Of a stretch of DNA of 34,946 bases, positions 1 to 34,946 are shown one piece after another; position 1 is the stretch's first letter, and every line of letters starts with the position of its first letter. Source of the stretch: Orenia metallireducens (GTDB lineage Bacteria; Bacillota; Halanaerobiia; Halobacteroidales; Halobacteroidaceae); NCBI RefSeq assembly GCF_001693735.1, contig NZ_LWDV01000008.1, forward strand, positions 521,273 to 556,218. The letters are read 5' to 3'. The position numbers were made by a program, and so were the translations under genes. The notes below the pieces were generated by a model. That model saw only the letters and a list, made by a program, of their open reading frames with translations, did not search any database and was not told the origin of the DNA.

Positions 1-390
1 GAAGATGTTAAAGAATTTATGAGAACAGATAAAGGAAAAAGTATCTATAAAAAAAGAAAAGAAACTGTTGAGCGAAGTTTTGCAGATGGAAAAAACCTGC
101 ATGGACTTCGCTATTGTCGTATGCGTGGAAAGAAAAATGTTGAAGAACAATGTTTGTTAACAGCATCAGTTCAAAACATGAAAAAGATCGCAAGCGTTCT
201 TAAGCATAGAGAAAAGAACTCTATTCTTCTAAAATCAGATAATAATATTAAATTTTTATTACTCTCTAAATCAATTTTAACTAAATTCAGCTATAGAAAA
301 ACCCCCACTAAAAAATTAGTGGGGGTTTTTCATCAATCTCAGAGGCACAATAGTTTGTGCCTCTTTTTCTATAGTGTGAAAGAGAGATGA
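1..390 (+). CDS. IS1182-family transposase, C-terminal part (cut by window start)
   Basis: The open frame runs in from base 1 without a start codon, so only the C-terminal end of the protein is visible. Residues such as [20 protein letters not shown] and [20 protein letters not shown] match the end of the DDE domain of IS1182-type transposases, where the glutamate of VERSFAD is the last catalytic acid. After the conserved part the frame continues about 45 codons through two hairpins (297-330 and 341-364) to a stop at 388-390. The tail is therefore encoded by terminator sequence, as often seen at the ends of IS elements. The element's right border is not resolved. The family call rests on recall of the motif and is fairly sure. 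Confidence 0.75.
297..330 (+). terminator. Strong hairpin terminator inside the transposase 3' end
   Basis: A perfect 15-bp stem (297-311 with 316-330) closes on an AAAA loop. Its arms are A5-C5-ACTAA and TTAGT-G5-T5, so it has an A tract before and a T tract after and works in either direction. It lies within the open frame of the transposase. Confidence 0.85.
341..368 (+). terminator. Second hairpin terminator in tandem
   Basis: A perfect 10-bp stem AGAGGCACAA / TTGTGCCTCT (341-350 with 355-364) with loop TAGT is followed by five Ts. It sits 10 bp after the first terminator. The two in series would isolate the insertion element from downstream DNA. Confidence 0.8.
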
Positions 391-417
391 TGGGGCACTT
401 CGTGTTAGTTTAACAAT

Positions 418-529
418 GTACAGTTGACGAGTTGACGGTTGACAGTTAAAGTCAAAACCATCTAACTTTATGATGTTAAGGTTTATTAAGCTTTTAACTG
501 TAGACTGTTCACTGTAAACTATTAACTCG
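418..529. repeat. Dispersed intergenic repeat, family A (GTTGACAGTTAA type), copy 1
   Basis: Iterated GTTGACGAGTTGACGGTTGACAG units on the left face CTTTTAACTGTAGACTGTTC and ACTGTAAACTATTAACTC on the right, forming an imperfect inverted repeat. The same building blocks recur at 10536-10614 and 34341-34416. No coding capacity is apparent. Together with the promoter and leader entries this accounts for the gap between 391 and 799. Confidence 0.65.
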
Positions 530-630
530 AAAATGTATCAACCCCCACATTTATTTAATTGAATTTATGATAAAATAATACATAAATAGTAGTTAGTTTT
601 GTAATAAGCTCTATAGATAAAAAAGAGGGT

Positions 631-658
631 TTGACTATCAGATGTAGAATTATGTAAT
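631..658 (+). promoter_or_regulatory. Candidate sigma-A promoter for the outer-membrane protein gene
   Basis: TTGACT (631-636) and TGTAAT (653-658) are separated by 16 bp, each one mismatch from consensus. Transcription from here would give a leader of roughly 135 nt before the start at 800. Confidence 0.4.
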
Positions 659-670
659 TAGGTGTATAAA

Positions 671-769
671 TTCAGAGATTTTCATAAAAAAGATATTATT
701 TTTAAAGTTTCTCTGTAAAGGCATGGATTATTATTTTTATTATTGAGAAATTAAATAAAAATCTCTGAA
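671..769 (+). promoter_or_regulatory. Leader inverted repeat upstream of the outer-membrane protein
   Basis: A perfect 12-bp inverted repeat, TTCAGAGATTTT (671-682) and AAAATCTCTGAA (758-769), encloses about 75 nt and ends 10 nt before the Shine-Dalgarno site. It would fold the untranslated leader into one large loop. No known riboswitch fold was recognised. Confidence 0.35.
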
Positions 770-799
770 AAAATAAACTAAGGGAAGGTAGGTATTAAG

Positions 800-1852
800 A
801 TGAAGAAAATTTATGTTGTAGTAATGGTAGTATTGTTGTTGACAACAATGGTTGCTCCATCTTTTGCTGCTAATAAATTGGGATCAAAAGCCCATGGTAT
901 GGGAGGAGCCTTTACTGCTGTAGCTGATGATGCAAGTGCTGTTTATTGGAATCCAGCAGGGTTAACTCAAAGTGGACTGTTAGGGTTCAACCTCGATCTT
1001 GGTGGACAAGTAAATTCTGATGATGTACAAGCAATCCAAGATTTTATTGACAGTATCGATGCTATACAGAATGCAACAACTGACCAAGAGAAGATTGAAG
1101 CTGTTAAATCTTTGGAATTTCCTGAAGATGTTAAGTTAAATATTAATGGATTGGTAGCTGCAAACTTCAAGAAAGTAGGAGTAGGTTTAATTGCTAATAG
1201 TGAGTTAACAACTGAGTCTTCTGAAGTGAATAATGTTAAGACTCAAACTGCTCAAAATATGATGATTGGAGAAGGAATTATCTCTTTAGGGACTAATATC
1301 ATAGATCCTCCATTGAATATTGGATCTATTGCTCTAGGAATGAATGCTAAATATATATCTGGTCGCTATGATGCTGTAGAATATAGTTATAATGAAACCA
1401 ATTTAACATTCAATGAACCAGTAGAAATAAGTGATGATGCTACTGGTTATGGATTAGACGTAGGAGCTTTAATTAAAGTAACTGATATGGTTAATATTGG
1501 AGCAACAGTTAGAAATGCAACTTCTAAATTAGATTGGGACGAAAGTTCTGACTTGCCTGATGAACTAGAAAGAACAGTAACTTTAGGAGCAGCAGCTAAA
1601 TTGCCATTCCCAATTGCTGCAACAGTAGCTGTTGATATTGAAATGCCAGAAGATCAAGAAGATATCTATCACTTTGGATTAGAGAAGAGAATTATTGCTG
1701 GTTTACTAGCTTTAAGATTAGGTGCTTATGAACAAAGTGGTGAAGATACAGTTTATACTGGTGGTTTAGGATTAAATGTACCATTTGTAGATCTAAACTT
1801 AGCTGTTGATTCAGATAAATATGTTAGTTTATCTGGAACATTTAGATTCTAA
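800..1852 (+). CDS. Outer-membrane beta-barrel protein, UPF0164/PorV-TraF-like
   Basis: The product has 350 residues. A signal peptide (about residues 1-23, ending SFA-A) precedes the motif GMGGAFTAVADDASAVYWNP (about 34-53). That motif marks the FadL/PorV/UPF0164 type of outer-membrane barrel, where the NPAG turn is typical. The rest alternates short polar and hydrophobic strands, and the protein ends in SLSGTFRF, a C-terminal Phe as recognised by the BAM machinery. The start at 800 follows AAGGGAAGG. It stands alone between a candidate promoter with a structured leader and a terminator. The substrate is unknown; a general channel or a fatty-acid or hydrophobe carrier is possible. Its presence is strong evidence that the cell has an outer membrane. 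Confidence 0.8.
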   Translation: MKKIYVVVMVVLLLTTMVAPSFAANKLGSKAHGMGGAFTAVADDASAVYWNPAGLTQSGLLGFNLDLGGQVNSDDVQAIQDFIDSIDAIQNATTDQEKIEAVKSLEFPEDVKLNINGLVAANFKKVGVGLIANSELTTESSEVNNVKTQTAQNMMIGEGIISLGTNIIDPPLNIGSIALGMNAKYISGRYDAVEYSYNETNLTFNEPVEISDDATGYGLDVGALIKVTDMVNIGATVRNATSKLDWDESSDLPDELERTVTLGAAAKLPFPIAATVAVDIEMPEDQEDIYHFGLEKRIIAGLLALRLGAYEQSGEDTVYTGGLGLNVPFVDLNLAVDSDKYVSLSGTFRF

Positions 1853-1865
1853 AGATATATTAATT

Positions 1866-1908
1866 AATAAGGCTGCTAGGGAGTTAATCTTTAGTAGTCT
1901 TATTTTTA
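1866..1908 (+). terminator. Terminator of the outer-membrane protein gene
   Basis: Arms 1866-1878 (AATAAGGCTGCTA) and 1892-1904 (TAGTAGTCTTATT) pair over 13 positions, including two G-U pairs, and a T-rich tract follows. Confidence 0.7.
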
Positions 1909-2149
1909 TTTTTTGTAGCAGTAAATTGAAATTTTGATTGCAAATTATCAATAAAACAGAGCTAAATAGTTACTATTGGGGTATATAATGCCACTCATTC
2001 TATAGCTATACAATTTGATTATCTATCTATTATTTTCTAAAATAAATTATAAAGATTAATATTTAGGAGGTGCATTAATCATCATCTCTTTATAAAGTAA
2101 CATTTAAATTTGATTTTAAAGTTAAATGATTATATAAGGAGGGAATAAG
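1909..2149. other. Non-coding stretch with an orphan Shine-Dalgarno site
   Basis: No gene is visible. A strong AGGAGGTG at about 2065-2072 is followed by no ATG, GTG or TTG frame of useful length; frames behind it stop within about ten codons. It may be what remains of a lost gene. Confidence 0.4.
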
Positions 2150-2314
2150 ATAGATGCCTTTTATAATAAGTCAGAAAAGACAGTAGCATGGGTAGATGAC
2201 AAGTATATATATGATGTGGCTGGAAAGTACCAAGCCTTTATTAAAGAAGAGAAGGTCTTTAATAAAGATGAAGATTATGTAGGAACACTTAATATTGGAT
2301 TGAAGGTATTTTAG
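2150..2314 (+). pseudogene. Small 4-fold beta-flower-like protein, start codon missing
   Basis: The frame encodes about 54 residues, including TVAWVDDKYIYDVAGKYQAF and VFNKDEDYVGTLNIGLKVF. It repeats short W/Y-x-DD-x-x-x-Y units in the manner of the small four-fold beta-flower proteins. A very good Shine-Dalgarno site (AAGGAGGG, 2136-2143) stands in front, but the triplet at the right distance is ATA (2150-2152). The only ATG close by in this frame (2126) meets a stop at 2135-2137. ATG at 2154 is in another frame and gives ten codons only. The gene has therefore either lost its start codon or begins at a very rare codon. The family assignment is from pattern resemblance only. Confidence 0.4.
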
Positions 2315-2338
2315 AGGAGATTAAGAGAGTTTATTAAT

Positions 2339-2392
2339 ATAAATATAGATAAGAGCCTAGCTGATATCAGCTAGGCTCTTATCTATATTTAT
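2339..2392. terminator. 54-bp perfect palindrome, bidirectional terminator
   Basis: The sequence is perfectly self-complementary over 54 bp, centred between 2365 and 2366 on GATATC, with core arms AAGAGCCTAGCT / AGCTAGGCTCTT. It sits between a plus-strand frame ending at 2314 and the minus-strand gene ending at 2484, so it probably stops transcription from both sides. The outer arms are AT-rich and supply the T tract in each direction. Confidence 0.75.
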
Positions 2393-2483
2393 TATATATT
2401 TGAAAATATAAGTATACTTTACTACATCCTACTTTATTATCATAATCTAAGATAAAATTGAGGGATAACTCTGAAGTATTTTA

Positions 2484-3224
2484 TTAATTTAGGTCTAAGA
2501 AATGATGTAAGTGTTTTCCAAATAATCCAATAATAGAAGCTAAGTGATATAAGTTTTTCTTAAGATAAAATGACTTAGTAAAATTATTATTTTGATAGTT
2601 ATAAAAGGATATAATCTCCCTTTTAATATGAGCATCACTTCCAAAGGTAGCAAATTTACCTTTGCTTCTTCTGACTCTGCTGGCAATAAAATTTCTCTTC
2701 TTAGATAAAGTGTGGTTATAGGTCTCAATAGCATCTACTTTAGCGGTGATTTGATGAATATAATCTTTATTCTTTAGATAGTTTTTTTGGGCCATTCCAG
2801 CAATGTGAGGGATGGAGATCAAGGAATTATATCTTCTGGCTTCTTCTAGATAATATTCATATGATTGCTTAGTACGAGCAATCTTATTTCTATATTTAAA
2901 GGGTTCTACATTTTTAATATAGAAGTCAATCAAATCTCCAATCTCTTTAAAGTAGACTAAGAATTCAAAGCCATCATTACAACCAACCTCTATACCAGGC
3001 ACGATATTTACTTCTCCACTTTCATATAGAGAAACATTACTCTTAATATTATTATGATCTGTGACAGAAATCAGGTGGGGAGTATTCTTTAGAAATTCTT
3101 TCAGAAAGTCTGTATCAATCAATCCATCAGATGCATTAGTGTGAATATGAAGGTCTATATAGCTCTTATTACCCCCAGTTAAGAAATTTTCAAAAAAACT
3201 GGAAATTTTATTCTTCTCTAGCAT
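2484..3224 (-). CDS. PHP-domain metal-dependent phosphoesterase
   Basis: The 246-residue protein carries the PHP signature in order: DLHIHTNASDG (residues 24-34, with H26, H28 and D33 as metal ligands), TDHN (55-58), PGIEV (77-81, E79), a PHI motif in the middle, and GSDAH near residue 195. These ligands define the trinuclear metal site of the PHP superfamily, which hydrolyses phosphoesters such as nucleotides, pAp or histidinol phosphate. There is no signal peptide, so it is cytoplasmic. The start follows AGAAGGGG on the minus strand. It is monocistronic, and its 3' end faces the palindrome at 2339-2392. The exact substrate cannot be told from the sequence. Confidence 0.8.
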   Translation of the reverse strand: MLEKNKISSFFENFLTGGNKSYIDLHIHTNASDGLIDTDFLKEFLKNTPHLISVTDHNNIKSNVSLYESGEVNIVPGIEVGCNDGFEFLVYFKEIGDLIDFYIKNVEPFKYRNKIARTKQSYEYYLEEARRYNSLISIPHIAGMAQKNYLKNKDYIHQITAKVDAIETYNHTLSKKRNFIASRVRRSKGKFATFGSDAHIKREIISFYNYQNNNFTKSFYLKKNLYHLASIIGLFGKHLHHFLDLN

Positions 3225-3465
3225 TAAATTACCCCTTCTGTTAGGATTTTAAGAGAAGTAATCTCTTAATTTATATCTGTTTTAAATTAATAATCTACAA
3301 AGTTAAGTATCTTACATTAATTATATCAGTAAGTAGAGGGGACTACAAGAAAATATATGGGTGATAATTGCTAGTACAATAGTATATGATTAGATAGGTC
3401 TATTTTGTGAGTATATGAGGGGAGGTAATTGAGTTATTTGGTATAGATAATGTTAGATAATGGGT

Positions 3466-3856
3466 ATATTGCGACAGTTTTACTTTTTAAAAAGTTAACA
3501 AAATTATTAAGAACATCTTTCGGGAAAGCTTATCAGCTTTTTCCCGAGTAACTTTTGTCATTGCCACAAAAGTTACCAAAAGGTCTAGAAAAAAATATCC
3601 TACGAGTCTAACCTACGGGTTTAAAAAGCAAACCCTTCGTGGTAAACCCGATCAAGACTCTCTGTAGCAGAGCCCACTCACTTAGCAATCAAACTAATGA
3701 GTATTATTAAATATTAGATTCTCTAATAAGAATTTAATTGTGCTCTAAATTCTAGCTCAATTCTTGCTTCGCTCAAACAGAAATTTTTTTCGGTTTAAAA
3801 TCTTTTAATTCTCAATTCTTCATTTTCCATTCTCAATTTTGAAAGTATCGCAATAT
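3466..3856. repeat. MITE-like non-coding element with terminal inverted repeats
   Basis: A 391-bp block is bounded by ATATTGCGA (3466-3474) and its reverse complement TCGCAATAT (3848-3856). Inside is a series of hairpins: CGGGAAAGCT / AGC-T5-CCCG (3521-3546), an 11-bp perfect stem GTAACTTTTGT / ACAAAAGTTAC (3548-3558 with 3566-3576), and a GAGTCT...AGACTC fold around repeated AAACCCG motifs (about 3603-3660). Its right part is an AT-rich run of AATTCTCAATTCTTCATTTT type. No frame of note is present. Bases 3225-3465 and 3857-4109 on either side hold no gene that I can see. Confidence 0.5.
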
Positions 3857-4109
3857 CATTCAATTGTATCAGTTTATCTCCTAAAGGGATTAAATAGTTA
3901 ATATTCAGATAAGATAAATTAAAAGCTGTTATTTGGGATAATTTCAAGTGCGATTACTATAACTTTACAGCAGGATTTGGGTTTATAATAGCAAAGATTA
4001 TAATAAGTTGTTATAATTTTATTAAGATTAATGTTAGATATAATTTAATAGATTTTAGTGATAGTTCAAAGAGCATTTGATTGGAATTAGAGATAGGAGT
4101 TGAGATAAT

Positions 4110-4430
4110 TTGAAGATTAGAAGAATGTTTCCTATTATAACTATATTACTATTAATGACTATTTTAACAGGTTGTGAAGGAAAGGGAGATTTAAAGATTA
4201 TAACCTATGATAATCAAGGAAATTTATTAGATGATGTTTATGTGGGAATCTATTCACCAGAGTATAAACAACGCCTTGATTTTGCTTATACTATTAATGG
4301 GGAGGTAAATTTTATAGGGTTACCTAGTGGGATATATAGAATTAAAGTAGTTTTATGGAGTAAAGAAGAAGAGTTAGAAGTGAGGGTTAAAGATGGAGAG
4401 AGTACGTATTTGAAGTTAAGGGTGGAGTAA
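4110..4430 (+). CDS. Small lipoprotein with a carboxypeptidase-regulatory-like (beta-sandwich) domain
   Basis: The product has 106 residues. A lipoprotein signal peptide ends in the lipobox LTGC, with Cys at residue 22. The mature part (DLKIITYDNQGNLLDDVYVG, then INFIGLPSG-like and IKVVLW segments) has the rhythm of a CarbopepD_reg / SdrD-B type fold, in which a value on one strand is followed by G(L/I)PSGxYxI. The start is TTG at 4110, about 11 nt after AGGAG. It lies 66 bp upstream of the metalloprotease gene in the same direction and may be co-transcribed. Its function is unknown; it is probably anchored to the membrane on the outer face. Confidence 0.6.
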   Translation: MKIRRMFPIITILLLMTILTGCEGKGDLKIITYDNQGNLLDDVYVGIYSPEYKQRLDFAYTINGEVNFIGLPSGIYRIKVVLWSKEEELEVRVKDGESTYLKLRVE

Positions 4431-4496
4431 TAATTGACAGCAATTGATTTAGGAGTGAAAATTATTAAAGATTAATTAAAAGTAAGGAGCGGTTAA

Positions 4497-5606
4497 ATGC
4501 TAAAGTACAGTAGGAGCTTTTCCACTATATTATTTATAATATTGGCTCTGTTTTTGATAAATCTACCAGTAGAAGCAGTTTCAGATTTAGAAAGAGAGAT
4601 TGCCAAAAAGAATTTGATAAAGTATCAAGAAGAGTATGGACTAGCTTATTTAGAAGCAACAGCTAGAGATAGGGTTTATACTATCTTTGATAAATTATCC
4701 TTAGAGGCTGCTAAGGATTCTTCAGATTTGAATTTTAAGCTATATATTGTCGATGCCCCTGTATTAAATGCAGCTTATTTAGGTGATGGGAACTTGGTGC
4801 TCTTTAAAGGATTGGTAGAGCGGTTGGAGGATGAGAATCAATTAGCAGCAGTTATTGCCCATGAGTTGGGGCATGGTGTCAATAATGATATAGCAGAGAG
4901 TATAAATTTAATCCAAGGGTTGCAGGTAGGTGGAGTACTCTTTGAAACCTTTACTAAAGGTAATAGGTATAAAGGAATCTTGGATGTAGCAGGAAATATT
5001 GGACTTAATTTATTGGAGAAGGGATATAGTCGGGAGCAGGAGAGAGATGCAGATGAATATTCAGTATTTTTAATAGAAAAGGCTGGCTATGACTCTTATG
5101 GCGCCATAGAGTTAATGCATATTCTTAAAGAAGGTGGCAATAATGACTCAAGGGTAGGAGAACTATTCTCTAGCCATCCTAACTTGGATAGTAGAGTAGA
5201 GTATTTAACAGGATTGATTAAGATGGTTAAAGATGCCAAAGAGTTATACTATTCACCGGTTGCAACTGCAAGGGTTTTTGCTCAAGGAATATTAAGTGAT
5301 AATATGGAGGTGATTTATGGGAGCTACTGGCAGAGGGTTCAAGAAAGTCTAACTTTGAATCAATTTAAGGATAATAAGAGGTTGAAGCAGATACAAGAAA
5401 AGATAGAGATAATAAGCTTAGATAATTTTGGTGAGTTAGGATATACCTTAGAGATAAGAAATCAAGTAGAAGATACAGCTAGAGTTGCTATCTCCTTTTA
5501 TGATGATGATAATCAACAAGAAGATTTATCCCTTGCCATTGATTTAATTAAAGATGAGTATGGGTGGAAGGTTTTAAAAGAGCCAGCAATTTATAATTTA
5601 AGATGA
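4497..5606 (+). CDS. Secreted M48-family zinc metalloprotease
   Basis: The product has 369 residues and a signal peptide (about 1-27, cleavage after VEA). The M48 domain spans roughly 30-235. The zinc site is HELGH at 122-126, and the third ligand is E182 in YSREQERDAD (the SRxxExxAD motif of the family). A further domain of about 115 residues (255-369) follows and is not recognised. The family includes BepA/YfgC-like periplasmic proteases that police outer-membrane assembly. A similar envelope quality-control role is plausible here because the cell has outer-membrane barrels. The start follows AAGGAG at 4483-4488. A 26-bp palindrome follows the gene. Confidence 0.85.
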   Translation: MLKYSRSFSTILFIILALFLINLPVEAVSDLEREIAKKNLIKYQEEYGLAYLEATARDRVYTIFDKLSLEAAKDSSDLNFKLYIVDAPVLNAAYLGDGNLVLFKGLVERLEDENQLAAVIAHELGHGVNNDIAESINLIQGLQVGGVLFETFTKGNRYKGILDVAGNIGLNLLEKGYSREQERDADEYSVFLIEKAGYDSYGAIELMHILKEGGNNDSRVGELFSSHPNLDSRVEYLTGLIKMVKDAKELYYSPVATARVFAQGILSDNMEVIYGSYWQRVQESLTLNQFKDNKRLKQIQEKIEIISLDNFGELGYTLEIRNQVEDTARVAISFYDDDNQQEDLSLAIDLIKDEYGWKVLKEPAIYNLR

Positions 5607-5618
5607 TAAGTTAGATCT

Positions 5619-5644
5619 AAGAGTCAGTGCTAGCACTGACTCTT
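5619..5644 (+). terminator. 26-bp perfect palindrome after the M48 gene
   Basis: The sequence is self-complementary from 5619 to 5644 around GCTAGC, with arms AAGAGTCAGTGCT / AGCACTGACTCTT, starting 13 bp after the stop. The T tract is weak, but its position and strength make it the likely terminator. Confidence 0.65.
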
Positions 5645-5740
5645 CTTATGCTATTAATTATTGATGTTAAAGTTTTTGTCTGCTATACTGAGATAGATTA
5701 AGAGAAATTAACATTATTTCTAAAGGGGAGATAATATTAA

Positions 5741-6682
5741 ATGGAAAAGAATATAAAACCATTGATTAAAGAGCTATATGAGATTGATTGTTTTATAGAA
5801 GATAAAAAGTTAAAAAGATATTAGCTTATGGAGAAGAGTTGATTCCTTATTTAGAAGGGATGGTAGATGATGCTATCAATAATTATAAAGAATATAGAGA
5901 TAAATCAATAAATTCTAATGAATATGTTGAGATTTTCTTTATTGTCCATGCACTATTCTTATTAGCAGAACTGGAGGCAGAGAATTCATTACCTAAGATC
6001 TTAGAGTTTTTATCTCAGGATGAGGAGTTTGTATACTTCTGGTTAGGAGATATCCTAACTGAAGATATCCAGTATGTAATCTATAAACTAGGTAAGAATA
6101 AGATGAAGTTATTAGAGAAATTTTTATTAAATAAAGATTACTATCTATATTTTCAAGAAACAGTTAGTATGGGATTAGCTAAAATAGCTGTATAGTATCC
6201 TAAAAAAAGAGAAGAGGTAATGGAAATATATCGAAATATACTAGAAAGTGATAAATGTGATCCACAATTGGTTGGTCTAGTAATTGGAGATATAGGTGAT
6301 ATGGGTGAGAAGGAATTAGAACAGGAGATTTATCAGGCTTTTGATGCAGGTAGAGTAGATAAGGAGATTATTTCTAGAGAAGATGCTAGGTTTACAGATT
6401 ATAGTTACATATTATAGTTACATATTAAATAAGAAGAGTGATTGGAATATTTTTAAGCAATATAAAGAGTTTCGAGGTTCTTATTTCTCTGAATTTTCTC
6501 CCATAATCCTGATAACCATATCTCTGAGGATGAGTTTAACTTATTATTAGACTCTATAAGAGAAAGAATTAGAGAGAGCAGATAAATTAAAGCCTATAAG
6601 AGTAGACAAAAAGATGAGAAGAAATGATCCTTGCTCTTGTGGCAGTGGTAAAAAGTATAAAGAGTGCTGCCTGAATAAATAG
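5741..6682 (+). pseudogene. DUF1186-type protein with C-terminal SEC-C motif, broken by several mutations
   Basis: A good Shine-Dalgarno site (AAAGGGGAG) and ATG open the gene at 5741. The frame then breaks near 5815 (one base apparently lost from an A run) and resumes as AYGEELIPYLEG. It meets an in-frame TAG at 6193-6195 and continues in the same frame through MEIYRNILESDKCDPQLVGL. It is broken again by a 13-bp tandem duplication (6399-6424) and once more around 6500. The end reads [16 protein letters not shown], a zinc-binding SEC-C motif, stopping at 6680-6682. Segments such as YFWLGDILTEDIQ and YQAFDAGRVDKEIIS match DUF1186 proteins, which often end in SEC-C. Intact members are of unknown function. 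Two internal pieces (5839-6195 and 6220-6417) remain open but are unlikely to be functional alone. Confidence 0.75.
6399..6424 (+). repeat. 13-bp tandem duplication that breaks the DUF1186 gene
   Basis: TTATAGTTACATA occurs twice without a spacer (6399-6411 and 6412-6424). With one copy removed the reading continues as DYSYILNKKSDWNIFKQYKE, so the duplication is the lesion. Confidence 0.8.
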
Positions 6683-6802
6683 TTAAAATGATTTATTATT
6701 TTAAATGAAAGTATATCATTCTAGTTATTGATTTTAATTATTCATATCGTCATAGTTTTGTCAAAATTAAGGTTTATAATGTAATAATAAGGTATAATTT
6801 AT

Positions 6803-6840
6803 AAAATAGCTCATTTAATTTATATTAACTGGGCTATTTT
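6803..6840 (+). terminator. Hairpin with T tail just upstream of the moxR operon
   Basis: AAAATAGCTCA (6803-6813) pairs with TGGGCTATTTT (6830-6840) over 11 positions with one G-T pair, and T-rich sequence follows. It may end the pseudogene transcript. Because a TATAAT-like box (6793-6798) lies just before it, it could instead be a leader hairpin of the operon. Confidence 0.5.
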
Positions 6841-6882
6841 TCTATAATAAAGTTATAATTTTTAGGGAGGTTGTTTTTACAT

Positions 6883-7851
6883 ATGGATATCGCACAGGTA
6901 GAAACAAAGGTATTAGAGAAGAAGGAGTTAATCAGTTTAGTCAAAAAAGAGATAGCAAAGTCGGTAGTTGGGCAAGATTATATGATTGAAAGAATCTTAA
7001 TTGGAATCTTTACTGGTGGTCATATACTATTAGAGGGTGTTCCAGGCTTGGCTAAATCACTGACAGTCAATACCTGTTCTAAGGTTTTGGGAGTAGAGTT
7101 TAAAAGGATACAATTTACTCCTGATTTACTTCCAGCAGATATCTTGGGAACAGAGATATATAAACAGCATACAGGGGAGTTTGTGACCAAAAAGGGTCCA
7201 ATTTTTGCTAATATTATTCTTGCTGATGAGATTAATCGGGCACCTGCTAAGGTACAGTCAGCTTTATTGGAGGCTATGCAGGAGAAGCAAGTTACTATTG
7301 GAGAAGAGACCTATCCTTTAGATAGACCCTTTTTAGTACTGGCTACTCAAAACCCATTAGAACAGCAGGGAACGTATCCTTTGCCAGAGGCTCAGCAGGA
7401 TAGATTTATGATGAAATTAAAGGTAGGCTATCCAAGTAAAGCAGAGGAGAAGAAGGTTATTAACTTGCTAACTGAGAAAGGAAGATTGGAAGATATTCAG
7501 ATAAATAGACTATTGAGTAGAGAGAGAATCTTTGAGATTAGAAATATAGTTAGAGATATCTATGTTGATGAGAATTTAAAGGATTATGTCCTTGATATCA
7601 TCTTTAAGACTAGAGAAGAGAACCAATACATAGCCTGTGGTGCTTCACCAAGGGCTTCTATTAATTTAATCTTAGCAGCCAAAGGTCGGGCCTTCTTAGA
7701 AGGAAGAGCTTATGTAGTACCTGATGATATTAAAGCTGTAGTTTATGATGTCTTGCGCCATAGAATCTTACTTAGTTATGAAGCAGAAGCTGAGGAGATT
7801 AGTGAAGAGGATATAATTGCTGAGATTTTGGACAATGTTAGATTACCGTAG
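6883..7851 (+). CDS. moxR: MoxR-family AAA+ ATPase
   Basis: The product has 322 residues. The Walker A loop is GVPGLAKS (52-59), Walker B is IILADE (111-116), sensor 1 is in ATQNP (N157), and the C-terminal lid domain includes SPRASINL. MoxR ATPases act as chaperones that, with von Willebrand factor A (VWA) proteins, insert metals or assemble protein complexes. ATG at 6883 lies 12 nt after AGGGAGG; a TTG at 6871 would directly abut that site and is unlikely to be the start. It heads the operon moxR, DUF58, DUF4381-like, batA, batB, batC, batD, which is the standard order of Bat (Bacteroides aerotolerance) loci. Confidence 0.93.
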   Translation: MDIAQVETKVLEKKELISLVKKEIAKSVVGQDYMIERILIGIFTGGHILLEGVPGLAKSLTVNTCSKVLGVEFKRIQFTPDLLPADILGTEIYKQHTGEFVTKKGPIFANIILADEINRAPAKVQSALLEAMQEKQVTIGEETYPLDRPFLVLATQNPLEQQGTYPLPEAQQDRFMMKLKVGYPSKAEEKKVINLLTEKGRLEDIQINRLLSRERIFEIRNIVRDIYVDENLKDYVLDIIFKTREENQYIACGASPRASINLILAAKGRAFLEGRAYVVPDDIKAVVYDVLRHRILLSYEAEAEEISEEDIIAEILDNVRLP

Positions 7852-7880
7852 ATAGTAAAAAGATTTTTGTTATTTATACT

Positions 7881-7910
7881 AATTACTTGTTACTAGTAAC
7901 TCATTACTGA
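7881..7910. repeat. Dispersed repeat, family B (TTACTAGTAACT type), short copy
   Basis: AATTACTTGTTACTAGTAAC plus TCATTACTGA fills the gap between moxR and the DUF58 gene. Related sequence is at 12711-12747, 29268-29342 and 31941-31963. Confidence 0.5.
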
Positions 7911-7930
7911 ACTTCAGGAGGTGAATTATT

Positions 7931-8749
7931 ATCATTTCTAAAGAGCTAATTAAGAAGATAAGAAGAATAGAGATTAAGTCCAATCAAATAGTTGAAGAGA
8001 TATTCTGTGGGGAGTATCGTTCAGCCTTCCAAGGAAAGGGTATGGAGTTTGATGAGATTCGGGAGTATTATCCTGGTGATGAGATTAGAAGTATTGATTG
8101 GAATGTAACGGCTCGTCAGAATAAGGCATATATCAAGAAGTTCCAGGAAGAACGGGAAATGAATATGTTCTTATTAATAGATATGTCCTGCTCCAATAGT
8201 TTTGGTAAGAAGAAGGATATTATAGCTGAGATTGGTGCTACTCTTGCTTTTTCAGCTGTTAAGAATAGTGATAAGGTAGGTAGTATTCTATTTACTGATA
8301 AGGTTGAGAAGCTGATACCATCTAAAAAGGGCAAGAGGCATGTCTTATCTATTATTGAGGAAATCTTAAGCTTCAAACCAAGCAATCAAGGAACAAATAT
8401 AAAAAAGGCTTTGCAATATTTTAATAGGATAGAGAAGAAGAGGAGCATAGTCTTCTTAATCTCTGATTTTCTGGACAAGGATTATGAGAAGGAGTTGAAG
8501 ATAGCTGATAAGAAGCATGATTTAATTCTAATTAAAGTTATCGATAAAGCTGAGGAGAGTTTACCTAAGGGGGCTATCTTTGAATTTGAAGATTTAGAGA
8601 CTGGTGAGACTATTGTCTTAGATAATTTACAAGGAAGGACTGAACTAAATTCAGATGCCAAATTGCCAGCTAGAAATTTACTTACTATCTATACAGATGA
8701 GGACTTTGTTAAAGCATTAATGTTATTTTTTAGGAGGAGAATGAGATAA
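7931..8749 (+). CDS. DUF58-domain protein of the Bat operon, apparent non-AUG start
   Basis: The protein has about 272 residues. The family signature CGEYRSAFQGKGMEFDEIRE followed by YYPGDEIRSIDWN-VTAR is intact, as is a degenerate VWA-like core (FLLIDMSCSN). The conserved N-terminal helix SKELIKKIRRIEIKSNQIVE is encoded upstream of the first ATG (8042), so translation must begin near 7925-7934. The codons there are ATT, ATT, ATC, ATT, preceded by a stop (7922-7924) and by the strong site CAGGAGGTGA (7915-7924). ATC at 7931 (9 nt after GGAGG) gives the usual M-x-SKEL start and is my choice; ATT at 7928 or 7934 is possible. DUF58 proteins accompany MoxR ATPases, but their biochemical role is not settled. 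The protein lacks membrane segments. Confidence 0.85.
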   Translation: MISKELIKKIRRIEIKSNQIVEEIFCGEYRSAFQGKGMEFDEIREYYPGDEIRSIDWNVTARQNKAYIKKFQEEREMNMFLLIDMSCSNSFGKKKDIIAEIGATLAFSAVKNSDKVGSILFTDKVEKLIPSKKGKRHVLSIIEEILSFKPSNQGTNIKKALQYFNRIEKKRSIVFLISDFLDKDYEKELKIADKKHDLILIKVIDKAEESLPKGAIFEFEDLETGETIVLDNLQGRTELNSDAKLPARNLLTIYTDEDFVKALMLFFRRRMR

Positions 8750-8751
8750 GA

Positions 8752-9549
8752 ATGAGAAGAAGTCGTATCATATTAGTTTTACTTTTGCTTTTGTCTTTGC
8801 TAGTCTTAGTTAATAGCTATACATATGGTGAAAATAGAGCTATTTATATTGGTGATTTGATTAAATTAGAGATTGCTAATACTAATTTATCTAAAGAAGA
8901 TATTAGAGATAGCTTTAAAGATTTTGAGATAGAGAGCTTAGAAAAATTAGATTCAGGCTACCAAGTAGGAATTAGGAGCTTTGAAGCAGGGGAGAAGGTT
9001 GTCAATTTAGGCGATAAGGAGTTGAAGATTCAAGTAGCATCAACCTTGGATGAGGTTAATCGCAAGGATATCTTTGAAGGGGATTTAGAGCCTAAAGAAG
9101 CTGAGAAAATGCTGCCTTTGTATAAATTATTAGTTGTTATGGTTGCTATCATTGCACTCTTATCATTTCTACGTTTAAGAAAGATATTTGGCAAGAGAAA
9201 TAGAAAAGAGTTGAGTATTTATAGTCAGTTTAGAACTAAGGTAGAGGAGCTTAGCCTTAAGGATGAGAATTATTTTGTCTTCTTAACTCTTGCCTTTAAG
9301 GATTATCTAGAACAGACCTTCAATTGTAAAATTGTAGGTAAGACCTCTAGTGAGATTATTGCAGAGATAAATTATATTCCTCAATTGGATGATTATCTAA
9401 ACCAGATTAAAGAGTGGTTGAACTTTGCTGATATCTGCAAGTATAGAGGCAAGGAGGTCAGCCTAGAAAAAAAGGAGAAAAAGCGTGATGAATTGGTCAG
9501 AATAGTCGATTTGATAGAAGCAAGTAAAGAAGGTGTGAATTATGTTTAG
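8752..9549 (+). CDS. Membrane protein of the Bat operon, DUF4381-like position and topology
   Basis: The product has 265 residues. An N-terminal hydrophobic segment (5-22, a signal anchor or signal peptide) is followed by about 100 external residues, a transmembrane helix at about 126-143 (LLVVMVAIIALLSFLRL), and a cytoplasmic part of 120 residues. That part contains FKDYLEQTFNCKIVGKTSSE and a charged tail. This layout and its place between DUF58 and BatA match the DUF4381 or BatD-like small subunit of other MoxR operons, though the sequence is too diverged for me to name the family securely. It starts 2 bp after the previous stop and overlaps batA by 8 bp, so translation is coupled. Confidence 0.6.
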   Translation: MRRSRIILVLLLLLSLLVLVNSYTYGENRAIYIGDLIKLEIANTNLSKEDIRDSFKDFEIESLEKLDSGYQVGIRSFEAGEKVVNLGDKELKIQVASTLDEVNRKDIFEGDLEPKEAEKMLPLYKLLVVMVAIIALLSFLRLRKIFGKRNRKELSIYSQFRTKVEELSLKDENYFVFLTLAFKDYLEQTFNCKIVGKTSSEIIAEINYIPQLDDYLNQIKEWLNFADICKYRGKEVSLEKKEKKRDELVRIVDLIEASKEGVNYV

Positions 9550-10516
9550 GTTTTTACACTGGTATCTTTTATTTTTGATTCCGATACTTATATATATGTT
9601 TTTCCAGAAGAGAGGGACTAAGAGTATAGGATTTTCAAGTATTACTCTGCTAAAAGAAGCAGGGATGAAGAAAACTATCAAACATAAGATTGGAAGGTAT
9701 CTAATCTTAGCGGGGATTATTTTATTAGTAGTTGCTCTAGCACGTCCTCAATCAGGAAAAGAGTTGAGAAATATCAAGAAGGAAGGGATAGATATTGTAG
9801 TAGCCTTAGATGTATCAGGAAGTATGAAGTCGATAGATTTTGAACCAAATCGCCTTAGTGTGGCTAAAGATACTATCAGTAGGTTCATTGAAGGCAGGAA
9901 GGTCGATAGAATCTCTTTAGTTATCTTCTCTGGAACTGCTTATACCAAGATACCTTTGACCTTGGACCATAATATTTTAAAAGAGACTTTAGCTAGTACA
10001 AGTACAGAGGATGTTAATAGAGATGGAACTGCTATTGGGATGGGGATTTCTGTTGGGATTAACCGCCTAAAGAAGAGTAAGTCAAAATCTAAGGTAATTA
10101 TCCTAGTGACCGATGGAGAGAACAATGCTGGCAAGATAAATCCTAAGACAGCTAGCAAGTTAGCTAAGGATATGGGGATTAAGATATATACCGTTGGGGT
10201 AGGAAGTGATATTACAAAAGTACCTGTTGGCAAAGATTTTTTTGGTCAAGTTAGATATCAGACCTATCGAGGTGGGCTAGATGAAGAGCTGCTAAAGCAG
10301 ATTGCCACAGCTACTCAAGGGGAGTACTTTAGAGCTAAGGATTCCAATGCTTTAGAGGAGATATTTGATAGAATTGACCAGCTTGAAAAGACAGAGTTTG
10401 ATGTTAATAACTACTTTGAATATAGAGAATTGGCTTTTGGTTTTATTAAATTGGGATTATTACTTATTTTAGTTGGGATATTTTTAGAGAAATATCTCTT
10501 TTTAAAGATACCATGA
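9542..10516 (+). CDS. batA: BatA, VWA-domain membrane protein
   Basis: The product has 324 residues. Two N-terminal membrane segments (about 8-20 and 52-66) carry the BatA_N type sequence ending in ALARPQ. A VWA domain follows, with the metal-ion-dependent adhesion motif DVSGS (D90, S92, S94) and the later TDGENNAG. A last membrane helix lies near 300-318. The VWA domain therefore sits outside the membrane, held by helices at both ends. VWA proteins of this operon are thought to work with MoxR and with BatB in envelope stress tolerance. The gene overlaps its upstream neighbour by 8 bp. Confidence 0.9.
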   Translation: MFRFLHWYLLFLIPILIYMFFQKRGTKSIGFSSITLLKEAGMKKTIKHKIGRYLILAGIILLVVALARPQSGKELRNIKKEGIDIVVALDVSGSMKSIDFEPNRLSVAKDTISRFIEGRKVDRISLVIFSGTAYTKIPLTLDHNILKETLASTSTEDVNRDGTAIGMGISVGINRLKKSKSKSKVIILVTDGENNAGKINPKTASKLAKDMGIKIYTVGVGSDITKVPVGKDFFGQVRYQTYRGGLDEELLKQIATATQGEYFRAKDSNALEEIFDRIDQLEKTEFDVNNYFEYRELAFGFIKLGLLLILVGIFLEKYLFLKIP

Positions 10517-10535
10517 TATCAGTTTAAAGTGTATC

Positions 10536-10614
10536 GTTGACAGTTAAAAGATTAAATAATTATTTTATATGATTTGAACTCAACTGTACACTGTAAACTC
10601 TCAACTGTCAATTG
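10536..10614. repeat. Dispersed repeat, family A, copy 2, inside the bat operon
   Basis: GTTGACAGTTAAAAG at the left and CAACTGTACACTGTAAACTC plus TCAACTGTCAATTG at the right form an imperfect hairpin between batA and batB. Its units match the copies at 418-529 and 34341-34416. Confidence 0.65.
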
Positions 10615-10638
10615 TTTTAATTTGGGGGTGAGTTAAAG

Positions 10639-11610
10639 GTGGAATTTACTAATATAAAAAATTCAATATACTTCTTAATTCCAATTCTAGTACTTATAAC
10701 TTTGATATTAGCTTATCAGAAACGTAATGGGATTATTAAAGCTTTGTCTTTTGATATAGATTATAGGTTTAAAGTAATTAAACCTACCTTAATGACCATG
10801 GGTATCTTATTGATAGCTTTTTCTTTGCTAAATCCTCAGATCCTTAAAGGGTATCAAGAGGTAGAAAAATCAGGTTTAGATATGTATTTATTAATAGATA
10901 TTTCTAAAAGTATGTTAGCTGAGGATATTAAACCAAATAGATTGGAGAGAACCAAAAAGAGTATTGAGAATCTAATTGATTCTTTAGAGGGGGATAGAGT
11001 TGGCTTTATTCCTTTCTCATCAGATTCCTATGTACAGATGCCTTTGACTGATGATTATGATTTGGCAAAGATGTTCTTAGAGGTAATGGATACTGATATG
11101 ATTGCTGGGGGAGGAACGAATATTGCTTCAGCCTTAAAATTGGCTAAGGAATCCTTTGATGAATCGGCTAAGGGTGACAAGGTTGTAGTTATCTTCAGTG
11201 ATGGAGAGGAGCATAACCAATCTGGAATAGAGGTAGCTGAGAATTTAGGAAAGGTGAAGGTATATACAGTAGGTGTTGGTACCGAAGATGGGGCATTAAT
11301 TCCTGAATATGACAGTCAGGGGAACAGAGTTGGTTATAAGAGGGATCAATCGGGGAAGTATGTCAACTCTAAGCTGAATATATCCTCCTTAAGAGAGATT
11401 GCAGAGAGTGGAGGGGGCAAGTCTTATCTTGTTTCTTTAATAGGTGATGAGATTGAGCAGTTAATCGATGATATATCTAAATTGAAGAGGGATAAGTATA
11501 GTAAAGATAAGATAAAGAAGTTTATTAAGATATATCAATACTTCTTAGCAACTGGTCTATTCCTATTCTTATTAGGATATCTTTTGCCTGAATGGAGGGG
11601 GCTTAAATGA
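10639..11610 (+). CDS. batB: BatB, VWA-domain membrane protein
   Basis: The product has 323 residues and the same plan as BatA: membrane segments at about 10-25 and 49-64, a VWA domain with DISKS (D87, S89, S91) and FSDGEEHNQSG, and a C-terminal membrane helix near 299-316. The GTG start at 10639 follows GGGGGTGAG (10624-10632). A family A repeat separates it from batA. Its stop overlaps the batC start (ATGA), so the two are translationally coupled. BatA and BatB probably form a pair on the external face of the inner membrane. Confidence 0.9.
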   Translation: MEFTNIKNSIYFLIPILVLITLILAYQKRNGIIKALSFDIDYRFKVIKPTLMTMGILLIAFSLLNPQILKGYQEVEKSGLDMYLLIDISKSMLAEDIKPNRLERTKKSIENLIDSLEGDRVGFIPFSSDSYVQMPLTDDYDLAKMFLEVMDTDMIAGGGTNIASALKLAKESFDESAKGDKVVVIFSDGEEHNQSGIEVAENLGKVKVYTVGVGTEDGALIPEYDSQGNRVGYKRDQSGKYVNSKLNISSLREIAESGGGKSYLVSLIGDEIEQLIDDISKLKRDKYSKDKIKKFIKIYQYFLATGLFLFLLGYLLPEWRGLK

Positions 11611-12503
11611 AGAGAATCTCTTGTTACTTTATCTTGGCTTTAATGATAGTATCTCTATTATCAGGGTGTAATAGAGATCAGAAGAGTATAGCTCAGCTGA
11701 TAGAAGAAGGTAATCAGCTCTATAATCAGGGCAAATATCAGGAAGCTATAAATATCTATCAATCAGGATTAACAGTTAATTCAGGTAATCAGCAATTAAA
11801 TTATAATTTGGCTAATGCTCTATATAGACTGGGGAAATATAAAGAATCCTTGAGTTACTATAATCAAGCAACTAAGGATAAAGAGGTTTATATGAATATA
11901 GGTAATGTTTATAAGATGTTAGGTGATCAAAGCAAACAGCTAGCTGAGAAGATTAAGAATTATCAAGAGGCTTTGAATAATTATAAATCAGCAATTAAGC
12001 TAGATATGAATGATAAAGAGTTAAAATTTAACTATGAATATGTTAATAAATTATTAAGAGAATTGAATGATAAGCAACAAAACAAACAAGATAATAAGAA
12101 AAAAGAAGAAAATAAAGATAATCAAGAGAAAAAACAGGATAATGAAGGTAAGGAAGACTCTCAAGATAAGAAACAGCAGAATAAAGAAAATAGTCAAAAC
12201 CAAAATACTAAGCAACAGAATCAATCAGATAAGCAGAAGCAACAAGATAATAAGGGGGCAGAAGAAAAAGAGAGTAAATCTAGTGGAGATAGTCAGACTA
12301 AAGAGAATAAAGAAGATGGCAAGCAAGAAGAATCTGCTAAAGAAAGTAGCATAAAAGAGGAAGATGGTAAGTTAGATCAAAAGAAATTACAGGAAGCCTT
12401 CAGTATACTCCAAGCACTAGAGAAAGAGGAAGAGGATAGTCTTAAGAACAATCAGAAGATAAAGAAGCCTGGAGATAATCAAGGTGATAAGTATGATTGG
12501 TAG
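11607..12503 (+). CDS. batC: BatC-like TPR lipoprotein with a long charged linker
   Basis: The product has 298 residues. The lipobox LSGC (Cys 21) follows a short signal peptide. Residues 28-150 hold about three TPR units (for example LYNQGKYQEAINIYQSGLTV and NYNLANALYRLGKYKESLSY). Residues 150-255 are almost only K, Q, N, E, D and S, an unstructured hydrophilic linker. The final 45 residues (AFSILQALEKEEEDSLKNNQ to the terminal DW) match the conserved C-terminus of BatC proteins. It overlaps batB by 4 bp. In diderms it would sit on the periplasmic side and recruit BatA, BatB and BatD partners. Confidence 0.85.
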   Translation: MKRISCYFILALMIVSLLSGCNRDQKSIAQLIEEGNQLYNQGKYQEAINIYQSGLTVNSGNQQLNYNLANALYRLGKYKESLSYYNQATKDKEVYMNIGNVYKMLGDQSKQLAEKIKNYQEALNNYKSAIKLDMNDKELKFNYEYVNKLLRELNDKQQNKQDNKKKEENKDNQEKKQDNEGKEDSQDKKQQNKENSQNQNTKQQNQSDKQKQQDNKGAEEKESKSSGDSQTKENKEDGKQEESAKESSIKEEDGKLDQKKLQEAFSILQALEKEEEDSLKNNQKIKKPGDNQGDKYDW

Positions 12504-12560
12504 TTTTTAATACTGATAGTAGCTGTTAATGGGTATATTGATCTACCACTTCATGCAAAA

Positions 12561-12668
12561 TCAGCCTCTCCTTAACTAATGAGAGGGGGAAGATACTATA
12601 TTTTCTTTTATTCCCTCTCCTAAGAATAAGAGAGACCGATTGTGTATGAAGGGTTAGGGTGAGGTGTG
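12561..12668. repeat. Dispersed CCTCTCC...GGGTTAGGGTGAGG repeat
   Basis: CAGCCTCTCCTTAACTAATG and GAGAGGGGGAAG on the left and TTCCCTCTCC to GGGTTAGGGTGAGG on the right can fold into two hairpins. This motif resembles the 'CCTCACCCTAACCCTCTCC' intergenic repeat of many bacteria. It lies between batC and batD. The surrounding bases 12504-12560 and 12669-12710 show no gene. Confidence 0.55.
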
Positions 12669-12710
12669 AATTCTAAAAGTGTTGTAGCATCTATCAAGTG
12701 TATCAATGTT

Positions 12711-12747
12711 TCTACTAGTCACTTGTTACCAATTAATAGTTACTAAA
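12711..12747. repeat. Dispersed repeat, family B, copy upstream of batD
   Basis: TCTACTAGTCACTTGTTACC followed by AATTAATAGTTACT matches the ACTAGTCA-TTTGTCAC unit at 31941-31963 and the GTTACTGGTCAC unit at 29319-29330. Confidence 0.5.
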
Positions 12748-12810
12748 TTATATAGTTAAAGAAAATAATTAATTCAAATTATATGTTCTTAATAAATCGG
12801 AGGTGAGATT

Positions 12811-14469
12811 GTGAAGAGGATAATCAATGTAATAATATCTTCATTACTTTTTTTATTAATCTTCTCTGCTCTGATTTTTGGGGCAGAAGAAGAATTTCGT
12901 TTAGATATAGATGATCTTTATTTATCGGAAGGAACAAGTACCAATCTAGTGATCTCATTAAAGGATACTAAAGGGGCAGAACTTGTTGAAGTAGAAGGCT
13001 TAGATAACTTTCAAGTTCTGTCTAAGAGGTCAGGTAGTCAAACGACTATTATCAATATGGAGAGAAGTTACAGTAAACAATATCATTATGTAATTATGCC
13101 TAAGGAAGTAGGGGAGTTTACTTTACAAGGGGTAGTTGAATATAAGGGTAAGACCTACAGAACGAATAAGCTGCAGATTAAAGTAGAGGAGAGAAAAGTG
13201 AATCATAATCAGGATAATAGCAATATCTTTATTAGAACGACTCTATCTAAAGATAAGATTTACTTTGGTCAGAAGATCATTCTAAAGTATGATCTATTTA
13301 CTCGTTATAATTTGGAGAACTATGGCTTCCTAGAAGAATTCAACTTCAATGATTTTATCAGTCAGGTCAAATCCCAAGACCAATTAAAGGCTAACTATGT
13401 CTACCTTGATGGGAAGAAGTATATCAAGTATGAGGTGGGACAGATTATCTTAACCCCAACTAAGACAGGTAAATTAAAAATACCTGACTACCCTTTCCAA
13501 GCAAATATCAGTACAGGGGATTTCTTTAGTTCTTCTAAAGCTACTTACTTTAATACAGAAGCTAAGACTATCGAGGTTTTGCCATTACCTCAAGAGGGGC
13601 AACCTGAGGATTTTACAGGAATTGTTGGTAATTTACAATTAGATAGTAACTTGGCTGATCAAGAGGTGGAGTATGGTGATTCTACAACCTTAAATATTAA
13701 GCTAACAGGTGATGTAAACTTAGATAGTCTTGATAAGATTTTAGATAATGACATTTCTGGCTTTGAGATTTATCAGACTCAGAAGGATAAGAAAGAAGAG
13801 ATCAGAGGGATGGAATACTATGCTGAAAAGAATTTTGATGTTATTCTTGTTCCTAAAGAGAGTGGTGAGCTTAACCTTCCTGAAATCAAGCTACCTTACT
13901 TCAATCCAGAGAAGAAAGAGTATGAGTACGCTACTATAGCAGCAAAAACTATTAAAGTTAATGGTGGGGTTAAAAAGGTACAACAGAATCTAGTTGCAAG
14001 TAGCAATCCTGCTAAGGAATCCCAAAATAAGAGTATAGAGATATCCCAAATTAATACTACTGCTCAAACCGATGAAGGTTATTATACCTTTAAGATTAAG
14101 AAGAATTATCTCAAAATAGCCTTAGCTACAATTGGACTATTGATTCTTTTAATGATTATCTACTTGGCAGTCAATAGGTATAAGGGTAGTGAAGATGAAG
14201 AGTTAAAAGAATATTATAAGCAGATCAAAAAAGCTAAGGATGAGGAAGAACTCTATCATCTTTTCAATCAGATAATAAAGTATAAATATAATATCAGCCT
14301 TAAGGCCAATTCCAAGGCAGAGCTATCAGCTAGAATTTCTGATGTTGAGTTATTAGCTAATATTTATGAGATTATAGATTATATCGAGAATAAGAGGTAT
14401 AGTGGCAATGAAGTAAGTTTAGATATGAAGGAAAAAATTAAAGAAATTTATAAAAAAATAAACAATTAG
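12811..14469 (+). CDS. batD: BatD, oxygen-tolerance protein
   Basis: The product has 552 residues. After a signal peptide (about 1-24) come several beta-sandwich repeats of BatD type, visible in the strings YHYVIMPKEVGEFTL, LTPTKTGKLKIPDYPF and VPKESGELNLPEIKLPYFNP, each the P-x-x-x-G-x-(L/Y)-x-(L/I)-P turn. One membrane helix (about 434-454) and a cytoplasmic tail of about 100 residues follow. GTG at 12811 lies 7 nt after GGAGG. It is the last gene of the operon, separated from batC by about 300 bp of repeats, so it may be partly uncoupled. Large external domains of this kind are presumed to bind the BatA and BatB VWA proteins. Confidence 0.88.
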   Translation: MKRIINVIISSLLFLLIFSALIFGAEEEFRLDIDDLYLSEGTSTNLVISLKDTKGAELVEVEGLDNFQVLSKRSGSQTTIINMERSYSKQYHYVIMPKEVGEFTLQGVVEYKGKTYRTNKLQIKVEERKVNHNQDNSNIFIRTTLSKDKIYFGQKIILKYDLFTRYNLENYGFLEEFNFNDFISQVKSQDQLKANYVYLDGKKYIKYEVGQIILTPTKTGKLKIPDYPFQANISTGDFFSSSKATYFNTEAKTIEVLPLPQEGQPEDFTGIVGNLQLDSNLADQEVEYGDSTTLNIKLTGDVNLDSLDKILDNDISGFEIYQTQKDKKEEIRGMEYYAEKNFDVILVPKESGELNLPEIKLPYFNPEKKEYEYATIAAKTIKVNGGVKKVQQNLVASSNPAKESQNKSIEISQINTTAQTDEGYYTFKIKKNYLKIALATIGLLILLMIIYLAVNRYKGSEDEELKEYYKQIKKAKDEEELYHLFNQIIKYKYNISLKANSKAELSARISDVELLANIYEIIDYIENKRYSGNEVSLDMKEKIKEIYKKINN

Positions 14470-14485
14470 AAGAGGAGCGCTGTTA

Positions 14486-14911
14486 ATCAATCTAGAAATG
14501 ATTAACTTAAGTTTAAAATCTTCTACTAAAGATATAGTTTTGTAGGAAATGGTTGAGTTATTTTATTAAGCAGGGAAAATAATCTCTAAAGAGGATTTTT
14601 ATAATAAAATCTTAGCAAGAGAAGCAGAAAGTACGACAGGAATGGGGCCTATTCCCCATGGTAAGAACAAGGGGGTTAATGAATTATCTCTTGCTTTAGG
14701 TATATCTAAAGAAGGTGTAGATTTTGAGAGCCTTGATGGGAAAGCAGTGCATATACTTTTTATGGTTGCAGATTTAGCTGATTATTCTCCTAAATATCTA
14801 AAATTATTATCTAGAATTTCAATTTTAGTAAGAAATGGTGAGTTTAGAGAAGCTATTTTAGCGGCATCTACCCCTAAAGAGGTTCTAAATATAATTAAGG
14901 AATACGAATAG
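14486..14911 (+). pseudogene. PTS fructose/mannitol-type EIIA domain, decayed
   Basis: One frame reads INLEMINLSLKSSTKDIVL, a TAG (14543-14545), EMVELFY, a TAA (14567-14569), then AGKIISKEDFYNKILAREAE and STTGMGPIPHGK onward to a stop at 14911. This is the EIIA fold of the fructose/mannitol family, and the phosphorylated His of IPHGK is kept. Two stop codons stand where a Lys or Gln is expected. Three residues of the usual GxGxxIPH turn are missing, because GMG runs straight into PIPH. Shine-Dalgarno AGAGGAG (14471-14477) precedes ATC at 14486; an in-frame ATG is at 14498. Only a piece from 14642 remains open. No EIIB or EIIC partner is nearby. Confidence 0.75.
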
Positions 14912-14964
14912 AAAAAAATTATTATGTCATTTAAATAAGGTTTTCCCAATTCTATTAGGAGACT

Positions 14965-14996
14965 ATATAGGCACAGCTTTCAAGCTGTGCCTATAT
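14965..14996 (+). terminator. Strong terminator after the EIIA pseudogene
   Basis: A perfect 15-bp stem (14965-14979 with 14982-14996, core GGCACAGCTT / AAGCTGTGCC) has a minimal TC loop and AT-rich flanks. It protects the downstream gene. Confidence 0.75.
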
Positions 14997-15095
14997 TTGT
15001 ATGCATTTATCAGCAGGAATCATCTTAATCAATCGCTAAGTATAAGAATAAGTATAGCTAGATTAAAAAGCAAAATTAGTAAAGGGGAAGAAGTT

Positions 15096-15818
15096 ATGAG
15101 AAAGCCTATAATTGGAATCACTACCTTCTGTAAAAGGGAGAATAAACTCAATAAAGTATATAATAAAGTCAGCTATAATTATATTATTTCAGTTATTAAT
15201 GCAGGTGGAGTTCCTGTACTCATTCCTCTACTTGAAGATAAAGCTGAGGTAAAAACTTATATCGAGATGATAGATGGCTTGATTTTAACTGGTGGTGAGG
15301 ATATCTGCCCCCATAGATACGGTGAATATCCTATTAATCAGGTTACTAAATTTGATAGTAAAAGGGATGAATGGGAGATTGAGCTTTTTAGAGAAGCTTA
15401 CCAAAGGCAAATGCCTATTTTAGGAATTTGCCGGGGGATGCAGTTGATGAATATTGCTCAAGGAGGAAGTTTATATCAAGATATTATCGAAGAATATCAA
15501 GATGGAGTCTGCCATCTCTCTTGTAGTACAGATGTATGTGAGCTTTACCACTCTATCAGTATTAAGAAGAATAGTAAATTGTTTAGCATCTTAAAAAGGG
15601 AAGAGATTGAGGTTAACTCCTACCATCATCAAGCTGTTAAGAAGCTAGGAAGAGAATTAATAGTTACTGCCAAGTCAGAGGAGGGGATTATAGAGGGGGT
15701 TGAATCAGAAAGTAGAGGATTTGTGGTAGGAGTACAATGGCATCCTGAAGATTTAACCTTGAGGTATCCATCATTTTTAGAATTATTTAAAACCTTGATT
15801 AAAATAGCCAAGGGGTAA
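15096..15818 (+). CDS. Class-I glutamine-amidotransferase-like peptidase C26 (gamma-glutamyl hydrolase type)
   Basis: The product has 240 residues. The nucleophile elbow GICRGMQ (Cys 112), LTGGEDICPHRYGE (64-77) and the His-Glu pair in QWHPED (H216, E218) make the catalytic triad of family C26. The PuuD-like members cleave gamma-glutamyl-GABA or other gamma-glutamyl amides. YHHQAVK is also typical. ATG at 15096 is preceded by AAAGGGGAAG at the right distance; an upstream TTG at 14997 lies in the terminator and has no ribosome site, so it is rejected. The gene appears monocistronic. No polyamine genes are close, so the exact substrate is open. Confidence 0.87.
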   Translation: MRKPIIGITTFCKRENKLNKVYNKVSYNYIISVINAGGVPVLIPLLEDKAEVKTYIEMIDGLILTGGEDICPHRYGEYPINQVTKFDSKRDEWEIELFREAYQRQMPILGICRGMQLMNIAQGGSLYQDIIEEYQDGVCHLSCSTDVCELYHSISIKKNSKLFSILKREEIEVNSYHHQAVKKLGRELIVTAKSEEGIIEGVESESRGFVVGVQWHPEDLTLRYPSFLELFKTLIKIAKG

Positions 15819-15838
15819 TGTAATTACAAGCTAGAAAT

Positions 15839-15876
15839 AAAGAAGAACCGCTATAATAGAATAGCGGTTCTTCTTT
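15839..15876. terminator. Bidirectional terminator between convergent genes
   Basis: A perfect 16-bp stem (15839-15854 with 15861-15876) with a 6-nt loop has arms AAAGAAGAACCGCTAT and ATAGCGGTTCTTCTTT. It serves the peptidase gene on the plus strand and the TPR lipoprotein on the minus strand. A diverged second version is at 23141-23185. Confidence 0.85.
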
Positions 15877-15886
15877 TGGTAATTTA

Positions 15887-17827
15887 TTATTTGTTAAATT
15901 GAGGAGCATACTTACTTATATTTTCTTCTAGGCTACCGACTCCTACTTTGTGATGTGATAGTTCAGTATACTTTTCTCGTTTTTCATTGTTCTCAGTAAG
16001 CATAGCTAAATTTCCATAAGCACGTTTATATTTAGGATCAAGCTCTATGGCTCTTTTAAGATGTACCTTCGCTTTTTTCTTATCTCTATTCTTATATACT
16101 GTCCAGTGACCTGAATAGAAATGTCCTAAAGTATTTTGATATAATGGATTAGTCTCATTTAATGCTATGGCTTTTTCAATCTCTTCCATAGCATATTTCT
16201 GTAGTGTAGCAGTAGCTTCAGAGCTTTTTCTTAAATTGTCCTTGCAATATTCAAAATAAGCAAGACCTAATAAATAATGGGTAAAGTCATCTTCAGAGTT
16301 TGTCTCTATTTTATCCATATTGATAAAGAGATATTTATCAATGGCTCTATAAAATTGATAGTAACTATCTTCCCATTTCCCTTGTTTACTATAAAGAAGA
16401 GCTAGTTTTAGAGAGTCCTCAGCAGATTTACTGATAAGTTTATTCAGAACTTTTGAATCTTTTTGGCTGTTAAATCTAACTATGCTATTTGGATCAATGA
16501 CTTTATCCCACACCTTAATTATATGGTTGAAATATTCGATTGATTTATCTGCATTGCCCGTCTTTTCATATAAGCGTGCTAAAGACTGATAAGTACTAAT
16601 TTGGAGTAGTGTTATCACTCCATCTTTCTCTGTTAAGTGTTCCATAGTGTGCAAAGAATGACCTATTTTCCACTCGCTAGATAAATTATTTATCTCTGAG
16701 ATTTCTTGCAGTGCATCTTCATATAATTTTATTCCTTCCTCTAAATTTCCATTAGATACAGAGTTTTGAGCTTCCTTTGTTAAAGAGATACTTAGGTTGT
16801 AATTTATCCAAGGAGATGTTCCACATTTTTTAGCTTTTCTTAAAGATTGAATTGCTTTATCAAATAAATTGTTCTCCATTAAAACTAAACCAGCATCATA
16901 ATTCTCTTCTAATGTATCTAAGGAATCAGCTTTTACTAAAGTTTCTGGATCAATATCTATAACTTTTTGATAGTATTTTTTAGCTATCTTTCTACCATCA
17001 TTATAGTAGTTGAAGTAGATATCAGCTAATAATAATGCCACTGAAGTATCTTTAGGATTTAATTCAAAGGCTTTTTTATAATTTGCAACAGCTTCTACTA
17101 GCATATCATAATCCTTTATTATCCTATTACCTACAGTATTAACTAAAAAATCATTCAAGTCGTAGTAAATATCTCCATATTCTACATATAATTTGGGATT
17201 ATTAGGATCAGATTTGCGTTTAGAATTATAATCATTATTAACAAAATTAACTAATTCACCTACAGCATTATATACTTGATCGTTTTCTTCATCTCGTTCT
17301 CTTTCAGCTTTAGCGATTACTTTTGGCTTCTCCCCATAGATATTTATTGGTACTTGTTGACCAAAAGCATTGGTACCATAAGCCTGTTTAATATACCAGT
17401 GAACTCCTCCCTGATAGTCATTATAAGATATTTTATCTTGGTTAGGATGAATTATGTGGATATTACCTACATCTTTTAACCATCCTGGATGGTTGGATAA
17501 CGCATCTTCAGATTCTGCTTCACCCCAAACTGAAATTTCATTATCTCCCCTGTGTGTTATCTCTCCTCTAATTTCCCAACGTGGATACTCAGTATAAAGT
17601 TGATTTAATGTATGTACTGCTTCATCATATATCTCTTCAGCTTGTACAATTTTAGTTTTTAATCTTTCAATTCCTTTTACCTCTGTAGCACTTTTATTTT
17701 TTACGGTAGAAGTTGAATCAGAACCAGAGCTTTGTTCTGTAGTAGATACTGAATTAGAATTGGAGCACCCTAATAAAGTAACTATAAAAATAGTTATTAA
17801 TACAATTGAAAAATTTTTAAATCTCAT
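15887..17827 (-). CDS. Large TPR-repeat lipoprotein
   Basis: The product has 646 residues. The signal peptide ends in the lipobox LLGC (Cys 21), followed by a Ser/Thr-rich spacer to about 45. Residues about 50-175 form a separate domain that I do not recognise (YPRWEIRGEITHRGDNEISV, HPGWLKDVGNIHIIHPNQDK). From about 215 there are many TPR-like units, such as AVANYKKAFELNPKDTS, KKYYQKVIDIDPET and, near the end, AKVHLKRAIELDPKYKRAYG. It is a surface or periplasmic scaffold protein, partner unknown. It has its own promoter region and starts 7 nt after AGGAGGGG on the minus strand. The C-terminal sequence ISKYAPQFNK has a degraded echo at about 23200. Confidence 0.75.
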   Translation of the reverse strand: MRFKNFSIVLITIFIVTLLGCSNSNSVSTTEQSSGSDSTSTVKNKSATEVKGIERLKTKIVQAEEIYDEAVHTLNQLYTEYPRWEIRGEITHRGDNEISVWGEAESEDALSNHPGWLKDVGNIHIIHPNQDKISYNDYQGGVHWYIKQAYGTNAFGQQVPINIYGEKPKVIAKAERERDEENDQVYNAVGELVNFVNNDYNSKRKSDPNNPKLYVEYGDIYYDLNDFLVNTVGNRIIKDYDMLVEAVANYKKAFELNPKDTSVALLLADIYFNYYNDGRKIAKKYYQKVIDIDPETLVKADSLDTLEENYDAGLVLMENNLFDKAIQSLRKAKKCGTSPWINYNLSISLTKEAQNSVSNGNLEEGIKLYEDALQEISEINNLSSEWKIGHSLHTMEHLTEKDGVITLLQISTYQSLARLYEKTGNADKSIEYFNHIIKVWDKVIDPNSIVRFNSQKDSKVLNKLISKSAEDSLKLALLYSKQGKWEDSYYQFYRAIDKYLFINMDKIETNSEDDFTHYLLGLAYFEYCKDNLRKSSEATATLQKYAMEEIEKAIALNETNPLYQNTLGHFYSGHWTVYKNRDKKKAKVHLKRAIELDPKYKRAYGNLAMLTENNEKREKYTELSHHKVGVGSLEENISKYAPQFNK

Positions 17828-18038
17828 AATACCCCTCCTAGTGAAAATGTTATATAAAAAATATTCGAGATAATTACATACAAAACCTTTATTTATAGGA
17901 AAATATATATAACAAAATACATTATATACAATAAAGTTATATTTATTTAATTAATTTTTTCAGATATAGTGAATGCTAATGCTTTATTATATATTTATAG
18001 TAAAGTAAATAACCACCCTAGGAAACTTGCATAAAAAA

Positions 18039-18067
18039 TTGACATACGAACGGACGTTAGTTATAAT
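18039..18067 (+). promoter_or_regulatory. Consensus sigma-A promoter of the exporter operon
   Basis: TTGACA (18039-18044) and TATAAT (18062-18067) both match consensus fully and are separated by 17 bp. Such a strong promoter usually needs a repressor, and an operator lies in its spacer. Confidence 0.85.
18046..18061 (+). promoter_or_regulatory. Candidate TetR-family operator in the promoter spacer
   Basis: ACGAACGGACGTTAGT is an imperfect dyad, with AACG-GA-CGTT as core and AC/GT at the outer positions. It fills the space between the -35 and -10 boxes, so a bound protein would block RNA polymerase. The TetR regulator at 22463-23068 is the obvious candidate; no similar site is evident in front of that gene itself. 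Confidence 0.6.
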
Positions 18068-18105
18068 GAAATTAATAAAATTCAATAATGAAGGTGGAAT
18101 TGAAA

Positions 18106-20394
18106 ATGTTAAGAAAAATAGTTAATCTTTCAATTAATTATCCTTGGATAGTTATTATTAGCTTTATACTTATAACTATCTTTTTTGCTTTACAACTGCC
18201 AAATACAGTAATAGATGCTGATTTAAAGAATGAGATTCCTGCTGATATGACATCAAGATTGAATATGGATAGGATTGAAGAGATATTTGGAGGAACTGAG
18301 GTAGTAATCTTAGCATTAAAGAGTGAAGATGTTTTAAAAGAGGATACTTTATATAGAGTAAAGGAATTAACAGAGAGATTAGAAAGCTTAGAAGAGGTTG
18401 ATCAAGTAAATAGTCCCTTTACCTTAGAGGATATAAGAGGAGAGAATAATCAGTTAATTATAGAGGACTCTATAATTAATATACCACAAAATGAGCAAGA
18501 AAGAGAAGCATTAAGAGAAAGAATTAAAGATAATGATTTAGTTTATGGTAGTATTATTTCAGAAGATTTTAAGGCTGTAGCTGTAATAGCCATTTTGAGG
18601 GAGGGTATTAAGGATAAGAAGATTTTAGATGAAATTGACAAGATTATTAGAGAAGTTTCTGGTGATGAAGAGTTATATTTAGCTGGGTTACCAATCGTTC
18701 GAGCAGAAGTAGCAAATAATATGCAAAAAGATATGAAAAAGTTCATTCCATTGGGTTTATTAATAATGTTAATCTTTTTATACCTCTGTTTTAGAGAATT
18801 AAGTGGAGTGTTATTGACCTTAGCTGTAATGTTAGTTTCTATAATTGTTGCTATGGGATTAATCTCTTTATTTGGCTGGAAGCTTCAACTCATTACAATT
18901 ATACTGCCTGTAATTCTATTAGCAATAACCAATGACTATGCTATTCATATTATAGCTAAATACCAACAAGATGGTAACTTAAATCCAGCAGCAAGTAACA
19001 AAGAATTAATATCAGGTGTTATTGGAGATTTAGGTACTCCGATAATTGTTGCAGGGCTGACAACAATTATCGGTCTGTTATGCTTATTAGCACATATTAT
19101 AATTTCTGCTAAGCAGCTTGGAATATTAGCAGCTGTAGGCAATGGTCTAGCTATATTAGGTAGTTTATTCCTTGTTCCTGCTCTCTTAGTTGTACTTCCT
19201 AAAAGAGACTTTATTAAAGATGATAATCAAAAGAAGAAGGAAGGATTAATAGCTAAGTTATTGATTATTATTTCAAATTTAGTAACTCAAAGACCAAAGA
19301 AAGTAATTATAACTTCAACAATAGTAATTATAATACTATCTTTTGGAATACCATTAATCAAAGTAGATACCAATCCGATTAATTATTTTGATAAAGATTC
19401 TGATATAGTTAAATCTGATAATATAATCAATAGTTACTTTGGAGGTTCTACTAACATTTCTATTGTAGCCAAAGGTGATATTCAAAATCCTACCATTATG
19501 AGGAAAATTGATGATTTAGAGAAGACCTTAAAAGAGCATGAGAGTATTGGTGAGGTAATGGCAGTCTCTAAAGCAATTAGAAAGATGAATCAGGTATTGC
19601 ATAATGATGATAGTCTTTTTTATAAGATTCCAGATAGTAAAAATGCAATAGCACAGTACTTTATGTTATATAGTATGTCTGCTGATTTAGATAAAGTTGT
19701 TGACTTTGATTATAGGTATTCTTTAATCAATGCTAGGATACCTAGCAACAGTACCAATCAAGTTAGAGAAGTAGTCAAATATATTAAAGATTATATTAAT
19801 AAAGATTCAGATTCACCATTTGTAATTATAGGAGGTTTTGCAGATTTATTATCTCAGTTAGTTAATTCAGTTGTTCAAGGTCAGACTACAAGCTTAATCT
19901 TATCGCTAACGGTTATAGCTCTAATTGTAATTGGAATATTTAGATCATTCTTTGCAGGTTTACTTTCAATTATACCTTTAGGAATAGCAATGGTCAGTTT
20001 ATTTGGTTTAATGGGATATTTTAATATTGAGTTAAATATGGTAACTGCTCTATTATCATCAATTATGATTGGTGTAGGAATAGATTATACTATTCATTTC
20101 TTATGGCATTATCGAGAAGAGAAGAGGAATAAGAATTCTACTGAAGCCGTTAGGACTACTTTGTTAACGGTAGGAAAGGCTATTATTTTTAATGCCTTAT
20201 CAGTAGTATTTGGGTTTATTGTATTGATGTTGTCTAACTTCCTACCTATAAGATTTTTTGGATTTTTAATTGTAGTTTCAATCAGTACTTGTTTGATTGG
20301 TGCTTTGGTAGTTCTTCCAACAATTTGTATCTTATTCAAACCTAAATTCTTAGAAGTAGGAACTGTTAGTAATTATAACTTAGAAGTAAATTAA
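18106..20394 (+). CDS. RND-superfamily exporter, MMPL/HAE3 type
   Basis: The product has 762 residues. It is a duplicated RND plan: a membrane helix near residue 12-32, a periplasmic loop, then five or six helices with NDYAIHIIAK, repeated in the second half with GVGIDYTIHFLWHYRE. The acidic residues in those helices are the proton-relay positions of the family. ATG at 18106 follows AAGGTGGAA; an in-frame ATG at 18088 has no ribosome site before it. HAE3 members move hydrophobic compounds such as lipids or hopanoids out of the inner membrane. The two genes behind it (LolA-like and outer-membrane barrel, gaps of under 20 bp) suggest a route to the outer membrane. Confidence 0.88.
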   Translation: MLRKIVNLSINYPWIVIISFILITIFFALQLPNTVIDADLKNEIPADMTSRLNMDRIEEIFGGTEVVILALKSEDVLKEDTLYRVKELTERLESLEEVDQVNSPFTLEDIRGENNQLIIEDSIINIPQNEQEREALRERIKDNDLVYGSIISEDFKAVAVIAILREGIKDKKILDEIDKIIREVSGDEELYLAGLPIVRAEVANNMQKDMKKFIPLGLLIMLIFLYLCFRELSGVLLTLAVMLVSIIVAMGLISLFGWKLQLITIILPVILLAITNDYAIHIIAKYQQDGNLNPAASNKELISGVIGDLGTPIIVAGLTTIIGLLCLLAHIIISAKQLGILAAVGNGLAILGSLFLVPALLVVLPKRDFIKDDNQKKKEGLIAKLLIIISNLVTQRPKKVIITSTIVIIILSFGIPLIKVDTNPINYFDKDSDIVKSDNIINSYFGGSTNISIVAKGDIQNPTIMRKIDDLEKTLKEHESIGEVMAVSKAIRKMNQVLHNDDSLFYKIPDSKNAIAQYFMLYSMSADLDKVVDFDYRYSLINARIPSNSTNQVREVVKYIKDYINKDSDSPFVIIGGFADLLSQLVNSVVQGQTTSLILSLTVIALIVIGIFRSFFAGLLSIIPLGIAMVSLFGLMGYFNIELNMVTALLSSIMIGVGIDYTIHFLWHYREEKRNKNSTEAVRTTLLTVGKAIIFNALSVVFGFIVLMLSNFLPIRFFGFLIVVSISTCLIGALVVLPTICILFKPKFLEVGTVSNYNLEVN

Positions 20395-20412
20395 AGGAAA
20401 GGGTGATTAATT

Positions 20413-21174
20413 ATGAAGAAAATTTTAACTTTGGTGTTAGTCTGGTTATCAATCATTGGAGTAAGTGGATTGGTTTCTGCTCAATTAACAGGAAGTGATA
20501 TTTTAGATAAAGTGAAGGAAGCAACCCAGCCTAAAACTTCTTATACCAAGATGAAAATGGAGCTGTATAGTTCTGCTGGTCAAAAGAGAGAGAGGATGAT
20601 AGAAGGATATAGAAAGAATGGTGAATATACAAAAGCTATGAATAGATTCTTATTTCCAGCTACAGTAGAAGGAACCTCCTTTTTATCTTTAGAGAATGAA
20701 GAGGATGAAGATATGTATCTTTATTTACCTGCTTTGGGTAGTGTCAGAAAGATATCTTCTAGTCAAAAGAATGGGAGCTTTGTAGGGACCGACTTTACTT
20801 ATAATGATTTAAATTTAATAGGTGAGGGAGATTATAATAAAGATTATGATGCTAGTATTTTATCGGAGAATGATAAGGAGTATGTATTAAAGCTAGTACC
20901 GACTGATACTGATATCGATTATAAATATCTTAAAATATGGATCAAAAAAGAAGAATGGCATCTAATTAAATCTGAGTTTTATGATGAAAGAGGTAAACTA
21001 GAGAAGATATTAACTGCTGAAAATTTTGAAAAGATAGCAGGTTATTGGACTCCACGTAAATCAACTATGGAGAATGTACAGAAAGGAACGAAAACAGTTA
21101 TTTATATGGAAGAGATTACTTATGATAAGCCAATTAATGACCGTATCTTTACTACTAGATATTTGAGTAGATAG
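20413..21174 (+). CDS. LolA-like outer-membrane lipoprotein-sorting protein
   Basis: The product has 253 residues, with a signal peptide of about 1-23 (cleaved after SAQ or VSA). The mature protein follows the PF17131-like pattern of LolA relatives found with RND exporters: an early DILDKVKEATQPKTSYTKMK, then EGTSFLSLENEEDEDMYLYL and PALGSVRKISSSQKNGSFVG-TDFTYNDL, and a late KIAGYWTPRKSTMENVQ. These proteins have an open beta half-barrel that carries lipid-like ligands through the periplasm. It lies 18 bp after the exporter and 17 bp before the outer-membrane protein, in one operon. What it carries is not known. Confidence 0.83.
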   Translation: MKKILTLVLVWLSIIGVSGLVSAQLTGSDILDKVKEATQPKTSYTKMKMELYSSAGQKRERMIEGYRKNGEYTKAMNRFLFPATVEGTSFLSLENEEDEDMYLYLPALGSVRKISSSQKNGSFVGTDFTYNDLNLIGEGDYNKDYDASILSENDKEYVLKLVPTDTDIDYKYLKIWIKKEEWHLIKSEFYDERGKLEKILTAENFEKIAGYWTPRKSTMENVQKGTKTVIYMEEITYDKPINDRIFTTRYLSR

Positions 21175-21191
21175 TTAAGGAGGGAGATTTG

Positions 21192-22289
21192 GTGAGAGAT
21201 ATTAAATTTTTAATCTTAATAGCTTGTTTACTGTTAACTTTTACTTCTACTGCTTTAGCAAGTCAACTTGAGATTTCTGGTTCCTTAAAAGGTGATTTAA
21301 TAGTAAGTACAGATGATGGTAAACTGACTGACCAAGAGAAAGTCAATCTAATCTTAGAGAAAGGTTTTGGCTTTGATGCTGAGATGTATATTGATCTAGG
21401 CTTTAGAGAAGATTATAATAATGCTGATACTGATATCAATGAAGCATATTTAAATTATTACACCGATAATATGGATTGGAGAATTGGTAAACAACTAATT
21501 AATTGGGGAAGCTCTTATAAATTACAGCCAACAGACTATTTTAATCCTGTTGATCGAACTGCTCTAAAACCATTAGATGAAAAACTTGGGGTTGAAGCAG
21601 TTAAAGGAATCTATTATGCTCCTAATGGTTTGGAGATAACAGGGGTAGTAGTCCCATTCTTTAAAGCAGATAAATTATCTACTTTTATCCCCAATCTTAG
21701 AGCAGTGGAAGATAATGTCGAAAATATGCAGGAAGGATTTAAAGTAACTAAACGTTCTTTTAAAGGTTTTGATTTATCCTTAAGTGGGTATCATGGTTTT
21801 GATAGAAAACCTATTAATAATAATATGGATTTTATTTATCCAGAATTAAATAGGATTGGTTTTGACTTAATCGGAGATATTGGTGAAATGGGAGTTTGGA
21901 CAGAATTGGCATATGCTATTTATCAAGACGAAGAATTTGATAATGGACTAGAGACAACCTTAGGGGCTGATTATAAATGGAGTAATGATTTATATTTAGT
22001 TCTTCAAGCATATTATCAGCAAGGAAGGTTAAGTAGTGAGAATGATACAAAGGTATTTAATCTTCACTTTGATAAACCAATCTTTAATTTTCATCAGGTA
22101 GAAGGTAATTTTATTTATGAATTTGAAACTGAAACTATTGTTCTAGAGCCTCAATTTAATTATTCCTTAGCCAATTCTATAGAGTTACAAATTGGAGGGA
22201 CCTATATAAATAGTCAAAATGATGATGCACTTATAGTAGCTACATTTGGTCAAGATAGAGTTTATACAAGATTGAATATAGAGTTTTAA
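21192..22289 (+). CDS. Outer-membrane beta-barrel protein of the exporter operon, DUF1302-like
   Basis: The product has 365 residues. A signal peptide (about 1-23, ending ALA-S) precedes alternating strands rich in Asn, Asp, Tyr and Gly, such as LNYYTDNMDWRIGKQLINWG and SSYKLQPTDYFNPVDRTALK. The GKQxxxWG...DxxNP pattern recalls DUF1302 or related porin-like barrels that accompany MMPL exporters. The chain ends in TRLNIEF, with a terminal Phe. GTG at 21192 lies 8 nt after AAGGAGGG; a TTG one codon earlier (21189) is possible. A terminator follows. It is probably the outer-membrane exit or acceptor for the exporter's cargo. Confidence 0.72.
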   Translation: MRDIKFLILIACLLLTFTSTALASQLEISGSLKGDLIVSTDDGKLTDQEKVNLILEKGFGFDAEMYIDLGFREDYNNADTDINEAYLNYYTDNMDWRIGKQLINWGSSYKLQPTDYFNPVDRTALKPLDEKLGVEAVKGIYYAPNGLEITGVVVPFFKADKLSTFIPNLRAVEDNVENMQEGFKVTKRSFKGFDLSLSGYHGFDRKPINNNMDFIYPELNRIGFDLIGDIGEMGVWTELAYAIYQDEEFDNGLETTLGADYKWSNDLYLVLQAYYQQGRLSSENDTKVFNLHFDKPIFNFHQVEGNFIYEFETETIVLEPQFNYSLANSIELQIGGTYINSQNDDALIVATFGQDRVYTRLNIEF

Positions 22290-22301
22290 CCTTATTTAAA
22301 T

Positions 22302-22353
22302 ACTCCTTTAAGTTAGAGATGGTAAATTCTCTAAAATTTAAAGGAGTTTTTTT
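22302..22353 (+). terminator. Terminator of the exporter operon
   Basis: An outer stem ACTCCTTTAA (22302-22311) pairs with TTAAAGGAGT (22338-22347). An inner stem TTAGAGA / TCTCTAA lies inside it, and seven Ts follow. Confidence 0.85.
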
Positions 22354-22462
22354 CTGATTGTAATAGATAAAGGAATAATAAATTCAAGAGAGAAGATTAT
22401 ATTAAATAGGGTAGTTTTTTGGATAATTTTAAGTTATAAAGATATATAAGGAGTGTTTAATA

Positions 22463-23068
22463 ATGGCTCAGAAAAATACAAAAGATTTAATTTTAGATGC
22501 AGCTTTAGACCTGTTTTCAGAAAAAGGTTTTGCTGCAACCTCTATTCGTGAGATTGCTGAGAAAGTAGGTATCCGTAAAAGTTCAATATATAATCACTTT
22601 AAGAGTAAGGAAGATATCTTTGAAACTTTATTTTCTATTCTTGGAGCAAAGACTATTAAAGGAATATTTGAGAATAAAGAGTTACAGGAAAAGATTAATC
22701 ACCCATATGATTTTTTAAAAATTTTTGCTAAACTAGTTAAGAAGTTTGTAGATAATTTAGAAGAAGAAAAGTTACTTAAAGTGATGTTGATGGAGCATAA
22801 TAGTGAAGTTGTGAGAAGGATGATGAAAGAGAAATTTTTAGAAGAAGATAGGGAAATTTTAATCAAAATATTCAAAGAAATGATTGAGAAAGGGTTAATT
22901 AAGCCATATGATCCTTTAACATTAGCCAATGAATTTATAGGAACTTTGATTTTTATAAGAATTCAACATCTTTTATTAAGTTATGAAACTGATGATTTTA
23001 GTGTAATTTATAATTTAATAGATAGGCATATAGAATTTTTCTGGAATGCTATTAAAGTTGAAGACTAA
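22463..23068 (+). CDS. TetR/AcrR-family transcriptional regulator
   Basis: The product has 201 residues. The N-terminal DNA-binding domain (about 8-54) reads ILDAALDLFSEKGFAATSIR then EIAEKVGIRKSSIYNHFKSK, the classic TetR helix-turn-helix. The C-terminal ligand domain is helical and diverged, as usual. ATG at 22463 follows AAGGAG. It lies behind the terminator of the exporter operon and is probably transcribed separately. By position and by the operator at 18046-18061 it is the likely repressor of the exporter, with the ligand perhaps being the exported compound. Confidence 0.88.
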   Translation: MAQKNTKDLILDAALDLFSEKGFAATSIREIAEKVGIRKSSIYNHFKSKEDIFETLFSILGAKTIKGIFENKELQEKINHPYDFLKIFAKLVKKFVDNLEEEKLLKVMLMEHNSEVVRRMMKEKFLEEDREILIKIFKEMIEKGLIKPYDPLTLANEFIGTLIFIRIQHLLLSYETDDFSVIYNLIDRHIEFFWNAIKVED

Positions 23069-23140
23069 TTCTTTGAAAAAGAAGAATTAATTATATAATT
23101 ATAGTGGAAATTGATTAGAATGATGTATAATTATAATAAT

Positions 23141-23225
23141 AAGCTAGAGATAAAGAAGAACCGATATTATATTAGTTCTTCTCTTTTTATATTAGTTATT
23201 TGATTAGGGAGTATACTTACTTAAA
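23141..23225 (-). pseudogene. Vestige of a second copy of the TPR-lipoprotein 3' end and its terminator
   Basis: AAGCTAGAGATAAAGAAGAA-CCG (23141-23163) matches 15828-15850 at 22 of 23 positions. About 65 bp on, GGAGTATACTTACTTA matches GGAGCATACTTACTTA at the 3' end of the lipoprotein gene (15903-15918). Read on the minus strand the second patch gives LSKYTP and a stop, against ISKYAPQFNK in the intact gene. The hairpin between them is shortened to about 8 bp. The rest of the paralogous gene is no longer recognisable. Confidence 0.5.
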
Positions 23226-23229
23226 ATTT

Positions 23230-23815
23230 GGTTCATCTTGTTTATCGATATCTGATTAAAGTGTCATATAATGAAATATTTTTATATTAGCGGTATAAAA
23301 AAACTTTAAAAATAGCCAAAAAAGGATAAAAATTATTTTATACCATATTAGTATATAATTAACATATAAATGGTAGTTATATTTATATGTTTAGATTTTG
23401 AGTTATTTTATTAAGAGGATTTGGTTAAAGAGAAGAATTAAATTTATAATATTAGACTATGTAAAAACAAAGAAATTTGAAAGGTGTTTATTGATTAATC
23501 TAGAATTGATAAAATTAAGAAAGAGAAAAGCTAAAAAAGATGATTCTAACAAAGATATGATATTGAAAAAATGTAAATAAGAATAAGTTATTTGTAGCTG
23601 TTGATTTATGGTAAAAATAAAGGTGTTAAAGAATTACTATATGCTTTATATATTTAAAAAATATATTCTAATGATTTTAGTGGTAGATATATCCATATAT
23701 TATAATTATTCACAAAAATATTAATTGATAAGATAAAATTACAAATAAAATGTAATAAGATATTATTTTTTCTATTTTGATAAAAAATAATAGTAAATAG
23801 AGGATAAATAACCTT
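23230..23815. other. AT-rich non-coding region
   Basis: No gene can be supported. A 60-codon Lys-rich frame (23398-23580, TTG start) has no ribosome site and no resemblance to a known protein. The rest is dominated by A and T runs. Confidence 0.45.
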
Positions 23816-23848
23816 AATAAGAGAATATATACACTATATTCTCTTATT
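23816..23848. terminator. Orphan hairpin terminator
   Basis: A perfect 14-bp stem AATAAGAGAATATA / TATATTCTCTTATT (23816-23829 with 23835-23848) with loop TACAC is followed by Ts. No gene in front of it is recognisable, so it may be left over from a lost gene or may end an unseen small transcript. Confidence 0.6.
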
Positions 23849-23961
23849 TTATTTAAAAGAGAGATATATTATATTTTGATAATTACTAACTTATATAACA
23901 CATAAATCAATTAAATTACTTAGAAGATAGAGTATTATATATTACAAGGTGGGAAGTAGAT

Positions 23962-24933
23962 ATGAAAAAAATAATTATTATTTTAATCTTGTTAGGGATA
24001 ATCTTTAATATTATATCAGATAATCAAATGAGCTCTGATATGATAGAGGTTGATGATGATAATTGGGAATATGCTTTAGGGGATTTACCTGTAGATAAAG
24101 ATGAGAATATTAATATAGAAGCTATTTGGCATCCTTTGCAGTTAAATAGATACATAAAATCTTCTAGTCAATATGATTATACTTGGATAAGGGTCAAGTT
24201 GCCAAATGAAAATTTAACGAATAAATCAATTTATACAACTTATTCTTCAGTAGTAATATTCCCCCACGAATTTTATTTAGATGGGAAGCAGATTTTTAAG
24301 AATGGGGAACTTGAGGGTAAAGAAGAACCTGTTGAGGTCATACATAGGATTACTCCATTACCACAGAATATACAGGGAAGGTATTTATACATTAGATTTT
24401 ATAACAATAAGCATAGACTATTAGTGGAAAAGAGTCTAATCTCTCTCATTTCTTCTCATAGTAATATAGTTAGAAATATATTTTCTATAGGATTTTTGGA
24501 CTTATGTTTAAGTATTCTGTACTTATTAGTAGGTGGATTTATACTGGTCATATTCTCTTTTAAAAGAAATGAGTTGAGATATCTTTACCTAGGAACTTTT
24601 TTAGCCTTAGCTTCTTTATATACAGTTAGTAATAATGAGATAATGAGACTCTTATTTGAAGGATATGAGCTTTTTGTAATTCATTACTTTAGTAGCTGTG
24701 CTCTTGCTGCAACATTTTCTTTTTGTTTAAAGGAATTTATAGATTATAAGAGTAGTTTTTTAAGGGGGATTGGATATATATATATGGTATTAGCAGGATT
24801 ATCTATCTTTGCTTATTACCTTTATCCTTTCTCAATAATAGTTGTATATAGGATTAGTGATATTTTAACCTTATTACTGGCACTTTCTGTAGTTGTTTAT
24901 CTACAAAATTATATAAAGAACGCGTTGTGCTAA
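23962..24933 (+). pseudogene. Sensor histidine kinase, 5' part, cut by an IS982-type insertion
   Basis: This is the N-terminal third of a sensor kinase. A signal or anchor helix (3-19) is followed by an external domain of about 150 residues (for example WIRVKLPNENLTNKSIYTTY, YLYIRFYNNK) and then several membrane helices from about residue 175 to 320. This is the plan of 7TMR-DISM receptors (external jelly-roll plus seven helices). Native sequence ends at 24919 after ...VVYLQNYIK; the last codons and the stop at 24931 are inside the inserted element. A Shine-Dalgarno site AAGGTGGG precedes the ATG. The shortened product could still insert in the membrane but cannot signal. Confidence 0.8.
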
Positions 24934-26052
24934 TAGATGAAATTTATATGGATGTATTTACCAGTGAATAGAAGTAAAAAGAATACCTTAGAATAATAAT
25001 CACATTTATTTGTAATTATTATCCAAATATTAACTCTTTAATTCGACCGATATTAATTGTTCTTCCAAGAGTTTTATTAATGAAATAACCTAGATTATGT
25101 GCTAAAACTTTAACTTTAATTTTAGTCGTTAATCCCCAAAGTGATTTTGTGAGTACATTTGATATATTGAATTGTTCATCAAGTTGAGAAAAAGACGTTT
25201 CAACCCTTCTCCTAACCTTTGAGATTATTTTTTTAAATGCTTTTGGGTGCGGATCTTTACTATTCTTTCGTTTTATAGGGATAAGATCAATATTTTTCTC
25301 ATCTTTTAAGATATCATTTAAGTCATTACTGATATATCCTTTATCTCCTATAATTTTTAAAGAATGATATGGCGAAGTTAGTTCCCATAGAGTTTCTCTA
25401 TCATCTACATTAGCTGGAGTTAAATTAAAATCAGTAATATATCCATTTAAAGTAACAAGAGCATGTAGTTTAAAACCAAAATAAGTTTCTTTTTTAGATG
25501 CACAATTACCATATTCAGCTTCGCTGAAAGTTTTATTAAAATGTGCTCTCGCAAATTCACATACTGGAATAGGCATACTATCTACAATTCTATAATTATC
25601 ATACTGATAATTAAGAATTAGAGTTAATTTTTTTCGTATTTCATCTAATACAGCATGTAAATTCCTAAGTGTTCTATTAAATCTAGTTCTATGGCATACT
25701 TCTGGAAATAAATCCTTTAGATTCTTTTTTACAAAATTAAACCACGATTTTTCAGAATCAATAGTAAGTGATTCACCTACAATACTGATAGTAATTATCT
25801 CACTATCAGAAAGGATTGCTTTATCAATATTACGGCGTTCTTTAATATGTGTTGGGGTTACTTCTTGATAAATGTCATCAATTATAACATAAATAATAGT
25901 AATAAAGTCTCTTAAATTTTCAATTTCTATGGTATAATAGTTATTGGACTCCAGCATATGTTATCCTCCTATTTTAAATATTGGTTGTATTTATTATAGG
26001 ATAACATCTTTTGCTGGGGTTTTTCTATTTAAATTTAACTAGCACAACGCGT
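24920..26052 (-). mobile_element. IS982-family insertion sequence, 1133 bp, complete
   Basis: Terminal inverted repeats begin ACGCGTTGTGCTA at the left (24920-24932) and end TAGCACAACGCGT at the right (26040-26052), perfect over 13 bp. Both sides carry the direct repeat ATAAAGA (24913-24919 and 26053-26059), a 7-bp target duplication. One intact transposase on the minus strand fills the element. Deleting the element plus one repeat joins the two kinase parts in frame. Intact ends, intact transposase and an exact target duplication point to a recent insertion. Confidence 0.9.
25019..25957 (-). CDS. IS982-family transposase
   Basis: The product has 312 residues and full length for the family. 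The DDE catalytic residues lie in RIVDSMPIPVCEFAR, LKIIGDKGYISNDL and KVRRRVETSFSQLDEQ, in the expected order. An N-terminal segment (LRDFITIIYVIIDDIYQE) and RFNRTLRNLH are also typical of IS982 proteins. It is transcribed against the interrupted kinase gene. The minus-strand ATG at 25957 lies about 7 nt after AGGAGG. No frameshift or internal stop is visible, so the element may be active. Confidence 0.92.
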   Translation of the reverse strand: MLESNNYYTIEIENLRDFITIIYVIIDDIYQEVTPTHIKERRNIDKAILSDSEIITISIVGESLTIDSEKSWFNFVKKNLKDLFPEVCHRTRFNRTLRNLHAVLDEIRKKLTLILNYQYDNYRIVDSMPIPVCEFARAHFNKTFSEAEYGNCASKKETYFGFKLHALVTLNGYITDFNLTPANVDDRETLWELTSPYHSLKIIGDKGYISNDLNDILKDEKNIDLIPIKRKNSKDPHPKAFKKIISKVRRRVETSFSQLDEQFNISNVLTKSLWGLTTKIKVKVLAHNLGYFINKTLGRTINIGRIKELIFG

Positions 26053-27933
26053 ATAAAGAATAAAGAGTCTCATAGTTTGATACTATCAGGAGTCTTTTTT
26101 GAAGTGGTTACTATCTTTACACTACTTAGAAGAATACTATTTAGTTATGGAATTCTTGCTTTGAATAATACCTTTGAAAATTATTTGACAGATAGATTTA
26201 GTTTAGTTGAGCTAGGATTATTCTTATTTAGTTTATCTTTACTTTATCTATCTTTAGCTAGATTTATTAAGGTATGTCCGATACTTAATATTAAGGATAA
26301 AGAGTTAGTATTAGAAAGGGACAATTTAAAAAGGTATCTTAATTTATCTAAAATTATCTTCTTAGTCTTAGATAAGGATGGTAGAGTAAGGTTTATTAAT
26401 AAAAGAGGCTGTGAACTTTTAGGAAAAAAGGCAGAAGAAATTATAGGAAAAATGTGGTTTAAGGACTTTGATAAGAATCAGCAGAAGCTAAGATTACTAG
26501 AAAGAGTAGTAAAAGGAGAGATGGAACTACCTGATTATACTGAAGGAACCCTAGTAGATAAAGATGGTAATGAGCGTTTAATCAGTTGGTATACTAGCAC
26601 TCTAAAGGATAAGTTGGGAAATGTTGAAGGGACTATAAGTTCAGGGCTAGATATAAGTAAAAAGAGGTTATTAAATGATGAGTTAAATTCTAATACCATG
26701 AAGGTTAATTCGATTAAGAATATATCTAACCACTTAAATCATTCACTGGAATTAATATTTTCAGCTTTAAAAATATTAGATATTGTTGATGTGATATTTT
26801 TAGTTATAAATAAAGAGCAAAAGATTACTTTCTTCAATCAGGGAGGGTTTAGAGATTTTGGATATAGTGAAAAAGAAGTAGTTGGAGAGAGTGTATTTAA
26901 ATTCTGTCAGAAAGATAAAGTAGAATTAAAAAGAGGGATTGAAAATTTATTTAATGAAGAAAAGGAATTACCAGAATATGTCGAGACTAAAATCCTAACA
27001 AAGTATGGAAGTATACGGACTGTTTCTTGGCATCTTGCTCGGCTAAAGGATAGAGATGGAAAGATTCAAGGAATTTTTAGTTCTGGAATAGATATCACTG
27101 AACGGAAATGGTTAGAAGAGAAACTGGAAGATAATAAGTTACAGGTAGAATTCTTTGCTAATCTATCCCATGAACTGAGAACACCTTTGAATTTAATCTT
27201 TTCTGCATTGCAGATGCAAGAAATGTATAATAAGAAGAATTTAGATGCCAATAATTATAATAATCTCAGCAACTATACAAAGATTATGCGTCGTAATATA
27301 CATAGGCTATTAAGATTAATCAATAATCTGGTGGATATCACAAAGATCGATGCTGATTTTTATGATTTTAAGTTGGAGAATCATAATATTGTAGAGATAG
27401 TTAATAATGTAGTACTTTCTGTAAAGGATTATTTAAGTAATTCTTCTAGGGAGATTATCTTTGAATCTAAATTGTCTGAAAGGATTATTACTTGTGATTC
27501 TGTTAATATTGAAAGGATTATGCTTAATCTCTTATCTAATGCTATTAAGTTTAGTGATGAAGGTGATAAGATAATAGTAAGAGTATATGAAGAGGGTAAT
27601 TATATATACATATCTGTAAAAGATACTGGAATAGGTATTAAACAAGAGCAACAAAAGATAATTTTTGAAAGGTTTGGTCAAGCTGATAAGTCTTTTAATA
27701 GAAGAAAAGAGGGTAGTGGCATTGGATTAGTAATAGTTAAATTGCTAGTAGAGATGCATGGAGGAGAGATTAGCGTAAAAAGTAAATATGGAGAAGGAAG
27801 TGAATTTATAATTAGGTTGCCAAATATAGTGTTAGAGGATGAAGATATTGAATTTGCTGCTAAGCAGTTTGTTTTAAAAGAGGAATTAGTTGATAGGATA
27901 GAAGTTGAGTTTTCAGATATATATGAAATATAG
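26053..27933 (+). pseudogene. Sensor histidine kinase, 3' part (PAS-PAS-HisKA-HATPase), cut off from its 5' part
   Basis: After the second copy of the target repeat the kinase resumes as IKNKESHSLILSGVFFEV. The last membrane helices are followed by a PAS domain (IIFLVLDKDGRVRFINKRGC), a second PAS domain (VIFLVINKEQKITFFNQGGF), the HisKA H-box NLSHELRTPLN (His codon 27169-27171), and an ATPase domain with N box LLSNAIKFS, G1 DTGIGI, F box ERFGQ and G2 GSGIGL. A TTG at 26011 inside the insertion element opens this frame and might allow some expression of a cytoplasmic kinase piece. The repaired gene would code for 943 residues. No receiver domain or response regulator gene is adjacent. Confidence 0.8.
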
Positions 27934-27976
27934 AAGGTTTAGGTTGTTTTCAGAAAATTCAAACTTTAATATTGTC

Positions 27977-27994
27977 CTTGTATTTTTATACAAG
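27977..27994 (+). promoter_or_regulatory. Candidate ArgR box in front of argG
   Basis: CTTGTATTTTTATACAAG is an 18-bp dyad of two 7-bp arms around TTTT, the build of ArgR/AhrC arginine boxes. Outside it ATTGTC and GACAAT extend the symmetry with one extra base (27971-27999). It lies over the likely -35 region of argG. Confidence 0.6.
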
Positions 27995-28006
27995 ACAATG
28001 TATAAT
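27978..28006 (+). promoter_or_regulatory. Candidate promoter of argG
   Basis: TATAAT (28001-28006) matches consensus. TTGTAT (27978-27983) stands 17 bp upstream as a weak -35 box that is part of the arginine-box dyad. Confidence 0.5.
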
Positions 28007-28063
28007 CATACTAAAGAAAAAATAAATAAAAATTATTTTGAGATAAATTAGGAGGCGTTGAGG

Positions 28064-29278
28064 ATGAAGAAGAAGATAAATAAGGTAGTTATGGCTTATT
28101 CAGGAGGATTAGATACATCAGTAGCTATTAAATGGTTACAGGACAAGTATGATGTGGAAGTAATCTGTTTTTCAGCTGATGTAGGGCAGAATGAGGATTT
28201 AACACCATTAGAAGAGAAGGCTTTAAATACAGGAGCAAGTAAGATTTATATTGAAGACTTACAAGAAGAATTTTTAAAGGAGTATGTCTTTAAAGGCTTA
28301 AAAGCTGGAGCATTATATGAAGCCAAATACCCATTGGCTACAGCTTATTCTAGACCATTGATTGCTAAGAAGATGATTGATGTTGCTAAAAAAGAAGGTG
28401 CAGATGCAGTAGCTCATGGTTGTACTGGAAAGGGAAATGACCAAGTAAGATTTGATGTTTCTTTCCAAGCATTATCCCCAGGGATTGAGATTGTAGCCCC
28501 ATTAAGAGAGTGGGAGTTTAAAGCTAGAAGTGAAGAGATTGAATATGCAGCTAAACACAATATTCCTGTAAGTGCTACTAAGAAGAGCCCTTATAGTATT
28601 GATAGAAATTTATGGGGGGTTAGTATTGAATGTGGAATCTTAGAGGATCCTTGGGCTGAACCGCCAGCAGAAGTATATCAAATTACTACTGCTCCAGAGG
28701 ATGCACCAAATGAAGCTGAATATATAGAAGTTACTTTTAAAGCTGGTGAACCAGTAGCTTTAAATGGTCAAGAATATGGTCCAGTAGAGCTAGTAAGTAA
28801 ATTAAATGAGACTGCAGGCAAACATGGTATTGGTAGAATCGATATGGTAGAGAATAGATTGGTAGGAATTAAATCTAGAGAGATTTATGAAGCACCAGCA
28901 GCTACGGTATTGATGAATGCTCATAGACATTTAGAGGATTTAGTCTTAGATAGAGAGACATACCATTATAAAGAGTTAATTGCTCAAAAATATGCTGAAC
29001 TTGTTTATTATGGACAGTGGTTCTCACCATTAAAGGCTGCTTTAGATGCCTTTGTTGATACAACTCAACAGTATGTAAATGGAACAGTAAAGCTTAAATT
29101 ATATAAAGGTAATGCTACAGTAGTAGGAAGAAAATCTGATAATTCACTATACCAAGAAAACTTAGCTACTTATGAAAAATCAGATATCTTCAACCATGAT
29201 GCTGCTATTGGATTTATCGAATTGTTCGGCCTGCCATTAAAGGTACATGGAAGTGTAAATAAGAGCAGTAACGAGTAA
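28064..29278 (+). CDS. argG: Argininosuccinate synthase
   Basis: The product has 404 residues, the usual length. The ATP-binding P-loop AYSGGLDTS is at residues 11-19. [14 protein letters not shown] and [10 protein letters not shown] follow as in ArgG proteins. The enzyme joins citrulline and aspartate with ATP to give argininosuccinate, the last but one step of arginine synthesis, in the cytoplasm. ATG at 28064 is 8 nt after GGAGG; an upstream TTG (28058) is too close to that site. The last residues SSNE and the stop lie inside a tandem repeat (GTAACGA three times, 29268-29288), so the C-terminus appears to have been reshaped by a repeat insertion. Confidence 0.97.
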
Positions 29279-29342
29279 CGAGTAACGAGTAAAAGATAAA
29301 ATAATAAGGAATTAACTCGTTACTGGTCACTCTGTTACTCGC
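29268..29342. repeat. Dispersed repeat, family B, copy overlapping the argG stop codon
   Basis: GTAACGA occurs three times in tandem (29268-29288). Facing it are AACTCGTTACTGGTCACTCT and GTTACTCG (about 29314-29342), which pair with it as a hairpin. The right arm resembles the units at 12711-12747 and 31941-31963. It separates argG from the next gene. Confidence 0.65.
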
Positions 29343-29367
29343 CGCTGATTTTAAAGGGGGAGAGTGG

Positions 29368-29835
29368 ATGGAGATAATTATCAAAAAAGCAGATCTTGCT
29401 GATAGTCAATTGGTCTATAATTTGACTAAGACTGCTTTTAAAGCTTATGCTGATCCCTCTCTCTTTCCTACAACACCAGCATTATTAGAGAGTAAAGAGG
29501 ATATTATCAGAGATATTGAAGAGAAAGATGTTTTAATTGCTTACTTAAATAATAATGCAGTAGGAACAGTCCGTTATTATGGTCAAGATGAAGATTTCTA
29601 TTTAATAAGATTGGGTGTGCTTCCTGAATATCGAGGATATGAAATTGGAAAAGAGCTGATCTTGGAGGTTGAGGAGAGAGTGAGAGCAAAGGGAGGAAGA
29701 AGAATTATTCTTTATTCTCCTAATAGATTGACTAATTTAATAGAGTTTTATAAAAGGCTTGGTTACCAAGTTATAAAGTTAATAGAAGATGATAATTATA
29801 TTAGAGCTAAATTAGCTAAAATAATAGATTTTTAA
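29368..29835 (+). CDS. GNAT-family acetyltransferase
   Basis: The product has 155 residues and a single GNAT domain. The acetyl-CoA binding strand and loop read YLIRLGVLPEYRGYEIGKEL. In most members this loop is RGxGIG; here the second glycine is replaced by Glu, which may weaken CoA binding or be a family feature. The end NLIEFYKRLGYQV is the usual FYxxxGF motif. ATG at 29368 follows AAAGGGGG by 7 nt. Its place between argG and argH suggests a link to arginine synthesis, perhaps N-acetylglutamate formation. The sequence itself does not show the substrate. Confidence 0.82.
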   Translation: MEIIIKKADLADSQLVYNLTKTAFKAYADPSLFPTTPALLESKEDIIRDIEEKDVLIAYLNNNAVGTVRYYGQDEDFYLIRLGVLPEYRGYEIGKELILEVEERVRAKGGRRIILYSPNRLTNLIEFYKRLGYQVIKLIEDDNYIRAKLAKIIDF

Positions 29836-29839
29836 AAGA

Positions 29840-29856
29840 GGGCGATAAATTCGCCC
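29840..29856 (+). terminator. Weak hairpin between the two GNAT genes
   Basis: GGGCGA and TCGCCC (29840-29845 with 29851-29856) form a 6-bp GC-rich stem without a good T tract, so it could be an attenuator or RNA-stability element rather than a full terminator. Confidence 0.35.
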
Positions 29857-29902
29857 AATTATTATATTTATATCACTTTATAGTAATCATAGGTGGTAAA
29901 AG

Positions 29903-30433
29903 ATGAACTTAATTATTCAAGAAGTATCTTTAGATCAGATTGACTTACTTCTTAAAGTTGCTAAGAATAGTTTTGTACAGACCTATCAAGACCAGAATAA
30001 TCCAGAGGATATGGCTGATTATTTGGAGAGAAACTTTAATAAAGAAGAGCTAGAGTTAGAGCTTAAGGATGAAAATTCTAAGTTCTTTATCGCATGCCTT
30101 GAGGATAAGGCAGTTGGTTATTTTAAGTTGAGTTTTAATAAAGTACATAAACTTTTAAAGACAGATAAAGCTATTAAGTTAGAGAGGTTATATCTTCTTC
30201 AAAGCTATATTGGTAGGGGCATTGGCAAAGAATTAATGTTTAAAGCAATAGAAGTTACTAAGAATAATAAGGTAGAGTATTTATGGTTAGGAGTCTGGAA
30301 AGAGAACCAAAAGGCTATAGCTTTCTATCAGCGATGGGGATTTAAAATTTTTAGTGAAGAGATATTCTTCTTAGGAGAAGATGCTCAAGAGGATTGGTTG
30401 ATGAAGAAGAGAATAGAGATTAATGGGGAGTGA
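29903..30433 (+). CDS. GNAT-family acetyltransferase, second copy of the type
   Basis: The product has 176 residues. The acetyl-CoA loop [20 protein letters not shown] (Q-x-x-x-GRGIG) is intact, and [16 protein letters not shown] is the C-terminal motif. The sequence resembles the spermidine/amino-group type GNATs found in Firmicutes, but the substrate is not certain. It starts at ATG 29903 after AGGTGG. Its stop (30431-30433) lies in the ribosome-binding region of argH, so the two are coupled. It is distinct in sequence from the preceding GNAT and so is probably not a recent duplicate. Confidence 0.85.
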
Positions 30434-30438
30434 AGATT

Positions 30439-31815
30439 ATGAAGATGTGGGATGGTAGATTTCAAGAGAGTACCGATGCTTTAGTAGAAGAGTTCAATGC
30501 TTCTATCGGTTTTGATTATAAATTGGCAAAATATGATATTCAAGGTAGTATGGCTCATGCCAAAATGTTAGCCAAGTGTGGAATCATTACAGAAGAAGAT
30601 AGTAAAGAGATAATTAAAGGTTTAGAAGAGATATTAACAGAGGTTGAAGCAGGGGAGTTTGAATTTACAGTAGAGCTTGAGGATATTCATATGAATATTG
30701 AAAAGAGGTTGACTGATAAGATTGGTCCAGTCGGTGGAAAGTTACATACAGCTAGAAGTAGAAATGATCAAGTTGCTTTAGATGTAAGGTTGTATCTACG
30801 AGACCAGATTGAACAGATTAAAGAGTTGGTAAAGCAGTTACAACAGGTATTATTAGATTTAGCTGAAGAGAATATTGATATTATTATGCCTGGTTATACC
30901 CATTTGCAGAGAGCACAACCAATTAGACTGGCACATCATCTATTAGCATATCAACAGAAGTTAGGTCGTGATTATGATAGACTAGTTGATTGTTATAAAA
31001 GGGTCAATATTTTACCTTTAGGTTCTGGTGCTTTGGCAGGAACAAAGTTTCCAATAGATAGAGACTTTGTAGCTAAGGAGTTAGGTTTTGCAGGGGTAAG
31101 TCAGAATAGCTTAGATGCAGTTAGTGACCGTGATTTTGTAATTGAATTTTTAGCAGCATCATCTACTATTATGATGCATTTAAGTCGCTTTAGTGAAGAG
31201 TTAATTATTTGGACTAGCTCTGAATTTAATTTTGTGGAGATATCTGACTCCTTCTGTACAGGTAGTAGTATTATGCCCCAGAAGAAGAACCCTGATATCC
31301 CTGAGTTGATTCGTGGTAAGACGGGACGGGTTTATGGTAATTTAATTCAATTACTAGTTACCATGAAGGGCTTACCATTGGCTTACAATAAGGATATGCA
31401 AGAGGATAAAGAAGGCTTATTTGATACTGTAGATACAGTTAAGAAAAGTCTAGAAATCTTTGCAAGGATGATGGCTAAGACTAAATTCAAAGCAGATAAG
31501 ATGAAGGCATCTACAGAAGGTGGTTTTGTTAATGCTACTGATGTAGCTGATTATCTAGTAGATAAGAATATTCCTTTTAGAGAGGCCCATGAGATAGTCG
31601 GTAAAAGTGTATTTTATTGTATAGAGAATAATAAGAAGTTATCAGAGTTGACGATGGAGGAGTGGCAAAACTTCTCTGAGGTATTTAGTGATGATATCTA
31701 TCATGCAATTGCTATCGAGACCTGTGTAGATGCTCGTAATACAATAGGTGGTCCTGCTAGAGAAGAGATAGAAAGAGTTATTAAGCAAGAAAGAAATCTA
31801 TTAGCCATAGACTAA
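30439..31815 (+). CDS. argH: Argininosuccinate lyase
   Basis: The product has 458 residues, the usual length. The fumarase/lyase signature [12 protein letters not shown] is at about 277-288, and [13 protein letters not shown] and [11 protein letters not shown] are the other conserved blocks. The enzyme splits argininosuccinate to arginine and fumarate in the cytoplasm and works directly after ArgG. ATG at 30439 is 8 nt after GGGGAG; a GTG at 30430 overlapping the preceding stop is a less likely start. No fusion to an N-acetylglutamate synthase domain is present, but free-standing GNAT genes precede it. No clear terminator follows. Confidence 0.97.
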
Positions 31816-31908
31816 CAGAGATAAATAATAAAAGTGTGAGTGATTAGTGGATGATTTTTATTCCGGAGTGGTTTTTTTAAATCCGTAGGGGAGTGGTGAG
31901 TAAGGGCT

Positions 31909-31963
31909 TAATAAATTAAGCTCAAGTAATAATAAACCAATTCGTTACTAGTCATTTGTCACT
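31909..31963. repeat. Dispersed repeat, family B, copy after argH
   Basis: GAGTAAGGGCTTAATAAATT and the right unit TTCGTTACTAGTCATTTGTC-AC echo the copies at 12711-12747 and 29268-29342. The gap from 31816 to 32396 holds no gene, only this repeat, two palindromes and a family C fragment. Confidence 0.45.
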
Positions 31964-32092
31964 TTATTTTTTATTCTGAGTTTGTCTGTAGCAGTCTGGT
32001 CTAATAGTTTTTGATTTTAAGTTCTTAAAACTTTTTTTGAAACAGACTTACACTGACTAAAAGCTGACTTTATCTAAAAAAATAAAAATAAT

Positions 32093-32128
32093 AGGAATCA
32101 GTAGTAAATATATTTACTACTGATTCCT
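32093..32128. terminator. 36-bp perfect palindrome
   Basis: AGGAATCAGTAGTAAATA (32093-32110) is followed directly by its reverse complement (32111-32128). The position between argH and the chemoreceptor gene suggests a terminator, though Ts after it are few. Confidence 0.55.
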
Positions 32129-32140
32129 GACAGCTAAGAA

Positions 32141-32162
32141 AAAAATCCGTGTCTATCCGTGA
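32141..32162. repeat. Dispersed repeat fragment, family C (ATCCGTGTCTATCCGTG)
   Basis: AAAAATCCGTGTCTATCCGTG here and TTCGCGTCTATTCGTGTTAA at 34628-34647 belong to the same intergenic motif, common in AT-rich genomes. There is no coding content. Confidence 0.45.
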
Positions 32163-32236
32163 CAAAAAATATTTTGAATTGGTTTTAAAAAATTTCATAA
32201 TAGAAGAATAGGTGTTAGCCTATTGTATTCATTGCC

Positions 32237-32268
32237 AAAAGACGACACAGCAAAGTGTGTCGTCTTTT
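32237..32268 (+). terminator. Hairpin terminator upstream of the chemoreceptor gene
   Basis: AAAAGACGACAC (32237-32248) pairs perfectly with GTGTCGTCTTTT (32257-32268) over 12 bp. It lies 130 bp before the chemoreceptor start. It would separate that gene from upstream transcripts or, if transcribed with it, act as a leader hairpin. Confidence 0.7.
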
Positions 32269-32396
32269 GTTTTAATTTGAATAAATTTCTATTCCAACAA
32301 TGGAGGATAATCCTAGGATAATCTAGAATTAAGTATATAAATTCAGTTAAGGAAACTACATTTTCAGACAAAATAATACTAAGGAGGGGTACGTTA

Positions 32397-34286
32397 ATGA
32401 ATGATGGTGAAAGTAATAAAAATAAATTAGAAAAAGTCAAGTTTAAAAATAGTTTAATGACTAAATTGAATGGTAGTATCATACTAATTTTAATATTATG
32501 TATATTAATTTTAGGGTTTTTAATTAATAATGTAGTCTCAAAGACCCTAACTCAATCAGCAGAAGAAAGAAATTTAGAGGTAGCTAGAACCTTAAAGAGT
32601 GAAGTTGATGCTTTCTTTAATCAAGCAGAAAATGTAGTCAACTTAATTTCTACAAGAGAAGAGTTGAAAGAAAATGATACCATCAAGCTGAAAAAACTTT
32701 TTAAAAGAATAAAAGAAGATTATCCAGAATTTTTATTTTTATATTTAGGAACTACTACTGGTGGGATGAAATCTTATCCAGAGGCAGATTGGAGTGATTT
32801 TGACCCTCGAACAAGACCATGGTATAAAAAAGCTAAAGAAGAAGATAGGGTAATTTGGACAGATTTTTATACAGATGCTGTTACTGGAAAGCCGGTTATT
32901 ACTGTAGCAATTCCTGTTAAAAATAACTCTGGTGAATTTATTGGAGTGTTAGGGGTTGACATAACGCTAAAGACTTTAAGTGCTAAGATAGCAAGTAAGA
33001 AAATAGGAGAAGAAGGTTATGCCTTTATGGTTGATAAAAAAGGTAGAACTATTGCCCATCCTAATTCTAAAATGGTAGAAACACAATATGATGTAAATCA
33101 GGTCTTTAAGCTAGAAGATAAGATAAAGGGAAAGGAAGGAAGTTTTACCTATAGCTATGAAGGAGAAGGTAAATTAGCTTCTTATATTCATTTTGATAAA
33201 CTTGATGGAAATATTTTTGCACAAGTACCTTTTGCAGAAGTTTATGCTATTAGAAATAAGATTAGAAATTATATTATAGGATTTAGTATTTTAGCTTTGG
33301 TAATAATAAGTATTGTAATTAGTTTTATAAATAATATTTACTTATTGAAACCACTCAAAAAAGTTATTGCTAGTATTTCTCGATTAGCTGAAGGGAATTT
33401 TACTACAACTGAGGTAACAGGAAGACAAGATGAAATTGGTCGTTTAGAGGTAGCTTTAGATAAAATGGCAGATAATTTAAGAAAAATGATAACTAATGTA
33501 AGTGATACAGCAGAAAACCTTTCAGCTTATAGTGAAGAATTATCTGCTTCAGCAGAAGAAGGTAATGCTAGTATTGAAAGCACTACTCAATTAATAGAAG
33601 ATATGTCAGCAGCTATTCAAGAGATATCAGCTAGTACAGAAGAGATAAGCAGTTTTACTGAAGAGGCTGATAATCGTACTCAGTTAGGTAATACTAATAT
33701 TCAAAAAACAGTTAGTAGCATTGAAGAAATAAGTAAATCTGTTCAAAATACTGTAGAGGTGATTAAAGAGTTAAATAACAATTCTAAGGAGATTGGTCAG
33801 GTAATAGAACTAATTACTAATATAGCTGAACAGACCAATTTATTAGCATTAAATGCAGCTATTGAGGCAGCTCGTGCTGGAGAGCATGGACAAGGTTTTG
33901 CTGTAGTAGCTGATGAAATAAGAGAGTTAGCAGAAGAGACCTCTAAAGCTACAGATAAGATTGCTAATTTAGTTAAAAGTACACAACAGCGTTCAAAGGT
34001 TGGTTTGCAGTCTATTCAGAAGGTTGAAACTCAAGCGATTAATGGAGAGAAGATAGCAGTAGAAACAGGGGGAATATTTAAAAAGATTGAAAATTCTAGC
34101 AAAGAGATTTCTGTACAGGTTGAACAGGCAGCAGCGTCTACACAGAATTTAGCCGAAAATAGCGACAGAATAATGAATGCAGCTGAGGATATTAAAGCTA
34201 TGTCTTATGAAGTAACAGATTCATCTCAGGAATTGGCCCATATGGCTGAAGAATTACAACACTTAATTGCTAAATTTAAAATATAG
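32397..34286 (+). CDS. Methyl-accepting chemotaxis protein with dCache sensor
   Basis: The product has 629 residues. A membrane helix (about 26-46) is followed by an external dCache_1 domain of about 240 residues that contains [20 protein letters not shown] and [14 protein letters not shown] second helix lies at about 290-315, then a HAMP linker ([20 protein letters not shown]) and the long cytoplasmic coiled coil. The signalling tip [20 protein letters not shown] then [19 protein letters not shown] is intact. The PWYKKA motif is common in dCache domains that bind amino acids or other small ligands. No tether peptide is present at the C-terminus. The start at 32397 follows AAGGAGGGG. No che genes are adjacent; the receptor acts with those elsewhere. 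Confidence 0.95.
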
Positions 34287-34294
34287 TTTTAATC

Positions 34295-34325
34295 AAAAGA
34301 ACTCCATGTTAGGGGTTCTTTTTGT
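34295..34325 (+). terminator. Terminator of the chemoreceptor gene
   Basis: AAAAGAACTCC (34295-34305) pairs with GGGGTTCTTTT (34312-34322) with one G-U pair, and Ts follow. Confidence 0.85.
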
Positions 34326-34340
34326 TGGAGGATGGATATA

Positions 34341-34416
34341 GAGTTTACAGTGTGCAGGGTACGATTTACAGTTATTTACATCAGAGATTAACTGTACATT
34401 GTCAATTGTACACTGA
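34341..34416. repeat. Dispersed repeat, family A, copy 3
   Basis: GAGTTTACAGTGTGCAGGGT and GATTTACAGTTATTTACA on the left face TTAACTGTACATTGTCAATT and GTACACTG on the right. It is the inverted-repeat plan of 418-529 and 10536-10614, in a more diverged form. Confidence 0.6.
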
Positions 34417-34570
34417 TAACGTAAGATGGTGGTATTGTAGCTAATAAAAGGCTTTTAAAATTTACAATTTGTAATTTAGAGTGTATAATTAATAATGGAT
34501 TATTACAGAATTTATATAGATAAACAATTCTAAAAAGGAATTTAAAACATTATTTTTGCCACAAATGTAC

Positions 34571-34658
34571 ACTAATTAATAGCTAACAGCTGATAGCTGT
34601 CGGCTATTAGCCAAAAAGCATTTATTATTCGCGTCTATTCGTGTTAATTAGTGGCTAA
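34571..34658. repeat. Dispersed repeat, family C, with small hairpins
   Basis: TAGCTAACAGCTGATAGCTG followed by TCGGCTATTAGCC folds on itself (ACAGCT / AGCTGT plus flanking TAGC / GCTA). TTCGCGTCTATTCGTGTTAA and TTAGTGGCTAAC come next. The rest of 34417-34801 shows no gene. Confidence 0.5.
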
Positions 34659-34801
34659 CTATCTCTTTGATCTTGTTTTTATTTCACTTTAGACTTGGAT
34701 ATCTATATAGTCTCGTGAACTTAGACTGAAATTTTCCAGTATTAATCTTGCCCAAAAAGATTTATAATTAAGCTAACTTATATATAAAGGAGCTATTATA
34801 A

Positions 34802-34946
34802 ATGGGCAGAAAATTCATTGAAGTTAAAACATTACACAGATATACTATTGAAGAATTACAACAATTAGCCTCTGAAACTTCAAGTAAATATACTAATTCT
34901 GTATTAATGGCAGTTATTATGTGTTATAACGGCGTTGATACTACAA
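34802..34946 (+). CDS. Transposase-like helix-turn-helix protein, N-terminal part (cut by window end)
   Basis: The frame starts at ATG 34802, behind AAGGAG, and stays open for 48 codons to the window edge. It reads MGRKFIEVKTLHRYTIEELQ then QLASETSSKYTNSVLMAVIM and CYNGVDTT. A helical start followed by the beginning of an HTH (KYTNSVLMAVIMCYNGVDTT) is like IS630-type transposases or their DNA-binding subunits. The assignment is tentative because the catalytic part lies outside the window. The left end of the element is not identified. Confidence 0.45.
   Translation, partial: MGRKFIEVKTLHRYTIEELQQLASETSSKYTNSVLMAVIMCYNGVDTT

Follow-up and report, generated by a model that had tools for sequence, protein, structure and literature searches.

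The window, by which we mean the whole 34,946-nucleotide stretch of Orenia metallireducens DNA analysed here, carries a bat operon that includes a DUF58 gene (Table 1). Membership in the operon is indicated by Pfam assignments, since the DUF58 domain adjoins the MoxR ATPase and BatA/VWA and BatD are encoded downstream. The neighbouring MoxR, BatA/VWA, VWA, TPR and BatD genes are all open and contain the expected domains, and the gene at 8752-9549 gave no match in Pfam. Behind the operon, a PTS EIIA-like frame (14486-14911) is interrupted early by two in-frame stops and seems to be missing a few residues ahead of its PHGK motif; it is probably a decayed gene. Elsewhere in the window, the minus strand carries a transposase-like gene (25019-25957) flanked by what look like two parts of one sensor histidine kinase gene (23962-24933 and 26011-27933), as though an insertion element had interrupted it.

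Table 1. Features of the DUF58 locus and bat operon (window coordinates), and further ATC/ATT-start genes in the same genome (contig coordinates)
Feature	Position	Strand	Remarks
MoxR AAA+ ATPase gene	6883..7851	+	Directly 5' of DUF58; Pfam AAA_3, E=2e-64
Shine-Dalgarno (SD) sequence AGGAGGTGA	7916..7924	+	9-nt match to the 16S 3' end; last three bases form the in-frame TGA 7922-7924
AUU, possible alternative start	7928..7930	+	6 nt past GGAGG; kept in G001
AUC, most likely start codon	7931..7933	+	9 nt past GGAGG; aligns with ATG/GTG/TTG of 18 homologues
DUF58 coding sequence	7931..8749	+	272 codons plus stop; Pfam PF01882, E=1e-68; 14-homologue alignment
Conserved N-terminal segment, 5' of the first ATG	7937..8041	+	dN/dS 0.02-0.09 (three genome pairs); many invariant residues
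Internal Met codon, not start	8042..8044	+	I, L or V in many relatives
BatA/VWA protein gene	9542..10516	+	Pfam VWA and BatA
Second VWA protein gene	10639..11610	+	Pfam VWA
TPR protein gene	11607..12503	+	Pfam TPR
BatD gene	12811..14469	+	Pfam BatD
TetR-family gene	G000:C8:126913		ATC/ATT start, good SD
OpuAC-like lipoprotein gene	G000:C8:46735		ATC/ATT start, good SD
L,D-transpeptidase-like gene	G000:C9:465080		ATC/ATT start, good SD
V4R-like gene	G000:C8:599754		ATC/ATT start, good SD

The start region of the DUF58 gene was read directly. Bases 7925-7945 are ATT ATT ATC ATT TCT AAA GAG, and the DUF58 frame after the TGA at 7922-7924 thus opens with ATT 7925, ATT 7928, ATC 7931 and ATT 7934, followed by TCT (Ser) at 7937. 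No ATG, GTG or TTG was found in this frame of the window between that TGA and the ATG at 8042. The initial annotation had described the SD, the stop, the four ATH codons and the lack of a canonical start before 8042, and its description and coordinates proved correct. The GGAGG core of the SD (7917-7921) lies 3, 6, 9 and 12 nt ahead of the four ATH codons. In the window's genome (G000) the distance from GGAGG to ATG peaks at 7 nt and is mostly 6-9 nt: 36, 86, 60 and 37 ATG genes have spacings of 6, 7, 8 and 9 nt, and only three and four genes have spacings of 3 and 12 nt, respectively. By this test ATT 7928 and ATC 7931 are well placed, and ATT 7925 and ATT 7934 poorly. An SD match of 9 nt or longer occurs in just 3.6% of 604 ATG genes. 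RNA structure near the DUF58 start was not stronger than in shuffled sequences (z 0.76 and -0.44). Short dispersed repeats (GTTACTNGTAAC / GTAACNAGTAAC) lie between genes, with copies in the window at 29268-29350 and at 7889, the latter just 5' of the DUF58 SD; 21 matches were counted in contig C8 of G000, compared with none in a shuffle and none in the stretches of G005, G011 and G014.

The codon corresponding to the start was then compared among homologues. Orenia metallireducens MSL40 (G001), counted here as a second species, encodes a DUF58 protein 92% identical to that of the window, and its start region, AGGAGGTGAATTATTATC, is the same as in the window; it reads AGGAGGTGA ATT ATT ATC GTT TCT, with GTT rather than ATT at the codon corresponding to 7934. 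Since a second species has the identical site, the ATH codons are not a sequencing error, which the initial annotation had named as a possible refutation. The third Orenia genome (G002) begins DUF58 with ATG GTT TCT. The corresponding starts are ATG ATT TCT in G003, ATG CTT TCA in G041, GTG ACA in G040 and TTG ACA in G050, and the clostridial and Paenibacillus homologues have ATG or, in one, GTG. When distinct homologues with roughly 50% identity or higher are counted, ATC 7931 is matched by ATG in 15, GTG in two and TTG in one of 18; in two very remote homologues (about 30% identity) the ATG stands one or four codons further 5'. The position of ATC 7931 is therefore not a matter of chance, as 18 homologues carry a canonical start exactly there, and the alignment favours ATC 7931 as the most likely start over AUU 7928. 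The orthologue alignment proposed earlier as a check on ATH conservation thus gave a divided answer: the site is identical in G001, but G002 and the other relatives are canonical, so that ATC at the DUF58 start is confined to two Orenia species. The proposal of a non-canonical ATH start is itself supported, being kept in the second species, with ATC 7931 as its most likely codon.

The initial annotation took DUF58 to be a lone case, but several genes of this lineage have apparent AUH (AUC, AUU or AUA) starts. The survey covered 1.49 Mb of G000 together with 400-kb stretches of G011, G005 and G014, the last serving as a control outside the order Halanaerobiales. A control of that size, drawn from a single genome, cannot establish that Halanaerobiales depart from other clostridia in this respect. 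Because the hexamer-based survey flagged many pseudogene fragments and antisense shadows, raw counts are left out, and each candidate was assessed from its SD, a signal peptide or the alignment of its orthologues. The infC gene has an ATT start in all three Orenia genomes (AGGAGGTGCATATAAA ATT AGT). A TetR-family gene starts with ATC in G000, G001, G002 and G004 and with ATT in G003 (five genomes, three genera), and an OpuAC-like lipoprotein gene with ATC in G000 and G001 and ATT in G004 and G011 (four genomes and two families, G011 belonging to the other family). An L,D-transpeptidase-like gene has ATC in G000 and G001, ATT in G002 (three Orenia species) and GTG in G005, and in a V4R-like gene the ATC of G000 is matched by GTG in G001. 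One further candidate, C8:273380, was dropped because its GGAGG belongs to a terminator-like hairpin. Compared with ATG genes, seven ATH genes had longer SDs (p=0.01), in a set that is biased by having been partly found through its SDs.

A less selective test was applied to frames of 100 codons or more, opening no more than eight codons from a stop and 3' of AGGAG or GGAGG, with no canonical start nearby; the resulting lists may include some pseudogene fragments. An AUH codon stood at proper spacing in 8 of 14 such frames in G000 (2.5 expected, p=0.001), in 4 of 6 in G011 (0.9 expected, p=0.005), in 2 of 4 in G005 (0.6 expected, p=0.12) and in neither of the two frames from G014. Single-genome ATH-start candidates, named from sequence reading, were also noted in G011:C1 (TrkH-like, HTH-CBS, AI-2E-like and YbeY-like, at offsets 25785, 346366, 51417 and 269446 of the stretch from 400001) and in G005:C1 (helicase-like and ABC-permease-like, at offsets 139971 and 384187 of the stretch from 800001). 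From these sequence comparisons AUH initiation looks recurrent in Halanaerobiales. The reading that we favour, with a probability of roughly 0.88, is that the DUF58 gene is intact and translated from AUC 7931, AUU 7928 being a possible but less favoured start, as one case of this broader use of AUH starts.

The initial annotation had suggested that a low-efficiency start could set the dose of this subunit. As a specific device that fixes the level of DUF58 relative to MoxR and the VWA proteins, the AUC start has a precedent in Streptomyces sigR, where a GTC start behind AGGAGGTG is repressed through IF3 and holds SigR below RsrA (PMC5472188), and the retention of ATC in two species would fit such a role. 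On the other hand, ATG, GTG or TTG is found in the third Orenia species and in every other relative, starts of the AUH kind occur in unrelated genes of the lineage, and the unusually strong DUF58 SD acts in the opposite direction and may compensate for the codon. Nor need an AUH start be weak in clostridia: in reporters of Clostridium sporogenes and C. butyricum, AUC, AUU and AUA gave 5-100% of AUG activity in two 5' UTR contexts, compared with 0.04-3% in E. coli (PMC9680021). A substitution tolerated in an AUH-permissive lineage is the simpler reading; dose setting is possible but is not favoured, and we consider it unlikely.

Translation might instead begin at the internal Met 8042, giving a 235-residue protein with the Pfam DUF58 core and without the N-terminal segment. 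This is the first canonical start in the frame, a weak SD-like AAGGA lies about 6 nt upstream of it in the window, and the Pfam domain begins five residues past it. However, the upstream segment of DUF58 is under strong purifying selection. Over the 35 codons from the start to Met 8042, pS was 0.59-0.84 and pN 0.05-0.17, and dN/dS was 0.02, 0.04 and 0.09 in the three of four genome pairs that gave an estimate, dS being saturated in the fourth. The 14-homologue alignment contains many invariant residues in the same interval, whereas Met 8042 itself is replaced by I, L or V in several relatives. The strength of purifying selection 5' of Met 8042 indicates that this segment is translated. Moreover, the SD-like bases encode a conserved QGKG and the AAGGA is lost in G001 (CAA GGC AAG GGG), and a start at Met 8042 would leave the 9-nt SD at 7916 without a purpose. 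This start is thus very improbable.

Still less probable is that loss of the start codon has silenced DUF58 within an intact operon, as an early pseudogene, an option also raised by the initial annotation. Although ATG, GTG and TTG are indeed missing at the start, the frame has neither stops nor frameshifts, the protein and operon are intact and every dN/dS that could be estimated is under 0.1. The same state is shared by two species whose proteins are 92% identical and whose synonymous sites stand at about 0.5-0.7 changes per site, which shows long maintenance under selection. Least credible is a start at GTG 7921 in another frame with a +1 shift into the DUF58 frame near TTC-TAA: both ATC species do have GTG AAT TAT TAT (CAT/CGT) TTC TAA, but this GTG is itself part of the SD and lacks another one ahead of it, relatives begin at the aligned ATG and need no shift, and to our knowledge TTC to TCT is not among the known slippery shifts.

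Initiation at AUC 7931 could proceed with ordinary components. One initiator-type tRNA gene was found, with anticodon CAU, C1/A72 and the usual GGG-CCC stem; no second initiator tRNA with another anticodon occurred in the partial set of tRNA genes read. An altered IF3 was also considered as a cause, and the IF3 sequence aligns normally with IF3s of solved structure. Because the initiator anticodon is CAU, AUC would be read with a third-position mismatch, only its A and U being paired, and the 9-nt SD would stabilise the mismatched initiation complex. The first DUF58 residue would then be fMet, which we infer, as we do initiation itself. Given that infC in these genomes itself has an AUU start, AUH genes should be sensitive to IF3, the DUF58 AUC start among them; they would be expressed at somewhat lower levels than an AUG gene, depending on how much IF3 is present. 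A tentative extension, which we regard as rather doubtful, is that start choice is generally relaxed in Halanaerobiales: each genome would have some tens of genes that begin at AUC, AUU or AUA, among them genes for transport and the cell envelope. These would use the ordinary initiator tRNA and form an IF3-sensitive set, with an output that tracks the abundance of IF3 or the ionic state of cells adapted to salt.

Natural AUH starts are held to be exceptional. Here, roughly 2.3 Mb of sequence from a single order yielded several conserved cases, some of them shared between genera or families. No paper on recurrent AUH starts in Halanaerobiales was found in searches of open-licence papers. Genes with AUC, AUU or AUA starts will probably be misplaced or overlooked by standard gene finders; if initiation is confirmed, gene calling in Halanaerobiales needs to admit ATH starts, and the order would offer a natural system for the trade-off between IF3 and SD strength in start selection.

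In gene content and order the operon resembles other bat (MoxR-DUF58-VWA-BatD) operons, and only the DUF58 start codon, in two Orenia species, is unusual. The AUU start of infC, with autoregulation by IF3, is known from other bacteria. Like DUF58, infC has an AUH start behind a strong SD that is conserved between species; unlike it, DUF58 is not a translation factor and so has no self-regulating logic, its codon is AUC and its relatives use AUG. DUF58 shares with sigR a non-canonical start ending in C, a long SD (AGGAGGTG in sigR, AGGAGGTGA in DUF58), conservation within the genus and membership in a multi-protein operon, but IF3 repression and the effect on stoichiometry were shown by experiment for sigR (PMC5472188), whereas for DUF58 both would be predictions. 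The clostridial reporters also come from low-GC anaerobic Firmicutes and used the same start codons, but were engineered, and natural genes were not identified in that study (PMC9680021). Across 36 genome groups, AUU had replaced one of 61,358 ancestral AUG starts, and a change to AUC is not listed (PMC5622118). The DUF58 gene joins a known class of starts, of the infC kind, and what would interest specialists is the recurrence of AUH starts and their conservation across Halanaerobiales.
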